64,000 bases of DNA from Gelidibacter salicanalis (GTDB taxonomy: Bacteria > Bacteroidota > Bacteroidia > Flavobacteriales > Flavobacteriaceae), in the NCBI RefSeq assembly GCF_016469035.1, contig NZ_JAEHJZ010000026.1, positions 54,079 to 118,078 on the forward strand, read 5' to 3'. The notes under the pieces were generated by a model. It made no database searches, was not told the DNA's origin, and saw only the letters and a program-made list of their open reading frames with translations. Both the position numbers and the translations under genes were made by a program. This document shows, piece by piece, positions 1 through 64,000 of this stretch; within the stretch, counting starts at the first letter, position 1, and the number at the start of each line of letters is the position of its first letter.

Positions 1-157
1 TTATGCCTTCTTCTTCATTACTCTCCTCAAATGTTTTGAGCAGGGAATCTTTCCATTTTTTCATGGAAAATGTGCTGGTATCCCAATACGGAACTGTAGG
101 GTAGCTCGTGTATCTTGGACCAGCAACATTGTATTTATCAATTAAAGACCTCGTCAT
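1..157 (-). CDS. hemN: Oxygen-independent coproporphyrinogen III oxidase, N-terminal fragment
   Basis: The visible 52 residues begin MTRSLIDKYN and contain the HemN signature start GPRYTSYPTVPYWD. The frame is still open at the window edge, so the gene continues outside. HemN is a radical SAM enzyme of haem synthesis that decarboxylates coproporphyrinogen III without oxygen. The radical-SAM cysteine motif lies beyond the edge, so the call rests on the N-terminus only. The start follows a TAATTTTG -7 box and a Crp/Fnr-like palindrome, which fits oxygen-responsive control. It is divergent from sodC. Confidence 0.85.
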   Translation of the reverse strand, partial: MTRSLIDKYNVAGPRYTSYPTVPYWDTSTFSMKKWKDSLLKTFEESNEEEGI

Positions 158-181
158 TGTAAATTTACTTAAAATTAGATT

Positions 182-227
182 CAAAATTATTTTAAATAGG
201 CTATAAAAAATATGATATAAGTCATAT
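182..227 (-). promoter_or_regulatory. hemN promoter with Crp/Fnr-like palindrome
   Basis: On the reverse strand, TAATTTTG (182-189) matches the Bacteroidota -7 element TAnnTTTG. A perfect inverted repeat ATATGA-N6-TCATAT sits at 210-227, with its centre 33 bp from the centre of the -7 box. No TTG -33 element is present at the expected place, which the palindrome covers. This geometry resembles a class II Crp/Fnr-activated promoter (site near -41.5). The regulator itself is not in the window. Confidence 0.5.
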
Positions 228-309
228 AACAGTCTTACTTTAGATTAATTTTATGAATTGTTTAACAGAAGCCAACCTTAGAGCGACCTCATATTTTATG
301 AACGGATGG

Positions 310-340
310 TTGTCTAAGCCCTAAATTAATACTAACTTTA
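310..340 (+). promoter_or_regulatory. Possible sodC promoter
   Basis: A TTG (310-312) lies 20 bp upstream of TAACTTTA (333-340), which matches the Bacteroidota -7 consensus TAnnTTTG except at the last base. The position leaves a leader of roughly 20-25 nt before the sodC ATG. Confidence 0.35.
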
Positions 341-367
341 AGAATTAAATACTAAAAACCTTAACCC

Positions 368-949
368 ATGAAACGATTATCATTCTTATTCATTGCTGTG
401 TTTGCACTGACCATGACCACTTCTTGTAAAAATGAGAAGAAAGACACGAGGACAGAAGTAAAAGAAGAAATGCCAATGGAAACTAAGACCAACGACATCA
501 AAAAAATGCAAATTGCCCTAGAATCTAAAAGCGGTAGTAGCGTAAAAGGAAACGCTGTATTTACTGAAGAAGATGGTGTAGTAACCATGGTGGCCGTAGT
601 GGGCAGCCTTAAGGAAGGCGAACACGCCATCCATCTTCATGAAAAAGCAGATTGTTCTGCAGATGATGGGACGTCTTCTGGAGGACATTGGAACCCAACC
701 AACCAGCCGCACGGTAAATGGGGAAGTCCTGATGGATACCACAAAGGTGATATTGGAAACTTTATGGCCGATGCCAATGGAAACGGAACGATTACTATAA
801 CTACGGACGAGTGGTGTATTGATTGTGGAGATGCCAACAAAGACATTGTAGGTAAAGCAATCATTATACATGAAAACGTTGATGATTTTACAACTCAGCC
901 AACAGGTAATGCTGGTGGACGTGTGAGTTGTGGTGGCATTATTCAATAA
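368..949 (+). CDS. sodC: Cu/Zn superoxide dismutase, lipoprotein
   Basis: The 193-residue protein has a lipoprotein signal peptide ending TTSC (Cys20), so it should be anchored in the cell envelope. It then has a short charged linker and a full Cu/Zn SOD domain from about residue 45. The metal ligands are visible: HLH at 89-91, the bridging His107 in GGHWNP, His115 and a later His in IIIHEN. The disulfide Cys96 (KADC) and the C-terminal Cys in GGRVSCGG are present. It removes periplasmic or surface superoxide. It is divergent from hemN and followed by its own terminator. Confidence 0.92.
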   Translation: MKRLSFLFIAVFALTMTTSCKNEKKDTRTEVKEEMPMETKTNDIKKMQIALESKSGSSVKGNAVFTEEDGVVTMVAVVGSLKEGEHAIHLHEKADCSADDGTSSGGHWNPTNQPHGKWGSPDGYHKGDIGNFMADANGNGTITITTDEWCIDCGDANKDIVGKAIIIHENVDDFTTQPTGNAGGRVSCGGIIQ

Positions 950-978
950 GCCAATAACGTTAGCACATTTAACAACCT

Positions 979-1007
979 AAAAGCCACTTTAAAAAGTGGC
1001 TTTTTTC
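979..1007 (+). terminator. Rho-independent terminator after sodC
   Basis: AAAGCCACTTT pairs with AAAGTGGCTTT across a short A-rich loop and is followed by a T run. It separates sodC from the sigma factor gene. Confidence 0.85.
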
Positions 1008-1037
1008 TTCTCATAAGTCATATCTAAATTAAGCCAT

Positions 1038-1568
1038 ATGCAATTAGAATTATTGATCTCAAAATTCCAGCAAAAAGATGTTAAAGCATTTGAAGAGCTC
1101 TACAATATGTATAGCGACAGTATGCACGGGGTTATTTACAACATTGTGAGAGATCATGATATTGCGGAAGAGCTCATGCAGGATGTTTTTATCAAAGCCT
1201 GGAACAGTGCTAGCAGTTATTCAGCCGAAAAAGGCCGGTTTTTTACTTGGATTTTGAACATCTCCAGAAATGCTGCAATTGACAAAACGCGATCGAAGGC
1301 GTTTAAGAATTCTAAAAAAAACCTTGACGCTGAATATTTCGTAGATATTTTGGAACACAGTGATAGTTTAGATGCCCAAACAGATGCCATAGGCATTAAA
1401 AAATTTGTAGGTCAACTTGCCAAAAAATGTATTGAAGTTATTGAGCTTTTATACTTTAAGGGATATACCCAAAAAGAAGCCTCAGAAACTCTTGATATGC
1501 CTATTGGCACCATCAAAACCCGGAACAGAAATTGCATTAAGGAATTAAGAACCATTGTACTCAACTAA
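1038..1568 (+). CDS. ECF RNA polymerase sigma factor
   Basis: This 176-residue sigma-70 family factor has region 2 (about 10-85, with DHDIAEELMQDVF and the WILNISRNAAID stretch) and region 4 (about 120-172, helix-turn-helix around YTQKEASETLDMPIGTIKTR). It has no sigma regions 1 or 3, which is the ECF form. The SigK/SigW-like sequence and the adjacent RskA-type anti-sigma gene, 1 bp downstream, indicate a membrane-controlled regulon. I find no obvious copy of its own promoter upstream, so the target set is unknown. Confidence 0.9.
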   Translation: MQLELLISKFQQKDVKAFEELYNMYSDSMHGVIYNIVRDHDIAEELMQDVFIKAWNSASSYSAEKGRFFTWILNISRNAAIDKTRSKAFKNSKKNLDAEYFVDILEHSDSLDAQTDAIGIKKFVGQLAKKCIEVIELLYFKGYTQKEASETLDMPIGTIKTRNRNCIKELRTIVLN

Positions 1569-1569
1569 T

Positions 1570-2391
1570 ATGGACATAACCGCTTACATAGAATCTGGAA
1601 TTTTAGAGCTTTACGTTGCAGGCGCGCTTTCTGAAAATGAAAATAGAGAGGTGTACAAACTTATGCGTCAACATCCAGAAATACTTCAGGAAGTTGAGGC
1701 CATAGAGCTTGCAATTAAGAAACTAACAGCCGCGACAGCACCTAGCCGTAGAGCTGGATTGTTTGAAAACATCAAAGCAAAAATAGTACACCTATCTGGA
1801 AACGCAGCTACAGACAGCAAAGTTATCCCGATGGTCAAATCCAAATACGACTGGTTAACTTATACCGGTTGGGCCGCAGCTATTATTATTGGGGCTGGAT
1901 TGTTTTGGACATTAAATCAAAATAATGAACTGGAATCCAATTTAACAACTGCTGAAATAGAAAACAGTTATTTGGAAGAACAAATTGCAAATGCAAAAAC
2001 AGACCTTGCAGCATCTAAAAATTTGTTGAACATTTTACGGGATAAGGACATCATTTCAGTGCCTTTAGGTGGCCAAGGTGAATTTGCAAACACCTACGCC
2101 AAAGTCTATTGGAGTAAGAAAGATAACAGCATTTATTTAGATGCCCAAGGACTTCCGGAGGCACCTGCTGGCAAAGTTTACCAAGTTTGGTCATTAAAAT
2201 TGAACCCTTTAACGCCTACCAGCCTAGGCACTATTGACGATTTTAACACAGACGACAACAAAATATTTGCCATTGCCAACGCCAATGAAAGTGAAGCGTT
2301 TGGGATTACCTTAGAACCAGAAGGTGGTAGTGAAACTCCTACTATGGACCAATTATACACCTTAGGTGTTGTCGTAACAGCAGCACCATAA
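1570..2391 (+). CDS. RskA-type anti-sigma factor
   Basis: The 273-residue protein has an N-terminal zinc-finger-like/ASD helical region (MDITAYIESGILELYVAGAL), one membrane span near residues 95-115 (WAAAIIIGAGLFW), a coiled coil (about 118-155) and an extracytoplasmic RskA C-terminal domain with VYQVWSL and GITLEPEGGS. It should hold the upstream sigma factor inactive at the membrane. I chose the ATG one base after the sigma stop. A TTG 15 bp earlier is in frame but lies inside the sigma gene. The C-terminal motif is typical of family members near Cu/Zn SOD or fasciclin genes, so oxidative or metal stress is a guess at the signal. Confidence 0.85.
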   Translation: MDITAYIESGILELYVAGALSENENREVYKLMRQHPEILQEVEAIELAIKKLTAATAPSRRAGLFENIKAKIVHLSGNAATDSKVIPMVKSKYDWLTYTGWAAAIIIGAGLFWTLNQNNELESNLTTAEIENSYLEEQIANAKTDLAASKNLLNILRDKDIISVPLGGQGEFANTYAKVYWSKKDNSIYLDAQGLPEAPAGKVYQVWSLKLNPLTPTSLGTIDDFNTDDNKIFAIANANESEAFGITLEPEGGSETPTMDQLYTLGVVVTAAP

Positions 2392-2412
2392 ACAGAAATA
2401 AATTTCATTCTT

Positions 2413-2442
2413 AAAGCACCAGCAATTGTTGGTGCTTTTTTT
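2413..2442 (+). terminator. Terminator after the anti-sigma gene
   Basis: AAAGCACCAGCAA pairs with TTGTTGGTGCTTT, almost without a loop, followed by a T run. Confidence 0.85.
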
Positions 2443-2772
2443 ATGGAAGATTTTAAATGTGGACGTTTAATTCTTAGAGTATGGTGCCATTTAAATTTCT
2501 AGAGACTATCATCACGATTATAAAGACCAAAAGAAAATTATGGCAGGAATCATGTGTATGACATTTCAATTGGAAATGCAGCTCAGATTGAATTCGCGCT
2601 AACTATCTATTTGATAGCCCTTATTTATTTTAATCGATCTTATCATTCCGATTTCTGATTTTAAACCAACTCTTAATACACATTATAAGGTAGAATTATT
2701 CTTAAACGCATGTATTTCTTCCTAAATTAAAAAAAGTATCTTCGTGAGCATCGATATTTTATAAGGTAACAC
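2443..2772. other. Intergenic stretch before the antiporter
   Basis: I see no coding potential or strong structure in this AT-rich spacer. TATCTTCG at 2737-2744 differs by one base from the -7 consensus TAnnTTTG and lies about 28 nt before the antiporter ATG, so it may be that gene's promoter. Confidence 0.3.
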
Positions 2773-4236
2773 ATGAATTTAACCATTGAAAACATCCTAT
2801 TAATTGGCTCTATTTTACTTTTTATAAGCATTATTGTGGGTAAAACATCCTATAAATTTGGTGTGCCAACTTTAATATTATTTTTAGCAATAGGCATGTT
2901 GGCTGGCTCTGATGGTATTGGTGGTATTCGTTTTGATAACCCAAAAAACGCACAGCTTATTGGCATCATTTCCCTCAATTTTATTTTATTTTCTGGTGGA
3001 CTTGACACCAACTGGGGTTCTATAAAACCCGTTCTTAAAGAAGGCATTATGCTCTCCACCTTTGGGGTGTTGTTAACCGCTGTTTCCCTAGGCACCTTTG
3101 TGTATTACGTAACTGACTTTACGATTTATGAGAGTATGTTATTAGGCTCTATCGTATCTTCCACTGATGCCGCAGCGGTATTCTCAATTCTACGTTCTAA
3201 AAATCTCGCCCTAAAAACGAACCTCAGACCGACATTAGAATTAGAAAGCGGTAGTAATGATCCCATGGCATATGTGTTGACCATTGCTTTTTTGACGTTA
3301 GTCATCAATCAGGACCAAAGTCTTATCTCTGTTATTCCCATGTTTTTACGCCAAATGATTGTGGGTGCAGCCGCAGGATTCGGATTTGGAGTGGCCAGTA
3401 AATTTATAATCAACAGGATCAGACTTGATTTTGAAGGGCTTTACCCTGTTTTGGTCATCGCGCTCATGTTCATGACCTTTTCCGCAACAGATTTTGTGGG
3501 CGGTAATGGTTTTCTAGCCATCTATATTTGTGCGGTGTATCTTGGCAATCAAGACATCATCCATAAGAAATCCATCTTGAAAATGTTTGATGGATTAGCT
3601 TGGTTGATGCAAATTGTGCTCTTCCTTACCTTAGGATTGCTGGTTTTTCCTTCCCAAATTGCACCATATATTGGTATTGGAATGCTCATTTCATTGTTTC
3701 TGATCCTTATTGCGCGTCCCGTGGGGGTTTTTATAAGCTTAATTTTTTTCAAAATGAAATTGAGACGACGCTTTTATATTTCTTGGGTAGGCTTGCGGGG
3801 CGCTGTTCCTATTGTTTTTGCAACCTATCCGCTTTTAGCCGGTATTGAAAAAGCAAATATGATATTTAGTATTGTTTTCTTTATCTCAGTAACATCAATC
3901 CTGATTCAGGGTACAACCTTGTCTGTTTTAGCAAAATGGCTAAACGTAGGATTGCCCGAAAAGTCTAAAATAATAAACGAAATTGACCAACTCCTCTTAG
4001 ATCTACCCAAATCTTCATTGCAAGAATTCAATGTTTTATCCAACTTTTTCGCTGTCAATAAACGCATTGTCGATTTGAATTTCCCAAAATCGGCGTTTAT
4101 AATTATGATAAAACGCGACAATCAATTTATTCGTCCAGGGGGATCTACTGAAATAAAATCGGAGGATATTTTGATGGTGCTTGCAGATGATGAAGGCGAC
4201 TATTTAAAAGTCCATGAAGCTCTTAAATATAAATAA
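2773..4236 (+). CDS. CPA1-family K+(Na+)/H+ antiporter with RCK_C domain
   Basis: The 487-residue protein has about a dozen hydrophobic spans in its first 390 residues and the CPA1 hallmarks SSTDAAAVF (near 129) and ESGSNDPMAY (near 158, ion-binding Asp). A cytoplasmic TrkA_C/RCK_C domain covers about residues 410-487 (KSAFIIMIKR...GSTEIKSEDILMVLADD). This is the NhaP2/CvrA layout: an inner-membrane exchanger of K+ or Na+ for protons, gated by a nucleotide or ligand at the RCK_C domain. Ion preference cannot be read from sequence alone. It stands as a single-gene unit. Confidence 0.88.
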   Translation: MNLTIENILLIGSILLFISIIVGKTSYKFGVPTLILFLAIGMLAGSDGIGGIRFDNPKNAQLIGIISLNFILFSGGLDTNWGSIKPVLKEGIMLSTFGVLLTAVSLGTFVYYVTDFTIYESMLLGSIVSSTDAAAVFSILRSKNLALKTNLRPTLELESGSNDPMAYVLTIAFLTLVINQDQSLISVIPMFLRQMIVGAAAGFGFGVASKFIINRIRLDFEGLYPVLVIALMFMTFSATDFVGGNGFLAIYICAVYLGNQDIIHKKSILKMFDGLAWLMQIVLFLTLGLLVFPSQIAPYIGIGMLISLFLILIARPVGVFISLIFFKMKLRRRFYISWVGLRGAVPIVFATYPLLAGIEKANMIFSIVFFISVTSILIQGTTLSVLAKWLNVGLPEKSKIINEIDQLLLDLPKSSLQEFNVLSNFFAVNKRIVDLNFPKSAFIIMIKRDNQFIRPGGSTEIKSEDILMVLADDEGDYLKVHEALKYK

Positions 4237-4935
4237 TAGCATAAACGACTGACATTAGTTGTTCAAAGTAACGGTAGTTGTATGTTGATCTGATAGTGTG
4301 GATTCCTAATATTTTATTAATAAGGGCACTACCCACTCAAAACCAATGTTACGAATAGAAATAATTTCAGGTTATTATTTTGTATTGTAGGTCTGGTAGT
4401 GTATTTTGCAAAAGAAGATAAAACACAAGACATTCAAAAACTAAATTTTAATTTCTGACATCGTCTCATTTCCACTATACCTGAATGGGTTTTAAGTCTC
4501 TATGGGTAATCTCGACTGAAGACTTAGTCTTTTATTGAATCAATAGTTCGTTTATTCTAAATTTTAAACCTGACACTTTCAATGTTTTAATATTTTATAC
4601 ATTTATCCAGCACAAACAGTCTGTCGTTTCATTATCACAGAGAAAGATACGTACTGAAAAAATCTATAGATACTTATTCGAATATATGCGTTTCAAAAAT
4701 ATTCAGAAGAGCAACTAAAATATCAAACGATTTTTAGCGTAAATAAGGGAATAGGATCATTGTAGCACAAATCATTCTACCTCTATAAAATTACTGGTGT
4801 TTTATTGGGTTAATGATAATTTCTTTTTGATATGGCGCAATAGATATTGTTTTGTCGCTTTTGAGAAAGAGAAATGATTAAAACTCTGTTTCCTCAAAAA
4901 TATCTTTAGTTTATAAATAATGATGTTACTACTAT
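4237..4935. other. Long AT-rich intergenic region, no gene found
   Basis: About 700 bp without a convincing gene. Around 4320-4460 two short frames (one starting MLRIEI, the next reading VGLVVYFAKEDK) could be joined by a frameshift, hinting at a decayed membrane-protein gene, but neither is long enough to support. No tRNA, terminator or consensus promoter stands out. Confidence 0.3.
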
Positions 4936-6021
4936 ATGCCTGATTCTACACTAAACAATGATTATAATTTTGAACGATTCTTTAACTTAAGTCCAGTTAT
5001 TCTTTGTATTGCCGGTTATGACGGTTACTTTAAAAAGATCAACCCAGCGTTACCTAACTTGCTTGGTTACAGCCAAGAGGAGTTAATGCAAGTTCCCATT
5101 GATGATTTTATACATGAAGATGATAGAAAAACAACGTCTTCCTCTAGAGAAAATGTTAAAAACAACATACCTATCTTTAATTTCACCAATAGATATGTCA
5201 GTAAAACAGGAGAAAGTGTATGGTTATCATGGACTTCCATATCAGAAGAAGAGAATCAACTGATCTACGGTGTTGCCCAAGACATAACTCAACTTAAGAA
5301 GTTAGAAGAAGAGCGCAATATATTATTACTAAACTTAACGAGGTTAAATGCGGATATTAAGAAGTTTACCTATATGGTTTCCCATGATTTAAGATCGCCG
5401 GTAAACAACGTTATTTCTATATTCGGCCTGCTCGATCTTGCCAAAATCAAAGACGAAGAAACCCGAGAATACGTAGAATTTTTAAATACCTCCAATTTAG
5501 AAATGAAGCAGACTTTAGACCTATATATTGATGCTTTACGGACCGATAGAAATATAAATGAAGAAATAGAATTTTTAAATTTGGACACGACTCTCAGTTC
5601 GGTTAAAAATACGATTAATGAACTCATTAAAAACTCCAAAGCCCAGTTTAAAGTAGATTTTTCAAAACTGACACATCTTAACTTTAGCAAATTCTTTCTT
5701 CAAAGTATATTCCTTAATCTTATATCTAATTCTTTAAAGTTTTCAAGCCCAAATAGAGGCTTGATAATTACGATTAGCTCTCATCAATTGGGAGATGAAC
5801 TTCAGGTAATTTTTAGGGATAATGGTGTTGGTTTTGATATGGAGAAGATAGGAGGGAATGTTTTTAAATTACATCGAAAATTTAGCAATAATAGCCAGAG
5901 CAAAGGAATAGGTTTATATTTGGTCAGAAACCACATGGAAAGCTTAGGAGGTAAAATAGAGGTTAACAGTGAAATCGATGTAGGCACCACCTTTGTTCTG
6001 ACTTTCGCACCTATCTTATAG
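4936..6021 (+). CDS. PAS-domain sensor histidine kinase
   Basis: The 361-residue cytoplasmic kinase has a PAS domain (about 10-125), a HisKA-like dimerisation helix with the phospho-acceptor in VSHDLRSPVNN (His150) and a HATPase domain (N box LISNSLKFSS; G boxes DNGVGF and GIGLYLV). No membrane span or signal peptide is present, so the signal is probably intracellular. No response regulator is adjacent, so it is an orphan here. Confidence 0.9.
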   Translation: MPDSTLNNDYNFERFFNLSPVILCIAGYDGYFKKINPALPNLLGYSQEELMQVPIDDFIHEDDRKTTSSSRENVKNNIPIFNFTNRYVSKTGESVWLSWTSISEEENQLIYGVAQDITQLKKLEEERNILLLNLTRLNADIKKFTYMVSHDLRSPVNNVISIFGLLDLAKIKDEETREYVEFLNTSNLEMKQTLDLYIDALRTDRNINEEIEFLNLDTTLSSVKNTINELIKNSKAQFKVDFSKLTHLNFSKFFLQSIFLNLISNSLKFSSPNRGLIITISSHQLGDELQVIFRDNGVGFDMEKIGGNVFKLHRKFSNNSQSKGIGLYLVRNHMESLGGKIEVNSEIDVGTTFVLTFAPIL

Positions 6022-6318
6022 AATTTAAAATTATGTTGAGGAGATTGGCATCATTTTAAAACAATGCTTTCTTGCTTAAAACAAAAAACAGTTAATGGTG
6101 CTATGACATGCAAGTGCCCCGCAGCTTTTAAGGTTACCCAATGGTCTTGTCCCTAAAACAGGAAAGCACCTAACCATATCACTACGGCTAAGTACTTTCC
6201 ACTAACAAAAAACTCTAAAAAACTACCACAACTCACGTGGTCTCTTTACAAAATGAACTCAGTTCATTTGTGTCAGCCTTCAATAACCTTTAGTTATTGG
6301 GCCATAAAATCGTTTATA
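6022..6318. other. Convergent intergenic region with two adjacent dyad elements
   Basis: AAATGAACT-C-AGTTCATTT (6251-6269) is a 19-bp perfect palindrome about one central base. CAATAAC-CTTTA-GTTATTG (6281-6299) is a perfect 7-bp stem. A looser hairpin joins GGAAAG (6161) to CTTTCC (6195). The region lies between two converging genes, so these may act as transcription barriers, but none has a clear T run. Confidence 0.4.
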
Positions 6319-8553
6319 TTAAAATTTATAGGCAATTGTGCCTTTAATAAAAAATGGTGTTCCTGGTGTAAAATGGATTTCTTCCACCGCTTGCGCTTCA
6401 TTTTGAAGTCTGGATTCTGTAGCAAATTGAGTTTCATTCCATGCCACATCAAATAGGTTTTCAATTGCAAATCCTATTGTTACATTATCAAAACTATAAT
6501 TGGCATTAAAATCTGTTATAAAGTAGCCTCCAGCCACTATTGTATTGTCTTCATTTGCTGGCCTATCATCAACAAAACGGTATCTCAATCCACCAGAAAA
6601 ACCCTTCCAATCATTAAGTGATAAACCTCCTGCCATAGTGAAATCTGGGGCCAACGGAATATAATTCTGTCCTTTTATATCTTCAGTACTTCTAGCATGC
6701 GTCAAGGTCATATCGGTATCTAAAAACAACCACTCGTTAAACTGATATCTGAACCCGAAATCCAATCCATAGCGTTCTGTTTTGCCACTTGGCTCAACGA
6801 TTCCTGCATCACCAACATACACAAACTCTTGTTCTAAAAACAAATACCACAAGGTAGTGTTGACCACTAAGTTTGGTAGAGGTTTCCAGATGTCTCCTAA
6901 GTCTAGGCCATAAGCTCTTGGCAAAATATCTTTACCTTGATTGCTTACAACCACTCGTGTATCATTGCTGTGAAAACCGATTCCCGATTTCAAAAAGACT
7001 TGATAATTGTCCTTTACATCCCAATAAAAGTTCAACTTAGGACTTACAATGGTTTTTGTTTCAGATAAATTTTGGTACTTCGTTTGCAATTTATCAGTGT
7101 ATAAAAACTTAAAATAATCCAAACGTAAGGCTGGTGCAATTCTAAATCTACCCAATTCAAACTCAGCATTGACAAAAGCGTTCACGTTGGTTTCATTTAA
7201 ATCGCCCAACTGAATATTCTGCAAAATCGTGCGTCTGTCTAAAGTGTGCGACAATTCAATATCTTCTACCCTATCGTTTCTAAACCCCAAACCTGAGGTT
7301 AACGTTAATGGCGTGTTTCCTAAATTGGTGTCGTGCACAATTGAAGTGTTCAACCCGAGTATTTGTCGGTCTTCTTTTTGTTTGATTTGATCCCCATTGA
7401 TAGGGTCTTCCAAAAAGAAAGTAAAGTTAGAATACAGCTCAAACGCATAATGGGAGTAAAACGCATTGGTCTTAAACTTTGTGTTGTTTGCTATGTACTT
7501 GTTGAACTCAACGTTTAAATTAGTACGTTTCGTTTCGCCACCTTCTGTAGCGTCAATAGCACCAAATCTTGTGATACTTCCATTGTCAACGGCGCGTTGG
7601 GGTATTTGCCCGGAAGCATCCCAGCGACTGGTAAAATGGGACGCCGATACCGATAGTTTATCATTATTGGGCGAAAACGTCACATATTTTCCAAAAATAT
7701 TGATGCGGTCAAAATTTTGAGGGGAATCATAAGGACCGTCATTGGCTAAATATTCTGCTGCGATATACGCATTCTGATGTTTTGTATTCTCCAACAGATT
7801 GAATAATCCTAAAGTACGTAAGCTATTAAATTGACCGGCAGTTACCGAGATTGAACTTTCCTTCAAGAAATCCCGTGTTGAAAAATCGACATAGCCCGCA
7901 GTTGCAAAATTGCCATGTTTGGCATCATAAGGTCCTTTTCCAAAATCAACCTTATTAACGGTTTCTGGAATTAAAAAATGCAAATCGCTATAACCTTGTC
8001 CGTGGGCATGAGATACCATGTTAACCGGCATTCCGTCAACTGAAATTGAGATGTCAGTACCATGATCTATATCAAAACCTCTCAAAAAAATCTGCTCTGC
8101 CTTACCACCACCCGCATGCTGACCGATGATCAACCCAGGAATTTTCCGCAAGGCTTCCTGTGATGAGTTGAGCGGATTGGTGTTTAAATCCAACCGGCTG
8201 ATCGTACTCACAGGATTCAACTCCTCAGTAAGCACCATCTCATCCAACTGAAAAGCTTTCTCCTCAAGCATTGTGGTGATCGTCTGTCTGAAATTAGAGT
8301 CGTTCAAAGCAATAATTTTTGTTCCGTAGCCTAACAGTCCTATTTTAAGACTATCCCCTACCTGATTATTCTCGATAATGAATACGCCATTTTCAGAGGT
8401 GTGGGCATGGCTTTTACTATTAAGGTTGTAAACATAAGCGGTTTCTAACGGCTGATTTTGCATATCTGTAATCTTTCCTTTTATCTGTTGCGCTTGGGTC
8501 ATGGCTATGCCACCCAACACTGCAAACAGTGTTGCTAAATTTGCAAATTTCAT
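6319..8553 (-). CDS. TonB-dependent outer-membrane receptor
   Basis: The 744-residue protein has a signal peptide (about 1-21), a CarboxypepD_reg-like domain (QIKGKITDMQNQPLETAYVY onward, to about 100), a plug domain (about 115-230, with IFLRGFDIDHGTDISISVDG and the motif HAHGQGYSDLHFLIPE) and a C-terminal beta-barrel ending in the aromatic KF. It imports a ligand across the outer membrane using TonB energy. There is no SusD partner, so glycan uptake is unlikely. The His-rich plug loop would suit a metal or metal complex, which is inference. It is the last gene of the DUF4331 operon, 12 bp behind the TPR gene. Confidence 0.88.
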   Translation of the reverse strand: MKFANLATLFAVLGGIAMTQAQQIKGKITDMQNQPLETAYVYNLNSKSHAHTSENGVFIIENNQVGDSLKIGLLGYGTKIIALNDSNFRQTITTMLEEKAFQLDEMVLTEELNPVSTISRLDLNTNPLNSSQEALRKIPGLIIGQHAGGGKAEQIFLRGFDIDHGTDISISVDGMPVNMVSHAHGQGYSDLHFLIPETVNKVDFGKGPYDAKHGNFATAGYVDFSTRDFLKESSISVTAGQFNSLRTLGLFNLLENTKHQNAYIAAEYLANDGPYDSPQNFDRINIFGKYVTFSPNNDKLSVSASHFTSRWDASGQIPQRAVDNGSITRFGAIDATEGGETKRTNLNVEFNKYIANNTKFKTNAFYSHYAFELYSNFTFFLEDPINGDQIKQKEDRQILGLNTSIVHDTNLGNTPLTLTSGLGFRNDRVEDIELSHTLDRRTILQNIQLGDLNETNVNAFVNAEFELGRFRIAPALRLDYFKFLYTDKLQTKYQNLSETKTIVSPKLNFYWDVKDNYQVFLKSGIGFHSNDTRVVVSNQGKDILPRAYGLDLGDIWKPLPNLVVNTTLWYLFLEQEFVYVGDAGIVEPSGKTERYGLDFGFRYQFNEWLFLDTDMTLTHARSTEDIKGQNYIPLAPDFTMAGGLSLNDWKGFSGGLRYRFVDDRPANEDNTIVAGGYFITDFNANYSFDNVTIGFAIENLFDVAWNETQFATESRLQNEAQAVEEIHFTPGTPFFIKGTIAYKF

Positions 8554-8565
8554 ATGGGTTCCCTT

Positions 8566-9855
8566 TTAAAGTTGGCTTACGCTTTCTGCCATTATCGGAC
8601 CCAGTTCATATGCACTAGCCATTAAATCAGGCTTGAGTTCCTTTACGCGTTGAACATCTCCTGCCGCTTTCAAAATTTCTGCACTATGATACAATGCCAT
8701 TGGTTCAGAAGTATGTCCTAATACATATTTCTCGGTCAGTGACAAAGCTTCATTCAATTGTCCATTTTTAAAGTAAGACCAGGCCAATAAATCATAGGAA
8801 TGTGGTGTTGGTCTGTTTTCTATTTCAATCATTGCAATGTTTATAGCCTCTTGTAGGTTCATGTTTTCCTGAGTATACAGTTGGACATTGTATTGATTGT
8901 ACATAGCACCATAAGCTTTATCTTTTACAGCACTATTATACAATGCAATCTGTTCTTTCTTCGCAACAACGTCACCCTTAAATTCATAAATTTGAGATTT
9001 TAATAGGTAATAATCTGGGGCGTGATAATCTTTAGTAACAGTATTTAAAATACGCAAAGCTTCATCAGCATTTTTCTCGTGTGAATACACTATCCACGCG
9101 ATCCCCTTTTTAGCATAAGCATCATTTGGATCGAGTTCCAATGCCTTTAAAAAATGCTCATAAGAATCCTGTATTTTACCGGCATGTCCATAAAAATCAG
9201 CCAGGTTGGTATAAGACCATTGTTTGATGCTTTTCAAATTTGACGATTCTGCAATGGCTTTGGCCTGTTCCATATACTCTATCGCAGCATCCAAGTTGCC
9301 TTGATGGTCACTCCATTTGGACAATCTGATCAAATAATCAAAATCTGACATGTTTTCAAATTTTTCCAAATAGGCTTTTGCCAATTTATAATTGCCTAAT
9401 TCTAAATGCACATCAAATAACATCTTTTGAGTGTCTTTGAGATGATCGCCATTCATTTCAGCTTTGTGTAATAATTGCAGAGCCTCCTTAAATTTATGCT
9501 GGGAAATGTAGTTGGCAGCCAAGCTTTTCAACGGGCCTGAAGATTCGTAATTTCTCACCTCATTAAGTTTAATAAGATTGCTTTCTGCCGATTTTAAGTA
9601 ATCGATTTTTCCGGTTGAAGCAAACATTGCTGCGTTAGAATGAGCAATTTTACTTAAGTAGCTATATTGGTTGGTTGCATCTTCTAATTTTTTATTCCAA
9701 AAATCATAATCCTTTTGGGCATTTGTCCATGTTTCATTTTCGGTCGGGTCCAAATAAAGATCGTAATCTGAAATGTTTGAAACTTTTTGTGAAGAGTTAG
9801 TGCAACTACTTAATATAACCAAAAAGCAAAATGCTAAGATATATTTTGAGTTCAT
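8566..9855 (-). CDS. TPR-repeat lipoprotein
   Basis: The 429-residue protein has a lipoprotein signal (lipobox LSSC) followed by tetratricopeptide-like helical repeats through most of the chain; the clearest is FLKALELDPNDAYAKKGIAW. It is probably a periplasmic or outer-membrane-anchored scaffold. Tight coupling to the TonB-dependent receptor downstream and the DUF4331 genes upstream suggests it handles the same cargo. The biochemical role is not known. Confidence 0.8.
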   Translation of the reverse strand: MNSKYILAFCFLVILSSCTNSSQKVSNISDYDLYLDPTENETWTNAQKDYDFWNKKLEDATNQYSYLSKIAHSNAAMFASTGKIDYLKSAESNLIKLNEVRNYESSGPLKSLAANYISQHKFKEALQLLHKAEMNGDHLKDTQKMLFDVHLELGNYKLAKAYLEKFENMSDFDYLIRLSKWSDHQGNLDAAIEYMEQAKAIAESSNLKSIKQWSYTNLADFYGHAGKIQDSYEHFLKALELDPNDAYAKKGIAWIVYSHEKNADEALRILNTVTKDYHAPDYYLLKSQIYEFKGDVVAKKEQIALYNSAVKDKAYGAMYNQYNVQLYTQENMNLQEAINIAMIEIENRPTPHSYDLLAWSYFKNGQLNEALSLTEKYVLGHTSEPMALYHSAEILKAAGDVQRVKELKPDLMASAYELGPIMAESVSQL

Positions 9856-9898
9856 GAGGTTGTTTTTTGAGTTTTTTTGTTTTGTGTCTTTTAAAATA

Positions 9899-9931
9899 AC
9901 CCTGAAATAACGTGAGACATTATTTCAGGGT
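9899..9931 (-). terminator. Strong hairpin between DUF4331-C and TPR genes
   Basis: A 12-bp perfect stem (ACCCTGAAATAA with its complement, loop CGTGAGACA) follows the lipoprotein stop, and the reverse strand then reads TTATTTT. It may act as a partial terminator or mRNA stabiliser that lowers expression of the TPR and receptor genes relative to the DUF4331 genes. Confidence 0.6.
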
Positions 9932-9940
9932 ATGGTAATC

Positions 9941-10489
9941 TTACATATGTGGCGCTGCCAAATAAGGGAATGAACTCGAGAATGGTTTATCATTCGCGTC
10001 CACATTATCACTTGATAAAGTACTATTATCGGTGCCCATTGGACCTCCAAAGATCAATAGTAATTCTACATCGATAACATCATCTGCCAACGTACGACCT
10101 GTAAGCACATTGGTGCCATCAAAAAATGTAGTCGTTCCATCTAAAGAAACCGTCAAAACATCTGTTGCTAGAGCCCCAGTAAAAGTTGCGGCGTCCATAC
10201 CTAAAGCATTTGTTGTGTATCCAGGATTCAAGGCTAACAATTTATTTTGAAAAGCAACTTGGTAAGCTGCGGCCTGCTTGGACGGTACAGTGACGTTAAA
10301 AGCATCTTTATTTCCCATCGACACAAATACTGTGCTGATGGCTGGTCTTGCCATTTGATCTTCCTGTGCATAAGTGCCAGAAAATTCTGGAGCTTTGGGT
10401 CCATTTGAATCGTCATCATTACTACAGTTATAGACAGTAAGGGCCATTAGGGCGACGATTGCAGTTATTTTTATATTATTGAATTTCAT
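9941..10489 (-). CDS. DUF4331-like lipoprotein, C-terminal half of the family
   Basis: The 182-residue protein has its own lipoprotein signal (lipobox YNC) and then matches the second half of DUF4331 as I know it: ARPAISTVF, KDAFNVT, DVLTVSLDG, GRTLADDVIDVELLLIFGG and a terminal FPYLAAPHM. The first half is encoded by the gene just upstream, 18 bp away. Family members are usually one polypeptide, so this looks like a two-chain version. Function of DUF4331 is unknown. Confidence 0.7.
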   Translation of the reverse strand: MKFNNIKITAIVALMALTVYNCSNDDDSNGPKAPEFSGTYAQEDQMARPAISTVFVSMGNKDAFNVTVPSKQAAAYQVAFQNKLLALNPGYTTNALGMDAATFTGALATDVLTVSLDGTTTFFDGTNVLTGRTLADDVIDVELLLIFGGPMGTDNSTLSSDNVDANDKPFSSSFPYLAAPHM

Positions 10490-10507
10490 AATTAAGTTTT
10501 TTAGAGT

Positions 10508-11158
10508 TTATTGTTTTCTTTTTGTTTCTACCCATGAGTTGATACTTCCTGAACCACCAATCATTGATTTTGGCACTTCTACAACAACAGATAAAACGTT
10601 TGTTCCTGCATACGTATCTGTTCCCGGATTTTCAAATCCTGTTGCAGTGCCCGCTATAATAGCTTTGTATTGATCAACATCAAAAAAGAAGGGATCATCA
10701 CGTGGGCCAGCAAAAAAGCTCATTCCTGCATTGGTAGCTATCATTGCATTAGCACCTGGAGCTGTAATTGCCACACTAGAAGCTACTCCTGTAGTTCTTA
10801 CAGTACTGCTTAAACCTGTTTGGGCTGGAGCAACCGGACCAAAGAAATACATCTTACCATCTTTTGGAATCGCTTGGATGACTAAATCCTCAATAGCATC
10901 GCCATTGGTGTCAATGTTGATTTCCAACATGGTGTTCTCATCAAATTTAGCTGATTGCGTATCCGTTGGAGATAAAAGAGCTTGAACATTCGTTACAAAT
11001 ACGATGTTGTTGGTGTTTTGCCCCTGAAAGGCATAAAAGTCGGTGATGTCATTTGAACCACCCGTCACTGCAGGCGCATCCATGTGATCTGCCGCAATTG
11101 CGAAGAAGCCGGCTACCGCGATAACTGCTACTCCTAATAAAATTTTTGATTTTTTCAT
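10508..11158 (-). CDS. DUF4331-family secreted protein, N-terminal half
   Basis: The 216-residue protein has a cleavable signal peptide (about 1-22) and the DUF4331 opening ADHMDAP...NDITDFYAFQG. A central beta-rich part holds FDENTMLEINIDTNGD and MSFFAGPRDDPFFFD. It ends at SWVETKRKQ, where full-length family members continue into the segment encoded by the next gene. It is the first gene of a four-gene operon with a DUF4331-C lipoprotein, a TPR lipoprotein and a TonB-dependent receptor. Confidence 0.78.
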   Translation of the reverse strand: MKKSKILLGVAVIAVAGFFAIAADHMDAPAVTGGSNDITDFYAFQGQNTNNIVFVTNVQALLSPTDTQSAKFDENTMLEINIDTNGDAIEDLVIQAIPKDGKMYFFGPVAPAQTGLSSTVRTTGVASSVAITAPGANAMIATNAGMSFFAGPRDDPFFFDVDQYKAIIAGTATGFENPGTDTYAGTNVLSVVVEVPKSMIGGSGSINSWVETKRKQ

Positions 11159-11275
11159 AATAATGAGATTTTTGTTAATTATTAATGTCTCTGTGCATAC
11201 CTACGAAAAATTAAAGGGGTCGGTTTTGTTAAATTTTTGTTAACATAAAAAACTGCGTAATTTTATTTTTAAAAG

Positions 11276-11283
11276 TATCTTTG
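11276..11283 (+). promoter_or_regulatory. -7 promoter element TATCTTTG
   Basis: An exact match to TAnnTTTG, 21 nt before the ATG of the LETM1-like gene. I could not place a convincing TTG -33 element. Confidence 0.5.
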
Positions 11284-11304
11284 CAGTCTAATTGATTTTT
11301 GACT

Positions 11305-12477
11305 ATGAATCCCTCTGCCTCTGGTTGGATTAAAAAATTACTAAAAGAAGTTTCTGCTGATGCAGGCTTTTTTGACAGCCCTCTTGAAAGCTTTTATCAA
11401 GACCTTAAACACTGTGGATTTATTTATGGCAGCAATATAGCTGCCGTGAGCAACGCCGTCCCAAAAAAGGATTTAACCGATGAAGAATTGTGCAAGGTCA
11501 ATTTGATTTTGGCGTTTTTATATGTCTATAAAAGAAATCCTTCCGAAGAAAAATTTATCGATACAGTAATTAACTTTTATGGCGCCATTACGGTAAGCAA
11601 AGCCTCCATTTTCCATTCAATATTGGGAAAAAAGAAATCTGCCTCCTTATTAGAAGACCTCATTGATAAACGCATCCATATTGATGACAATATTTTTACC
11701 AAAAACTTTAATTACTTTATTACCAATGCCCTTTTGTTTGTGGACGTATTGGCTTACCAAAAGTTTTTAGACACCAATACCGTATCAGATAAATATTTGC
11801 AAGACATAGAAACGTCTATTGAAACTATTGTGATTGAAGTTTTTGAATCCAAACTACAAAAAAGTAAGTATGACAATAGTTTAACCAAATTACTCAAGCA
11901 GTCTAGGCGCTATCATACTAATGCTCCTCTAGACTATGGAGATGCCATTGCCACGCTTAAAACCTCTTTAGAAAAACGGTATATTATTGACATTGCCTGT
12001 ATGGCCTCATGGACCGATAATGTAGTGGATAAGAGTGAAAATAAATTTTTGGCCCAATTTTGTGACCATTTAGAACTTGAATTGGACGTATTAAATCGAT
12101 CAATTTTAGATATTGACGTGTTTTACAGTTCTAACAAGAGCAGTATTGCAGCCTTAGGTTCCAAAAATTTTGTACAGAGCTTCTATGATAATTCTAGCAA
12201 AATGGTCATGAAGTTGATCAGCAGAAATAGTAAGCGCTTACTGCAAGAACTTAAAGAAAGTAAAGAATTAATGGTGCTTTTAACAAAGTCCACCAAAAGA
12301 GAACTGACCGCTGCAGAGCATAAAAAAGTTCAGGCACAATTGATGGATATTTTCAAATCCATACCAAGTTTGGCCATTTTCATGTTACCTGGTGGCGCTA
12401 TTTTACTGCCCTTATTTATCAAATTTATCCCTAAACTATTACCATCGGCATTTGATGAAAATAGAATTGATGAATAG
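11305..12477 (+). CDS. LETM1-related protein
   Basis: The 390-residue protein is largely helical. Its C-terminus has a LETM1-like segment: ELTAAEHKKVQAQLMD then SLAIFMLPGGAILLPLFIKF and PKLLPSAFDEN, with the proline/glycine-rich hydrophobic stretch typical of LETM1 (a mitochondrial cation-exchange protein). Related flavobacterial proteins carry the label 'LETM1-related biofilm-associated'. I do not know a tested function. I chose the ATG over an in-frame TTG two codons upstream because it sits better behind the promoter. Its stop abuts the stop of the convergent LytTR gene with no spacer. Confidence 0.7.
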   Translation: MNPSASGWIKKLLKEVSADAGFFDSPLESFYQDLKHCGFIYGSNIAAVSNAVPKKDLTDEELCKVNLILAFLYVYKRNPSEEKFIDTVINFYGAITVSKASIFHSILGKKKSASLLEDLIDKRIHIDDNIFTKNFNYFITNALLFVDVLAYQKFLDTNTVSDKYLQDIETSIETIVIEVFESKLQKSKYDNSLTKLLKQSRRYHTNAPLDYGDAIATLKTSLEKRYIIDIACMASWTDNVVDKSENKFLAQFCDHLELELDVLNRSILDIDVFYSSNKSSIAALGSKNFVQSFYDNSSKMVMKLISRNSKRLLQELKESKELMVLLTKSTKRELTAAEHKKVQAQLMDIFKSIPSLAIFMLPGGAILLPLFIKFIPKLLPSAFDENRIDE

Positions 12478-13233
12478 CTACTCTAACCAATCCTTAAAAT
12501 CTTTAACGCGTTCTCTTGCCACAATAACATCTTGGTCTTTATAGGTATTCAATTTAATTTGAAGACGTGAGTTGGTATAACTGATCATATCCTTTATGGC
12601 ATCAATATTGACATAGAATTTTCTACTGACTCTAAAAAAGACCGTAGGCTCCAAATCAGGCTCCAACTGTTCTAAACTCACATCTAAAAGATAGTTTCTG
12701 CCATCACGTGTATACGCATAAGTGCCTTTATTTTCACTATAAAAACATTCAATGTCTTCTGTCGCAATCAATTTAAGGTGCTGTCCCACTTTAACCGAAA
12801 ATCGTTTTTTGTAGGACCTATCTAATGGATTGACCAACATTTTTCGGATATCGTTAAAATCTAATACGACTTGTTTTTGTGCTGGCACTCGCATCTTATA
12901 TTTTGTAACGGCCTTGGCAAGGTCATCTTCATCAATTGGCTTCAACAAGTAATCAATACTGTTCAACTTAAACGCCTGTAACGCGTAGGCATCATAGGCG
13001 GTGGTAAAAATGATGGCAGAATTGATTTCTAAGGCCTCAAAAATCTCAAAAGACAGCCCATCACTCAACTGAATGTCGAGAAATATCAAATCAGGATGGG
13101 TGTGTTCAGAAAACCAGGCAATAGATTCTTCTACGGAGTGCAACATGGTATGTGCTTCAACCTCTAACTTGCCCAACATCCTTTGCAAACGTCTTGCCGA
13201 TGGTTTTTCGTCTTCTATGATAATTACGTTCAT
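12478..13233 (-). CDS. LytTR-family response regulator
   Basis: The 251-residue regulator has a receiver domain (about 1-120, phospho-acceptor Asp53 in FLDIQ, acidic pair Glu7/Asp8, conserved Lys in LLKPID) and a LytTR DNA-binding domain (about 145-251, with FRVSRKFYVNID). I start at MNVIIIEDE. A longer in-frame extension upstream is unlike the family. It is the last gene of the LytS-like kinase operon and should be phosphorylated by that kinase. Confidence 0.92.
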   Translation of the reverse strand: MNVIIIEDEKPSARRLQRMLGKLEVEAHTMLHSVEESIAWFSEHTHPDLIFLDIQLSDGLSFEIFEALEINSAIIFTTAYDAYALQAFKLNSIDYLLKPIDEDDLAKAVTKYKMRVPAQKQVVLDFNDIRKMLVNPLDRSYKKRFSVKVGQHLKLIATEDIECFYSENKGTYAYTRDGRNYLLDVSLEQLEPDLEPTVFFRVSRKFYVNIDAIKDMISYTNSRLQIKLNTYKDQDVIVARERVKDFKDWLE

Positions 13234-13318
13234 TCTGTGTTCAGTATTAAGTAATGAGAATTGAGTATTAAGAGATGTTGAAAAAGTTTCCATGGAGGTG
13301 ATGGCACCTGTTCAAGCA

Positions 13319-13642
13319 TTACTCCCATTTACTGTTGCGTTCTTTTTCCATCAATTCTTTAATTTTCCGTTCTTCCCAATTTTTACCCCATATAATATAC
13401 GGCATAAAAACTGACAGTCCGTGTGCTAAAAGACCAATGCCCCAGAAAAACAGCGTGGTAAAATTCTGCCATTGAAAATAACTTTCACCAGTGTCCAATT
13501 GCTGGATGTTTATGATAACAAGCATTAAATTGATGACTAAATAAACCAGAAGGTGACTATAAAACCCGCTGATTCTCTTAACGCGTTTCTTCGCTCTGTC
13601 ATATCGTTCCTTTTCAAAATAATTCGGTTCCATTAGTTCCAT
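13319..13642 (-). CDS. 2TM-domain membrane protein
   Basis: The 107-residue protein has the 2TM domain: FEKERYDRAKKRVKRISGF, two hydrophobic helices (LLVYLVINLMLVIIN and FFWGIGLLAHGLSVF) and a closing WGKNWEERKIKELMEKE. The motif is a near-copy of the domain fused to the kinase just upstream, so the two are duplicates. The gene overlaps the kinase stop by 10 bp. 2TM proteins accompany LytS/LytTR pairs, probably as membrane accessory factors. I chose MELMEPNYF over a longer Lys/Arg-rich frame start. Confidence 0.82.
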   Translation of the reverse strand: MELMEPNYFEKERYDRAKKRVKRISGFYSHLLVYLVINLMLVIINIQQLDTGESYFQWQNFTTLFFWGIGLLAHGLSVFMPYIIWGKNWEERKIKELMEKERNSKWE

Positions 13643-14952
13643 GTTTTTGTGTTTTGTTCCTTTTCTAGAATTTCTTTTATTTTTCGTTCTTCCCACTCTT
13701 TACCATAACCAAATACTCCAAAGGCATGAAAGATGATGCCCATTCCCCATCCTAACATAGGGAACCAGAACCATTGATAATTCCATGAGGTTTTATAGTT
13801 TATGAAAATTAAAAATGGGATGACCACACAGTATGACACTAAATTACCGAAGAAGCCTTTAAGGTCTTCCACTCTCTTTTTTGCCCGGTGATACGCCTCT
13901 TGTTCGTTATATAAATATTTTGTTTTCATGATTAAAGTTTGTTTGGTTAATATGGGTATTTTCACTTTAAAAAAGGCAGCCGATTCGTCAATCAGCACTG
14001 GTCGTTTGGTTAGAATACCATATCTATTGACAATATTTTGAAGTCCTACACCTTTCCTTTGTTGAAGCACTTCTTTTTTCTGTAAATTATTCTTCACTAC
14101 CAGATAGTTGTCTTCCACTGTGATGCTGATGTGCAAGGGTTTTGATTCACTTACCGTATTATGCTTGATGGTATTTTCCAAAAGTAGTTGCAAAGACAAG
14201 GGTACGACCTTAGCCTCTTCTTTATTAAAATCTTCTGGGATTTCAAAATTGATACTGTTCTCAAAGCGCATTTTCAGCAAATTCATATAGATTTTTGCAA
14301 ACTCCAACTCTTCTGCTACCGTAACCAATTCCTTATCCTTTTGTTCCAAAACATAGCGGTATATTTTTGAGAGTGATACGGTAAATCGTTGCGCATTTCC
14401 GGGATTCTCTTCAATCAAAGAGGTCAGCACATTCAAGCTGTTGAACAAAAAATGTGGGTCAATTTGATTTTTCAGACTTTCAAATTGTGCACTGGCCGTA
14501 TTGGCAATGACTTTTTGTTCTTTAATCTTATTCTGTTGATAGCGGTTATAGAAATACACCACATGAAATATAATCACGATAGTCAATGTAATCCACAGTC
14601 CAAAACTATAGTTATTCCAACGTTGTGCCTGCAAGAAATCAGAAACAGACGAACCATGGTAAATTACATATTGCAATCCGTTTAGAATTACTAGCCCTAT
14701 CATGGTAATTACCACAGACCCGATAATTCCAATAGCAATCCTTTTAAATCGTTCTTCCCGTGTCCATGTTAACTTTTCTAGATAAGCGAAATAATAATAG
14801 TTTGAGTAGCCCAATAAAAAACTATACAGTTGGTAGAAGCTGAAAATCTCTAAAAATTCATTAAAACTTTCAAATTGAAAACCATTATTAAGCACATTTC
14901 CCGCTACAAAAACTGCACAACCAATAAAAAAGGTAAGGAGGATATTCTTCAT
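13633..14952 (-). CDS. LytS-like histidine kinase fused to a 2TM domain
   Basis: The 439-residue protein has four membrane spans (about 1-135), a His_kinase domain with the phospho-acceptor in NQIDPHFLFNSLN (His167) and a HATPase region (LLLENTIKHN; GVGLQNIVNRY) to about residue 335. Beyond the usual end (KVKIPIL), a six-residue linker TKQTLI leads into Met342 and a complete 2TM domain (YHRAKKRVEDLKGFF...GYGKEWEERKIKEILEKE). The linker looks like translated spacer, so a stop codon may have been lost between two former genes. Its partner is the LytTR regulator at the end of the operon. Confidence 0.88.
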   Translation of the reverse strand: MKNILLTFFIGCAVFVAGNVLNNGFQFESFNEFLEIFSFYQLYSFLLGYSNYYYFAYLEKLTWTREERFKRIAIGIIGSVVITMIGLVILNGLQYVIYHGSSVSDFLQAQRWNNYSFGLWITLTIVIIFHVVYFYNRYQQNKIKEQKVIANTASAQFESLKNQIDPHFLFNSLNVLTSLIEENPGNAQRFTVSLSKIYRYVLEQKDKELVTVAEELEFAKIYMNLLKMRFENSINFEIPEDFNKEEAKVVPLSLQLLLENTIKHNTVSESKPLHISITVEDNYLVVKNNLQKKEVLQQRKGVGLQNIVNRYGILTKRPVLIDESAAFFKVKIPILTKQTLIMKTKYLYNEQEAYHRAKKRVEDLKGFFGNLVSYCVVIPFLIFINYKTSWNYQWFWFPMLGWGMGIIFHAFGVFGYGKEWEERKIKEILEKEQNTKTWN

Positions 14953-15027
14953 AGGTTAATTCTTGATGGTGCTTATGGAACTTAAGGTTTAAAATTAGGG
15001 AAAAGTTTTAAGGAATTTTTTATTCCC

Positions 15028-15234
15028 TCACAAAACAGAGCATCGGTTGTTCCTGAGTTCCAGTTCCCGATTGTTAAAATCAGAATCTGATATGAATTCA
15101 AAAATCTGTTCTCCATCACTCTTTAGATTGTCTTTACTGAGTTTAACTGCTTCCAGAATTGACCTATTAGGATTGTGTTGTGCTGACGCCAATCCGGTAA
15201 CAAATACTACGATGATAATTATTAAATGTTTCAT
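15028..15234 (-). CDS. Small secreted protein, unknown
   Basis: A 68-residue product starting MKHLIIIIVVFVTGLASAQ, a convincing signal peptide with cleavage after SAQ, leaving a mature peptide of about 50 residues rich in Asn, Arg and acidic residues and ending NNRCSVL. I recognise no family. A longer frame start 34 codons upstream would bury the signal peptide, so I reject it. Confidence 0.45.
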   Translation of the reverse strand: MKHLIIIIVVFVTGLASAQHNPNRSILEAVKLSKDNLKSDGEQIFEFISDSDFNNRELELRNNRCSVL

Positions 15235-15832
15235 AAGGGTTTGATTTAATGATTTATAGTTACAAATATCTCTGAGTAATTCCGATTTTAAAAAAATAGA
15301 TAACTGAGTTGTTGAATTGTAGGACTGAGCTGTCATTGTAAATCAAACCATCCTGCAGCAGCCAATTGCGTATAATAGGTATTTAATCACATAAAAGCTT
15401 GCAAAAAACCAAGGTTACACGTCCTAACTTATCTACTTCTTAAAAATTTAAGAATATCACACTATTTTATGGCTTTTATAATTTAAAAAAGTATATTGTT
15501 GTACCCGTTTATATTTAGAAATATTATTGTCCGATAAAGAATTAAGACCGCTGCGCTTATAGAACAAAGAACAAAGATTTAATTATAACTGACTGATAAA
15601 CAATCGTTATCTACATCAAATCTGCCCAATCACTATTAGTGAAATTGGTCTTGGAAAACAAGGTGTCATTTTTAAGATATCGAACCAGGTCATGCTTTTA
15701 TAGAGTTTGCAAACTTTTTACGTGTTTTACCGGACACTGATGATTTAGAAACAGAACGTACTATATTTTTGATAGAACTCAGCGTCCGTTACTAATTTTA
15801 CCACGACACTTTATAATTAAACACCTTATATA
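15235..15832. other. Intergenic region with a MITE-like repeat
   Basis: Apart from the repeat copy described separately, I see no gene. Just downstream of the repeat an in-frame stretch reading ETERTIFLIELSVRY hints at a decayed coding sequence. The next gene appears to begin with TTG. Confidence 0.4.
15528..15736. repeat. MITE-like element, copy 1 (209 bp)
   Basis: It starts TGTCCGATAAAG and ends TTTTACCGGACA, so its ends are inverted repeats (TGTCCGRTAAA). It matches the element at 28333-28565 along its length with scattered substitutions and small indels. Both copies share TATTAT before and CTG after the element. No transposase is encoded. Confidence 0.6.
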
Positions 15833-16537
15833 TTGAAAGAACACCACCACAAGTGGCACTCGCCAACCCTTAGTAAGGATATAGAAATGCTCGTTTTTGG
15901 ACATGCCGGGTATCCCGTGATACTGTTTCCAACAACCATGGGTAAGCACAATGAATGTAAAGACATGAAACTTATAGAGTCTGTCCGATGGTTTGTTGAA
16001 CAAGGAAAAGTTCAAATTTACTGCCCTGATGGTATTAATGAACTAAGTTGGTATAACAAAAAGATCCATCCGTCGCAACGCGCAAAAAACCACGAATGGT
16101 ACGACCAATTTATTATGAATGAAGTGGTCAATCCTATTTGCCACGAAAAAAACTTACCAAAAGTGGCTGTGGCGGGACCGAGTTTTGGAGGCTATCAAGC
16201 CTCAAATTTTGCGTTTAAGCATCCTGAAAAAGTGAGTCATATGTTTAGTATGAGTGGAGCGTTTGACATCAAATCGTTTGTGGAGGGTCATTATGATAAC
16301 AACGTGTTTTTCAATAATCCCATCGATTTTTTACCCGGAAATAATCATCCTGATTTATGGAAGATGAAAATCATTCTTGGTGTAGGCGAATGGGATATTT
16401 GTTTAGAAGCCAATGAGAAAATGGCACAAATACTCAGAGACAAGAATATCCCCTTTTGGTATGACGTTCGTAAATGGGCAAAACACGATTGGCCGCTATG
16501 GCGGGATATGTTTCCTGAATACCTTTCAAAACTTTAA
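15833..16537 (+). CDS. Alpha/beta-hydrolase esterase of the amidoligase cluster
   Basis: The 234-residue putative esterase has the nucleophile elbow GPSFGGY (Ser117), an Asp candidate in GEWDICLE and a C-terminal His in KHDWPLW. The start appears to be TTG: an in-frame stop lies four codons upstream, and family members I know begin MKEHYHKWYS, matching the codons right after this TTG. It is the first gene of a five-gene set with ATP-grasp, GCS2 and amidotransferase genes, 24 bp before the next. It may hydrolyse or transfer an ester or amide intermediate of that pathway. Confidence 0.8.
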   Translation: MKEHHHKWHSPTLSKDIEMLVFGHAGYPVILFPTTMGKHNECKDMKLIESVRWFVEQGKVQIYCPDGINELSWYNKKIHPSQRAKNHEWYDQFIMNEVVNPICHEKNLPKVAVAGPSFGGYQASNFAFKHPEKVSHMFSMSGAFDIKSFVEGHYDNNVFFNNPIDFLPGNNHPDLWKMKIILGVGEWDICLEANEKMAQILRDKNIPFWYDVRKWAKHDWPLWRDMFPEYLSKL

Positions 16538-16561
16538 AATAGACAAGTAAAATTTATACAT

Positions 16562-17524
16562 ATGAAAAAAATTGGCATCCTATTCGGAAAAGAAAACACA
16601 TTCCCACAGGCCTTTATAGATCGCGTCAACGAAAAGAAAGTAAAAAATATTATGGCTGAAGCCGTTTCTATTGATATGGTAGAACAGGCAAAACCTACAG
16701 ATTACGCCGTGATTATTGACAGAATATCACAGGACGTTCCGTTTTATCGCGCCTATTTAAAAAACGCAGCCATTTCTGGAACGGCCGTGATCAACAATCC
16801 GTTTTGGTGGAGTGCTGACGAAAAATTCTTCAATAATGCCTTGGCAGAAAAAGTAGGTGTTCCTGTACCAAAAACGTTCATTCTACCTTCTTCCCACCGC
16901 CCGCCAGATACTGATGAAAATTCTTTCAGAAATATGAAATTCCCATTTGCTTGGGAACATATGTTCGAGACCATCGGTTTTCCTGCCTATATGAAACCTC
17001 ACGATGGGGGTGGCTGGAAAAGTGTCTATCGCGTTGAAAATTCGCAAGATTTGTGGAAAAAACACGGCGAAACAGAAAATTTGGTGATGATGTTGCAGGA
17101 AGAAATCAATTTTACAGAATATTTTAGATGTTATGTCTTAGATACTGACAACGTACATATCATGCAATATGAACCACGAAATCCGCATCATTTACGCTAC
17201 GTAATTGACGGACCGCCTGTAAAACAAGAGCTCTTAGATTTGATTAAAAAATACTCTATCCGACTGAACAAAGCCTTGGGTTACGACTTTAACACCGTAG
17301 AGTTTGCGGTACGCGACGGCATTCCGTATGCTATTGATTTTTGCAATCCGGCGCCTGATGCTGATGTCAATTCTGTGGGTCAGGATAACTTTGATTGGAT
17401 TGTTGAAAACGCAGCGAATATGGCCATTGCAAAGGCTAAGAAATTCAAGAAAGACAAGATGAACCTCACTTGGGGCACCTTTGTTAAAGACCAAATTACC
17501 GGTAAAAAAACCACCTATAAATAA
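16562..17524 (+). CDS. RimK-like ATP-grasp ligase
   Basis: The 320-residue ATP-grasp protein has VPVPKTFIL near 100, the nucleotide-binding loop MKPHDGGGWKSVY (about 142-154), the LQEEI hinge and the metal site EFAVRDGIPYAIDFCNPAPD (about 246-266). Such enzymes activate a carboxylate as acyl phosphate and couple it to an amine or thiol. The substrate is unknown. It sits between the esterase and the GCS2-type ligase, which suggests stepwise building of an amide-linked metabolite. Confidence 0.82.
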   Translation: MKKIGILFGKENTFPQAFIDRVNEKKVKNIMAEAVSIDMVEQAKPTDYAVIIDRISQDVPFYRAYLKNAAISGTAVINNPFWWSADEKFFNNALAEKVGVPVPKTFILPSSHRPPDTDENSFRNMKFPFAWEHMFETIGFPAYMKPHDGGGWKSVYRVENSQDLWKKHGETENLVMMLQEEINFTEYFRCYVLDTDNVHIMQYEPRNPHHLRYVIDGPPVKQELLDLIKKYSIRLNKALGYDFNTVEFAVRDGIPYAIDFCNPAPDADVNSVGQDNFDWIVENAANMAIAKAKKFKKDKMNLTWGTFVKDQITGKKTTYK

Positions 17525-17606
17525 AGATCACCTGATCTCTGAAGTTTATAGTTTTAAAGATCAAAAGTCAACTTTGCAGTAGTAGTCTAAAAACCAATTG
17601 TAACTT

Positions 17607-18701
17607 ATGAAATTCACCTTAGGCATTGAAGAAGAATACCAAGTCATCTGTCCGAAAACACGAGAATTAATATCCCATGATCAGCAAATTGTATCTGAAG
17701 CCGCCAAGCTCCTAAATGAGCAGGTAAAAGCTGAGATGCACCAGGCTGTTGTGGAAGTTGGCACCAATATCTGTAATGACATCACTGAAGCCCGAACGGA
17801 GCTGACGCACTTGCGAAAGTCTATTTCAGATATTGCAGGCACTTTAGGATTTAAGATTGGCGCAGCGGGCACCCATCCGTTTACAAAATGGGAAACACAA
17901 CTCATGACTCCTAATCCACGCTATGATGAGATTGTAAATGAACTTCAAGATACCGCCCGCTCTAATTTAATCTTTGGCCTTCATGTACATATCGGTATTG
18001 AAGACAAACAATTGGCGTTGCATTTAACCAACGCCATGCGCTATTTCTTACCGCATTTATACGCTTTATCCACCAATTCACCATTTTGGGAAGGCCGAAA
18101 TACAGGTTTTAAATCGTTCCGGTCAAAAATATTTGATAAATTCCCGAGAACAGGCATTCCTGGGGTTTTTCAGACCGTGGCGGAATATGAGCATTATATC
18201 GACATCCTGATTAAAACAAAGTGTATTGACAATCCGAAGAAAATATGGTGGGACATACGCATCCATCCGGTTTTTCCAACGGTTGAAGTGCGTATTTGTG
18301 ACGTGCCAATGACCATTGAAGAAACCTTGAGTATTGCCGCATTAATTCAAGCTTTGGTTGCCAAGTTGCACAAATTAAGAACCCAAAATCTTAATTTTAT
18401 GCTCTACCATCGTGCCTTAATTAATGAGAATAAATGGCGTGCCAGCAGATACGGACTCGATGGCAAAATGATTGATTTTGGCAAGGAATGTGAAGTACCC
18501 ACCAAAGAATTAATGCTCGAATTACTTGAATTTGTTGATGATGTGGTGGATGAGCTCGGATCCCGTAAGGAAATAGAACATATTAAGACTATGTTAGTTA
18601 ACGGAACGGGAGCAGATAGACAACTTGCAGTTTATGAAGACACCAAGGATTTGAATAAAGTGGTCGATTATATTATCGCGCAGACCGTTCTCGGAACTTA
18701 G
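17607..18701 (+). CDS. GCS2/YbdK-type carboxylate-amine ligase
   Basis: The 364-residue protein belongs to the GCS2 glutamate-cysteine-ligase-like family, in the glutamine-synthetase fold. It shows the opening LGIEEEYQV (metal-binding Glu residues 7-9), HVHIGIED (His near 126-128) and WWDIRIHPVFPTVEVRICD. YbdK relatives have weak gamma-glutamylcysteine ligase activity. Here the context (three ATP-grasp genes, an amidotransferase) points to amide ligation on a specialised substrate rather than glutathione synthesis. The amidotransferase gene follows 10 bp downstream. Confidence 0.88.
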   Translation: MKFTLGIEEEYQVICPKTRELISHDQQIVSEAAKLLNEQVKAEMHQAVVEVGTNICNDITEARTELTHLRKSISDIAGTLGFKIGAAGTHPFTKWETQLMTPNPRYDEIVNELQDTARSNLIFGLHVHIGIEDKQLALHLTNAMRYFLPHLYALSTNSPFWEGRNTGFKSFRSKIFDKFPRTGIPGVFQTVAEYEHYIDILIKTKCIDNPKKIWWDIRIHPVFPTVEVRICDVPMTIEETLSIAALIQALVAKLHKLRTQNLNFMLYHRALINENKWRASRYGLDGKMIDFGKECEVPTKELMLELLEFVDDVVDELGSRKEIEHIKTMLVNGTGADRQLAVYEDTKDLNKVVDYIIAQTVLGT

Positions 18702-18711
18702 AAAAATATAC

Positions 18712-19530
18712 ATGCTTAAAGAAAAGATAAAAGTAGCCATTCTCGATATGAACAACAACCAGCCCAACCAAGGCTTGCGTTGTATTGTTGATATTGTGAG
18801 AGGTTTTGAAGATGAAGTTGCGTATACCATATTTAATGTGAGAGGAGCAGATGAATTGCCAGACAGTTCTTATGATATTTATATTTCTAGCGGCGGCCCG
18901 GACAGTCCATTAGAAGATGGCCCATGGCGGATTCCCTATCTGAATTTGGTTCAAGACTTGTGGGATTTCAACAAGACTTCATCAGATCAAAAGAAATATA
19001 TGTTCTTAATTTGCTACTCATTTCAAGTGGTGTGTGATTATTTTAAATTGGGAGAAATGCGGCCAAGACGAAGCACCTCCTTTGGGGTTTTGCCAATTCA
19101 TAAAACAAAAGCGGGATTAACAGACCCTCTTTTAGAAGGCTTGGACGATCCGTTTTACGCTGTAGATTCTAGAGATTGGCAGTTGGTACAACCCAGATTA
19201 AAAGTCTTTAAGGAGCATGGTGCCTCCATTTTAAGCTTAGAAAAACTGCGGAGCCACGTCAGTTATGAACGCGCCATTATGGCGGTGCGGTTTTCTAACG
19301 AATTTGTAGGTACGCAATTTCATCCGGAAGCGGATCCTATCGGAATGAGAGCCCATTTTCTAGCCGACGCCAACAAACACAAAGTCTTTGCCAATTTTGG
19401 CGAAGAAAAATATGATGACATGATGGATAAAATGGACGATCCGGATAAAATCATAAAAACCCATAAAATCATCCTCCCAAAATTTATCGCAAGCGCCATT
19501 AAACAATTGTCACCAGAATTAATCTCATAA
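18712..19530 (+). CDS. Class I glutamine amidotransferase-like protein
   Basis: The 272-residue GATase1 domain has the nucleophile Cys101 in LICYSFQ, the oxyanion region SSGGPDSP near 63 and the dyad HPE (His204, Glu206) in TQFHPEADP. All three catalytic positions are intact, so it should release ammonia from glutamine or hydrolyse a related gamma-glutamyl bond. The synthase partner is not fused and could be one of the neighbouring ligases. A C-terminal extension after about residue 215 is not part of the basic domain. Confidence 0.85.
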   Translation: MLKEKIKVAILDMNNNQPNQGLRCIVDIVRGFEDEVAYTIFNVRGADELPDSSYDIYISSGGPDSPLEDGPWRIPYLNLVQDLWDFNKTSSDQKKYMFLICYSFQVVCDYFKLGEMRPRRSTSFGVLPIHKTKAGLTDPLLEGLDDPFYAVDSRDWQLVQPRLKVFKEHGASILSLEKLRSHVSYERAIMAVRFSNEFVGTQFHPEADPIGMRAHFLADANKHKVFANFGEEKYDDMMDKMDDPDKIIKTHKIILPKFIASAIKQLSPELIS

Positions 19531-19534
19531 CATT

Positions 19535-20734
19535 ATGATTACCTCCCTACGCCAAGCATTCAACGCGCAATTTACTTTAGAAAAATATGCTGGCATGTTG
19601 GCAGATATCAATTCGGAATTCAATTATACAACTAAATTTAAAATCGCAGAAACGCCTGTTTTTATTCCCAAAGTATTAAAACAGCAGTTGATTGAGGCCT
19701 GTGAGGACATCATGAAAGTCATCAATCAGCCTAATTTTAAAGATTTGACTGAAGGTGCGTTTTTTAATGAACGTATGAAAGTACCCAATGAAGATGCGCA
19801 TTCTAAATTTTTACAATTGGATTTTGGGGTGTGTTTAGATGAAAACGGGCAACTCACCCCAAAACTAATCGAACTGCAAGGGTTCCCGTCACTTTACTTT
19901 TTTCAGGAATTGATGGGCAGGATGTATCGCAAACATTACGATTCTATACCTCATGATTTTTCACAACACCTCAACGCACTAACCTCTCAGGAGTATCTTG
20001 AACTGTTACGCACTGAGATTGTTGGAGACGCAGATCCTAAACAGGTTATCCTTTTAGAAATTGAACCGGATAAGCAAGCTACGGCCATCGACTTTTATGC
20101 GACGGAAGCTTTACTAGGAATTAAAGTGTTGTGCATTACCAAACTGATCAAAAGAGGAAAACAATTGTTTTATGTGGACGATAATGGCGAAGAAATTCGA
20201 GTCTTAAAGATTTATAATCGCATCATTTTTGACGAGTTGGACCAACGGCCTGATTTAGACCGGGAATTTGATTTTAAAGACGAGGTGGATATTGAGTGGA
20301 TTGGCCACCCAAATTGGTTTTTCAGAATTAGCAAGTACACGATGCCGTTGTTAAAAGGTGATTATGTACCGAAATCCTATTACTTGGACAAACTCGAAAA
20401 CATCCCGACAGATTTAGAAAATTATGTTTTAAAACCGCTCTATTCTTTCGCGGGTGCTGGCGTTGAAATACATGTTGATAAAGCAATGATTGACGCTGTT
20501 AAAGATAAATCCAATTACCTATTACAAGAAAAAGTAGCCTATGCGCCTATCATCCAAACGATGGATGAACCGGCAAAATGTGAGATTCGTATGATGTTAC
20601 TCCATAACAGCAAAACTAATCAAACTCAGATTGTCAGTAATTTGATGCGACTAAGTAAAGGCGAAATGGTGGGTGTAAAATACAACAAGGATAAAACTTG
20701 GGTTGGTGGCAGCACAGGTTTTTTTGAGCCGTGA
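19535..20734 (+). CDS. ATP-grasp-like protein, possibly circularly permuted
   Basis: The 399-residue protein is not a textbook ATP-grasp, but its C-terminal third has LKPLYSFAGAGVEI (about 298-312, like the nucleotide-binding lysine loop), LQEKVAYAPI, CEIRMMLL and a closing GVKYNKDKTWVGGSTG. An N-terminal ELQGFPSLYFFQ may hold metal ligands. This order fits permuted ATP-grasp peptide ligases. It starts 4 bp after the amidotransferase stop, so it is translationally coupled. Substrate unknown. Confidence 0.65.
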   Translation: MITSLRQAFNAQFTLEKYAGMLADINSEFNYTTKFKIAETPVFIPKVLKQQLIEACEDIMKVINQPNFKDLTEGAFFNERMKVPNEDAHSKFLQLDFGVCLDENGQLTPKLIELQGFPSLYFFQELMGRMYRKHYDSIPHDFSQHLNALTSQEYLELLRTEIVGDADPKQVILLEIEPDKQATAIDFYATEALLGIKVLCITKLIKRGKQLFYVDDNGEEIRVLKIYNRIIFDELDQRPDLDREFDFKDEVDIEWIGHPNWFFRISKYTMPLLKGDYVPKSYYLDKLENIPTDLENYVLKPLYSFAGAGVEIHVDKAMIDAVKDKSNYLLQEKVAYAPIIQTMDEPAKCEIRMMLLHNSKTNQTQIVSNLMRLSKGEMVGVKYNKDKTWVGGSTGFFEP

Positions 20735-20745
20735 GTTGTTTGGAA

Positions 20746-20850
20746 CGATGTTGATTGAACGCTGATAACACAGATTGTTTATGATTTTCACTGATTTACA
20801 AATAGAAATCTGCGAAAATCAGCTAAATCAGCGTCATCCGCGTTCCATCG
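20746..20850. repeat. Long imperfect palindrome (about 105 bp)
   Basis: The left arm (CGATG...GAACGCTGAT...GATTTTCACTGATT) is roughly the reverse complement of the right arm (GAAAATCAGC...ATCCGCGTTC-CATCG). The right arm also resembles the repeated units at 21.5-21.8 kb. It lies directly after the ATP-grasp-like gene and could fold as a long hairpin in RNA. Confidence 0.55.
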
Positions 20851-20890
20851 GATTACAAAGTAAATTCCCTTTTTAAATAGACCACATTAA

Positions 20891-20898
20891 TAATTTTG
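20891..20898 (+). promoter_or_regulatory. -7 element TAATTTTG before the antitoxin
   Basis: An exact TAnnTTTG match, 24 nt upstream of the antitoxin ATG. Confidence 0.45.
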
Positions 20899-20922
20899 TA
20901 TATTAGATTTCAATCTTGTGTG

Positions 20923-21105
20923 ATGATTACAAAGACAAAATTAAAAGAACAGATCGAACATTTACCTGAAGAGTTTACTATTGATGAACTCGTTGAGCGG
21001 TTAATCTTAATTGAAAAAATCGAGAGCGGCTACCAACAGTCTGAAAGCGGGAATTATGTTTCTGAATCTGAGTTAAATAGTGAGCTAGAAAAATGGTTCA
21101 AATAA
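20923..21105 (+). CDS. Putative antitoxin of a RelE/ParE-type module
   Basis: The 60-residue acidic helical protein starts MITKTKLKEQIEHLPEEFTI and ends SELEKWFK. It overlaps the toxin start by 13 bp, the usual arrangement of such modules. I chose the ATG because an upstream TTG of the same frame overlaps the -7 element. Family assignment rests on context. Confidence 0.65.
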   Translation: MITKTKLKEQIEHLPEEFTIDELVERLILIEKIESGYQQSESGNYVSESELNSELEKWFK

Positions 21106-21390
21106 ATTGGACCCATCAAGCTGTAGCTGATTTAAGAGCTGTTTTTGATTACATTTCAAAAGATTCTAACAACTATGCGAAGCTTCAAGTTATAAGAATC
21201 AAGAAACGTACGAAGATTTTACATTCTCAAATTTATTCTGGAAAGATCGTTCCCGAAATAAACAAACAACATACAAGAGAATTAATTGAAGGCAATTATA
21301 GAATTTATTTATAAAGTTGTCAGTCCATCACGGGTAGACATTTTAACCGTCCATCATTCTGCCAGAAATCTCGAGAATAGAATCCTTTAA
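21093..21390 (+). pseudogene. RelE/ParE-family toxin, frameshifted
   Basis: The frame reads WTHQAVADLRAVFDYI...GKIVPEI...TRELIEGNYRI, a clear RelE/ParE plasmid-stabilisation fold, then stops at 21314 after 73 residues. Removing one T from the TTT at 21304-21306 restores the expected ending IYKVVSPSRVDILTVHHSAR and a stop at 21388-21390, giving 98 residues, the normal family length. The toxin is therefore inactivated by a single-base insertion, or the base is a sequencing error. Confidence 0.8.
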
Positions 21391-21416
21391 AAATGAATAC
21401 TCAGTGTTAGAGCGCT

Positions 21417-21436
21417 GCCCGTTTGTTCAGGCGGGC
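21417..21436. repeat. GC-rich short palindromic repeat, divergent copy
   Basis: GCCCGTTTGTTCAGGCGGGC is a diverged, reverse-oriented version of the CCCGCCTGAACGG repeat family, with a GCCCG/CGGGC stem. Confidence 0.55.
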
Positions 21437-21501
21437 AACATAAAGCATTTAAGATTAGAGTTTAAAAAAAACATCAGTAAAAATCATAAACAATCCGCGT
21501 C

Positions 21502-21525
21502 ACCCGCCTGAACGGACGGGCAGGT
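21502..21525. repeat. GC-rich short palindromic repeat
   Basis: ACCCGCCTGAACGG followed by ACGGGCAGGT, identical over 24 bp to 47810-47833. It splits one of the duplicated gene-end units here, so it looks inserted. Confidence 0.7.
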
Positions 21526-21837
21526 CTGTGTTCTATATTACAAACTCTTTTCCGGCGCCGTAATACTCGCTCGGAAATCTATCACATACCATGCGGATTA
21601 GTTATGTTTAATCAAAAAAAATCCAGCGAAAATCAGCCAAATCCGCGTGGTCAGCGTTCTATCCAGAATCACAAACTCTTATCCAATCCCAGAATACTCG
21701 CTCGGAAATCTTTCACAAAATCTTTTCATTATTTTTTAATTTGCTTAATGGTATATACCATGAGGATTAGTTATGTTTTATTAAAAAAAATCCAGCGAAA
21801 ATCAGCCAAATCCGCGTCGTCAGTGTTCTATCCTAAA

Positions 21838-23040
21838 TCACAAACTCCTATCCGGTGCCGGAATACTCGCATGAAAATCCGTCGCTATACGTTGGGTATA
21901 ATCATCCAATAACTCCATCACCCGATCCGCACTCTCAGAAACTACAATCATGCCGATGTGCCATTTCTTATGCATACGCCATGCAATTTCCGGATCATTG
22001 AAACTTGACGTATCAGGATTTTCAAATTTACTTAAGGACACCACGATACCCGCATATTGATTTTTGACTTTAGGCAAGGTATACCCTTCCTTTCTTAAGG
22101 TTGCAGATTCGATACGTGCCCATTCTTCCCACAAGTTGATGCCCGATGCCAACTCCACCATTTCCGCTAAATTGGCCCCTCCCACTCGTGAAGATGTTTC
22201 CAGAAAGAACAATTCGCCCGTGTCTTTAGATTCAATAAACTCCGTATGTGATGCACCAAACTGCATGCCGAAAGCGGTCATGACCTCAGCATTCATTTTT
22301 GTTAAAGCCTTTTCGATTTTAGTGCCAATTTTGCAAGTAGCAGATCTGAAGACACCGCCGCCATGAGCGACTTCAAACGGCGTGTCCAAATATTTGCTCA
22401 CTCTGGAAAATATGACGTTTCCATCAACCGTTAAACTATCTACGTGGTACACATCGCCTGGTGCAAACTTTTCAATTAAATAATTGTCACGTTCGTCTTG
22501 TAGCGCATTGACTATTTGCCAAAGTTCTTCGCGATTGTTGATCTTCTTAATGCCGGTTGCAGAGGCTTCCAAACGCGGTTTGAGGAACCACGGTGGACTC
22601 ACATTATCAGCATAAGCATTGATATCAACATCATTAAAAAGTGCCGTAAACTTAGGTACATTAACCCCTTCTTCCTGCGCTTTCATGCGCATGGCCAGTT
22701 TATCTCTAAAATAATGTGAGGTAGTTCTGCCCATTCCAGGCATTCTGAAATGTTCACGTAAAAGTGCTACTTTTTCTACATCGAAATCATCCAACGCCAC
22801 AAACCGATCAAATTTTATCGTCCTGAATTTATAGGCGATGCCTTTGGTGACATCACTCTGATTCCAATTTTCCACATAAAACACATCATCAATGGCTTCC
22901 CAGGGCCAAACTTCATGTTCCAATTTCTTTTTGGTCAATAAATACACGTTATTACCTTCAGCTTTACAGCTTTTAATAAAATCGGCGCCTTTATGATACG
23001 TAGTAACGCATAGAAAATTGAGTGGTCGTTTTGTGGTCAT
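21838..23040 (-). CDS. ATP-grasp domain ligase
   Basis: The 400-residue ATP-grasp enzyme has an N-terminal pre-ATP-grasp domain (LNFLCVTTYHKGADFI), lid region RDKLAMRMKAQEEGVNVPKF, nucleotide loop FLKPRLEASATGIKKI, the EKFAPGDVYHVDS hinge and metal site TEFIESKDTGELFFLETSSRVGG. It resembles carbamoyl-phosphate-synthase/biotin-carboxylase-like ligases of unknown substrate. It faces the five-gene amidoligase set across the repeat-rich gap and shares a strand with the aminopeptidase and second esterase. The last bases are duplicated downstream. Confidence 0.82.
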   Translation of the reverse strand: MTTKRPLNFLCVTTYHKGADFIKSCKAEGNNVYLLTKKKLEHEVWPWEAIDDVFYVENWNQSDVTKGIAYKFRTIKFDRFVALDDFDVEKVALLREHFRMPGMGRTTSHYFRDKLAMRMKAQEEGVNVPKFTALFNDVDINAYADNVSPPWFLKPRLEASATGIKKINNREELWQIVNALQDERDNYLIEKFAPGDVYHVDSLTVDGNVIFSRVSKYLDTPFEVAHGGGVFRSATCKIGTKIEKALTKMNAEVMTAFGMQFGASHTEFIESKDTGELFFLETSSRVGGANLAEMVELASGINLWEEWARIESATLRKEGYTLPKVKNQYAGIVVSLSKFENPDTSSFNDPEIAWRMHKKWHIGMIVVSESADRVMELLDDYTQRIATDFHASIPAPDRSL

Positions 23041-23102
23041 ATTTTGGTGGAATTTTTAGTGATCAAAGATTTTAAATAAGCTGCCCTACTCAAAATCCTT
23101 AA

Positions 23103-23123
23103 CTGAAGCAACGGTTACTTCAG
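23103..23123. promoter_or_regulatory. 21-bp near-perfect palindrome between LAP and ATP-grasp genes
   Basis: CTGAAGCAAC-G-GTTACTTCAG has 10-bp arms with one mismatch around a central G. No T run follows on either strand, so it looks more like an operator or mRNA hairpin than a terminator. Confidence 0.4.
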
Positions 23124-23155
23124 CTTAATTCTTACACAAAATACAAAATAAACCC

Positions 23156-24568
23156 TTAGTTCTCAGAAATAGATTTGATATAATTCACCATTAATTGCAC
23201 GCCGTAGCCACTAGCACTTTTCATTTTAGCATACTGAGAGTCGCCAAACGATACGCCTGCAATATCCAAATGCATCCATGCCTGATGCTCTTTTGTAAAT
23301 GCCTCTAAAAACTTTGCTGCTGTAGAAGCGCCTGCAATAGGTTTCCCGCTAAAGTTTCTGAGGTCCGCAATGTCGCTATGCAAATCACTATCAAAGTCAG
23401 AAAACAGAGGCAACGGCCATACCCGTTCATTAATTTCAAAACCTATTTTTGAAAGGTCCTGCGCCATCTGAGTATTGTTGGTAAACATGCCCGCAGCCGA
23501 ATAGCCTAGAGTTTGCACCACACTCCCGGTTAAGGTAGCAAGATCAATCACTTGTTTGGGTTGAAATTCCTTGATGATATAATTCAAACCATCTGCTAAG
23601 ACCAAGCGACCTTCAGCGTCTGTATCAATTATTTCAATGGTTTTGCCTGAATAACTATTAATAACATCTCCAGGACGGTAACTATTGCTGTCCACAGCAT
23701 TTTCTGCGGAAGCGACCACCCCAACAACATTGACATTAAGTTTTAATTTGGCGACCAGCTCAACAACACCTAAAACAACAGCGGCGCCACCCATGTCGCT
23801 CTTCATATAATGAAGATTGGTTGAGGGCTTAATTGACAAACCACCCGTATCAAAGGTGATGCCTTTACCTACCAAACCGATATCTACGGCCTTGCCTTTT
23901 TTCGGCATATATTGGGTAACAATAACGACTGGCGGATTAACACTCCCCTGTCCTACGGCCATAACGGCGTGAAACCCTTGTGCTTTAAGTTCTTTTTTAT
24001 GCAACACTGTACACGTATAGTTGGAATCATGCGCCGATGCTTGAGCCCATTGGCCTAAAAACTCGGGCGTTTTTTGGTTCGCTGGAGCATCTACTAAAGT
24101 TTTAATTCTATTAATGGTAGCTCCAATCGCTTGTGATTCTTCGATGAGAGCGGTCACGTCTTTAGAATTTACAATTTCAAATGTAATCGGACTCTCCTGC
24201 TCCTTTTTAGATTTAAAAGTGCCAATAGTATAGGCCGACATTTCTAGACCAATCACCACTTTACGAAGTTCAGCGTCAGAAAAACCTTCTGTGATAAGTT
24301 GAACGGGTTGCTTCCAGTATTTTTTATAATCGAAGCTAAGTTTTCTAAAGGCGTCATCAATTTTAACGGCATCTTTCTCCTCTCCTTGTCCTAATAGATA
24401 TACTCTATTGCCTTCTGCACCGTAAAGCATTTGGACGGTTGAAAATTCGCCATTAAAATCCGGATTCTTGACCGTGATATATTGGCTAAGATGGTCCAAC
24501 TGCCCTTTTCGACATGGCACAATGACGTCTTGATGGATATTGAGTTGGGTAACGTGTTTAAAAATCAT
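23156..24568 (-). CDS. pepA: M17 leucyl aminopeptidase
   Basis: The 470-residue protein has an N-terminal macro-like domain and a C-terminal M17 catalytic domain with the metal/active-site motifs VGKGITFDTGGLSIKP and NSYSGKTIEI-IDTDAEGRL-VLADGL. M17 enzymes are cytosolic hexameric zinc/manganese exopeptidases that remove N-terminal residues. It lies 9 bp behind an esterase gene and ahead of an ATP-grasp gene, so besides housekeeping peptide turnover it could process a product of the amidoligase cluster. I see no signal peptide. Confidence 0.9.
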   Translation of the reverse strand: MIFKHVTQLNIHQDVIVPCRKGQLDHLSQYITVKNPDFNGEFSTVQMLYGAEGNRVYLLGQGEEKDAVKIDDAFRKLSFDYKKYWKQPVQLITEGFSDAELRKVVIGLEMSAYTIGTFKSKKEQESPITFEIVNSKDVTALIEESQAIGATINRIKTLVDAPANQKTPEFLGQWAQASAHDSNYTCTVLHKKELKAQGFHAVMAVGQGSVNPPVVIVTQYMPKKGKAVDIGLVGKGITFDTGGLSIKPSTNLHYMKSDMGGAAVVLGVVELVAKLKLNVNVVGVVASAENAVDSNSYRPGDVINSYSGKTIEIIDTDAEGRLVLADGLNYIIKEFQPKQVIDLATLTGSVVQTLGYSAAGMFTNNTQMAQDLSKIGFEINERVWPLPLFSDFDSDLHSDIADLRNFSGKPIAGASTAAKFLEAFTKEHQAWMHLDIAGVSFGDSQYAKMKSASGYGVQLMVNYIKSISEN

Positions 24569-24577
24569 AGTTTCGAA

Positions 24578-25339
24578 TTAAAAATAAAGCCATTTCACAG
24601 CTTTCGGAAACTCATGTTTCCAATAAATTTCTGCATGCTTTCCTATTTCATTAACTGAAAAATAAAAATCTATCGCATGGTTTTCAACCATTTTTTCTCT
24701 AAAAATAGCTTCAAGTTTTTGGGCATTTGGTAAATGTTCTGCACTCTCATTTCCGCCAGAATACAGATAAATTTTAGACTCCTGTAAAGGTCGAAATGAC
24801 TCCGTTTGATTAAAAATTGTTTTTGCGATCCACAAACTTGGCGAAAAGATCATCATTTTACCAAAAACCCCTGGATTTGACAATCCCGCATGAAGGCTGA
24901 TGAGCCCTCCCAACGAACTCCCACCAATGCCAGTATTTTGAAAATCAGGCAGCGTTCTGTAATTGGTGTTAATGTAAGGAATTAATTTTTCAATGATAAA
25001 CTGAATGTAGAAATTGCCTTTACCCTCACCATATCTAGGATGGTAATACGGCAAATATTCACTGATGCGTTCGTCTTCACCATGATCTATGGCAATAACA
25101 ATAATATCACTCAGGCCCTGCTCTGCTAATTTAGCCAAAGACTGGTCTATAGCCCAATCTCCATAAGGTGACATGGGATTAAATAAGTTCTGCCCATCCT
25201 GCAAATAAAGCACAGGGAAGTGCTTATCCGTCTCATAGTAATTGTAGGGCAACAACGCTGAAATTTTTCTGGTAGCCTGCAAATGCGGGATTTCATAAGC
25301 CTCTTCAAGAACCTTTATAATAGGTTTAAAATCCGTCAT
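24578..25339 (-). CDS. Fes/IroE-like alpha/beta-hydrolase esterase
   Basis: The 253-residue putative esterase (esterase D/Fes family) has LLPYNYYETDKHFPVLYLQDGQN, the nucleophile elbow GGSSLGG (Ser142) and the C-terminal catalytic His in GKHAEIYW. No signal peptide is present, so it is cytosolic. Relatives hydrolyse trilactone siderophores or other esters. A TAATTTTG -7-like element ends only 7 nt before the ATG, so the mRNA may be nearly leaderless. It heads the reverse-strand set with pepA and an ATP-grasp gene. Confidence 0.8.
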   Translation of the reverse strand: MTDFKPIIKVLEEAYEIPHLQATRKISALLPYNYYETDKHFPVLYLQDGQNLFNPMSPYGDWAIDQSLAKLAEQGLSDIIVIAIDHGEDERISEYLPYYHPRYGEGKGNFYIQFIIEKLIPYINTNYRTLPDFQNTGIGGSSLGGLISLHAGLSNPGVFGKMMIFSPSLWIAKTIFNQTESFRPLQESKIYLYSGGNESAEHLPNAQKLEAIFREKMVENHAIDFYFSVNEIGKHAEIYWKHEFPKAVKWLYF

Positions 25340-25562
25340 TGAATGTCAAAATTATTTACGCGCGAAATTACTGTTTTATGGTTTTATAAACTTGGAATTT
25401 ATGATTTTATATTTATCGTGAGTAGATCATTTCGGAACACTTATAGCTGACTAATTAATATTTTAAAGCGGTTTTAGCCATACATAATAGGATACTAATA
25501 TCCTTTAGGTGATATGACATTAGTAGGAATATAGTAAAACTTTGTTAAATCTTTTTTTATTT

Positions 25563-25583
25563 CTAACCAATCGTTTAGTTTTG
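25563..25583 (+). promoter_or_regulatory. TetR-gene promoter and probable self-operator
   Basis: TAGTTTTG (25576-25583) matches TAnnTTTG and lies 18 nt before the TetR ATG. It overlaps an imperfect 16-bp palindrome CTAACCAA/TCGTTTAG (25563-25578), the usual size and place for a TetR-family autorepression site. Confidence 0.45.
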
Positions 25584-25601
25584 TGCAAGAACTAAAAATC
25601 A

Positions 25602-26162
25602 ATGGCACGAAAAAAAGAATATTTAGAAGATGAAGTCATCGAAAAAGCCATGAATCTTTTTTGGCGCTATGGTTATGAAAACACATCCATGCAAATGCTA
25701 GAAAAGGAAATGGGCATTAATAAGTTTTCTATTTACTCTAGTTTTGGCAGTAAACATGGTGTCTTCCTCGAAAGTATAAAGGCATACAAGAGCAAGGTGA
25801 ACGCCATATTTGAAAAATTTAATACTGCGTCTAACGGTGTGGAAGACATCAAACAGTTCTTCTATGATTCTGTTGACATTGGTAAAGAAGGCATGCTAAA
25901 AGGGTGTTTAATAACCAATACGTATTATGAATTTTCAGAGCGTGAAGACGCCTTAATCAATGAACAAATGATTTTGTTTATGGATACTCTAAAAACCACA
26001 TTCATTGAAAAATTAAAAATGGATGTTACTAAAGATGACGCCACAATTTTAAAAGAAGCAAACTTCCTGGTATTGGCAAAACACGGTTTAGCGGCTGCCA
26101 CGAGGGTTAATAGCGAGCAAGAGATTAAAGATTATATAGAAATGACTTTTAAAAACATATAA
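25602..26162 (+). CDS. TetR/AcrR-family transcriptional regulator
   Basis: The 186-residue regulator has the N-terminal TetR helix-turn-helix (about 10-56: AMNLFWRYGYENTSMQMLEKEMGI then KFSIYSSFGSKHGVF) and a helical ligand-binding C-terminal domain. It is upstream of and codirectional with AhpD-like, DsbA-like and HAD genes, which it probably represses until an electrophilic or oxidative ligand binds. That ligand is inferred from the neighbours. Confidence 0.88.
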   Translation: MARKKEYLEDEVIEKAMNLFWRYGYENTSMQMLEKEMGINKFSIYSSFGSKHGVFLESIKAYKSKVNAIFEKFNTASNGVEDIKQFFYDSVDIGKEGMLKGCLITNTYYEFSEREDALINEQMILFMDTLKTTFIEKLKMDVTKDDATILKEANFLVLAKHGLAAATRVNSEQEIKDYIEMTFKNI

Positions 26163-26292
26163 CGGTTTTTTAAGTTCTTTATGAAGGATTGTTTACTCGT
26201 AAAGCTAACAAAGAATCCTCAGTCACCCTTAAAGACAATGCAGTAAATTTCATAGATTTTCACCCGCGTTTAACAACAAACAACTCAACTAA

Positions 26293-26307
26293 AGTTGCGT
26301 TGCAACT
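26293..26307 (+). promoter_or_regulatory. Dyad element upstream of the AhpD-like gene
   Basis: AGTTGC-GTT-GCAACT is a perfect 6-bp inverted repeat, 20 nt before the ATG. It could be a regulator site or a leader hairpin. Confidence 0.3.
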
Positions 26308-26327
26308 AATTATTAAAATTAAAAATT

Positions 26328-26891
26328 ATGACAAGTTTAAAAATTCACAATATCGAGACTGCACCAGAAGGCAGCAAAGCTTTCTTAGAACAATCACAAA
26401 AAGCAAATGGCATGATCCCAGGTCTGCACGGTGTATTGGCAGGATCTCCAGGTCTTCTTGAAGCGTACCAAACGATACATAAATTGTTTACGGATTCTTC
26501 TTTTGATAAAGACGAATTGACCGTGGTGTGGCAAACTATTAACGTAGAACATGCCTGTCATTACTGTGTTCCTGCGCATACTGGAATTGCCAAAATGATG
26601 AAAGTTGACGATGCCATTACAGAAGCGCTTCGCAACGAAACCCCTTTAGAAAACTCAAAGTTAGAAGCATTACGTACCATGACATTAAACCTTGTCCGTA
26701 ATCGCGGACACGTTAGCCCTGAAGAATTAGAGACTTTTTATGCCGCTGGGTACGAAGAAAGACAGGTATTGGATATCATTTTAGGAGTTTCTCAAAAAGT
26801 GATCAGTAATTACACCAATCGTATTGCCAACACACCTGTAGATGCGCCTTTTGAAAAATTTGTGTGGTCTAAAGAAAATCAAGTTTCCTAA
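26328..26891 (+). CDS. Carboxymuconolactone decarboxylase/AhpD-like protein
   Basis: The 187-residue helical protein has the redox motif EHACHYCVPAH (Glu74, Cys77, Cys80, His84), the E-CxxC-H arrangement of AhpD-type peroxidase partners. Such proteins reduce peroxides or accept electrons from thiols. Decarboxylase activity is not implied despite the family name. It follows a TetR regulator and is followed by a DsbA-like oxidoreductase, consistent with a thiol-stress set. Confidence 0.85.
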   Translation: MTSLKIHNIETAPEGSKAFLEQSQKANGMIPGLHGVLAGSPGLLEAYQTIHKLFTDSSFDKDELTVVWQTINVEHACHYCVPAHTGIAKMMKVDDAITEALRNETPLENSKLEALRTMTLNLVRNRGHVSPEELETFYAAGYEERQVLDIILGVSQKVISNYTNRIANTPVDAPFEKFVWSKENQVS

Positions 26892-26910
26892 GATTACAAA
26901 TCACAACAAC

Positions 26911-26939
26911 AAACCTTCCGTTTTAATTACGGAAGGTTT
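26911..26939 (+). terminator. Hairpin between AhpD-like and DsbA-like genes
   Basis: AAACCTTCCGT pairs perfectly with ACGGAAGGTTT over a TTTAATT loop. The following sequence (AATAGTAAAT) has no strong T run, so it may only attenuate transcription or mark mRNA processing. Confidence 0.45.
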
Positions 26940-26962
26940 AATAGTAAATAGACCAAAAAAAC

Positions 26963-27610
26963 ATGAAAGAAAAATTAAAAATAGATATCGTTTCTGATGT
27001 GGTATGTCCGTGGTGTACTATTGGATACAAACGTTTAGAAAAAGCAATTACAGATCTGGGCATTCAAGATCAGGTAGACATTGAATGGCAACCCTTTGAG
27101 TTAAATCCCGACATGCCTGCGGAAGGGCAAAATCTACACGAACATCTCGCCGAAAAATATGGGTCTACTTCAGAACAGCAAATAGCATCACACCAACACA
27201 TGGTTGCTGCAGGTGAAGACGTCGATTTTAAGTTCGATTATTTTGATGACATGCGCATTGTAAACACATTAGACGCTCATATATTATTGGATTACGCCAA
27301 GCAATTCGGAAAGCAAACCGAATTGAAAATGCTGTTGACTAGGGCCTTTTTTAGTGACCGAAAAGATGTATCGGACAGAATGGCTTTAAAACAAATTTTA
27401 TTGGATGCTGGCTTAAATGCTGATGAAGCTTTAACAAAGTTAGAGGATGAAAAGTCCCGTACTGAGGTAAAGAATGCTGAGGAATTTTGGCGTCAATTAG
27501 GCGTCACTTCGGTTCCCACGATTGTCTTTAATAGAAAAAGTGCAGTAACAGGTGCGCAACCTGTTGATGTATTTAAACAAGTTCTGTCTGAACTTATTAA
27601 AGAGTCATAA
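26963..27610 (+). CDS. DsbA-family oxidoreductase (FrnE-like)
   Basis: The 215-residue thioredoxin-fold protein with the active site VVCPWCTIG (Cys15/Cys18) and the cis-Pro loop GVTSVPTIVFN belongs to the cytosolic FrnE-like branch of the DsbA/2-hydroxychromene-2-carboxylate isomerase family. It has no signal peptide, so it acts inside the cell in disulfide or thiol-conjugate chemistry. It is in the TetR-AhpD-DsbA-HAD gene set. Confidence 0.88.
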   Translation: MKEKLKIDIVSDVVCPWCTIGYKRLEKAITDLGIQDQVDIEWQPFELNPDMPAEGQNLHEHLAEKYGSTSEQQIASHQHMVAAGEDVDFKFDYFDDMRIVNTLDAHILLDYAKQFGKQTELKMLLTRAFFSDRKDVSDRMALKQILLDAGLNADEALTKLEDEKSRTEVKNAEEFWRQLGVTSVPTIVFNRKSAVTGAQPVDVFKQVLSELIKES

Positions 27611-27633
27611 CAAGATCATAAAAAAGAATACAT

Positions 27634-28323
27634 ATGTTAGAAAAAACCCGACCTAAAGTTTTATTCTTTGATGTGAATGAAACGCTCTTGGATCTTACTG
27701 AAATGAAAGCTACGGTAAGCACTGCGTTACATGGAAGAGACGATTTACTGTCCTTATGGTTTACCACGATGTTACATTACTCGTTAGTGACCTCCGCTAG
27801 TGGACACTATGAGCATTTTGGACACATTGGCGCAGCTGCTTTACAGATGGTTGCGGCCAATAACGGCATTACCATTTCAGAAAAACACGCGCGGGAAACC
27901 ATTGGAAAATCGCTCAGCGCCTTACCAGCACATCCAGATGTCAAACCTGCTTTGGCCGCATTAAAAGATGCCGGCTACACTTTGGTATCTTTTACAAACT
28001 CCTCCAATCAAGGCGTAAAAAACCAGTTCGAATATGCGGGCCTCACCGATTTTTTTGATGAACGCTTGAGTGTGGAAGATGTTGGAAAATTTAAACCCTT
28101 TTCTGACACCTATGCCTGGGCAGCTCGTAAAATGAATGCAACACCCGAAGAATGTATGCTTATTGCAGCGCATGGTTGGGACGTTGCTGGCGCCTTATGG
28201 GCGGGTTGGCGAGCCGCATTTGTTAGCCGACCAGGACAACAACCATTTCTTTTGGCTCCCCAAACAGAATTGGCAGAGCCTGACTTAAAAAAAATAGCAG
28301 AACATCTAATAGCTTACAAATAA
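27634..28323 (+). CDS. Haloacid dehalogenase, type II-like HAD hydrolase
   Basis: The 229-residue HAD-superfamily protein has nucleophile motif I FFDVNETLLDL (Asp13), motif II SFTNSS, a Lys in GKFKPFSDTY and motif IV LIAAHGWDVAGAL. These match (S)-2-haloacid dehalogenase type II. The real substrate may be a different small acid or phosphate. The stop is 9 bp from the MITE-like repeat. Confidence 0.82.
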   Translation: MLEKTRPKVLFFDVNETLLDLTEMKATVSTALHGRDDLLSLWFTTMLHYSLVTSASGHYEHFGHIGAAALQMVAANNGITISEKHARETIGKSLSALPAHPDVKPALAALKDAGYTLVSFTNSSNQGVKNQFEYAGLTDFFDERLSVEDVGKFKPFSDTYAWAARKMNATPEECMLIAAHGWDVAGALWAGWRAAFVSRPGQQPFLLAPQTELAEPDLKKIAEHLIAYK

Positions 28324-28332
28324 ATCTATTAT

Positions 28333-28565
28333 TGTCCGATAAAGAATTAAGACCGCTGCGCTTATAGAATCAACCTGCCCTTGCCGTCAGGCGGGGAACA
28401 AAGATTTGATTATAATTGACTGATAAACAATCGATATTCTAAATTAAATTTGCCCAATCACTGTTAGTGAAATTGGTTTTAAAAAACAAGGTGTCATTTT
28501 TCAAGATCTCGAACCAGGTCTTGCTTTTATTGAGTTTGCAAACTTTTTACCTATTTTACCGGACA
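28333..28565. repeat. MITE-like element, copy 2 (233 bp)
   Basis: It starts TGTCCGATAAAG and ends TTTTACCGGACA, as copy 1 does. It is longer because a GC-rich short repeat interrupts it at 28374-28396. One forward frame reads ICPITVSEIGFKKQGVIF... to a stop just past the element. Copy 1 carries the same frame with a one-base deletion, so the element may derive from a coding fragment. Confidence 0.6.
28374..28396. repeat. GC-rich short palindromic repeat inside MITE-like copy 2
   Basis: CCTGCCCTTGCCG followed by TCAGGCGGGG is the reverse-oriented form of the CCCGCCTG...GGGCAGG family. Copy 1 of the surrounding element lacks it, so it arrived later. Confidence 0.6.
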
Positions 28566-28608
28566 CTGCTGAAATAAATTATTGAATATACCCATAAATA
28601 AAAATTAA

Positions 28609-29421
28609 ATGAAAATTACATTATCAGCTGTCATTTTAGGCTTATCACTACTATCATGCGGTAATAACCAGAAAACCATTCCACAAAAGGAAACTACGTC
28701 AAACTTTCAAAATAAAGCACACGAATTGGTTTATACTATGTCTCAAAAAGTGGGCAATTACAATAAACTCGCTGACAAAAAAGATGTTAGCTATACCTAC
28801 ACCTATCAAACACTTGATGGCAAAAAAGATGTAGTGACAGAAAAGTATATTTTTGACGGAGAGTTATCTTACGGCGCATACAACATACACGAAAGAACCT
28901 TTCCCCAACTTGAGGGCTTGATGGAACAAGGCTATGACGGTAATGAATTCTGGCTAAAACACAATGGAAAAATCTTGAATGATGACCAGCTTTTAAAAGG
29001 CGTTGTCTTCAATAGACCCACAAATTTCTATTGGTTTACCATGATGCAGAAACTTTTGGACGATGGTTTAAAATATGAACATTTGGGAGAAAAAACGATA
29101 AATGACCAAGCCTATGACATCGTTAAAGTCACTTTTGATATTGCGAATAAAGAAGCCACGGACATCTATCATTTGTATATTAATAAAAAGACCAATTTGG
29201 TAGATCAATTCCTTTTTACAGTGGCAGACTATGATGTTATTGAAACGCCATATCTAATGATACTTGAATACGAAACGATTGATGGCCTCATTTTACCAAC
29301 ACGACGTAAGTATAAAAAATCCACTTGGGATGCTAATATCTCTGAGGAGCCTTGGATAGTGGTTACATGGTCTGACATTAAGTTCGATAATAATTTAACT
29401 AAAGAAGAGTTTCAAAAATAA
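28609..29421 (+). CDS. Envelope lipoprotein, LolA-like/DUF6503-like
   Basis: The 270-residue protein has a lipoprotein signal (lipobox LLSC) and a beta-rich body with TYTYQTLDGKKDVVTEKYIFDG and ILEYETIDGLILPTRRKYKK. The pattern resembles the LolA/LppX-type half-barrel proteins of Bacteroidota (DUF6503-like). I am not sure of the family, and no enzymatic motif is visible. It stands alone after the MITE-like repeat. Confidence 0.6.
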   Translation: MKITLSAVILGLSLLSCGNNQKTIPQKETTSNFQNKAHELVYTMSQKVGNYNKLADKKDVSYTYTYQTLDGKKDVVTEKYIFDGELSYGAYNIHERTFPQLEGLMEQGYDGNEFWLKHNGKILNDDQLLKGVVFNRPTNFYWFTMMQKLLDDGLKYEHLGEKTINDQAYDIVKVTFDIANKEATDIYHLYINKKTNLVDQFLFTVADYDVIETPYLMILEYETIDGLILPTRRKYKKSTWDANISEEPWIVVTWSDIKFDNNLTKEEFQK

Positions 29422-29567
29422 CGCCGTTTCCCCCGTAATACGGCATTGGGTCCATAAATGGAGGAAACCGATCCATGGTTTAGAATTATCTTTTGTATCT
29501 TACTAGATCATCGTTTTGGCAATTGATAAGACCAATTCTGTAGAAGAACATTTCAAAAACACTAATT

Positions 29568-30077
29568 ATGAGCAGAGGATTTGTAAAGGAAGAAGATCAG
29601 GAAGAGGTACCAATGGTACCCCCAAGAGCAGATTTGCCTGAAGGCGCCATTAACTATGTGACCCAAGTAGGTATGGACGAACTGTTAGATGAAAGAGAGC
29701 GTTTAACGACAGAGCGCGATCAATTAGAGGCTATCAATGAAAAGGAAAAACGGATTACCACCAACTATATCAATGCAAAATTGCAACTCTTAAACAATCG
29801 CATTCTAACCGCTAAAATCGTGGATCTTTCTACCCAGCCCCAAGACGAAGTGCGTTTTGGCGCACAGGTCACTTTAAAGATTGGCAGTGATAAAAAACTG
29901 CAAAAATATCAGATTGTTGGGGTGGATGAAGCTGACATTTCAAAGGGAAAAATTTCATTTCTATCACCAATTGCGAGATTATTGACCGACAAGCAGGTGG
30001 GAGAGATTGCCGTTCTTAAATTGGCAAAAGAAGATCGCAGCTTTGAAATCATCAAGATTGAATATCCTTATATTTAA
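29568..30077 (+). CDS. GreA/GreB-family transcription elongation factor
   Basis: The 169-residue factor has an N-terminal coiled coil (about 45-95: ERERLTTERDQLEAINEKEKR) and a C-terminal FKBP-like domain (about 100-169: FGAQVTLKIG...YQIVGVDEADISKGKISFLSPIARLL). It should rescue backtracked RNA polymerase by stimulating transcript cleavage. It is a GreB-like variant with an acidic N-terminal extension, probably in addition to a canonical GreA elsewhere. It is single, facing guaB. Confidence 0.85.
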   Translation: MSRGFVKEEDQEEVPMVPPRADLPEGAINYVTQVGMDELLDERERLTTERDQLEAINEKEKRITTNYINAKLQLLNNRILTAKIVDLSTQPQDEVRFGAQVTLKIGSDKKLQKYQIVGVDEADISKGKISFLSPIARLLTDKQVGEIAVLKLAKEDRSFEIIKIEYPYI

Positions 30078-30136
30078 TTGGAACTATACACGTAGACTTT
30101 ACCACACTATTAAAGAAATTTCGAAACATTCCATAA

Positions 30137-30165
30137 AAAACACGACCAATTCCGGTCGTGTTTTG
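30137..30165. terminator. Bidirectional terminator between greA-like gene and guaB
   Basis: AAAACACGACC pairs with GGTCGTGTTTT (11 bp) around AATTCC. A-rich and T-rich flanks let it stop both converging genes. Confidence 0.85.
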
Positions 30166-30203
30166 TATATACTAAGCTCGACCTAAATGCCGAACGCGTA
30201 ATT

Positions 30204-31676
30204 TTATCGTGAGTAATTTGGCGATTCTTCAGTAATGGTCACATCATGTGGGTGACTTTCATTGATTCCCGAAGAGGTGATTTTTACAAATCGTCCCGTT
30301 TCCTTTAAGGTTTCAACATCCTTGGCACCACAATAGCCCATACCTGCACGCAATCCTCCAATAAATTGGTGGATACTTTCTATGACTTCACCTTTATAAG
30401 GTACGCGACCTACAATGCCTTCTGGCACCAATTTTTTGATATCATCTTCGACATCCTGAAAATAACGGTCCTTACTGCCTTGTTTCATGGCATCTATAGA
30501 CCCCATGCCTCTGTAAGCCTTAAACTTACGACCTTCATAAATAATAGTTTCACCTGGAGATTCTTTTGTTCCTGCCAGTAAAGACCCTAACATCACAGTA
30601 TCCGCCCCAGCTGCAATAGCTTTTGGAATATCACCTGTATAACGAATTCCACCATCAGCAATTACCGGAACTCCAGAACCTTTTATAGCTGCTGCAACTT
30701 CCAAAACTGCAGAAAACTGCGGAAAACCAACGCCTGCTACTACGCGAGTTGTACAAATGGAACCTGGACCAATGCCCACTTTTATGCCATCTGCGCCAGC
30801 TTCAACCAAATATTTGGCAGCTTCGCCTGTAGCAATATTACCTACGATAACTTCGAGATCAGGGAATTGTTTTTTGATGGTTTTAAGTATGGTCACTACA
30901 CCTTTAGTATGCCCATGTGCCGTATCAATAATTACCGCATCCACACCAGAATTTACAAGTGCTTCTGCCCTATCTACCGCATCTGCAGTGACACCAATTG
31001 CGGCAGCAACGCGCAAACGCCCAAAAGAGTCTTTGTTAGAAATTGGCTTGGTTGTTAGTTTAGTGATATCTCTAAAGGTGATTAAACCAGCAAGCTTATA
31101 ATCTGCGTCAACTATAAGCAATTTTTCAATTTTATTCTTTTGTAGAATCCCTTCTGCATCTTGTAAAGAGGTACCGATAGGTGCTGTTACCAATTTATCT
31201 TTGGTCATTACGTCCACAATCGCACGTGAGCCATCTTTTTCAAAGCGTAAATCGCGGTTGGTCACAATACCTTTTAAAACACCGTAATCATCAATAATAG
31301 GAATCCCCCCAATGCTGTGTTCTGCCATATTTTGGGTCGCATCTAAAACCGTTGCAGTCAGAGGCAAGGTCACCGGATCGGTAATCATTCCGCTTTCTGC
31401 ACGCTTCACTTTACGCACCTCATTGGCTTGTTGTGCAATGCTCATATTTTTGTGCAACACCCCAATACCTCCTTCTCTTGCCATGGCAATAGCCATTGCA
31501 CTTTCAGTAACCGTATCCATAGCGGCGGATACAATAGGAATATTGATCTTGATATTACGTGTAAACTGGGTTTGAATATTGACCTCTCGAGGAAGGACTT
31601 CGGAATAGGCGGGAATTAGTAGGACGTCATCATAGGTTAATCCCTCACCTACTATTTTGCTTTCGTGTGCTGTCAT
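30204..31676 (-). CDS. guaB: IMP dehydrogenase
   Basis: The 490-residue protein has the IMPDH barrel with the catalytic Cys308 in GPGSICTTRVVAG, the flap YRGMGSIDAM and two CBS domains inserted at about 95-205 (TDPVTLP...GGIPIID, KLLIVDADYKLAGL). It oxidises IMP to XMP using NAD+, the committed step of GMP synthesis. Length is standard. A TATATTTG -7 element (31700-31707) lies 23 nt upstream of the start. It is single-gene here. Confidence 0.96.
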   Translation of the reverse strand: MTAHESKIVGEGLTYDDVLLIPAYSEVLPREVNIQTQFTRNIKINIPIVSAAMDTVTESAMAIAMAREGGIGVLHKNMSIAQQANEVRKVKRAESGMITDPVTLPLTATVLDATQNMAEHSIGGIPIIDDYGVLKGIVTNRDLRFEKDGSRAIVDVMTKDKLVTAPIGTSLQDAEGILQKNKIEKLLIVDADYKLAGLITFRDITKLTTKPISNKDSFGRLRVAAAIGVTADAVDRAEALVNSGVDAVIIDTAHGHTKGVVTILKTIKKQFPDLEVIVGNIATGEAAKYLVEAGADGIKVGIGPGSICTTRVVAGVGFPQFSAVLEVAAAIKGSGVPVIADGGIRYTGDIPKAIAAGADTVMLGSLLAGTKESPGETIIYEGRKFKAYRGMGSIDAMKQGSKDRYFQDVEDDIKKLVPEGIVGRVPYKGEVIESIHQFIGGLRAGMGYCGAKDVETLKETGRFVKITSSGINESHPHDVTITEESPNYSR

Positions 31677-31699
31677 TGCAATTACGGTTTAATTGCGTG

Positions 31700-31707
31700 C
31701 AAATATA
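31700..31707 (-). promoter_or_regulatory. guaB -7 element TATATTTG
   Basis: An exact TAnnTTTG match on the reverse strand, 23 nt before the guaB ATG. No clear TTG -33 element is seen. Confidence 0.45.
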
Positions 31708-31931
31708 CAATATTTATAGCGAAAATAGTTTTATGTTTCTCTTAAAATAATTATTTTCTTGAATTGTAATTGCACTTATATTTTATAAAATTTAAACTTT
31801 TGATACTTGCTTCCCAAGGCCCAATAAAATAGCCCAATGTAAATACGGTGTGACTCGTTGGATTTTTTTGAGGAAGTCTTGTAAGTCTAATCAAGAATGC
31901 AATTTAAACAGTGAAAGCTAAAAAATAAAAA

Positions 31932-32438
31932 TTATCCTTTCCCTGTTTGATTTTTAGACTGAAGTAATTGAACTAAAATAATCATTACTGAACATGTAAA
32001 CGTCAAGGTCATCAAAATCCCAGAAAGCATGACAATATACTTCATCCATAAAAGCCCAGACCACAATAAATAAAGTCCGCCAAAGGTCAAGATGACCGAT
32101 AGAAAGGGCTCAATAATTAAAAACATTTTTAGCTTTTTGTGTAATTGGGTGGTACTTAAGATCAACCCTACTAAAAAGAAAATAATGGACATGGACAGGA
32201 TGTGATTATGCACCAGAGTCAGCATCTCCTGCTCACTTTTTTTAAATTTCATCACCGTAGCGGCTTCATTGCTTTCATTTCCTAAATATTGCTCCTCAAT
32301 ACCATTGGGTTGGGTTGCCGATGTATTGCCTACAAAAAGTAAGCCCGTATAAAATCCGATGCTCAAAACGACTATAAACGCTGCAATTAAGAGCTTAAAT
32401 TCTTTGGGAAACGTATGTATCAAGCCATTTAGATGCAT
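31932..32438 (-). CDS. Four-span membrane protein, partner of the FMN-binding protein
   Basis: The 168-residue integral membrane protein has four hydrophobic helices (near 20-38, 75-92, 103-125 and 130-155) and a polar loop between the first two. It contains a His in LTLVHNHILSMS and otherwise no motif I recognise. It starts 1 bp after the stop of an FMN-binding-domain gene, so the two are almost certainly cotranscribed, and it could anchor or pass electrons to the flavoprotein. Confidence 0.65.
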   Translation of the reverse strand: MHLNGLIHTFPKEFKLLIAAFIVVLSIGFYTGLLFVGNTSATQPNGIEEQYLGNESNEAATVMKFKKSEQEMLTLVHNHILSMSIIFFLVGLILSTTQLHKKLKMFLIIEPFLSVILTFGGLYLLWSGLLWMKYIVMLSGILMTLTFTCSVMIILVQLLQSKNQTGKG

Positions 32439-32439
32439 A

Positions 32440-32967
32440 CTAAATGATGTTTTTAGAATGAAGGATTTTTAGCGATTTTAAGAGATCATTCATAGCAGCA
32501 GTCATTGATCTTACTGATATTGTTGCTCCAGAAATGGCCATAATATTATCGCCATAACGCAGCTCATCGTTTTGGGTTTTACCAGTAAACTGTCTTAGCC
32601 AACGTTTGCTTCCAATCTCACCACCGTAATCTTCGCGGTAAATCAGCACTTTTGTACTCAACACAATTAATTCAGGATTTAACAACACCAAATAATCAAA
32701 TTCATCTGTTTTGCTTGCCGCTTTAGCCACATATGCATAGCCTAATAAGGTATTGTTGGAATGAATTTTAAAAAAATTATCCGATCCAAAGGGCGACGGT
32801 AAATCTTTCGCAACTTCCGTGGGAATTTTAAATGCTTCGAATTTATAAGTACTCGCCTGAAAAGTTTCGGTTATTTCTTTATCAACTTTCTTCTGTATGT
32901 TTTTAGGCAATCCAACATCTTGAAACGCCGTAAGAATAAAAAGAATGATTGTAAATTTTAAATTCAT
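32440..32967 (-). CDS. FMN-binding domain protein, predicted covalent flavoprotein
   Basis: The 175-residue protein has a signal peptide or N-terminal anchor (MNLKFTIILFILTAF) and an FMN_bind domain like NqrC/RnfG. The flavinylation motif DNIMAISGATIS fits the D-x-x-(S/T)-G-A-T pattern, with Thr149 as the expected FMN attachment site for ApbE. No ApbE or NQR/RNF subunits are in the window. With the four-span partner it may form a small envelope electron-transfer unit. It has a full-consensus promoter placed only 4 nt before the ATG. Confidence 0.82.
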   Translation of the reverse strand: MNLKFTIILFILTAFQDVGLPKNIQKKVDKEITETFQASTYKFEAFKIPTEVAKDLPSPFGSDNFFKIHSNNTLLGYAYVAKAASKTDEFDYLVLLNPELIVLSTKVLIYREDYGGEIGSKRWLRQFTGKTQNDELRYGDNIMAISGATISVRSMTAAMNDLLKSLKILHSKNII

Positions 32968-32971
32968 GTCG

Positions 32972-33001
32972 CAAAGATATTTAATTGTTTCTCTTGACCA
33001 A
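32972..33001 (-). promoter_or_regulatory. Full-consensus promoter of the FMN-binding gene
   Basis: On the reverse strand, TTG (32999-33001), a 19-bp spacer and TATCTTTG (32972-32979) match the Bacteroidota consensus exactly. The -7 element ends 4 nt before the start codon, so transcription should begin at or next to the ATG. Confidence 0.7.
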
Positions 33002-33011
33002 TTAATATGCC

Positions 33012-33043
33012 AAAAGCTAGAGCGTTTTTTTTTTGCTCTAGCT
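33012..33043 (-). terminator. Terminator after the porin gene
   Basis: AGCTAGAGC and GCTCTAGCT form a perfect 9-bp stem with a long homopolymer loop, followed on the reverse strand by TTTT. It separates the porin from the FMN-binding gene. Confidence 0.75.
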
Positions 33044-33072
33044 AGTGACTGATAATTACTTATCGGCTATTA

Positions 33073-34248
33073 TTAGAACCATACACCAATACCAAGGTTT
33101 AGTTGGTTAGCCAAACTGGCTGATGTGGCATCATCCTTAAATTGATAATCTGCCTTTAATACAGCGCCCGGTGCTAATTTATAAGATAAACCTACGGTCC
33201 AATCGCTTCTATTAAACACGTCATTTACTAATAAATCGCCGCTAACTGAGGTATTGGTATCGTATGCTTCATAACGCGCAAATGCGTACAATTGTTGCTC
33301 TTTGGTAAGTGGCAGTAAATTATAAGCAGCCTCTACATACCAACCTTGCATTGTGCTTCCCAAACCTTGGGTTGGACTGGCTACTAGATCATAATGTAAT
33401 TCATTATAAGCTTCGGTATCTGTTAAAGATGAATGCACAAATTGACCACGAGCGGCAAAACGTTTGAATGTGTATCGCGCGTCAAGACCTATCATAGAGA
33501 TGCCAACACTTGAGCCATCCAATTCTTCCACATCATCTTCAGCTTGAGAACGTCCTACATAACCTGACAACCCCAAACGCAAGCCTGGTAGTCCGTAATA
33601 ATCTAATTTTGCTGAGAAGTTAGGCGTATCAACATTCGATTCAATTCCTTTTTGACGTCCATTTCTCAGGCCGTCTTTGCCACCTAAAAATTTAGAACCA
33701 TTAACAGAGGTAAATCCGTTAAAGATATATGCTTGATAACGCAACGACGCATCGTCCACTTTACCGGCCACACCCACACCTATCTCTCTCCAAGTTGTTG
33801 GTACAATACTTTTGTCCATACTTGGTCGCTCTACACCATTAAAGGTAGTAGGCTCGTGATATTCATTAATGATGCCCATTGGAACAAGCATTAATCCTCC
33901 TCTAAGATTTACATTATCGTTTAAACTGTATTGTAAAAATGCTTGTTCAACATACACTTCACTAACGTGCTCAAATTCTACTTCTGTAACAAATTGCACT
34001 TTATCGTTAAATTTGTATCCGAATAATAATACCAACCGTCGAACATCAAGTTCTCCGTTACCACCTTCTGGTTGATTATAAATGATCTCCCCATAACCGC
34101 CTACCGTGACCCCTGAACTAATATTGCCAGAAAGAATGCGCTGGGCTGAATTTTGATCTGGTTGATTGTTGTTTAAGGAATCTGGAACTGTTTGTGAAAA
34201 TGTAATTGCTGAAATTGACAGCGCTATGACCATTGTGATATGTTTCAT
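33073..34248 (-). CDS. Outer-membrane porin-like beta-barrel protein
   Basis: The 391-residue protein has a signal peptide (about 1-19) and an alternating amphipathic strand pattern ending with a C-terminal Phe (GIGVWF), typical of a barrel inserted by BAM. GGYGEIIYN and FVTEVEFEHVSEVYVEQAFLQY resemble phosphate-selective or general porins of Bacteroidota. Substrate unknown. It has its own strong promoter and terminator, so linkage with the downstream FMN-binding pair is only positional. Confidence 0.75.
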   Translation of the reverse strand: MKHITMVIALSISAITFSQTVPDSLNNNQPDQNSAQRILSGNISSGVTVGGYGEIIYNQPEGGNGELDVRRLVLLFGYKFNDKVQFVTEVEFEHVSEVYVEQAFLQYSLNDNVNLRGGLMLVPMGIINEYHEPTTFNGVERPSMDKSIVPTTWREIGVGVAGKVDDASLRYQAYIFNGFTSVNGSKFLGGKDGLRNGRQKGIESNVDTPNFSAKLDYYGLPGLRLGLSGYVGRSQAEDDVEELDGSSVGISMIGLDARYTFKRFAARGQFVHSSLTDTEAYNELHYDLVASPTQGLGSTMQGWYVEAAYNLLPLTKEQQLYAFARYEAYDTNTSVSGDLLVNDVFNRSDWTVGLSYKLAPGAVLKADYQFKDDATSASLANQLNLGIGVWF

Positions 34249-34303
34249 TTTGAGAGTTTAAGTATGTTTTTATTTAGAATGAATATTGATTAATAAGATT
34301 CGA

Positions 34304-34334
34304 CAAAAATAAAACACGAATTGATATTCACAAA
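34304..34334 (-). promoter_or_regulatory. Full-consensus promoter of the porin gene
   Basis: On the reverse strand, TTTG (34331-34334), a 19-bp spacer and TATTTTTG (34304-34311) match the Bacteroidota housekeeping promoter exactly. The leader is about 50 nt, and the perfect match suggests strong expression. Confidence 0.75.
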
Positions 34335-34416
34335 ACTTATTTAGATTAATTTAAAATAATATTTTAAAACAGTTATAAACAGCTGTTTACACAGCAATAA
34401 ACCTCTGTAATTTGGA

Positions 34417-35277
34417 CTAATGGTAACTGGTGAAGATTTTTGTGGCCTCATTATAGGCACTTTCAAAGCTCAAAGCATTGAGATCATTGCTTTGTTTGCT
34501 TGTAAAATAGGAGAGCAATTTTTCGGTGGGCATATTTCCGGTCAATTCATCTTTTGCCATTGGACAGCCTCCAAATCCTTGAATGGCACCATCAAACCGA
34601 TTACAGCCTGCTTTATAGGCAGCATCCACCTTTTCAAACCAAGAGGTTGGTGTGGTATGGAGATGGGCTCCAAACTCAATATGCGGATATTGAGGAATTA
34701 AATTGGAAAACAAGTAGTTGATATTCTCCGGATCTGACGTTCCGACAGTGTCACTCAACGACAGGATTTTCACCCCCATCTTTGCCAAATGCTCGGTCCA
34801 ATTGCCAACTATATCCACATTCCATGGATCGCCGTATGGATTACCAAATCCCATAGAAATATAAACCACCACTTCTTTATGACTTTTATCAGCAATTTCC
34901 AAAATCTCACTCAGAGTTACTACAGATTCTACGATGGTTTTATGGGTATTTCGCATCTGGAAATTCTCTGAAATTGAAAATGGATAGCCCAGATAGTTTA
35001 TTTCAGGATGCACAGATGCATCTTCGGCCCCTCTGGTATTTGCAATAATTGCCAAAAGCTTGCTTTGGGTTTTAGACAGGTCCAGTTTAGAAAGCACCTC
35101 AGCAGTATCTACCATTTGCGGAATGGCTTTGGGCGATACAAAACTTCCAAAATCGATAGTGTCAAAACCAACACGCAACAGCGACTGGATGTACTGTACT
35201 TTTTTCTCAGTTGGAATAAAGTCCTTGATACCTTGCATGGCGTCGCGAGGACATTCTATGATTTTTACGTGTTGCAT
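34417..35277 (-). CDS. mvaB: Hydroxymethylglutaryl-CoA lyase
   Basis: The 286-residue HMGL-like TIM barrel has the opening VKIIECPRDAMQG (catalytic Arg, metal Asp), the metal-binding HLHTTP and the signature loop GGCPMAKDELTGNMPTE (catalytic Cys). It splits HMG-CoA into acetoacetate and acetyl-CoA in the last step of leucine catabolism. Leucine dehydrogenase lies about 10 kb away. TATCTTTG at 35283-35290 ends 5 nt before the ATG, so the message may be leaderless. Confidence 0.9.
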   Translation of the reverse strand: MQHVKIIECPRDAMQGIKDFIPTEKKVQYIQSLLRVGFDTIDFGSFVSPKAIPQMVDTAEVLSKLDLSKTQSKLLAIIANTRGAEDASVHPEINYLGYPFSISENFQMRNTHKTIVESVVTLSEILEIADKSHKEVVVYISMGFGNPYGDPWNVDIVGNWTEHLAKMGVKILSLSDTVGTSDPENINYLFSNLIPQYPHIEFGAHLHTTPTSWFEKVDAAYKAGCNRFDGAIQGFGGCPMAKDELTGNMPTEKLLSYFTSKQSNDLNALSFESAYNEATKIFTSYH

Positions 35278-35282
35278 CGGTT

Positions 35283-35290
35283 CAAAGATA
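35283..35290 (-). promoter_or_regulatory. -7 element TATCTTTG at the mvaB start
   Basis: An exact TAnnTTTG match 5 nt before the ATG. A TTG 19 bp upstream is not seen. Confidence 0.4.
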
Positions 35291-35501
35291 GGAATTCATT
35301 TGAAGAAGGAATCCTTCCCTATAAAAAAACATTGGAGAAATCGATTTTCAAGGACAGTCAGAACTACCTGTACGTAATTCTTGTTTTGCTTTGTAAAATA
35401 TTTTAGACGTCCTTGGTAAGGAATGCAGTGTAATCGTCCTGAAACCTTTTTAGTCAATCGTATTGAATGATGTCCTTGCTATTGGAATTTTCGTTTTTAT
35501 G

Positions 35502-35517
35502 TTCTCTGTACAGAGAA
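35502..35517. promoter_or_regulatory. 16-bp perfect palindrome upstream of mvaB
   Basis: TTCTCTGTACAGAGAA is fully self-complementary and is followed at 35522-35537 by ATCGAT-TAAA-ATCGAT. Both lie between the lysE stop and mvaB. They may be operators. No T run supports termination. Confidence 0.35.
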
Positions 35518-35539
35518 TTACATCGATTAAAATCGATAA

Positions 35540-36154
35540 TTACACAACAATAATATAGAGTGCAATACCTACAAAAACGAGTATTTGGAGCCATTTTAAA
35601 AAAACACCGACGCCCTTTTTTTCTAGAATAAGCTTCGAAATCTGACCTGCCATTACTGCAATACTGCTAAAGGTTAGAAAAGAAACGATCATAAACACAA
35701 GGCCTAAAATATAGAATTGAGCAACGGTATTTCCTTCTTCATTCCATAAAAACCCAGGAAAAAATGCCAAAAAGAAAATCATAACTTTCGGGTTGACCAA
35801 GTTCATGATAACGCCAGTTTTAAAAAGTGATATATATGTTTTCTTAGGGGCTGATGCTGTTAATAAAATGGTGTCATCACTCTGATATACTTTATAGGCT
35901 AAATAGAGTAAATAGCAAGCGCCAAGCACTTTTATGCCATAAAAAAGTGATTCTGAAGCTGTAATAATTGCAGAAATACCGAACGCTAATAACGTAGTAT
36001 GCACAATACAACCACTTATCAAGCCCGCAGTTGTAGCAATCCCGCTTTTGGTGCCATTAATTAACGATTGGGTAAGGACATATATATTATCCGGTCCTGG
36101 AGAAATGGCCAGTGCCAGGGTAGCTAATGAAAATGAGATGAGCGTTTCTATCAT
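35540..36154 (-). CDS. LysE/RhtB-family exporter
   Basis: The 204-residue membrane protein has six hydrophobic helices and the LysE family start ATLALAISPGPDNIYVLTQSL, then GLISGCIVH and a loop with NLVNPKVMIFFLAFFPGF. It exports amino acids or related small molecules across the inner membrane. The substrate is not readable from sequence. The length is typical of the family. Confidence 0.9.
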   Translation of the reverse strand: MIETLISFSLATLALAISPGPDNIYVLTQSLINGTKSGIATTAGLISGCIVHTTLLAFGISAIITASESLFYGIKVLGACYLLYLAYKVYQSDDTILLTASAPKKTYISLFKTGVIMNLVNPKVMIFFLAFFPGFLWNEEGNTVAQFYILGLVFMIVSFLTFSSIAVMAGQISKLILEKKGVGVFLKWLQILVFVGIALYIIVV

Positions 36155-36222
36155 TGTGAGGTGGCACTGAAAACTTAATCTGTGAGATACTTCATCATTT
36201 TATCGTATAAGGTCATTGCGTT

Positions 36223-37257
36223 TTATGCCCTATTTAAAATTGCTGTATTAATTTCTTTTATCAATTGTGGTCCTTCGTATATAAATCCAGTATACAACTG
36301 GACCAAATCAGCGCCTGCATCCAATTTTTCTAAGGCATCATTAGGACTATGAATTCCTCCTACTCCAATAATCGGAAAGGCTTTATTGCTCTTTTCAGCT
36401 AAAAACCGAACCACTTCCGTTGCTCTTTTGGTTAATGGTCGCCCACTTAAACCGCCCATTTCATCTTTATTTTCACTTTGCAATCCATCTCTTGAAATGG
36501 TCGTATTGGTAGCGATAACCCCGTCTATTTGAGTGATTGAGACGATATCAATAATATCTAAAAGTTGTTCATCAGTCAAATCAGGTGCTATTTTTAAAAG
36601 GATAGGTTTTCGGTTTTCTTTCAGGTTATTTTTATTCTGTAGTGTCTGCAACAAATCGGTTAAAGGCTTCTTTTCTTGTAATGCTCGGAGATTTGGCGTG
36701 TTTGGAGAGCTTACGTTTACGACGAAGTAATCGACATAATCAAAAAGCGCATCGAAGCAAATCATATAATCGTTGACAGCCTCTTCATTAGAGGTCATTT
36801 TATTTTTACCAATGTTACCACCAATTAAAACGTGATTCTTATGGCCTATTGCGGCGTTTTCTTTTAAGCGTTCTACCGCTTCTTCAACCCCGCCATTATT
36901 AAATCCCATTCTATTAATGATGGCCGAATCTTCCTTTAATCGAAACACACGCGGCGTCTCATTTCCAGGTTGTGGTTTTGGGGTTACGGTTCCAATTTCA
37001 ATAAACCCGAAACCTAGATTGGAAAGTTCCTTGTAAAGTTTGGCATCTTTATCAAAGCCTGCTGCAAGACCTACAGGATTTGGAAATTTCAATCCAAACA
37101 GTTCCCGTTCAAGAGATTTGTGAGCCACTTGAAAAGTATTTCTAAAAATGCCCGAAAAGCCAGCATTGCTAGCAAATTTCAAAAGTTTAAAAGTAAAGTG
37201 ATGCACTGCCTCAGGGTCAAAAGAAAAAAGCAGCGGGCGTAGAAGTGATTTGTACAT
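36223..37257 (-). CDS. pyrD: Dihydroorotate dehydrogenase (quinone), class 2
   Basis: The 344-residue flavoprotein has the class 2 N-terminal membrane-associating helices ([21 protein letters not shown]), [16 protein letters not shown], the active-site serine region [20 protein letters not shown] and the FMN phosphate loop GVGGI. It oxidises dihydroorotate to orotate and passes electrons to quinone in pyrimidine synthesis. The class 2 serine replaces the class 1 cysteine. A -7 element lies in the loop of the terminator just upstream. Confidence 0.95.
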
Positions 37258-37270
37258 AGATGGTAAAATA

Positions 37271-37299
37271 AAAAACTACCCAAAGATAGGGTAGTTTTT
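37271..37299 (-). terminator. Terminator of the large TonB receptor, with the pyrD -7 box in its loop
   Basis: AAAAACTACCC pairs perfectly with GGGTAGTTTTT (11 bp) and a T run follows on the reverse strand. The loop contains TATCTTTG on the reverse strand (37281-37288), an exact TAnnTTTG match 23 nt before the pyrD ATG. Confidence 0.8.
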
Positions 37300-37322
37300 A
37301 TATTGATTTAATTTAATCGCTA

Positions 37323-40217
37323 TTATTTAAGGGAAAGGCTAAGTCTTGCAAATAAAAACCGTCCACCAACGCCAAACTGCTGTGCTCTTCTGGACCAATC
37401 GAAACGTCCGTCACTACGATTATCATCTGTTCCAGCAGGAGCATTAAACAAGCGATCTGGGTAAATATCCAATAAATTATTGGCACCAACCGTAATCAAA
37501 AAACTATCTGTTAAATTATAGCCTACCGAAAGGTCTGTAACTATTTTTGAACTCAATACTTCTTGTAAAGCTATATTTGTTGTTGCTTCCGTAACTTCTC
37601 CAAAAAAGACATTCCGCAAGAAGAAGTTAAAATTGCCCGTACTCAACGTATGAGATAAGTTTACTTTGGTTCTTGGAACCGCTTCTTCTAAATATACCCG
37701 GCTATCCTCTGGGAAGTAAGTATCTACCTGGTCCGCATTCTCTAGTACACGAGAAGCTTTAATAGCTCCTACTTTCTTTGTTTTTGATAAGGTTGCTGCT
37801 AAATCATTTTTTAGGAGCATATCTGTTCCAATAGTCATTCGGTGTGTAAAAACCAAATCTATTCCCTTAGACTCCGTATCAATTGCATTGGCAAAAAACG
37901 AAGCTGCGGTAGCATTGGCTTGAGATAATAAATTTGCCAGTTCTGCATTTGCTGCATCTATGGGAACTCCATTGCTATCACGTTTTGGAGAAAATTGGCC
38001 CGTGTAAACCACTCTGTCATCTATAGCAACAAAATAGCCATCTAGGGTTATATTAATTCCCACTTCAGGTAATTTTACTGTAAAACCTGCACTAATACTT
38101 TTTGAGGTTTCTTGCTTTAGTTCTGGAATGCCCAATAATTTTGCGGCACGGCTATCATTGGCAAAAGTTCCTACTTCTTGTGGATTTCCGTCTTGGTCAA
38201 AAATTGTAGAGGTAGAATTAAAGTATAATTGGTGTAATGACGGTGCTCTAAAGCCGGTATTTCCAGCGATCCTTAGGTTTAAGCTTTCGTTCACTTTTAA
38301 GAGTGCTGCCACTTTTAAATTGATGGTAGAACCAAAGTCAGAGTAATTTTCGAATCGCGATGCAAGGCTCAACAAAAAGGAATCTGTTATATCAGCTTCC
38401 AAATCAATATATCCTGCGACACTGTTACGCCCTCTTTCCACTTCGTTTTTTGGGCTAAATCCAGGAAACACTTGTGAGCCACCTGGCCTTTTGTTTCCAA
38501 AAAAGTCAACTGAAGGTTGTTGGCTAGCCAAAGTGATCCCTTCTCCTTGAGCCGTATATTGTAAATAAGATGCTGCTTCACCTGCAAATATTACGTAATT
38601 TTCAAGACGATATTCTGCTCCAAATGCGACGTTAAGTCCAGAAAAAATATCTTCATAAAAATGATTAAGATCTAAATTGACTGTGTTTTGCGCAAAATTA
38701 AAACCACCGGCATCAAAGGTGGTTGGAGAGGCATTTTGCAGTGACGCATTAAAGGTATTCCCAATGGTGTAGATAAAGGCGTTTTTACCATAAGTATTGC
38801 TAAAATCAGTATTCCAATCGCCTAATTTCCCTTTAACCCCAACAGAAAGTGATTGGTCTGTAATGGTCGAATTGATTTCTGGCAAAAATCCGTTAATATA
38901 AGCTGGAGTGTAAGTCCGGCTTTGATTGGGCAGACGATAAAACCCTCCCGAATTCCCGGTACGGGAACTCAGTCCTCCAAAAGAATAAATTTCAGAACCA
39001 TTGTCATCTAAAGGCAAAGAGAAGTTTGTAAAAAATCGACCCCCTCGCACTTCAGATTGCCCCACTCGCATGTTAAAATCCGAACGATTTAGATTTCTAC
39101 TGGCTAGTTCAGCATCTGTATTATTGGCGCCCAATAGGGTTCGTAAATCGGCTTTGGACGCATTGGGATCAAGATTGAAACCCGCTTGATTTCCGTAGTT
39201 TATCACATCATTAACATCGTCATCCAACAACTTAGACAGATCATACCCATCAGCTGAGGCAAAGCGTTCTACAGTGTTATACTTGTTAAAAATATCACCT
39301 TCCCATTCTCTCATACGGTTATAATCATCTCGGTAATCAAAATCTCCCGTAAAATTTATATAGCCACCTCTGTCTCCCAGTTTTAAACCATAGTTTGCAC
39401 TGATATTTGTTGTAGCGCCGTCCACCCCACCAGTTTGTTCATTTGCATTTTTAGTAAAATTGGCACCTGTAGTGATGTTCAACTTCAATTCGTTGGTCGC
39501 ATTATCGAGCACAATATTGATAACACCTGCAATGGCATCACTACCATACTGCGCTGCTGCACCATCTCTTAACACTTCAATACGTCTGATGGCTGCCGTA
39601 GGAATTGCATTCAAATCTGTTCCTACACTTCCCCTACCAAAGGTTCCGTTAACGTTAACCAAAGAAGAGGTATGGCGTCTCTTTCCATTAATAAGCACCA
39701 ATACCTGATCTGGCCCAAGACCTCTCAAGGATGCTGGATCAATATGGTCGGTTCCATCAGCAATGGTTTGCGTATTGGACGTAAATGAAGGTGCAACAAA
39801 ATTTAAAATTTGATTGAGATTAACCTGTGGACTGCTTCCCAATATTTCAGACACGTCAATAACATCTACCGGAGCTAAAGAGTTCACGGCAGTTCTGGCA
39901 GGGTTTCTACTTCCTACAAGTACAATTTCATTTAAGGACACCCCAGGCTTCATGGTTACATTAAGCGTAGTGCCTTCTACTGTTTCTTCTAAAGTATTAT
40001 AACCAACATAAGAAAAAATCAATTTGTCTCCCGGCACAGCTTTCACTTCGTATTTACCATCAAAATCAGTTATGGTACCTACCAAGGTGCCTTTAACAAC
40101 AATTGTGACGCCACTTAAGGGTGCGTTGTTTTCGTCTTTCACAACACCCGTCACTTTTTGGGCGTACATTGAATAAGAAAACATAATCAACAATAATAAA
40201 ACGTAGTTTTTTCTCAT
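37323..40217 (-). CDS. TonB-dependent receptor with CarboxypepD_reg domain
   Basis: The 964-residue protein has a signal peptide (about 1-19), a carboxypeptidase-regulatory-like domain (KVTGVVKDENNAPLSGVTIVV, to about 95), a plug (about 110-240: LRGLGPDQVLVLINGKRRH, EVLRDGAAAQYGSDAIAGVIN) and a long barrel ending LSLSLK. There is no SusD next to it, so the ligand is probably not a polysaccharide. A siderophore-like or other small ligand is possible but unproven. It is a single-gene unit with a strong terminator. Confidence 0.9.
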   Translation of the reverse strand: MRKNYVLLLLIMFSYSMYAQKVTGVVKDENNAPLSGVTIVVKGTLVGTITDFDGKYEVKAVPGDKLIFSYVGYNTLEETVEGTTLNVTMKPGVSLNEIVLVGSRNPARTAVNSLAPVDVIDVSEILGSSPQVNLNQILNFVAPSFTSNTQTIADGTDHIDPASLRGLGPDQVLVLINGKRRHTSSLVNVNGTFGRGSVGTDLNAIPTAAIRRIEVLRDGAAAQYGSDAIAGVINIVLDNATNELKLNITTGANFTKNANEQTGGVDGATTNISANYGLKLGDRGGYINFTGDFDYRDDYNRMREWEGDIFNKYNTVERFASADGYDLSKLLDDDVNDVINYGNQAGFNLDPNASKADLRTLLGANNTDAELASRNLNRSDFNMRVGQSEVRGGRFFTNFSLPLDDNGSEIYSFGGLSSRTGNSGGFYRLPNQSRTYTPAYINGFLPEINSTITDQSLSVGVKGKLGDWNTDFSNTYGKNAFIYTIGNTFNASLQNASPTTFDAGGFNFAQNTVNLDLNHFYEDIFSGLNVAFGAEYRLENYVIFAGEAASYLQYTAQGEGITLASQQPSVDFFGNKRPGGSQVFPGFSPKNEVERGRNSVAGYIDLEADITDSFLLSLASRFENYSDFGSTINLKVAALLKVNESLNLRIAGNTGFRAPSLHQLYFNSTSTIFDQDGNPQEVGTFANDSRAAKLLGIPELKQETSKSISAGFTVKLPEVGINITLDGYFVAIDDRVVYTGQFSPKRDSNGVPIDAANAELANLLSQANATAASFFANAIDTESKGIDLVFTHRMTIGTDMLLKNDLAATLSKTKKVGAIKASRVLENADQVDTYFPEDSRVYLEEAVPRTKVNLSHTLSTGNFNFFLRNVFFGEVTEATTNIALQEVLSSKIVTDLSVGYNLTDSFLITVGANNLLDIYPDRLFNAPAGTDDNRSDGRFDWSRRAQQFGVGGRFLFARLSLSLK

Positions 40218-40743
40218 AATACATTGATTTAAAGATTAATTATTAGTAATTATTTTATTAGATTCTATCGTCTCTAAATTTCGAAAATCCTCCAGCAATT
40301 CGGCTATAGATCACTTTTCAATAAAACCGTATAGCATGGCTATAAGCTAGATGGAACTCTTTTATTAAAAAATACTAGGGGCTTAATTATAAATTGCAAA
40401 AAATCAATAGGGTGAAGTTGACACTTGATCGCAAAAGAAGGTAGGTCTGATTTTAAAAATCCAGTTTTTGCTTGTAATCGAAATAATGCTGCATCTTGCA
40501 CTATTTTAATTACTTACTAATTGAGTTAATAAATAACTAATTCATTAAATTATATCGTAAAAATAAACGCTTAATACAGAATTATTACATAAATATAAGA
40601 AAACAATTGATTGTAGGAGTTAAATTATTTAATAAAGTCGTTAATGTCACCGTGTTATAAGAGGAATATTTACTGAAAATTTTTATAACATTGTCATTGT
40701 TCATTTGAATATGCTTTATTTTGCATCATTAAAGAAAAATAAT
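40218..40743. other. Divergent promoter region between TonB receptor and pepT
   Basis: About 525 bp, very AT-rich. I find no gene and no full-consensus promoter. TATTTTG at 40717-40723, 20 nt before the pepT ATG, is one base short of the -7 element. Confidence 0.3.
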
Positions 40744-41982
40744 ATGATTGATAAGCAACACATCATTAATAGATTTATAAGTTACGTAACTATTGACACA
40801 GAATCTGACCCGAATTCTGAAACGACACCCAGCACTGAAAAACAGTGGGATTTAGCACACGCTCTTGTTAAAGAGCTTACAGCTATTGGCATGAAAGACG
40901 TTTCTATTGACCAGAACGCTTACATCATGGCTACGCTACCTAGCAATGTTGACCATGAGGTGTCTGTAATTGGATTTGTATCTCATTTTGACACCTCTCC
41001 TGATTTTACAGGAGCGAATGTCAACCCTCAAATTATCGAAAAATATGATGGAAAAGACATTGTGTTAAATGCTGAAAAAGATATTATCCTGTCTCCTGAT
41101 TTGTTTGACGACTTGTTACAGTATACCGGTCAGACATTAATTACCACTGATGGCAACACGCTTTTAGGTGCTGATGACAAGGCGGGAATTACAGAGATTG
41201 TTTCCGCTATGGAATATCTTATCCAGCATCCTGAAATCAAACACGGCGAGATTCGTGTTGGATTTACACCGGATGAAGAAATTGGACGCGGCGCTCATAA
41301 ATTTGACGTTGAAAAATTTGGCGCAGAATGGGCCTATACCATGGATGGCAGTCAAATAGGCGAATTGGAATATGAAAATTTTAATGCTGCAGGTGCTACG
41401 GTAAAAGTAAAAGGAACCATTGTACACCCAGGATATGCAAAAGGCAAAATGGTCAATTCTATGTATATTGCTACTGAATTTATCAACTCGCTCCCTATGT
41501 TGGAAACACCTGAGCATACTGAAGATTATCAAGGGTTTTTCCATCTTGCAAGCATCCAAGGCAGTGTGGAAGAAACGGTTTTGAAATATATTATCAGAGA
41601 CCATGATCAGGATCATTTTAATGCGAGAAAGGAAGCCATGCGTCAACTGACCTTCGATTTGAATACACAATACGAAAGAGAAGTAGTAACCATTGACATC
41701 AAGGATCAATATTTCAATATGAAAGAAAAAATTGAACCGGTCATGCATATTGTAGACATTGCGGAAGAAGCCATGATTGCCCTTAACATCAAACCGCTCA
41801 TCAAGCCCATTAGAGGCGGAACAGATGGCTCACAACTAAGTTTTATGGGCTTACCTTGTCCTAACATCTTTGCTGGCGGTCATAACTTCCACGGACGTTA
41901 TGAATATGTACCGGTAGAGAGTATGATAAAGGCCACTATGGTAATTTGCAAAATTGCAGAATTGACGGCGTTAAGGAAATAA
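40744..41982 (+). CDS. pepT: Peptidase T (M20 tripeptidase)
   Basis: The 412-residue M20 metallopeptidase has the zinc-site motifs [18 protein letters not shown], the catalytic Glu in [12 protein letters not shown] and the final [11 protein letters not shown] and [13 protein letters not shown]. It removes the N-terminal residue from tripeptides in the cytosol. I start at [15 protein letters not shown] 13-codon upstream extension in frame lacks homology. Length matches the family. Confidence 0.93.
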
Positions 41983-42067
41983 AATTCTTTCTGCTTTCTA
42001 GAGTTGCCACAAAGATTAGTTTGTAATAAAAACACACAGATGGCATTTTTGACTAAAATGACTTATT

Positions 42068-42664
42068 ATGGCAAAAATAAATTCGGTTGAAGAGTATTTT
42101 GAGGTCCATTCTCAATTTGATGAGGCTCTTGCGATGCTACGACAGATTATCACTACAACAGAATTGGAGGAAACCTTGAAATGGAATGCACCAGTATATG
42201 CCCTAAACGGAAAAAACGTATTAGGCCTTGCCGCTTTTAACAAGCATTTCTGTATTTGGTTTTTTAACGGTGTCTTTTTAAGAGATGAACACAATCTACT
42301 GGTAAAGGCTCAAGATAAAACCAAAGGTTTACGACAAATGCGCTTTGAGTCTGTTCAGGATATTGACAAATCTATAGTGCTGGCCTATGTAAAAGAAGCT
42401 ATTGATAACCAAAAATTAGGAAAAGAATTACAGCCAGAGCGCAAAGGGAAAAAAGTAGATATTCCAACACTCTTAGAAAAAGCGTTTGAAACAGACGGTG
42501 CGCTTAAAGACTGCTTTAATGCACTCACTCCGGGAAGGCAACGGGAATATGCCGACCATATTGCATCTGCAAAACGTGACGTGACGAAAGCCGCTCGGTT
42601 AGAAAAGATCAAACCGATGATTTTAAAAGGCACTGGCCTTCACGATACATACAAAAAACGTTAA
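42068..42664 (+). CDS. YdeI/OmpD-associated family protein (DUF1801-like)
   Basis: The 198-residue cytosolic protein has an N-terminal DUF1801-like alpha/beta domain (LKWNAPVYALNGKNVLGLAAFNKHFCIWFF) and a C-terminal helical YdeI tail (GALKDCFNALTPGRQREYADHIASAKRDVTKAARLEKI). The combination is common in Bacteroidota. The function is unknown, though relatives are linked to acid or peptide stress. It is single, with its own terminator. Confidence 0.82.
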   Translation: MAKINSVEEYFEVHSQFDEALAMLRQIITTTELEETLKWNAPVYALNGKNVLGLAAFNKHFCIWFFNGVFLRDEHNLLVKAQDKTKGLRQMRFESVQDIDKSIVLAYVKEAIDNQKLGKELQPERKGKKVDIPTLLEKAFETDGALKDCFNALTPGRQREYADHIASAKRDVTKAARLEKIKPMILKGTGLHDTYKKR

Positions 42665-42667
42665 TAC

Positions 42668-42695
42668 AAAAAAGCCACTTAACAGTGGCTTTTTT
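42668..42695. terminator. Terminator after the YdeI-like gene
   Basis: AAAAGCCACT pairs with AGTGGCTTTT around TAAC. A and T runs on both sides could also stop yajC transcription from the opposite strand. Confidence 0.85.
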
Positions 42696-42718
42696 AATGC
42701 TATACAATTACACAACAA

Positions 42719-43030
42719 TTACTTTGTGGTGGTCGTTGTTGTAGTAGTTGCTGGATCAACGTTGAGTTTACTACTCATCTCCATTGAAATTGCGGAGCGA
42801 TCAAACTTTATTTTTCCTGCTAAGGTTTCAATAACACAACTGCTATCTTTATCATTTAGGTCGACAATCTTACCGTGCATTCCGCTTTTGGTAATCACTT
42901 TGTCGCCTCTTTTCAATTCGCTGGCAAACTTTTTCTCCTTTTTGGCACGTTTCATCTGTGGTGCAATCATAAAAAAATACACTACAGCAAACATTGCTAT
43001 AAAGGGTAAAAACTGACTTATTCCTTCCAT
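42719..43030 (-). CDS. yajC: Preprotein translocase subunit YajC
   Basis: The 103-residue protein has one N-terminal membrane helix (FLPFIAMFAVVYFFMIAPQMKRAKKEKKF) and the cytoplasmic YajC domain LKRGDKVITKSGMHGKIVDL. It is an accessory of the SecDF-YajC complex. The C-terminus is a run of eight threonines (ACN codons) and Lys, a short trinucleotide tract that could vary in length. It is the third gene of the nusB operon. Confidence 0.92.
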   Translation of the reverse strand: MEGISQFLPFIAMFAVVYFFMIAPQMKRAKKEKKFASELKRGDKVITKSGMHGKIVDLNDKDSSCVIETLAGKIKFDRSAISMEMSSKLNVDPATTTTTTTTK

Positions 43031-43046
43031 TAATTCTTAAGTATTA

Positions 43047-43595
43047 TTAATCGTGATTATGGCCTTCGTGACCGGGTTGTGTGCTCGATTTACGAACTGG
43101 TTGTTGCATAATAGATTGTGCGCCACTTTGAGCAGCAGGCTGCATTGCATTAGCTCCGCCTTCTACCATTGCTTTAATTCTAACTGTTTCTGCACCTTTT
43201 TCAGTGTTTGTAGTCATGGTGATTGCTTTTGTAACTAAGCCATTACCTTTGCCGTCAAACTTCACATTGAATTCTCCAGTTTCTCCAGGCGCAACTTGTT
43301 TGGTCCAATCTGATGGCACTGTACAGCCACAAGTACTTTTTATATCACTAACAACTAATGGAGAAGTTCCTGTATTAGTATATCTAAAAACAGTTTCTAC
43401 TGGCGTTCCATTTTGTATTGTTCCAAAATCGTGTTCAGTTTCTTCAAATTCAATCGTCGCGAAGTTTCCTGAGTTAGCATCTCTTGCCGCCGCTTCTGCA
43501 ACATTTTCTGATTTGATTTTTGCGGTAGCATCCTCTTTACATGACGTAAAGGCCACCAAACATAGTGCGCTAACACCTAACATAATTTTTTTCAT
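43047..43595 (-). CDS. DUF1573 lipoprotein
   Basis: The 182-residue protein has a lipoprotein signal (lipobox FTSC) and an Ig-like DUF1573 domain (about 45-145) with the hallmark EHDFGTIQNG, FRYTNTGTSPLVV and STCGCTVPSDW. The tail is low-complexity Gln/Ser/His. The role of DUF1573 is unknown, but it commonly sits between nusB and yajC in Flavobacteriaceae. The spacing to yajC is 16 bp. Confidence 0.85.
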   Translation of the reverse strand: MKKIMLGVSALCLVAFTSCKEDATAKIKSENVAEAAARDANSGNFATIEFEETEHDFGTIQNGTPVETVFRYTNTGTSPLVVSDIKSTCGCTVPSDWTKQVAPGETGEFNVKFDGKGNGLVTKAITMTTNTEKGAETVRIKAMVEGGANAMQPAAQSGAQSIMQQPVRKSSTQPGHEGHNHD

Positions 43596-43661
43596 CGTAT
43601 TATTTTTTTTAACTGTTCTATTTAAAATAGATCTAAATGCAAAAATAAGAATAATTTCTTA

Positions 43662-44606
43662 CTACATCAACCCTCGCCCTATTTTATTTAAATCGCCATT
43701 TTCAGTGTATTCCTTAACAATCTTATCTAAGATTCCATTAATAAAGAAACTGCTCTTAGGGGTAGAGTACTCCTTTGCAATATCAATATATTCGTTAATG
43801 GTTACTTTTACGGGAATGGACGGGAATTTTTGAAATTCGCAAATCGCCATTTGAAGCAACACAGCATCTAAACTGGCAATACGGTCAGCATCCCAATTTT
43901 TGGTTTTTGCCGCTACTTCTTGGTTAAATTTAGACTTATTGAGTATGGATTTCTTAAACAAGGTTCTCGCAAATTCTTTATCCTCTGTATCTTTAAAAAG
44001 TTTGGGGGTAAAGTAATTTGAGCTGTTTTCCTTTTTTACTTTATTAAGCATTTTGAGAATTCCAGTATTGACTACTGGCAAATCGTCTAACCAAGTCAAT
44101 CTCTTGTCTTCAATATAATCATAGAGCTTGTCATTAGGCGCTACAATCTCACTGAACACATCTGCTATAAAGTTCTTATCTTCTTTAAAATCAGAAACGG
44201 AAGTCGCCATGTACTCTTTATAAAGCGGACTTTCTAAAATGCTCTTAAAGATGATGTCAACATATTCAAAATCGAGATACCAATAATCAATCTTTCGCTT
44301 TTCAATCTCAATCTGAAGCGCTCTGTCTTCTTTTAAGAGTTGTAAAACTTCATTATTAATAAATTTTCTGTTGGGATTTTTTTCTTCTTTGGTTGCTAAA
44401 ATTTTACGCTGCGATTTGTCTTGATAATCTTCAGCGCGCTTTTGTACTTCAATTAAAAGCGATAACATTAAGAGGTGCAAATCATACATGTGATCAAGAC
44501 TTTGGAGTAAGAACCGCTCGTCTTTTTTGAAATCATCACTTTCTCCACCTTTAAACGCATAAAGGGTTTGCATCACTTTTATACGAATATGTCTTCTGTT
44601 TAGCAT
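43662..44606 (-). CDS. nusB: Transcription antitermination factor NusB, long form
   Basis: The 314-residue protein opens with the NusB motif LNRRHIRIKVMQTLYAF and has the C-terminal NusB core DADRIASLDAVLLQMAICEF and VTINEYIDIAKEYSTPKSSFFINGILD. Bacteroidota NusB carries an insert of about 150 residues in the middle, as here, compared with about 140 residues total in E. coli. It binds boxA RNA with NusE for rRNA antitermination. It heads the nusB-DUF1573-yajC operon. Confidence 0.92.
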   Translation of the reverse strand: MLNRRHIRIKVMQTLYAFKGGESDDFKKDERFLLQSLDHMYDLHLLMLSLLIEVQKRAEDYQDKSQRKILATKEEKNPNRKFINNEVLQLLKEDRALQIEIEKRKIDYWYLDFEYVDIIFKSILESPLYKEYMATSVSDFKEDKNFIADVFSEIVAPNDKLYDYIEDKRLTWLDDLPVVNTGILKMLNKVKKENSSNYFTPKLFKDTEDKEFARTLFKKSILNKSKFNQEVAAKTKNWDADRIASLDAVLLQMAICEFQKFPSIPVKVTINEYIDIAKEYSTPKSSFFINGILDKIVKEYTENGDLNKIGRGLM

Positions 44607-44632
44607 TTGTAAGAACTTATTAAATTAAAAAA

Positions 44633-44670
44633 GGCGAAAAGTACATTTGACTTTTCGCCCTGCAAAAATA
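44633..44670 (-). terminator. Leucine dehydrogenase terminator overlapping the nusB promoter
   Basis: GGCGAAAAGT and ACTTTTCGCC (44633-44659) form a perfect 10-bp stem, followed on the reverse strand by TTTTTT. Immediately before the hairpin on that strand is TATTTTTG (44663-44670), an exact -7 element with a TTG 17 bp further upstream, so nusB transcription probably starts inside the hairpin sequence. Confidence 0.75.
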
Positions 44671-44715
44671 GTATTAATTTATAACTTCAAAACATATTTA
44701 TAAGATATATTGCCC

Positions 44716-45816
44716 TTATTTTGACTTTTCGATTTTTCTTTTGGCAATCCGTTCTTTAGCAGTATTTAGTGCTGCCACATTAGGCGTGGCTCCGTTTGCA
44801 GCCGCCCGTTTTAGGATTTCTAAAGTGGTATTATAGATGTTTTCTGTTCTTCGGATAATCTCCTGTTTATCATAGTTTTCAAGTTCAGCGTATACATTAA
44901 TGATGCCGCCCGCATTAATCAAAAAATCTGGAGCATACACAATCCCTTTTTCTTGCAACATCACACCATGCCTATCTTCAGCCAATTGATTGTTGGCTGC
45001 GCCCGCAATAACCTGAGCTTTTATTTTATTTATAGTCTCATCGTTTATGGTTGCCCCGAGTGCACATGGCGCATAAATATCCATAGCTTCATTATACAAA
45101 TCATTTCCCTTATATATAGCAACCCCATATTTGTTACTCACAGTGTGCAATCGTTCTTCACTCAAATCTGTAATGGTCACTTTTGCTCCTTCTTTAACCA
45201 AATACCCAACCAAAGCTTCACCAACATTACCAATACCTTGCACAAACACTGATTTGCCTGCAAGAACATCAGAACCAAATTTATACTTTGCGGCAGCTTT
45301 CATTCCCATAAAAACGCCATAAGCCGTAATTGGAGAGGGATTACCTGAGCCTCCTTTACTTTCAGAAATTCCAGTAACGTATGGTGTCACTTCTCTTACC
45401 GTATCCATATCTTCAGTGGTCATCCCTACATCTTCAGCCGTAATATATTTGCCGCTTAAAGAGTGTACAAACTCACCAAACTTACGCATCAATTCAGGGG
45501 TTTTTTGAGTTTTGGCATCACCAATTATTACCGCTTTGCCGCCGCCTAAATTTAAACCGGTAATTGCAGATTTGAAGGTCATGCCTCTAGAAAGTCGCAA
45601 TACATCATTTAATGCTTCCCATTCATTGGCATAATTCCACATTCGTGTACCACCTAAAGCTGGTCCTAAAACCGTATTATGGATACCAATTATTGCTTTT
45701 AAACCAGTATCTTTGTCATTGCAAAAAACAATTTGCTCATGATTATCAAAAGAAAGTTGTCCAAAGACAGGGTCTGCCTTTGCAATTTCCTTAGCACTTA
45801 TAACTTTTGAATTCAT
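44716..45816 (-). CDS. ldh: Leucine dehydrogenase (Glu/Leu/Phe/Val dehydrogenase family)
   Basis: The 366-residue enzyme has the catalytic lysine in GLNLGGGKAVI, the substrate loop LGPALGGTRMW and a Rossmann NAD-binding motif FVQGIGNVGEALVGYL. Size and motifs match leucine/valine dehydrogenase rather than glutamate dehydrogenase. It reversibly deaminates branched-chain amino acids to keto acids, feeding leucine breakdown whose last enzyme, HMG-CoA lyase, is in the same window. Confidence 0.88.
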   Translation of the reverse strand: MNSKVISAKEIAKADPVFGQLSFDNHEQIVFCNDKDTGLKAIIGIHNTVLGPALGGTRMWNYANEWEALNDVLRLSRGMTFKSAITGLNLGGGKAVIIGDAKTQKTPELMRKFGEFVHSLSGKYITAEDVGMTTEDMDTVREVTPYVTGISESKGGSGNPSPITAYGVFMGMKAAAKYKFGSDVLAGKSVFVQGIGNVGEALVGYLVKEGAKVTITDLSEERLHTVSNKYGVAIYKGNDLYNEAMDIYAPCALGATINDETINKIKAQVIAGAANNQLAEDRHGVMLQEKGIVYAPDFLINAGGIINVYAELENYDKQEIIRRTENIYNTTLEILKRAAANGATPNVAALNTAKERIAKRKIEKSK

Positions 45817-45948
45817 ATAGTTGAATTTAATTCAGGATTTTTAGATTATCTAAAAATTTGGCATAAAAATAAATCAATATTACATTTTTAGCAAAAAAAT
45901 AGGCGCTAAATTATCATATTGCCAATACGAAACGGCTTAGAATTATAA

Positions 45949-47703
45949 ATGAAAGAATTACAACACGTCAATAAATATTTTTACAAGTACAGATATAAAT
46001 TACTAGCAGGAATTTTAATAACAATTGTTGCGCGAATATTTCTTCTTTTTACTCCAGAATTGGTAGGTAATTCAATTGATGTGATTGATAATTACAGAAA
46101 AGGCATTACTACAGATATTGACGTAGTTAAGAGTGAACTGTTAGTGAATATTCTTTATATCGTTGGCGCTGCAATTATTGGCGGCATCTTCACGTTTTTG
46201 ATGCGTCAGACCATTATTTATGTGTCACGAGAAATTGAATACGATTTAAAAAATGAAGTGTATCAGCAATACCAACGCCTTTCTTTAGATTTTTACAAAT
46301 CTAACCGCACTGGAGATTTGATGAGCCGTATCAGTGAAGATGTAGGAAAAGTGCGCGAATATGCAGGACCTGCCTTGATGTATAGCATTAATACGGCAAC
46401 CTTATTTATTATTGCGCTGGTATTGATGTTCAACTCTGCGCCCACACTAACGTTGTACACTATTATCCCCTTACCGATACTCTCCTACTTTATTTATATT
46501 TTAAGTAAAAAGATTCATAAGCGTAGTACCATTGTGCAACAATGGCTTTCCAAACTCTCTACCTTTACCCAAGAAACATTTAGTGGCATAAGCGTCATCA
46601 AATCGTACGGCATTGAAGGCACTACCAATGCTGATTTTGATACACTATCTGCTGAGAGCAGACAAAAAAATATTGACTTGGTTAAAATTCAAGCCTTATT
46701 TTTCCCTCTGATGATCTTTTTAATTGGGCTTAGCAACATCATAGTTATCTATATTGGTGGTAAACAATATATAGATGGCGAAATTGAAAGTTTAGGGGTG
46801 ATTGCTAAATTTATCATCTACGTCAACTTACTGACATGGCCTGTGGCTACGGTAGGCTGGGTTACCTCTGTAGTACAACAGGCAGAAGCTTCCCAAAAAC
46901 GGATTAATGAATTTTTGAAACAAGAACCAACCATAAAAAACAATGTCACTGAACCTTCCCACATTGAAGGCGATATTGAGTTTAACAAGGTCTCTTTCAT
47001 CTATCCTGACACTAATATTCAGGCGTTAAACAACGTCAGCTTTAAGGTTAACAAAGGAGAAACGATGGCCATTATTGGTAAAACAGGTTCTGGAAAATCA
47101 ACCATTTTAGATCTAATTGGACGTCTGTATGACGTTTCTTCAGGAGAAATCATAATTGATGGCACCCCTATTGAAAACCTCAACTTAATAAGTTTAAGGG
47201 ACCATATGGGTTACGTGCCGCAAGATGCATTCTTATTTTCTGACAGTATTAAAAACAACATCATGTTTGGCAAGGAAGACGCAACCGAAGAGGAAGTGAT
47301 CAACGCCGCCAAAAATGCCGATGTCCACAAAAACATCAAAGGTTTTACCAAAGGCTATGATACTGTTTTGGGCGAACGGGGCATTACACTTTCTGGAGGT
47401 CAAAAGCAACGCATTTCCATTGCCCGGGCAATTATAAAAGCACCACAGATTTTGTTATTTGACGACTGCCTTTCAGCCGTAGATACGGAAACCGAAGAAA
47501 AAATCCTGAATAACCTTAGAACAGTCACAAAAGGAAAAACAACTATTATTGTAAGCCATAGAGTGTCTTCAGCCAAAAGTGCGGACAAAATTATTGTGCT
47601 TGATGAAGGAAAGATCATACAATCTGGCTCACATGACACACTTATTGGTGTGGATGGTTATTACAAAGAACTGTATATGAAACAGCTTACAGAAAACGAT
47701 TAG
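45949..47703 (+). CDS. ABC exporter, fused permease and ATPase
   Basis: The 584-residue half-transporter has six membrane helices (about 1-310) and an ATPase domain with Walker A IGKTGSGKST (about 376), Q-loop YVPQDAF, signature LSGGQKQR and Walker B ILLFDDCLSAVD. It resembles MsbA/LmrA-type lipid or drug exporters and would act as a homodimer. No partner half-transporter is adjacent. Cargo unknown. Confidence 0.9.
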   Translation: MKELQHVNKYFYKYRYKLLAGILITIVARIFLLFTPELVGNSIDVIDNYRKGITTDIDVVKSELLVNILYIVGAAIIGGIFTFLMRQTIIYVSREIEYDLKNEVYQQYQRLSLDFYKSNRTGDLMSRISEDVGKVREYAGPALMYSINTATLFIIALVLMFNSAPTLTLYTIIPLPILSYFIYILSKKIHKRSTIVQQWLSKLSTFTQETFSGISVIKSYGIEGTTNADFDTLSAESRQKNIDLVKIQALFFPLMIFLIGLSNIIVIYIGGKQYIDGEIESLGVIAKFIIYVNLLTWPVATVGWVTSVVQQAEASQKRINEFLKQEPTIKNNVTEPSHIEGDIEFNKVSFIYPDTNIQALNNVSFKVNKGETMAIIGKTGSGKSTILDLIGRLYDVSSGEIIIDGTPIENLNLISLRDHMGYVPQDAFLFSDSIKNNIMFGKEDATEEEVINAAKNADVHKNIKGFTKGYDTVLGERGITLSGGQKQRISIARAIIKAPQILLFDDCLSAVDTETEEKILNNLRTVTKGKTTIIVSHRVSSAKSADKIIVLDEGKIIQSGSHDTLIGVDGYYKELYMKQLTEND

Positions 47704-48076
47704 GTTACAAAACAAACGCTATGGCATCAACAAGGTTTATTTGCAGACTGAAAGTCTGCTTCGTGAAATAGCCGATAAAGAATGGGAAAAAACACATAAT
47801 GATTTGTGTACCCGCCTGAACGGACGGGCAGGTTCGTGGCTAAAATATTTATAGAAACTAAAGTAACTGCAATGAATCTCGCTATCGGAAGCAGGGTTTT
47901 AACCTTTAACTAGATAATAAGAACTTGGCCCGTTACCTCTAGTTCCCCCAACCATTTAAAGTGCTGTAAAAAAATTCTTCATATTTAGTTAAAAGAAATA
48001 TCAGAAATTGTTGGTTACTAATCTTTTTTTTTAGATTTTTGGTACGTAAACTGTTACTAATAAAAATAAAAAATCT
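47704..48076. other. Intergenic region with a hairpin and a GC-rich repeat
   Basis: GCAGACT-GAA-AGTCTGC (47743-47759) is a perfect 7-bp stem 40 nt after the ABC transporter stop. A GC-rich short repeat follows at 47810-47833. I find no gene. Confidence 0.45.
47810..47833. repeat. GC-rich short palindromic repeat
   Basis: ACCCGCCTGAACGG followed by ACGGGCAGGT, identical to the copy at 21502-21525 about 26 kb away, and clearly richer in GC than its surroundings. Confidence 0.7.
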
Positions 48077-48466
48077 ATGAGTGATCACGGAATGATGGAG
48101 AAAGAGGAAATATTCTCTAAAGTATTGCGCGCAGGAAGACGAACCTATTTTTTTGACGTTAGAGCCACAAAAGCTGGAGATTATTACCTTACTATTACTG
48201 AGAGTAAAAAATTTACCAATGACGATGGTTCTTTTCACTACAAAAAACACAAAATTTATCTCTACAAAGAAGATTTCAGCGAGTTTAATGAAATTTTAAA
48301 GGAAATGACCGATTATGTCATTAATGAAAAAGGAGACGAAGTGATCAGCGAACGTCATCAAAAAGATTTCAAAAAAGACGAGTTTGATTCTGAAGACCAA
48401 AATTCAAATTCAGAGCCCGTTAAATCTACGGGAAGCTTTACAGATATCAATTTTGAGGATATCTAA
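48077..48466 (+). CDS. DUF3276/PUR-alpha-like nucleic-acid-binding protein
   Basis: The 129-residue protein has a single PUR-like repeat: EEIFSKVLRAGRRTYFFDVRATKAGDYYLTITESKK and HKIYLYKEDFSEFNEILKEM, then an acidic disordered tail. PUR-alpha proteins bind single-stranded purine-rich DNA or RNA. Bacterial DUF3276 members are abundant in Bacteroidota, and their targets are unknown. It has a strong terminator directly behind it. Confidence 0.85.
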   Translation: MSDHGMMEKEEIFSKVLRAGRRTYFFDVRATKAGDYYLTITESKKFTNDDGSFHYKKHKIYLYKEDFSEFNEILKEMTDYVINEKGDEVISERHQKDFKKDEFDSEDQNSNSEPVKSTGSFTDINFEDI

Positions 48467-48491
48467 GCCCAAAGAACATAAAAACATCATT

Positions 48492-48521
48492 AAAACCGCT
48501 ACCTATAATAGCGGTTTTTTT
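48492..48521 (+). terminator. Terminator after the DUF3276 gene
   Basis: AAAACCGCTA pairs with TAGCGGTTTT over a short loop, followed by a T run. Confidence 0.85.
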
Positions 48522-48563
48522 ATATTTATCCTTTAACTAACCAAGTACCTTACATAAACTACT

Positions 48564-51071
48564 ATGAAATTTTTGTACACTTTCATTTTTTTATCGTCCT
48601 GTGTCATTTTTGCCCAAGAACAGATAGACTTATCCTATTATTTACCGCAAAACACAAGTTATAACCAAGCCATTCCTACCCCACAATCAGTGATAGGACA
48701 TGAGGTTGGTGAGTGGCACGTTACCCACGACAAACTTGTAGAATACATGAAAGCATTGGCAGAAAGTTCTGATAGGATTACGTTAGAAAACAGAGGCACA
48801 ACCTATGAGGGCCGACCTTTAATCCTGCTGACCATTACCTCTCCAGCAAACCATCAAAATATTGATGCTATCAGGGAGCAACATATTGCTGCTACTGAAG
48901 ACAATGCTGCAGCAAATACGAGTAATATGCCGGTAGTGGTTAATCAAGGGTTTTCCATTCATGGTAACGAGCCAAGTGGTTCTAATGCTGCACTACTGGC
49001 TGCTTATTACCTCGCTGCCGCAGAAAGCAGTGAAGTTAAAGACATGCTAGATAAGATGGTCGTACTTTTTGACCCATCATTCAATCCTGACGGCTTGCAG
49101 CGTTTTGCGTATTGGGCCAATTCCAACCGAAGTAAAAATTTAAATCCAGACCCCAACGACCGTGAATTTTCTGAAGTATGGCCAGGAGGCAGGTCCAATC
49201 ATTATTGGTTTGATATGAATAGAGATTGGTTACCTGTACAATTACCAGAGTCTAAAGTCAGGTTGGAAACGTTCCATAAATGGCTGCCAAATATTTTAAC
49301 GGACCATCATGAAATGAGTACCAATTCATCCTTCTTCTTTCAGCCCGGAATCCCCAGTAGGACCCACCCATTAACACCTAAGCTAAACCAAGAACTTACA
49401 AGACGCATTGGCGATTTCCATGCAAAAGCTTTAGATAAAATTGGCTCCTTCTATTATACAGAAGAAAGTTTTGATGATTTCTATTATGGTAAAGGCTCCA
49501 CATTTCCTGATATTAACGGCGGTATTGGGATTCTTTTTGAACAAGCGAGTTCTAGAGGTCATATTCAGGAGAGTGACAACGGACTGCTCACGTTCCCCTT
49601 CACCATTCGAAATCAGTTTACAGCTGCTCTCTCTACTTTGGAAGCAGCCAAAAGTATGCGCGAAGACATCCTAAAGTACCAGCATAATTTCTTCAAAAAT
49701 GCACGTTTAGAAGCCAACAAAGAAAACGGGAAGACGATAGTTTTTGGCGATGAAAAAGATGCTGGGAAAACTTACGAATTGGCCGAAATACTAAGAAGGC
49801 ATCAAATTAAAATCTATGAGCTTAAAGAAGATGCCACTATTGATGGTAAAAAATTTAAGAAAGGTTATAGTTATGTGATCCCTAAAAATCAAAAAAACAC
49901 ACGGTTGATTAATGCGATGTTTGAAAAGCGCACGACTTTTCAGGACAGTCTGTTTTACGATGTGTCGGCCTGGACTTTACCACTGGCCTTTAATTTAGAC
50001 TATGCGGAAGGGGTGTCGTCCTCAAATATGGGCCAACAGGTATCAGATTTAAAAATGAAAGCGGGACAAGTCTCTGCAAAGAGTGAGTATGCTTATTTAA
50101 TGGAATGGCACGAATATTATACGCCAAAAGTTCTGAATCAAATTCTTAAAAAAGATTTACGCGCCAAAGTTGCGATGAAACAATTTAGCACCAACGGCAA
50201 AGATTACGACTATGGCACCATCATGATCCCTGTTCAAAACCAATCTAAAAATTCGGAGGAACTGTACACTTTTTTAAAGGAATTGGCAACTGAAGGCCAT
50301 GTGCAAATTGATGCCGTGGCTACTGGATTGACCCAAGGCATCGATTTGGGCAGCAACCAATTCAGACCTTTATCGCAACCCAAAGTAGCCCTGATTGTGG
50401 GCCGCGGTGTATCGCCTTATGATGCTGGCGAAATTTGGCATTTGCTAGACCAACGTTACGATATGACCTTGACAAAATTGGATACTGATAATTTAGATCG
50501 TGCAGCTCTAAATCGCTATAACACCATCATTCTACCAAGTGCTACCCTGAGCAAAAGTGCTGCAGAAAAACTAACTACTTGGGTAGAGAACGGCGGAACG
50601 CTTATCGGATTTGAAAATGCTGTACGGTGGCTAAACACTAATAAATTTATTAAATTAGACTTTAAGAAAACAGAACGGATCGCTAAAAATGTCACTTTTG
50701 AAGACCGTAGCGATTATAATGGAGCTCAAGTTATTGGCGGTGCTATTTTTGAAGCGAAGTTGGACCGTTCGCATCCTATTAATTTTGGATACAAAAATGA
50801 AACCCTACCGCTTTTTAGAGGTTCTACCATATTTATTAATCCGGACAAACAGAGCTACAATAACCCCATTCAATACACTAAAAACCCGTTGTTGAGTGGC
50901 TATGTCTCCAAATCAAATTTAGATAGTTTGGCGCTGAGCGTACCGTACCAAATGCAACGTTTAAAACGTGGTAAGGTGGTGGCATTTACAGACAATACCA
51001 ATTTTAGAGCATTCTGGTTTGGCACAAACAAACTCATGATGAATGCTATTTTTTTTAGAGAAGAACTTTAA
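48564..51071 (+). CDS. Secreted M14-family zinc carboxypeptidase
   Basis: The 835-residue protein has a signal peptide (about 1-18) and an M14 domain (about 45-360) with zinc ligands in FSIHGNEPSG (His133, Glu136) and TDHHEMS, substrate residues in WFDMNRDW and the catalytic Glu in LFEQASSRG. The remaining 470 residues contain a glutamine-amidotransferase-like fold (LIVGRGVSPYDAGEIW...NTIILPSATLS). Such large M14 proteins digest peptides in the periplasm or outside the cell. No type 9 secretion tail is obvious. Confidence 0.88.
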   Translation: MKFLYTFIFLSSCVIFAQEQIDLSYYLPQNTSYNQAIPTPQSVIGHEVGEWHVTHDKLVEYMKALAESSDRITLENRGTTYEGRPLILLTITSPANHQNIDAIREQHIAATEDNAAANTSNMPVVVNQGFSIHGNEPSGSNAALLAAYYLAAAESSEVKDMLDKMVVLFDPSFNPDGLQRFAYWANSNRSKNLNPDPNDREFSEVWPGGRSNHYWFDMNRDWLPVQLPESKVRLETFHKWLPNILTDHHEMSTNSSFFFQPGIPSRTHPLTPKLNQELTRRIGDFHAKALDKIGSFYYTEESFDDFYYGKGSTFPDINGGIGILFEQASSRGHIQESDNGLLTFPFTIRNQFTAALSTLEAAKSMREDILKYQHNFFKNARLEANKENGKTIVFGDEKDAGKTYELAEILRRHQIKIYELKEDATIDGKKFKKGYSYVIPKNQKNTRLINAMFEKRTTFQDSLFYDVSAWTLPLAFNLDYAEGVSSSNMGQQVSDLKMKAGQVSAKSEYAYLMEWHEYYTPKVLNQILKKDLRAKVAMKQFSTNGKDYDYGTIMIPVQNQSKNSEELYTFLKELATEGHVQIDAVATGLTQGIDLGSNQFRPLSQPKVALIVGRGVSPYDAGEIWHLLDQRYDMTLTKLDTDNLDRAALNRYNTIILPSATLSKSAAEKLTTWVENGGTLIGFENAVRWLNTNKFIKLDFKKTERIAKNVTFEDRSDYNGAQVIGGAIFEAKLDRSHPINFGYKNETLPLFRGSTIFINPDKQSYNNPIQYTKNPLLSGYVSKSNLDSLALSVPYQMQRLKRGKVVAFTDNTNFRAFWFGTNKLMMNAIFFREEL

Positions 51072-51176
51072 TATAAAATTCAAGTTTATAAAACAATCCA
51101 AAGTTAGGCTACGAGGAACATCGGAAATAGCTTAATTTTGGATGGTCTATATCATCAATTTTAGATGTAACAGAAA

Positions 51177-51512
51177 TTAAAGAATTGCTGTTCCGTTGTT
51201 GACATGTATTTCGGGAATCAATAAGAACACATCGCCCTCTTTAATGGCTCCAACCACAAGACATTCGCTCATAAATTTTGCAATTTGTTTTTTAGGGAAG
51301 TTCACAACGGCAATAATCTGTTTATTCAACAAGTCTTGCTTGGTATAAAGTGTCGTTATTTGAGCTGAAGATTTCTTAATCCCTAGACTTCCAAAATCAA
51401 TAATCAGCTGATATGCTGGACTTATGGCCTCAGGAAAATCATGGACTTCTATAATAGTTCCAATACGCAAATCAACTTTGGTGAAATCCTCAAAAGTTAT
51501 TATCTTTTCCAT
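51177..51512 (-). CDS. csaA: tRNA-binding/chaperone protein CsaA
   Basis: The 111-residue single OB-fold protein has the EMAP/tRNA-binding signature FTKVDLRIGTIIEVHDFPEA, IDFGSLGIKKSSAQITTLY, VVNFPKKQIAKFMSE and a final LLIPEIHVNNGTAI. CsaA binds tRNA in a dimer and has chaperone-like activity. I start at MEKIITFEDF. The upstream extension in frame is not part of the family. It is divergent from the thioredoxin-like gene, with 42 bp between them. Confidence 0.92.
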   Translation of the reverse strand: MEKIITFEDFTKVDLRIGTIIEVHDFPEAISPAYQLIIDFGSLGIKKSSAQITTLYTKQDLLNKQIIAVVNFPKKQIAKFMSECLVVGAIKEGDVFLLIPEIHVNNGTAIL

Positions 51513-51554
51513 TCTCAAATTTTGAAATAATTTACAAGATAGAAAAATAAATTT

Positions 51555-52133
51555 ATGGCTCAAACTGCTTCAAATATGTTGCCTTTAGGTACCAAAGCAC
51601 CCGATTTTAGATTGCTGGATACTGTAAGCGGTAAAAAGCGCTCTTTGGATGCGTGCAAAGGCTTGAAAGGTACGGTCATTATGTTTATCTGCAACCATTG
51701 CCCTTATGTTAAACATGTGAATGCCAGACTTTCAAAACTCGCCAAAGAATACAAATCTAAAGGCATAGAATTTATAGCTATTTCCAGCAATGACGTGGTT
51801 AGCTATCCGCAGGATGGTCCTGACTTGATGAAGAAAAATGCTATTGATGAAGGTTTTATCTTCCCGTATTTATATGACCAGACACAAAGTATCGCAAAAG
51901 CCTATAGTGCGGCTTGCACACCGGACTTCTATCTCTTTGATGCCAATTTAGAACTATTTTATAGAGGTCAATTGGATAGTTCACGGCCAAGTAATGAAAT
52001 TCCTGTTACGGGAGAAGACTTGAGTAATGCCCTAAATTTACTGTTAAACAACCAACAACCTCCGCAAGATCAAAAACCAAGTCTTGGCTGTAATATCAAA
52101 TGGCGCAATGAAAATAAACACGTTGGCCAATAG
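51555..52133 (+). CDS. Thioredoxin-like redoxin (AhpC/TSA family)
   Basis: The 192-residue cytosolic protein has a thioredoxin fold with FICNHCPYVKHV (Cys46-x-x-Cys49), an unusual active site with CNHC in place of CGPC. ACTPDFYLFD is the cis-Pro region, and a C-terminal GCNIKW adds another Cys. This subfamily is often annotated as thioredoxin family protein or AhpC/TSA. It is probably a thiol peroxidase or reductase. Confidence 0.88.
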   Translation: MAQTASNMLPLGTKAPDFRLLDTVSGKKRSLDACKGLKGTVIMFICNHCPYVKHVNARLSKLAKEYKSKGIEFIAISSNDVVSYPQDGPDLMKKNAIDEGFIFPYLYDQTQSIAKAYSAACTPDFYLFDANLELFYRGQLDSSRPSNEIPVTGEDLSNALNLLLNNQQPPQDQKPSLGCNIKWRNENKHVGQ

Positions 52134-52190
52134 TATCTAAATGTCAGACTAAATTAAATGACATTTTCAATTTATAAAAAAGACCTTTTC

Positions 52191-53462
52191 ATGAAAAAAA
52201 TCATACTAATTATAGGCATTGTACTCATCCTTTTTATAATTCTGCTCTACACATCATTAAACAGTACTCCTAAGGAATTTGAAACTTCAACCATCCTCAG
52301 GTCTGAAAACATTGAGAACATGAATTTTAAGGATTATGATTCGCTAACCATAGCAGCCAGCACGCTATACGAAGCAAACGACTTAAAAAAGATGATGCAA
52401 GGCGAGCATTACCGTGAGGCCTGGTCAACCCCAATTAAGGTTAAAGTTGCCTTTTTAGACACCCTTTTAGGAGGACTGACCGTAGTAAAGGAAGGTGGGG
52501 GCAATCAAACCAAATCTTTAAAACTTGAAGACAGCATCGGTAACAAGTACACCTTAAGAAGCATCAATAAAACACCAGCGCCTCTTGTGCCAGAATTTGC
52601 CAAAACCCTGGGACTCGAAAATATTATCGTAGATGGTATTTCTGCGCAACACCCCTATGCTGCAATTGTTGTGGCATCTTTGGCTGATGCTGCCCAAATA
52701 CATCATACGGATCCTAAAATCTACTTTATCCCTAAACAAGAATCGCTTAAAGAATATAATAAAAATTACGGCAATAAGCTTTTCGTTTTTGAACATGAAA
52801 CGGAAAGTGGCACCAATTGGACAACTGTTGATAATGTGAGTGAAATTATAGAAACTGACGATTTACAGGAATTAAAACTAGAACTTGGCGCGTCTCTTAA
52901 AGTCGACGAACGTGCCCTAGTTAGAGCGCGTTTATTCGATTTGATCATTGGAGACTGGGATAGACATGCCAAGCAATGGGGTTGGATTATAAAAGATAAT
53001 GAAGATGGTCAACTTGCTATTCCGTTGCCATCAGATAGAGATAATGCATTTTTCAATATTAGCGGCATTGTGCCAAGCATTATCGCCAATAAAAATGTGA
53101 CCCCTGAAATGCGTCCTTTTGATAAAGATATTGATTACCTGCCCGGACTCATCCATGATTTTGATGTCTATTTTTTAAAGAGCACTCCTGAACAGGTTTT
53201 TATTGAAGAAGCACAAAAATTACAAACGCTGTTGACAGATGCAGCTATTGTAAATGCCACTCGCCAATGGCCTTCTCAAATATATGCTCTAGATGGAAAA
53301 GATATTGAGGACAAACTTAAAAGCAGAAGAAATGAATTGACCACCTATGCTAAAGCCTTCAAACGCATTCTCAATGAAAAAGATTATCCTTCAAAAGCAT
53401 TAAAAGGCTCCGAAGATGTAAATTTTAATGGTCATTATATAAGATGTTTTGAGTGCTATTAA
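52191..53462 (+). CDS. Membrane-anchored HipA/CotH-like kinase-fold protein
   Basis: A 423-residue product begins with one hydrophobic anchor (MKKIILIIGIVLILFIILLY) and faces the periplasm. Residues about 110-260 include YTLRSINKTPAP and ARLFDLIIGDWDRHAKQWGW, followed by LPSDRDNAFF. The IGDWDRHxxQW stretch and the later D-N resemble the catalytic and metal loops of HipA/CotH/FAM20-type atypical kinases. An alternative ATG lies 33 bp upstream. I infer envelope protein phosphorylation; a dead or other nucleotide-binding enzyme is possible. Confidence 0.6.
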   Translation: MKKIILIIGIVLILFIILLYTSLNSTPKEFETSTILRSENIENMNFKDYDSLTIAASTLYEANDLKKMMQGEHYREAWSTPIKVKVAFLDTLLGGLTVVKEGGGNQTKSLKLEDSIGNKYTLRSINKTPAPLVPEFAKTLGLENIIVDGISAQHPYAAIVVASLADAAQIHHTDPKIYFIPKQESLKEYNKNYGNKLFVFEHETESGTNWTTVDNVSEIIETDDLQELKLELGASLKVDERALVRARLFDLIIGDWDRHAKQWGWIIKDNEDGQLAIPLPSDRDNAFFNISGIVPSIIANKNVTPEMRPFDKDIDYLPGLIHDFDVYFLKSTPEQVFIEEAQKLQTLLTDAAIVNATRQWPSQIYALDGKDIEDKLKSRRNELTTYAKAFKRILNEKDYPSKALKGSEDVNFNGHYIRCFECY

Positions 53463-53483
53463 ATTTGGAAATTCTTAAGCATA

Positions 53484-53511
53484 AAAAAAAACGGTTAAAA
53501 ACCGTTTTTTC
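53484..53511 (+). terminator. Terminator after the HipA-like gene
   Basis: AAAAAACGGTT pairs with AACCGTTTTTT around AAA. Its A-rich left arm and T tail could work in either direction. Confidence 0.8.
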
Positions 53512-53663
53512 AAATTTGGGGCAAAAAAGCAATGTGTTGAAACCTGTCTCTAGGATTCAAGTTGCCAAAAGTAGTTAAGATCTTGATGCTCTTTTATCTC
53601 AAATGAAAAGCACTTTAACCTTATTGGTTTTTAGTTAAATAAAAGCAAAACCTAGACCTGTTT

Positions 53664-53687
53664 CCTTAAAATAAATGTATTTTAAGG
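53664..53687 (+). promoter_or_regulatory. Perfect hairpin at the ribosome-binding region of the HExxH gene
   Basis: CCTTAAAATA-AATG-TATTTTAAGG is a 10-bp perfect stem ending 10 nt before the ATG. Its right arm contains AAGG of a Shine-Dalgarno-like AAGGGG, so folding would hide it. Confidence 0.45.
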
Positions 53688-53697
53688 GGCCTACACT

Positions 53698-54318
53698 ATG
53701 AAATATTCCATTTACTTATTTATAATTTTAACCTCGTCAATGAACGCACAGCACATTATACCCAATTCTATATCAAAAGAAATACATAAAGCGCTAGAAT
53801 ACTATCCTGAACTTGAAGACACACACATTGAGTTTAGATTCAAACCCAACATTAAAAAATCAACCATGCAGGCCAGACCTACATTTGGAAGCTTTTTTAG
53901 AAGTCGGGAAAACAGAAGTTATGTAATACTTATCAGTGAAACCTTCAAAATTGCCGATAAACAATTCCTAACCACCCATATCCCCTCAGATATATTAATA
54001 GGATGGATTGGTCATGAACTGGGGCACATAATGGATTATACACACCGAAACAAACTGAACCTTATGTGGTTTGGAATTAAATACGTGCTGTCTGACACTC
54101 ACATTGTAGAGGCTGAACGTGCAGCAGACACCTATGCCGTACAACATAACATGGAAGAATATATCCTGAAAACGAAGGATTTTATTTTAAACAATGCTGA
54201 TATACATGACGCCTATAAATTGCGTATCAAAAAATACTATTTATCTCCTGAAGAAATCATGGATGTCATCGAAAAAAGAAACACAGAAGCTACGGCAACC
54301 GAATCTATTGCTCAGTAA
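53698..54318 (+). CDS. Secreted HExxH metalloprotease-like protein
   Basis: The 206-residue protein has a signal peptide (MKYSIYLFIILTSSMNAQ) and a zinc-peptidase core: GHELGHIMDY (His106, Glu107, His110) and a third-ligand candidate in VEAERAADTYAV, about 37 residues later. The layout is like a minimal M48/gluzincin. No other peptidase domain is present. Its end overlaps the convergent GH3 gene by 14 bp. The substrate is unknown. Confidence 0.75.
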   Translation: MKYSIYLFIILTSSMNAQHIIPNSISKEIHKALEYYPELEDTHIEFRFKPNIKKSTMQARPTFGSFFRSRENRSYVILISETFKIADKQFLTTHIPSDILIGWIGHELGHIMDYTHRNKLNLMWFGIKYVLSDTHIVEAERAADTYAVQHNMEEYILKTKDFILNNADIHDAYKLRIKKYYLSPEEIMDVIEKRNTEATATESIAQ

Positions 54319-55828
54319 CGAATTGTTCCCACTCTTTAAATTTGTCTTCTTTCATAACGCGTTCCATCTTTACCTGACCGCCTTTTTTCTTATTGGCACC
54401 GCTCCATTCATAAAAAACAGCAGGCTGGATGGATTTCACCTTCACACCTTTTAAGGCTTTGCTTCGGGCTACTTTATAGTTTTTGTTAGCATCTTTTAAA
54501 AAATCATCCAAGCTGTTGGCAATAGCTTCTTCATTCAGATTATCTTCTGTACCAATATACCAACAGTGATAAAATTCGCCATCTTCACAACGTTTCGCAC
54601 AAATAGTGTATTCTGGAATTTTTGTTGAAAATTCGCTTTCAAGATGCTTCATCGCATCATCCATTTTATTAACGGACAATTGAGAACCTACGGTGTTCAG
54701 AAAAAATTTGGTGCGTCCCGTAATTTTAATTTCAGCACGCTCAACATCTGTAAAAGCAATGGTATCTCCAATCTCATAACGCCATGAGCCACTAACTGTA
54801 CTCATAATCAGCACATAATCCTGATTTGTAGTTACTTCTTCCAAGGTTACCGAAGGCGCGTCTTTAACCAATGAACCATCCTCATTGATGTACTTGGGTT
54901 TAAATGGCACAAATTCAAAATAAACACCTTCATCTGTTACCAATTTCATGGCATCCGTTTCTGGACGTGATTGAAATGCAACAAAACCTTCTGAGGCCAA
55001 ATACGTATCAATAACCGTTATGGGACGTCCCAATAAGGCATTAAAACTCTTTTCATAAGGCCCAAAAGCCACACCACCAGAAGTGTACACTTGAAGATTA
55101 GGCCAGATGTCATGAATATTATTCAAATTATGATGGCTGATAACTTTTTGAAGCATGAGCTCAATCCACGAAGGAATACCACTTAAAGCGCCAATATCCC
55201 AATTTTCGGCATTCTCGGCAATGCGTTGTACACGAGCATCCCAATCGTCAATCTTAGAAATTTCCTCTCCAGGTTTATAATACGATCGGAACCAAAATGG
55301 AATGTTACTAGCACTAATGCCACTAATTTCACCTTCCAAATGGTCATTATTTTCCTTTAACTCAGTAGAACTCCCCAACATCATGATCTCCTTCTCAAAA
55401 AAATCAGCCGGGAAATCAAAATTACTCAAAGCAAAAACCTGCTGAATACCTGTTTGTTTGATCGCATCAATCATATCATCGGTAACCGGAATCCGTTTAC
55501 TCGACTTCCCTGTGGTTCCTGAACTCAAGGCAAAATATTTTGGACGCCCAGGCCAGGTGACATTCTCTTCACCATCTTGTAATCTATACCACCATTCTTC
55601 CTGAATTTTATTATAGTCGAAATAAGGCACTGTATTCGCAAAAACCTTAGTTGGATCTTCTGAGTCCAAAATAGCTTGAAAATCATAATGTTTTCCAAAT
55701 GCTGTGTCCTTAGCTTTTGATAAGAGCTTTTTTAAAACCTCCTGCTGCTCTTTTACAGGATTATTTTCTGAAGAAAAGGTTTCTTTGACATCAATGAAAC
55801 CTTTAATGATATTACCAAGTATTGCCAT
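54305..55828 (-). CDS. GH3-family acyl-acid-amido synthetase
   Basis: The 507-residue ANL-type enzyme has the AMP-binding core FALSSGTTGKSSKRIPVTDDM, YLASEGFVAF, the adenylate motif WRYEIGDTIAF and a C-terminal TGRTKFFLN...GGQVKMERV. GH3 enzymes adenylate a carboxylic acid and conjugate it to an amino acid. Bacterial members are common in Flavobacteriaceae and their substrates are not known. It is 27 bp behind a Cys-rich copper-binding gene, in a likely operon. Confidence 0.88.
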   Translation of the reverse strand: MAILGNIIKGFIDVKETFSSENNPVKEQQEVLKKLLSKAKDTAFGKHYDFQAILDSEDPTKVFANTVPYFDYNKIQEEWWYRLQDGEENVTWPGRPKYFALSSGTTGKSSKRIPVTDDMIDAIKQTGIQQVFALSNFDFPADFFEKEIMMLGSSTELKENNDHLEGEISGISASNIPFWFRSYYKPGEEISKIDDWDARVQRIAENAENWDIGALSGIPSWIELMLQKVISHHNLNNIHDIWPNLQVYTSGGVAFGPYEKSFNALLGRPITVIDTYLASEGFVAFQSRPETDAMKLVTDEGVYFEFVPFKPKYINEDGSLVKDAPSVTLEEVTTNQDYVLIMSTVSGSWRYEIGDTIAFTDVERAEIKITGRTKFFLNTVGSQLSVNKMDDAMKHLESEFSTKIPEYTICAKRCEDGEFYHCWYIGTEDNLNEEAIANSLDDFLKDANKNYKVARSKALKGVKVKSIQPAVFYEWSGANKKKGGQVKMERVMKEDKFKEWEQFVTEQ

Positions 55829-55855
55829 AGGGTAAAGATAAAAATAAAGATGAAT

Positions 55856-56173
55856 TTAGGCCGCCATTTTTCTACATTCCTCTGCACACTGTCTACAAGA
55901 CTCTGCACAAATTTGACAGTGCTCATGATCGTGTTGACTGCACTGCTCAGCACACCAATCGCAAATTTCTGCACATAATTTACAATAGTCAGCAGCGTAT
56001 TTACTATCTGCAGACATCATTTTAATACTCACCAAGCAGGCATCTATACATTCCACACAACACTTGGGACAGTCGTTCATACTCTCTTTGCCAACCATTT
56101 CGATGAGGCAATTTTGACAATCTACCAAACACTTTTGGCAGGCTTCAATACATTTTTGATATGCTGTTTTCAT
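55856..56173 (-). CDS. Four-helix-bundle copper-binding protein (Csp-like)
   Basis: The 105-residue protein is packed with cysteines in CxxxC spacing (ECQKC, DCQNC, DCPKCCVEC, CAEICDWCAEQC, CQICAESC, CAEEC), about one Cys every five residues, and has HDHEH. This is the Csp family that fills a four-helix core with Cu(I). It has no signal peptide, so it is probably the cytosolic Csp3 type, a copper store or scavenger. Confidence 0.9.
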   Translation of the reverse strand: MKTAYQKCIEACQKCLVDCQNCLIEMVGKESMNDCPKCCVECIDACLVSIKMMSADSKYAADYCKLCAEICDWCAEQCSQHDHEHCQICAESCRQCAEECRKMAA

Positions 56174-56312
56174 AATAAAAAGTTTATTGCAATGTCTCTC
56201 ATTTCATACAACAAACGTGTTTCAATTACTAAAAGCTTTAACGCTAATCCTTTTTTAGCATCTATAGGTTCTTTTGAGAGAATTATGAGTAATTTGTGGC
56301 CAAATTAAATTT

Positions 56313-57386
56313 ATGCTTTTAAAAAAGATTTTGATCGGCTTTGGCCTTATGGCCATCCTATTCACATTAATTCCACTGATACCCGCAGATTACTGGTGGA
56401 TTAGGATGTTCGATTTTCCACACATTCAGTTAACTACCCTTACATTTATCGCTATTTTAATTTATTATATAAAATTCGATATCAAAAACCTCAAAGACTA
56501 TGTATTCATCAGCTTGCTTATAGGGTGTTTTATATTTCAGTTTTCAAAAATTGCTCCCTATACCCCATTTTATGAGAAAGAAGTTTTAGATGCCTCCGCA
56601 ACACAAACACAATCAACAATTAAGCTACTCACCGCAAATGTGTTACAGAAAAACGAACAAAGTGAGGGACTAAAAGCGATAATTAAGGAAATGGACGCAG
56701 ACATTCTTGTGTTTACAGAAGCCAATAACCGTTGGAAGGACGCTATTATAAAAACACTATCCGCTGAATATAAATACAAAGTTGAATTACCATTAGATAA
56801 TACCTACGGAATTTTAATGTATTCCAAACTAGAACTTGTTAATCCGGAAGTAAAATTCATGGTTACTGATTCCATCCCGTCCATTCATAGCAAAGTACGC
56901 TTACCTCATGGCGATCTTGCACAACTTTACGCCATACACCCTACCCCGCCTATGCCACAAGAAAACCCATTGTCTACTGATCGAGACGCAGAACTGATGA
57001 TGACCTCTGAATTAGCGCGCAACTCTAGGATTCCCGTGATAGTTATTGGCGATTTTAATGATGTTGCCTGGTCGCCAACATCGCTTTTGTTTCAGGCCAC
57101 TAGCGAGTTGCTGGACGTGAGAGTAGGTCGTGGTTTTTACAGTACGTTCGATGCCAATAAACACCTCTTCCGTTGGCCATTGGACCACATTTATGTATCT
57201 CCAGAATTTAGACTGTTGGATCTAAAAGTTGGCAACTCCATTGATTCTGATCATTTTCCGCTTTATGTGGAGCTCACCTACGAACCGGAGGGGGCGGCAG
57301 ACCAACTGCCAACTCCTGCTACTGAAGAACAACTTGAAAGGGCCCAAAAACAATTGAAGAAACTGAAGGAGAAAAAGACGCCGTAA
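56313..57386 (+). CDS. Membrane-anchored endonuclease/exonuclease/phosphatase-fold protein
   Basis: The 357-residue protein has three N-terminal membrane helices (about 5-90) and a periplasm-facing EEP domain with LTANVLQKNEQS, DADILVFTEANN, VIVIGDFNDVAWSP, PLDHIYVS and the closing DSDHFPLYVEL (catalytic Asp-His). The C-terminal tail is charged and helical. The fold cleaves phosphodiesters, and whether it acts on DNA or lipids is unknown. Confidence 0.85.
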   Translation: MLLKKILIGFGLMAILFTLIPLIPADYWWIRMFDFPHIQLTTLTFIAILIYYIKFDIKNLKDYVFISLLIGCFIFQFSKIAPYTPFYEKEVLDASATQTQSTIKLLTANVLQKNEQSEGLKAIIKEMDADILVFTEANNRWKDAIIKTLSAEYKYKVELPLDNTYGILMYSKLELVNPEVKFMVTDSIPSIHSKVRLPHGDLAQLYAIHPTPPMPQENPLSTDRDAELMMTSELARNSRIPVIVIGDFNDVAWSPTSLLFQATSELLDVRVGRGFYSTFDANKHLFRWPLDHIYVSPEFRLLDLKVGNSIDSDHFPLYVELTYEPEGAADQLPTPATEEQLERAQKQLKKLKEKKTP

Positions 57387-57512
57387 AATTTTGTCTTGCA
57401 CAAATTCTTGATTATATGTATTTACAACCTAACAGCTGTTCAACTCAGCTCAAATGAGTATAATAGTTCTAAAATAGGGTCATTTTAGTATCTTAGAACC
57501 AAATTCCGGCCT

Positions 57513-58181
57513 ATGCTCAGCAAAACCGATAAACTATTTGTCTTAATTTATGCCTTGCTAATTATCGCTGAGCTTATTTGCGGCAGTGTGGACAACCGAG
57601 GGGTCTGTCATTATTTCACCAAACCTTCGTTGCTCATAAGCCTCCTCTTTTATTTTTATGTTCAAAGTAAAGAACTGGATCCAAAAACCAGAACCCTCAC
57701 TTTCTTGGCACTTATATGTTCTCTAATGGGCGATGTTCTTTTACTTTTTGATTCCCGTTCTGCTAATTATTTTATCTTAGGATTGGTGTCATTTTTATTG
57801 GCACATCTTTTTTATAGCGTTGTTTTTCTCAAAAAAAGAAACTCTAAAATAAACCCTCTAGTTTTAATTACAATTTTATCCCTATACGCTTTAGGATTTT
57901 TCTATCTGCTCAGAGACGGTTTAAACGACTTGATGATGCCCGTAATTATTTACATGCTGGTCATTCTATTGATGGTCATAACGGCATATATAAGACACAA
58001 AAAAGTAGCTGAAAAAAGTTTTATTCTGGTATTTTTTGGAGCGCTTTTATTTGTGATTTCAGACAGCATATTGGCCGTGAATAAATTTTATATGCCCATA
58101 CAGTTTTCTGGCGTCTATATCATGCTAACCTATGCGCTGGCACAATATTTTATCGTCTTAGGTGTTTTAAAACAGCGATAG
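57513..58181 (+). CDS. YhhN/TMEM86-family lysoplasmalogenase-like protein
   Basis: The 222-residue integral membrane protein has about eight helices and the family marks YFTKPSLLISLLF, LICSLMGDVLLLF (Asp in the membrane), FLLAHLFYSVVFL and LFVISDSILAVNKF. Animal TMEM86B hydrolyses lysoplasmalogen vinyl ethers. The bacterial activity is less clear. It is followed by a second ECF sigma gene. Confidence 0.85.
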   Translation: MLSKTDKLFVLIYALLIIAELICGSVDNRGVCHYFTKPSLLISLLFYFYVQSKELDPKTRTLTFLALICSLMGDVLLLFDSRSANYFILGLVSFLLAHLFYSVVFLKKRNSKINPLVLITILSLYALGFFYLLRDGLNDLMMPVIIYMLVILLMVITAYIRHKKVAEKSFILVFFGALLFVISDSILAVNKFYMPIQFSGVYIMLTYALAQYFIVLGVLKQR

Positions 58182-58348
58182 TTTTTATCAATACCTATAA
58201 AATAAATAATTTATAGTCAGATAATTATACATAATTTAACGAAGTGTTAGTTTAAACTTAAATCACTTTAATATTTTCAGAAAAAAAAGCAAAATTCCTG
58301 TAACAAATTCCGTTCTCTCTATACTAACCCTGTAACTAACTACCCGAT

Positions 58349-58843
58349 TTGGACAAAGAATTAGAACATAATTTTGTGGCGTTGCTAGAAGAGCATCAAA
58401 ACATTGTGCACAAAGTTTGTAGACTTTATACAAACCATAGAGAAGCGCACAATGATTTGTTTCAGGAGATCACCATTCAGCTATGGAAAGCTTATCCTAA
58501 GTTTCGAGGCGATGCAAAATTCAGTACTTGGATGTATCGTGTTGGCCTCAATACAGCCATCACCTTATATCGAAAATCTAAGCGCACAATCAATACGTAT
58601 GAGTTAGATACCTATCAATTCAAACTTACCGCTGAAGCCTATGACGACACTGAGGAACAACAACTAAAATTGCTCTATGACGCCGTGCGGCAACTTAATG
58701 ATATTGAAAAAGCACTTGTGTTTCTGTATTTAGAGGACAAAGATTATCGGGAAATAAGCGAAACCTTAGGGATCAGTGAGGTTAATGCCAGAGTGAAGAT
58801 GAACAGGATCAAAAACAAATTAAGAACCATACTTAATCCGTAA
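58349..58843 (+). CDS. ECF RNA polymerase sigma factor (second)
   Basis: The 164-residue sigma-70 family factor has region 2 (about 10-75: NDLFQEITIQLWKAYPKFRGDAKFSTWMYRVGLNTAI) and region 4 (about 105-160: LEDKDYREISETLGISEVNARVKMNRIKNKL). The start is TTG. The frame has a stop four codons upstream and no ATG near, and MDKELEH fits the family. It is followed 4 bp later by a small multi-span membrane protein that may be its anti-sigma partner. Confidence 0.9.
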   Translation: MDKELEHNFVALLEEHQNIVHKVCRLYTNHREAHNDLFQEITIQLWKAYPKFRGDAKFSTWMYRVGLNTAITLYRKSKRTINTYELDTYQFKLTAEAYDDTEEQQLKLLYDAVRQLNDIEKALVFLYLEDKDYREISETLGISEVNARVKMNRIKNKLRTILNP

Positions 58844-58847
58844 TCTT

Positions 58848-59495
58848 ATGGATGAATTAGAACTATTAAAAAAACATTGGAAGAAAGAGGAAGCACAGTA
58901 CCCTCACGTCTCTGCCAATGCTATCTATAAAATGATCTTAAAAAGATCATCATCTATCGTTAAATGGGTGTTTATCATAAGCTTAATGGAATTTGGCCTA
59001 TGGACAGCACTCACGCTGTTTTTTAAGGGCTCCAAAAACACAGCTCATTTTGACAAATTAGATTCTGATTATCTGCTTATTCCGTTAAGCGTTATCGGAT
59101 ATGTGATTTTAGCGTATTTCTTCTATTTGTTTTACAGAAACTACAGACGCATATCCGTAACGGACAATGCCAAAGTACTCATGGAGAATATCCTAAAAAC
59201 ACGAAAGACAGTTAAAAACTACGTCCTTTTCAACTTACTCTTTATGGTCGTTTCTTTTGCAGTCGTATTGTACATTGAATTTGATCAAGACCAAGCCCTG
59301 ATCAATAGAGTACAAGCAGCCTCTGCCAATGGGGAAGTCTTTATGTTTTACGCGAAAATCATATTAATGGTCGCCGGGGTTATTGCCGTTTTTGCAGGGG
59401 TATTACTATTTTTCTATTGGTTGATCTACGGCTTATTGTTGAGAAAGCTAAACAGAAATTATAAAGAATTGAAAAAACTAGAAATGTTATCGTAA
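58848..59495 (+). CDS. Membrane protein, candidate anti-sigma partner
   Basis: The 215-residue protein has a cytosolic N-terminal helix region (MDELELLKKHWKKEEAQYPHVSANAIYKMI) and four membrane helices (about 38-60, 75-97, 123-142 and 168-193). The N-terminus resembles the short helical heads of sigma-binding proteins in Bacteroidota, and the 4-bp spacing to the ECF gene supports coupling. No zinc-finger anti-sigma motif is present, so the role is inference. Confidence 0.6.
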   Translation: MDELELLKKHWKKEEAQYPHVSANAIYKMILKRSSSIVKWVFIISLMEFGLWTALTLFFKGSKNTAHFDKLDSDYLLIPLSVIGYVILAYFFYLFYRNYRRISVTDNAKVLMENILKTRKTVKNYVLFNLLFMVVSFAVVLYIEFDQDQALINRVQAASANGEVFMFYAKIILMVAGVIAVFAGVLLFFYWLIYGLLLRKLNRNYKELKKLEMLS

Positions 59496-59506
59496 AGCCT
59501 AGTCTT

Positions 59507-60319
59507 CTATTCTTCAATCCTCCATTTACGAAGCCTATTCAATTCTTGCTGCGCCATGATCTCCTCTTGCGGAATCACCTTTAAGAATGAGGGGTGTTGC
59601 TCAATGGCATATTCAATTTTCTCGACAATCTGATCGATAGTTTCATTCTCGTAGTCAATTTCTAGCGGCGCTTTAATTTCCATAGATTGAAGGATATTCT
59701 TTTTCTTGATCCGAATTCCCTTTTTATCGAATGATCGTCTAAACCCATCAATCACAATAGGAACCACAATAGGCTTATACCGCTTAATAATGTGCGCTGT
59801 CCCCTTCCTTATAGGTTTAAAAGGTGTTGTGGTGCCTTGCGGGAAGGTAATTACCCAACCGTCATCCAACGCCTTAGAGATGGCCGTGATATCGCTCATT
59901 TTAACCTGCCTATTGACCTCCTGCCCTTGCGCTCTCCACGTGCGTTCAATACTGATAGACCCCACATAGGCCAATATTTTAGGCAACAAGCCAGATTTCA
60001 TGGTTTCCTTAGCGGCAACATAGTAAACGTTCAATTTCGGATTCCACAAATACCCTATATTCTTGATATTATCGTCCCGATCACTCAAACTTGCATTAAA
60101 GACATGGAACATTGCCACCACGTCAGCAAAATAAGTCTGATGATTGGAAATAAAGAGCACATTGGTATCCGGTAGATTTTTGATGACCTCAGAACCGTCA
60201 ATTTGCAGCTCATTAAAACCTCTAAAACGCCTATGTGTCAAGGCTCCCAAGATGCGGATAAGCCATTTCTTAACTAAAAGTATATGTCCAAAAGGGTTTC
60301 TCTTAAATAATCCCATCAT
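59507..60319 (-). CDS. 1-acyl-sn-glycerol-3-phosphate acyltransferase-like (PlsC)
   Basis: The 270-residue LPLAT-family acyltransferase has block I as SNHQTYFADV, where His and Asp are five residues apart rather than the usual four, then SIERTWRAQG (block II) and TFPQGTTTPFKP (block III). It should acylate lysophosphatidate or an amine-linked lipid at the inner membrane. The altered spacing may mark a Bacteroidota subfamily and slightly lowers certainty about substrate. Confidence 0.8.
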   Translation of the reverse strand: MMGLFKRNPFGHILLVKKWLIRILGALTHRRFRGFNELQIDGSEVIKNLPDTNVLFISNHQTYFADVVAMFHVFNASLSDRDDNIKNIGYLWNPKLNVYYVAAKETMKSGLLPKILAYVGSISIERTWRAQGQEVNRQVKMSDITAISKALDDGWVITFPQGTTTPFKPIRKGTAHIIKRYKPIVVPIVIDGFRRSFDKKGIRIKKKNILQSMEIKAPLEIDYENETIDQIVEKIEYAIEQHPSFLKVIPQEEIMAQQELNRLRKWRIEE

Positions 60320-60404
60320 TTATATTTAAAATTAACGATATCCTACGGATGCAATATAATCGCTTCACTATAGGTCAAGAAACAAATTTAATAAAAACCT
60401 CTGC

Positions 60405-61046
60405 TCACAGCACTGTTTTTATCAAGTCTTTTATTTCACTAAGCATCATGGCTGTTGCGCCCCATACCGTATGCCCGTTCAATTTAAAAACCGGAACCTC
60501 AACTTGCTGATTTAAGGAGGTCATAATCATTTGCGTAGTAACGTACTCATCATTAACAAAGTCATTGAAATTCACCTCAATCAAGTCTTCTACCTCATCA
60601 TCTTGTTTAAGAAATTTAGGCGTCTCATTTGTAATGCCCAAAAAGGGATATACAGTAAAATTACTGGGTGGAATGTATAATTTGGTCATTTGTTTTAATA
60701 CTGTAATAGTACCTAGCGGCACGCCTACTTCTTCAAAAGTTTCTCGTAAAGCCGCATATTCCAGTGAAGGATCGTCAGCTTCCAGCTTCCCGCCAGGGAA
60801 TCCTACTTGGGCAGAATGCACCCCTCTATAGGTCTTTCTCAAGATCAAAATCAACTTTGTGTCCTGCTCCATATCAGGGTAAAATAAGGCCATAACTCCC
60901 GCTTGTTTTGAATATTTAATGGCTTTTTCTTGCTGTCTAATCAATTCATTACGGTAAGGGGGCGACATTTTAAACTGCGAATCTGGCCCGGGAAGGGGAA
61001 TATGTTCTATTTTTGAGATAGATTTTAAAAATGTTTCAAAATTCAT
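60405..61046 (-). CDS. NUDIX CoA pyrophosphatase
   Basis: The 213-residue hydrolase has the NUDIX box GGKLEADDPSLEYAALRETFEEVGV and the CoA-specific LILRKTYRGVHSAQVGFPG just before it, typical of NudL/CoAse. It splits CoA or its derivatives into 3',5'-ADP and phosphopantetheine. Its start lies 6 bp from the start of the divergent cyclophilin gene, so promoters must lie inside the neighbouring coding sequences. Confidence 0.9.
   Translation of the reverse strand: MNFETFLKSISKIEHIPLPGPDSQFKMSPPYRNELIRQQEKAIKYSKQAGVMALFYPDMEQDTKLILILRKTYRGVHSAQVGFPGGKLEADDPSLEYAALRETFEEVGVPLGTITVLKQMTKLYIPPSNFTVYPFLGITNETPKFLKQDDEVEDLIEVNFNDFVNDEYVTTQMIMTSLNQQVEVPVFKLNGHTVWGATAMMLSEIKDLIKTVL
61008..61015 (+). 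promoter_or_regulatory. -7 element for the cyclophilin gene inside the NUDIX gene
   Basis: TATTTTTG matches TAnnTTTG, 37 nt before the cyclophilin ATG, and lies within the N-terminal codons of the opposite-strand NUDIX gene. No clear -33 element is present. Confidence 0.4.
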
Positions 61047-61052
61047 TTAATT

Positions 61053-61760
61053 ATGAGAATTTTAATGTGTATTGGCGTTTTTTTTATTTTTCTTAATTGT
61101 GAAGATAAACAATCTCGCCAAAAAGAAAACAATTTGGTTCCTGATTCCTTGACCACTGCAACTACGAAGGAAGAAAGAAAAGAACAAAAAAAACCCCAAC
61201 GTAAATATCCGAAACTCACTGATAAAAACGCAATGGATTTTTTTCTGAAATACGAGAAAGAGCACAAGGAAAACAAGATACGCATGACCACTGATTTTGG
61301 CACTATAGATATTCTATTATATGACGAGACCAAGTTCCACCGTGCCAATTTCATCTTCTTAACCAAACAAGGCTATTTTGACAACACCCAATTCTATCGC
61401 ATTGTCAATAATTTTGTTATTCAGGGCGGCAACAGTGATGACGTTAGCATCGCTGAGCGACGTCAAAAAATTGGACAATATCTTCTCCCAACAGACACCA
61501 ACCGCGGTTTTGTTCACGACAGAGGCGTGATCAGCATGCCCAGCAGTGAGATTGAAAACCCCTATAAACTTGCCTCTCCGTACCAGTTTTTTATCGTGCA
61601 GAAACAAGATGGCGCCCATCATCTGGATGGAGATTACACTGTTTTCGGCAGAGTGACAGACGGCATGGACGTGGTAGATAAAATTGCCTCCCAAGAAACG
61701 GATGGCTCTGAATGGCCTTTAAATAACATCTACATCCGAAAAGTGGAAATTATAGATTAA
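61053..61760 (+). CDS. Cyclophilin-type peptidyl-prolyl isomerase, lipoprotein
   Basis: The 235-residue protein has a lipoprotein signal (MRILMCIGVFFIFLNC, Cys16), a charged linker and a cyclophilin domain (about 75-232: IRMTTDFGTIDILLYDE, FYRIVNNFVIQGGNS, YQFFIVQKQDGAHHLDGDYTVFGRVTDGMDVVDKI). It catalyses prolyl cis/trans isomerisation in the envelope. The active-site Arg is present in FYRIV, and the Trp is replaced as in other bacterial members. Confidence 0.9.
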   Translation: MRILMCIGVFFIFLNCEDKQSRQKENNLVPDSLTTATTKEERKEQKKPQRKYPKLTDKNAMDFFLKYEKEHKENKIRMTTDFGTIDILLYDETKFHRANFIFLTKQGYFDNTQFYRIVNNFVIQGGNSDDVSIAERRQKIGQYLLPTDTNRGFVHDRGVISMPSSEIENPYKLASPYQFFIVQKQDGAHHLDGDYTVFGRVTDGMDVVDKIASQETDGSEWPLNNIYIRKVEIID

Positions 61761-61821
61761 TTAAGAAATTTCAGTCTTTAATTCAATATCTTGAAAACTT
61801 TAAAAATCAACACTAAAACTA

Positions 61822-63981
61822 ATGACAAAACACAACCTCAGACACATTAAAACCTTGAGTTTATGTGCGCTAATTGCCTTTACAACAAGTTGTAAGGACG
61901 ACAAAAAAAAAGAAGACACGATGGCTAAGAATGAGAATATTCTGTTGCAGGAATGGACAGGCCCATTTGATGGCGTTCCTGCATTTGACAAAATGAATGT
62001 TAAAGATGTTAAGGAAGCCGTAGAAAAAGGAATGGAGCTTGGCCTGGAGGATATTGAAAAAATAGCCAACAACCCTGAGCCAGCAACTTTTGAGAACACC
62101 ATTGCGGCCATGGAGCGCTCAGCAAAAGATCTGGACCGTGTGTTTACCTACTATGGTATTTTAAGCAGCAATATGTCCTCTCCTGAGTTTAGAGACATTC
62201 AAATAGAGTTGGCACCTAAATTGTCTGACTACAATTCTAAAATTTCTCAAAACGAGAAATTGTTTCAACGGATTAAAGCGGTTTACGATGCTTCACAAAC
62301 CACACCGTTGGAGGATGACCAACAACGGGTAGTTGATTTGACTTACAAAAGCTTTGAAATGAACGGCGCCAATTTAGACGCTGAGAAAAAGAAACGTTAC
62401 GCTGAAATCAATAAAGAATTATCGTCTATCTACACCAAGTTTTCTAACAACGTGTTGCATGACGAAGAAAATTATGTGACGTATTTGAATGCCGACCAAG
62501 TAGGTGGCTTGTCAGAATCGTTTACCAAATCTGCAGCAAAAATAGCGTCAGACAAAGGCGAAGACGGCAAATATGCGATTACAAATACACGGTCTTCAAT
62601 GGATCCATTTTTGACCTATTCTACGGAGCGCGAATTGCGCAAACAAGTGTGGAACAATTACTACTCTCGTGGCGATAATGGCGACGACTATGACAACAAC
62701 GAATTGATTGCACAAATCTTAAAACTTCGTAAAGAACGTGTGGGTTTAATGGGTTATGACAATTATGCGGAATGGCGCTTACAGGATAGAATGGCAAAAA
62801 CCCCAGAAAACGCCATGGATTTGATGATGGCTGTTTGGCCAGCTGCTATTGCAAGGGTTAAGGAAGAAGTAGCTGATATGCAAGCTGTGGCGAACGCCAA
62901 TGGTGACAATATTACTATTGAGCCTTGGGATTACCGCTACTACGCTGAAAAAGTACGTCAGAAAAAGTATGATTTAGACAGTGAAGAAGTCAAACAATAC
63001 TTACAACTCGATAAATTAACCCAAGCCTTGTTTTATACTGCTGCCCGATTGTTTAATTATGAGTTCACGCCTGTTGCTGAAGGCACCGTCCCAGTTTTCC
63101 ATGAAGATGTGAACGTTTGGGAAGTGACTGATAAAGATTCTGGTAAACACATCGGTTTATGGTATTTAGATCCATTTGCTCGCGAAGGAAAACGTTCTGG
63201 AGCGTGGGCAACCACTTATAGAAGCCACACAACTTATGATGGTGCTGAAACCGTTTTGGCGTCTAACAATTCCAACTTTGTAAAACCTGCTCCTGGTGAG
63301 CCTGTTTTGGTCTCTTGGGATGATGCTACCACATTTTTCCATGAGTTTGGGCATGCACTTCACTTCTTCTCTTCTAATGTGAAGTACCCTACCCTAAATG
63401 GTGGTGTCAGAGATTATACAGAATTCCAATCGCAGTTATTGGAGCGTTGGTTGTCTACGGATGAAGTGATCAATCAATTTTTGGTACACTACAAAACGGG
63501 AGAACCTATCCCTGCTACATTGGTTGAAAAAATCAAAAAAGCATCAACTTTTAATCAAGGCTTTGGTACAACAGAATACTTAGCGTCCGCATTGATTGAC
63601 ATGAAACTGCATTTGGCGGATCCTGAAAATATTGATATCGACAAATTTGAGCGTGAAACCTTAAAGGAATTGAAGATGCCTAAAGAATTGGTGATGCGTC
63701 ACAGAACACCACAGTTTGGGCACGTATTTTCTGGTGAAGGCTATGCTACTGCATACTACGGGTATATGTGGGCTGATGTATTGACGAGTGATGCTTCAGA
63801 AGCGTTTAAAGAAGCTCCAGATGGATTTTACGATGCGCAAGTCGCTAAGAAATTAGTCGATTATCTATTTGCGCCTAGAAATTCTATGGATCCAGCAGAA
63901 GCCTATCGTTTGTTTAGAGGACGTGATGCTAAAATTGAGGCCTTAATGAAAGACAGAGGATTTCCAGTGCCAAAGAAATAA
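61822..63981 (+). CDS. M3-family metallopeptidase (Dcp-like), lipoprotein
   Basis: The 719-residue zinc peptidase has a lipoprotein signal (lipobox TTSC), a long helical N-terminal part and the M3 active site TTFFHEFGHALHFF (His507, Glu508, His511), followed by the third ligand region ERWLSTDE. The C-terminus has YYGYMWADVLTSDASEAF. Dcp enzymes remove dipeptides from peptide C-termini. It probably works in the periplasm on imported peptides. Length is standard for Dcp. Confidence 0.92.
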   Translation: MTKHNLRHIKTLSLCALIAFTTSCKDDKKKEDTMAKNENILLQEWTGPFDGVPAFDKMNVKDVKEAVEKGMELGLEDIEKIANNPEPATFENTIAAMERSAKDLDRVFTYYGILSSNMSSPEFRDIQIELAPKLSDYNSKISQNEKLFQRIKAVYDASQTTPLEDDQQRVVDLTYKSFEMNGANLDAEKKKRYAEINKELSSIYTKFSNNVLHDEENYVTYLNADQVGGLSESFTKSAAKIASDKGEDGKYAITNTRSSMDPFLTYSTERELRKQVWNNYYSRGDNGDDYDNNELIAQILKLRKERVGLMGYDNYAEWRLQDRMAKTPENAMDLMMAVWPAAIARVKEEVADMQAVANANGDNITIEPWDYRYYAEKVRQKKYDLDSEEVKQYLQLDKLTQALFYTAARLFNYEFTPVAEGTVPVFHEDVNVWEVTDKDSGKHIGLWYLDPFAREGKRSGAWATTYRSHTTYDGAETVLASNNSNFVKPAPGEPVLVSWDDATTFFHEFGHALHFFSSNVKYPTLNGGVRDYTEFQSQLLERWLSTDEVINQFLVHYKTGEPIPATLVEKIKKASTFNQGFGTTEYLASALIDMKLHLADPENIDIDKFERETLKELKMPKELVMRHRTPQFGHVFSGEGYATAYYGYMWADVLTSDASEAFKEAPDGFYDAQVAKKLVDYLFAPRNSMDPAEAYRLFRGRDAKIEALMKDRGFPVPKK

Positions 63982-64000
63982 GTAAAAATCACACCTTCTT

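What the first reader, a model, noticed from the sequence alone, without database searches (positions are those of the whole stretch)
15833..25339. Facing gene sets for an unknown peptide-like amide: three ATP-grasp enzymes, GCS2 ligase, amidotransferase, two esterases and an aminopeptidase
Seen: esterase, RimK-like ATP-grasp, GCS2, GATase1 and permuted ATP-grasp genes, spaced 24, 82, 10 and 4 bp, then on the facing strand an ATP-grasp gene, pepA and a second esterase. All catalytic motifs look intact. Known: ATP-grasp and GCS2 enzymes form amide bonds, GATase1 supplies ammonia, and comparative surveys of amidoligases report mixed neighbourhoods of these families. Inferred: the cluster makes, modifies and trims a small amide-linked metabolite or a peptide tag. 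No carrier, precursor peptide or NRPS is seen, and the product is unknown.
Basis: partly seen in the sequence, partly recalled or inferred. Interest (0 to 1): 0.75.

Follow-up and report, generated by a model that had tools for sequence, protein, structure and literature searches.

The report
Conserved Bacteroidota amide-ligase metabolite pathway
Eight neighbouring genes of a flavobacterium encode four amide-bond-forming enzymes plus peptide- and ester-cutting helpers, and because the key genes travel together across many related bacteria they probably make one small, still unidentified peptide-like molecule.

The parts
15833..16537 (+). est1: PF00756-type alpha/beta hydrolase (234 aa, TTG start as listed)
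   Evidence: GPSFGG at residue 115
16562..17524 (+). rimK: RimK-like ATP-grasp ligase (320 aa), the most widespread of the four genes surveyed
   Evidence: rimK_fam 37 bits, under cut-off; strongly constrained; 128 of 395 genomes after dropping 6 remote hits
17607..18701 (+). gcs2: YbdK-type GCS2 carboxylate-amine ligase (364 aa)
   Evidence: PRK13515 532 bits; YbdK 1r8g E 1e-63
18712..19530 (+). gat: class-I GATase / homoserine-succinyltransferase-like enzyme (272 aa) with CxSxQ elbow, His204, Glu206
19535..20734 (+). cpgrasp: ligase with glutathionylspermidine/glutathione-synthetase fold (399 aa)
21838..23040 (-). grasp3: ATP-grasp ligase closest to L-amino acid (dipeptide) ligases among solved proteins (400 aa)
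   Evidence: PDB profile 4wd3 E 1.5e-23
23156..24568 (-). pepA: M17 leucyl aminopeptidase (470 aa)
   Evidence: motifs DTDAEGRL and GKGITFDTGG
24578..25339 (-). est2: PF00756 esterase (253 aa)
   Evidence: GSSLGG at residue 140

Best explanation
One conserved pathway makes (and trims) a small, peptide-like, amide-linked metabolite. Core: rimK, gcs2 and cpgrasp. Proposed order, inferred: gcs2 (YbdK type) makes a gamma-glutamyl-type amide; rimK adds an amino acid or acid; cpgrasp, which has the fold of glutathione and glutathionylspermidine synthetases, activates the carboxyl end of that peptide as an acyl phosphate and joins it to an amino acid or amine, as glutathione synthetase adds glycine and glutathionylspermidine synthetase adds spermidine. 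grasp3, an L-amino-acid-ligase relative, supplies a dipeptide unit in some lineages. gat most likely cleaves or transfers a glutamyl group rather than being an obligatory ammonia donor; pepA (or an M29 enzyme) and the two esterases remove residues or protecting esters. Shown: families, fold of the cpgrasp model, co-occurrence, shared operons. Inferred: every substrate, the order of steps, the product.
Against: No metabolite or enzyme assay. 16 of 60 fetched and 13 of 80 named cpgrasp loci have none of rimK, gcs2, gat within 8 kb, so linkage is often lost. gcs2 is missing in 5 of 114 cpgrasp genomes and in 9 of 18 rimK genomes without cpgrasp, so a gamma-glutamyl step is not universal. gat is present in 16 of those 18, so it is not tied to gcs2. 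A fold match at 9-14% identity shows no substrate. Remote gcs2 homologues (36-42% identity) occur in 12 genomes, 11 of them without rimK or cpgrasp. Fisher tests are not corrected for phylogeny. The window genome has bacillithiol-type BshC and a separate glutathione-synthetase-like gene, so a second thiol is not obviously needed.
Confidence: 0.55

Rival explanations
1. Peptide-amide pathway: gat is a true glutaminase that feeds ammonia to cpgrasp, which caps a short peptide as a terminal amide, comparable in outcome to the osmolyte N-acetylglutaminylglutamine amide.
For: gat lies within 8 kb of cpgrasp in 66 of 80 named loci and also follows the displacing ligase X; PF00117 matches 23 of 23; Cys-His-Glu invariant. 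ATP-grasp plus class-I GATase is a known pairing in carbamoyl-phosphate synthetase (recalled).
Against: 26 of 52 searched genomes that carry cpgrasp or rimK have no gat; an M29 aminopeptidase lies between gcs2 and cpgrasp in 5 loci; elbow Ser instead of Gly in 103 of 104.
Confidence: 0.2
2. gat is a MetA-like acyltransferase and the esterases undo its product: the metabolite carries an acyl ester as well as amides.
For: Homoserine O-succinyltransferase model PF04204 matches 4 of 23 gat (best 1.3e-5); PDB 2vdj is the second hit (E 0.0021) and shares an SR stretch with gat; two PF00756 esterases in the module.
Against: PF00117 matches all 23 and its best score is better; no acyl-CoA gene recurs among the neighbours.
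Confidence: 0.08
3. Protein modification: the ligases add a peptide tag to a protein and pepA and the esterases remove it.
For: RimK-type enzymes can modify proteins (recalled; also in passages of PMC12239564); PMC4431377 proposes tags for another ATP-grasp clade (passages).
Against: No candidate target protein recurs among close neighbours; cpgrasp, gcs2 and grasp3 are nearest to enzymes of free amino acids and small peptides or of unknown role.
Confidence: 0.07
4. Independent housekeeping enzymes that lie together by chance.
For: In more distant genomes the genes are often on different contigs.
Against: Even when unlinked they co-occur; shared operons and matching trees.
Confidence: 0.03

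Closest known systems
Glutathione synthesis (glutamate-cysteine ligase + glutathione synthetase) and glutathionylspermidine synthetase
   Same: A GCS2 ligase together with a ligase of the glutathione/glutathionylspermidine-synthetase fold
   Different: gcs2 is YbdK type, cpgrasp is 9-14% identical to the solved relatives in the aligned parts and has no Pfam match; extra ligases rimK and grasp3; substrates unknown
YgiC/YjfC of E. coli
   Different: Named only 'putative acid--amine ligase' in the PDB; their gene surroundings were not examined
Mixed amidoligase neighbourhoods (Iyer et al. 2009, Mol Biosyst 5:1636)
   Same: Several unrelated amide ligases with amidotransferase, peptidase or hydrolase genes (recalled; the paper is not in the library)
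   Different: Whether this exact set is listed there could not be checked
N-acetylglutaminylglutamine amide (NAGGN) osmolyte system
   Same: Non-ribosomal short peptide with ATP-grasp ligase, amidotransferase and peptidase (recalled)
   Different: Uses a class-II GATase, a GNAT-ATP-grasp fusion and an M42 peptidase (recalled); none among the eight proteins
L-amino acid ligases (4wd3, BL00235, BacD)
   Same: grasp3 profile matches them best among solved proteins
   Different: Moderate similarity only; sits in a multi-ligase module

Membership tests
Class-I glutamine amidotransferase (gat) | PF00117 above curated cut-off | tested here: met
   30.3 bits against 22.8; 23 of 23 orthologues match at E<=1
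Class-I glutamine amidotransferase (gat) | Cys-His-Glu triad | tested here: met
   C101, H204, E206 invariant in 23 rows and 49 rows
Class-I glutamine amidotransferase (gat) | CxGxQ nucleophile elbow | tested here: not met
   CxSxQ in 103 of 104 distinct sequences; the 3 solved relatives printed have CxGxQ. That the Gly is general in the family is recalled
Glutathionylspermidine/glutathione synthetase superfamily (cpgrasp) | Full-length permuted ATP-grasp fold | tested here: met
Glutathionylspermidine/glutathione synthetase superfamily (cpgrasp) | Match to a curated Pfam or NCBIfam model | tested here: not met
   0 families at E<=0.001
YbdK-type GCS2 ligase (gcs2) | NCBIfam YbdK/PRK13515 cut-off | tested here: met
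   PRK13515 532 bits (cut-off 371), TIGR02050 311 bits (cut-off 176)
RimK family (rimK) | TIGR00768 cut-off 143 bits | tested here: not met
   37 bits; treated as RimK-like ATP-grasp only
L-amino acid ligase (grasp3) | Profile match to solved members | tested here: met
   4wd3 E 1.5e-23, 3vot 2.2e-11, BacD 7e-8
L-amino acid ligase (grasp3) | Dipeptide formation from free amino acids | not testable with these tools
   needs enzyme assay
Glutathione pathway | Uses Glu, Cys, Gly | not testable with these tools
   no substrate data
RiPP/graspetide | Precursor peptide gene beside the ligase | tested here: inconclusive
   No recurrent small gene, but ORFs under 80 aa were not listed there
Anti-phage defence | PADLOC model match | tested here: not met
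   0 of 8 proteins match
NAGGN system | Class-II GATase with GNAT/ATP-grasp ligase | tested here: not met
   No such domains among the eight proteins; definition recalled
Mixed amidoligase neighbourhoods of the 2009 survey | This gene set listed in the survey | not tested
   paper not held

The most novel reading that the evidence does not exclude
Many Bacteroidota make an undescribed gamma-glutamyl peptide or peptidyl-amine cofactor, functionally a counterpart of glutathione or glutathionylspermidine, through gcs2 (gamma-glutamyl ligase), rimK and cpgrasp (synthetase fold), with gat, M17/M29 aminopeptidases and S-acyl or ester hydrolases as its turnover enzymes. In the window genome it would stand alongside bacillithiol, and it is spread between families as a cassette.
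Probability: 0.17. Interest if true: 0.82.

Novelty: new variant of a known kind. Interest (0 to 1): 0.58.

Why it matters
About three in ten of 395 sampled genomes of a major phylum carry these genes, nearly always in single copy, yet the central ligase has no Pfam or NCBIfam match and the product is unknown. Strong sequence constraint (rimK of 38 named relatives is 59-95% identical to the window's) looks more like a basic metabolite than a fast-changing antibiotic. If the product is a glutathione-like peptide or a peptide-amide solute, it would add a new low-molecular-weight metabolite to bacterial physiology. Named carriers include strains of Flavobacterium, Algoriphagus, Spirosoma and Hymenobacter, so knockout and metabolomics are possible, and the answer could bear on the E. 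coli enzymes YgiC and YjfC.

Tried and rejected
Unrelated housekeeping genes: rejected on co-occurrence. Defence system: no PADLOC match for 8 of 8 proteins. Plasmid-borne: cpgrasp and rimK have no match in the 72,556 plasmid records; the 15 records that match grasp3 do so at 26-31% identity. RNA element: none from Rfam at gathering score in 15000-26000. Bacteroidetes-type promoter pattern (recalled): 6 in the window against 4.7 expected, none just upstream of either set. Extra pathway genes: same-strand neighbours within 200 bp mostly recur within one genus or in three or four scattered loci (for example SDR- and Gfo/Idh-like proteins by eye); the more widespread ones are ligase X, M29 and Amidohydro_3. 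The search for another enzyme in place of gat beside rimK or gcs2 in gat-less genomes gave nothing consistent; a peptidase-S10-looking neighbour of gcs2 in four genomes of one family is by eye only (NCBIfam none). A 332-aa gene before cpgrasp in one family looks by eye like a tryptophanyl-tRNA synthetase. Homology of X and cpgrasp by profile comparison is weak (probability 21%), although X by sequence and cpgrasp by fold both match 3n6x. The PF08886 GshA search in the own genome is uninformative: its controls did not ring either; PF04262 was not searched. No gat model was obtained.

Literature: no title or abstract start listed in searches describes this set. Several of these list only part of their hits (20 of 34, 10 of 33, 12 of 18), the library is open-licence only, and the key survey (Iyer 2009) is not held, so absence from print is not claimed.
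Full report
WHAT IS THERE. The window lies in a Gelidibacter-like genome (closest named relative of cpgrasp: Gelidibacter algens, 88%). Family assignments are: two PF00756 esterases, a RimK-like ATP-grasp that stays under the curated cut-offs, a YbdK-type GCS2 ligase (PRK13515, 532 bits), a PF00117 enzyme, a protein without any Pfam or NCBIfam match (cpgrasp), an ATP-grasp_4 enzyme (grasp3) and an M17 aminopeptidase.

ONE MODULE. cpgrasp was found in 11 of 120 sampled genomes of the family and in 115 of 395 of the phylum, the window's genome included. I dropped one weak, partial hit (G163), leaving 114. rimK was found in 134 of 395; six hits at 38% identity or less were dropped, leaving 128. 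grasp3 was found in 80 of 395. gcs2 was found in 129 of 395; twelve hits at 36-42% identity were dropped, 11 of them in genomes without rimK or cpgrasp, leaving 117 at 47% or more. Cross-tables: cpgrasp and rimK together 110 (cpgrasp only 4, rimK only 18); cpgrasp and gcs2 109 (5 and 8); all three 105; close gcs2 without cpgrasp or rimK 0; grasp3 without rimK 0; cpgrasp and grasp3 66. Fisher p-values run from 2e-80 to 4e-30 but are not corrected for relatedness. Within the window's own family, where presence is patchy, 28 listed genomes have cpgrasp 8, rimK 7, gcs2 8 (further negatives of that family are not listed by the tool). In 20 module-negative genomes of the family neither gat nor gcs2 was found.

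OPERONS. Within 8 kb of cpgrasp: 60 regions - gcs2 38, rimK 35, gat 35, est1 25, est2 21, grasp3 9, pepA 8, none of rimK/gcs2/gat 16; 80 named loci - gat 66, rimK 57, gcs2 52, est1 40, est2 35, grasp3 19, pepA 18, none 13. All eight genes occur together in 8 of 60 and 13 of 80. In L082 and L083 (another family of the order) est2-pepA-grasp3-est1-rimK-gcs2-gat-cpgrasp run on one strand, which joins the two facing sets of the window into one module. Elsewhere est2 is often divergent from est1. est1 and est2 are homologous, so their labels rest on the better HMM score.

INHERITANCE. Trees of 57 rows (the window and the 56 of 80 named loci that hold all three genes) for cpgrasp, rimK and gat each recover a ten-row clade of window-type Flavobacteriaceae with Portibacter (100/97, 99/96, 95/94; in the first two the tenth row is a Chitinophagales MAG, in the third it was not printed) and a 21-row clade (100/100 in each) that unites Flavobacterium with Algoriphagus. 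Patristic distances correlate (0.84-0.90). Two Flavobacteriaceae versions in separate clades, in three genes, suggest transfer of the cassette between families; a species tree was not built and roots are midpoints.

VARIANTS. (a) In 18 genomes with rimK but no cpgrasp, gat is present in 16 and gcs2 in 9. In 8 of the 12 such genomes whose rimK region I fetched, a different permuted ATP-grasp, X, lies beside rimK, in 7 of them with gat following; others may be missed because the simple ORF caller failed on five regions. X is just under the CP_ATPgrasp_2 cut-off (31.6 against 32 bits) and matches a putative glutathionylspermidine synthase, 3n6x (E 1.7e-8). A further esterase (PF00756 in the two tested) follows in five loci and grasp3 in two. 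(b) gat is lacking from 26 of the 52 genomes searched for it; these 52 were chosen because gat or gcs2 was not seen beside cpgrasp, or because cpgrasp or rimK is absent. A close M29 aminopeptidase (60% identity or more) occurs in 7 of 65 genomes searched: 6 of 26 without gat, none of 33 in which gat had been seen, and 1 of 6 not checked for gat. Remote M29 homologues (26-37%) occur besides (16 matches). In five of the six gat-less cases it lies between gcs2 and cpgrasp (L061, L065, L066, L068, L085), in L068 with one extra small ORF. (c) An Amidohydro_3 enzyme (one member tested) adjoins the module in 7 loci. (d) In one genome cpgrasp is fused behind a sodium:solute symporter: L223, 867 aa, SSF at 32-414 and cpgrasp at 475-866; a congener has a similar, shorter reading frame (L224), and another genus of the family has the two genes adjacent (L079).

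THE 'AMIDOTRANSFERASE'. PF00117 matches all 23 gat tested, but the homoserine succinyltransferase model matches 4, the second PDB hit is that enzyme, and the elbow is CxSxQ in 103 of 104 distinct sequences. With the M29 pattern and the many gat-less genomes this favours a glutamyl-group hydrolase or transferase; an ammonia donor remains possible and is listed as a rival. No gat model could be run.

MOST LIKELY MECHANISM. gcs2 (YbdK type), rimK, cpgrasp and, where present, grasp3 (L-amino-acid-ligase relative) act in turn on small substrates; hydrolases finish or recycle the product. Shown here: gene content, predicted fold, co-occurrence, replacement pattern. Inferred: substrates, order, product. 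A protein target or precursor peptide is not supported by any recurrent close neighbour, though ORFs under 80 aa were not listed. The resemblance to a glutathione or glutathionylspermidine route (a GCS2 ligase plus a ligase of synthetase fold, with amino- and ester-hydrolases) is a working analogy, not membership: the enzymes are remote, rimK adds a further ligation, and gcs2 is not universal. The window genome also has BshC and, on another contig, a glutathione-synthetase-like gene beside a QEGLA-motif gene.

LITERATURE. Passages of PMC4431377, PMC12239564, PMC6376114 and PMC2922099 were seen; they treat other ATP-grasp systems, and two of them (PMC12239564, PMC6376114) were seen to cite the 2009 amidoligase survey, which is not held. 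In ten searches no listed title or abstract start describes this set. Whether the 2009 survey lists it could not be checked, hence 'new variant of a known kind'.

Noticed in passing
window 20923-21390: Between the two gene sets lies what looks by eye like the remnant of a small type II toxin-antitoxin pair (ParE/RelE-like reading frame split between two frames) with short direct repeats in the same gap; no family search was run on it.
   Followed up: partly
L223:3637-6237 and L079:8793-11369: cpgrasp is fused to, or adjacent to, a sodium:solute symporter (PF00474) in one family, a hint at the kind of substrate or product.
   Followed up: partly
L061, L065, L066, L068, L085: An M29-type metallo-aminopeptidase lies between gcs2 and cpgrasp where other genomes have gat.
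   Followed up: yes
L182, L183, L184, L190, L194, L196, L198, L200: A second permuted ATP-grasp (X, close to CP_ATPgrasp_2) lies beside rimK in genomes without cpgrasp.
   Followed up: yes
L251:3814-7533 (window genome, contig C401): Another amide-ligase run in the same genome: a gene with a weak N-formylglutamate-deformylase match, a QEGLA-motif gene and a glutathione-synthetase-like PRK12458 gene.
   Followed up: partly
L073, L091-L093, L098-L100: An amidohydrolase (PF07969 in the member tested) adjoins cpgrasp or lies between gcs2 and gat.
   Followed up: no
window 25602-28323: Downstream of est2 a TetR regulator (PF00440), then genes that by eye look like a carboxymuconolactone-decarboxylase-type, a DsbA-like and a haloacid-dehalogenase-like protein. 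Of the 60 fetched regions only L042 shows the TetR gene near cpgrasp; the named loci were not searched for it.
   Followed up: no
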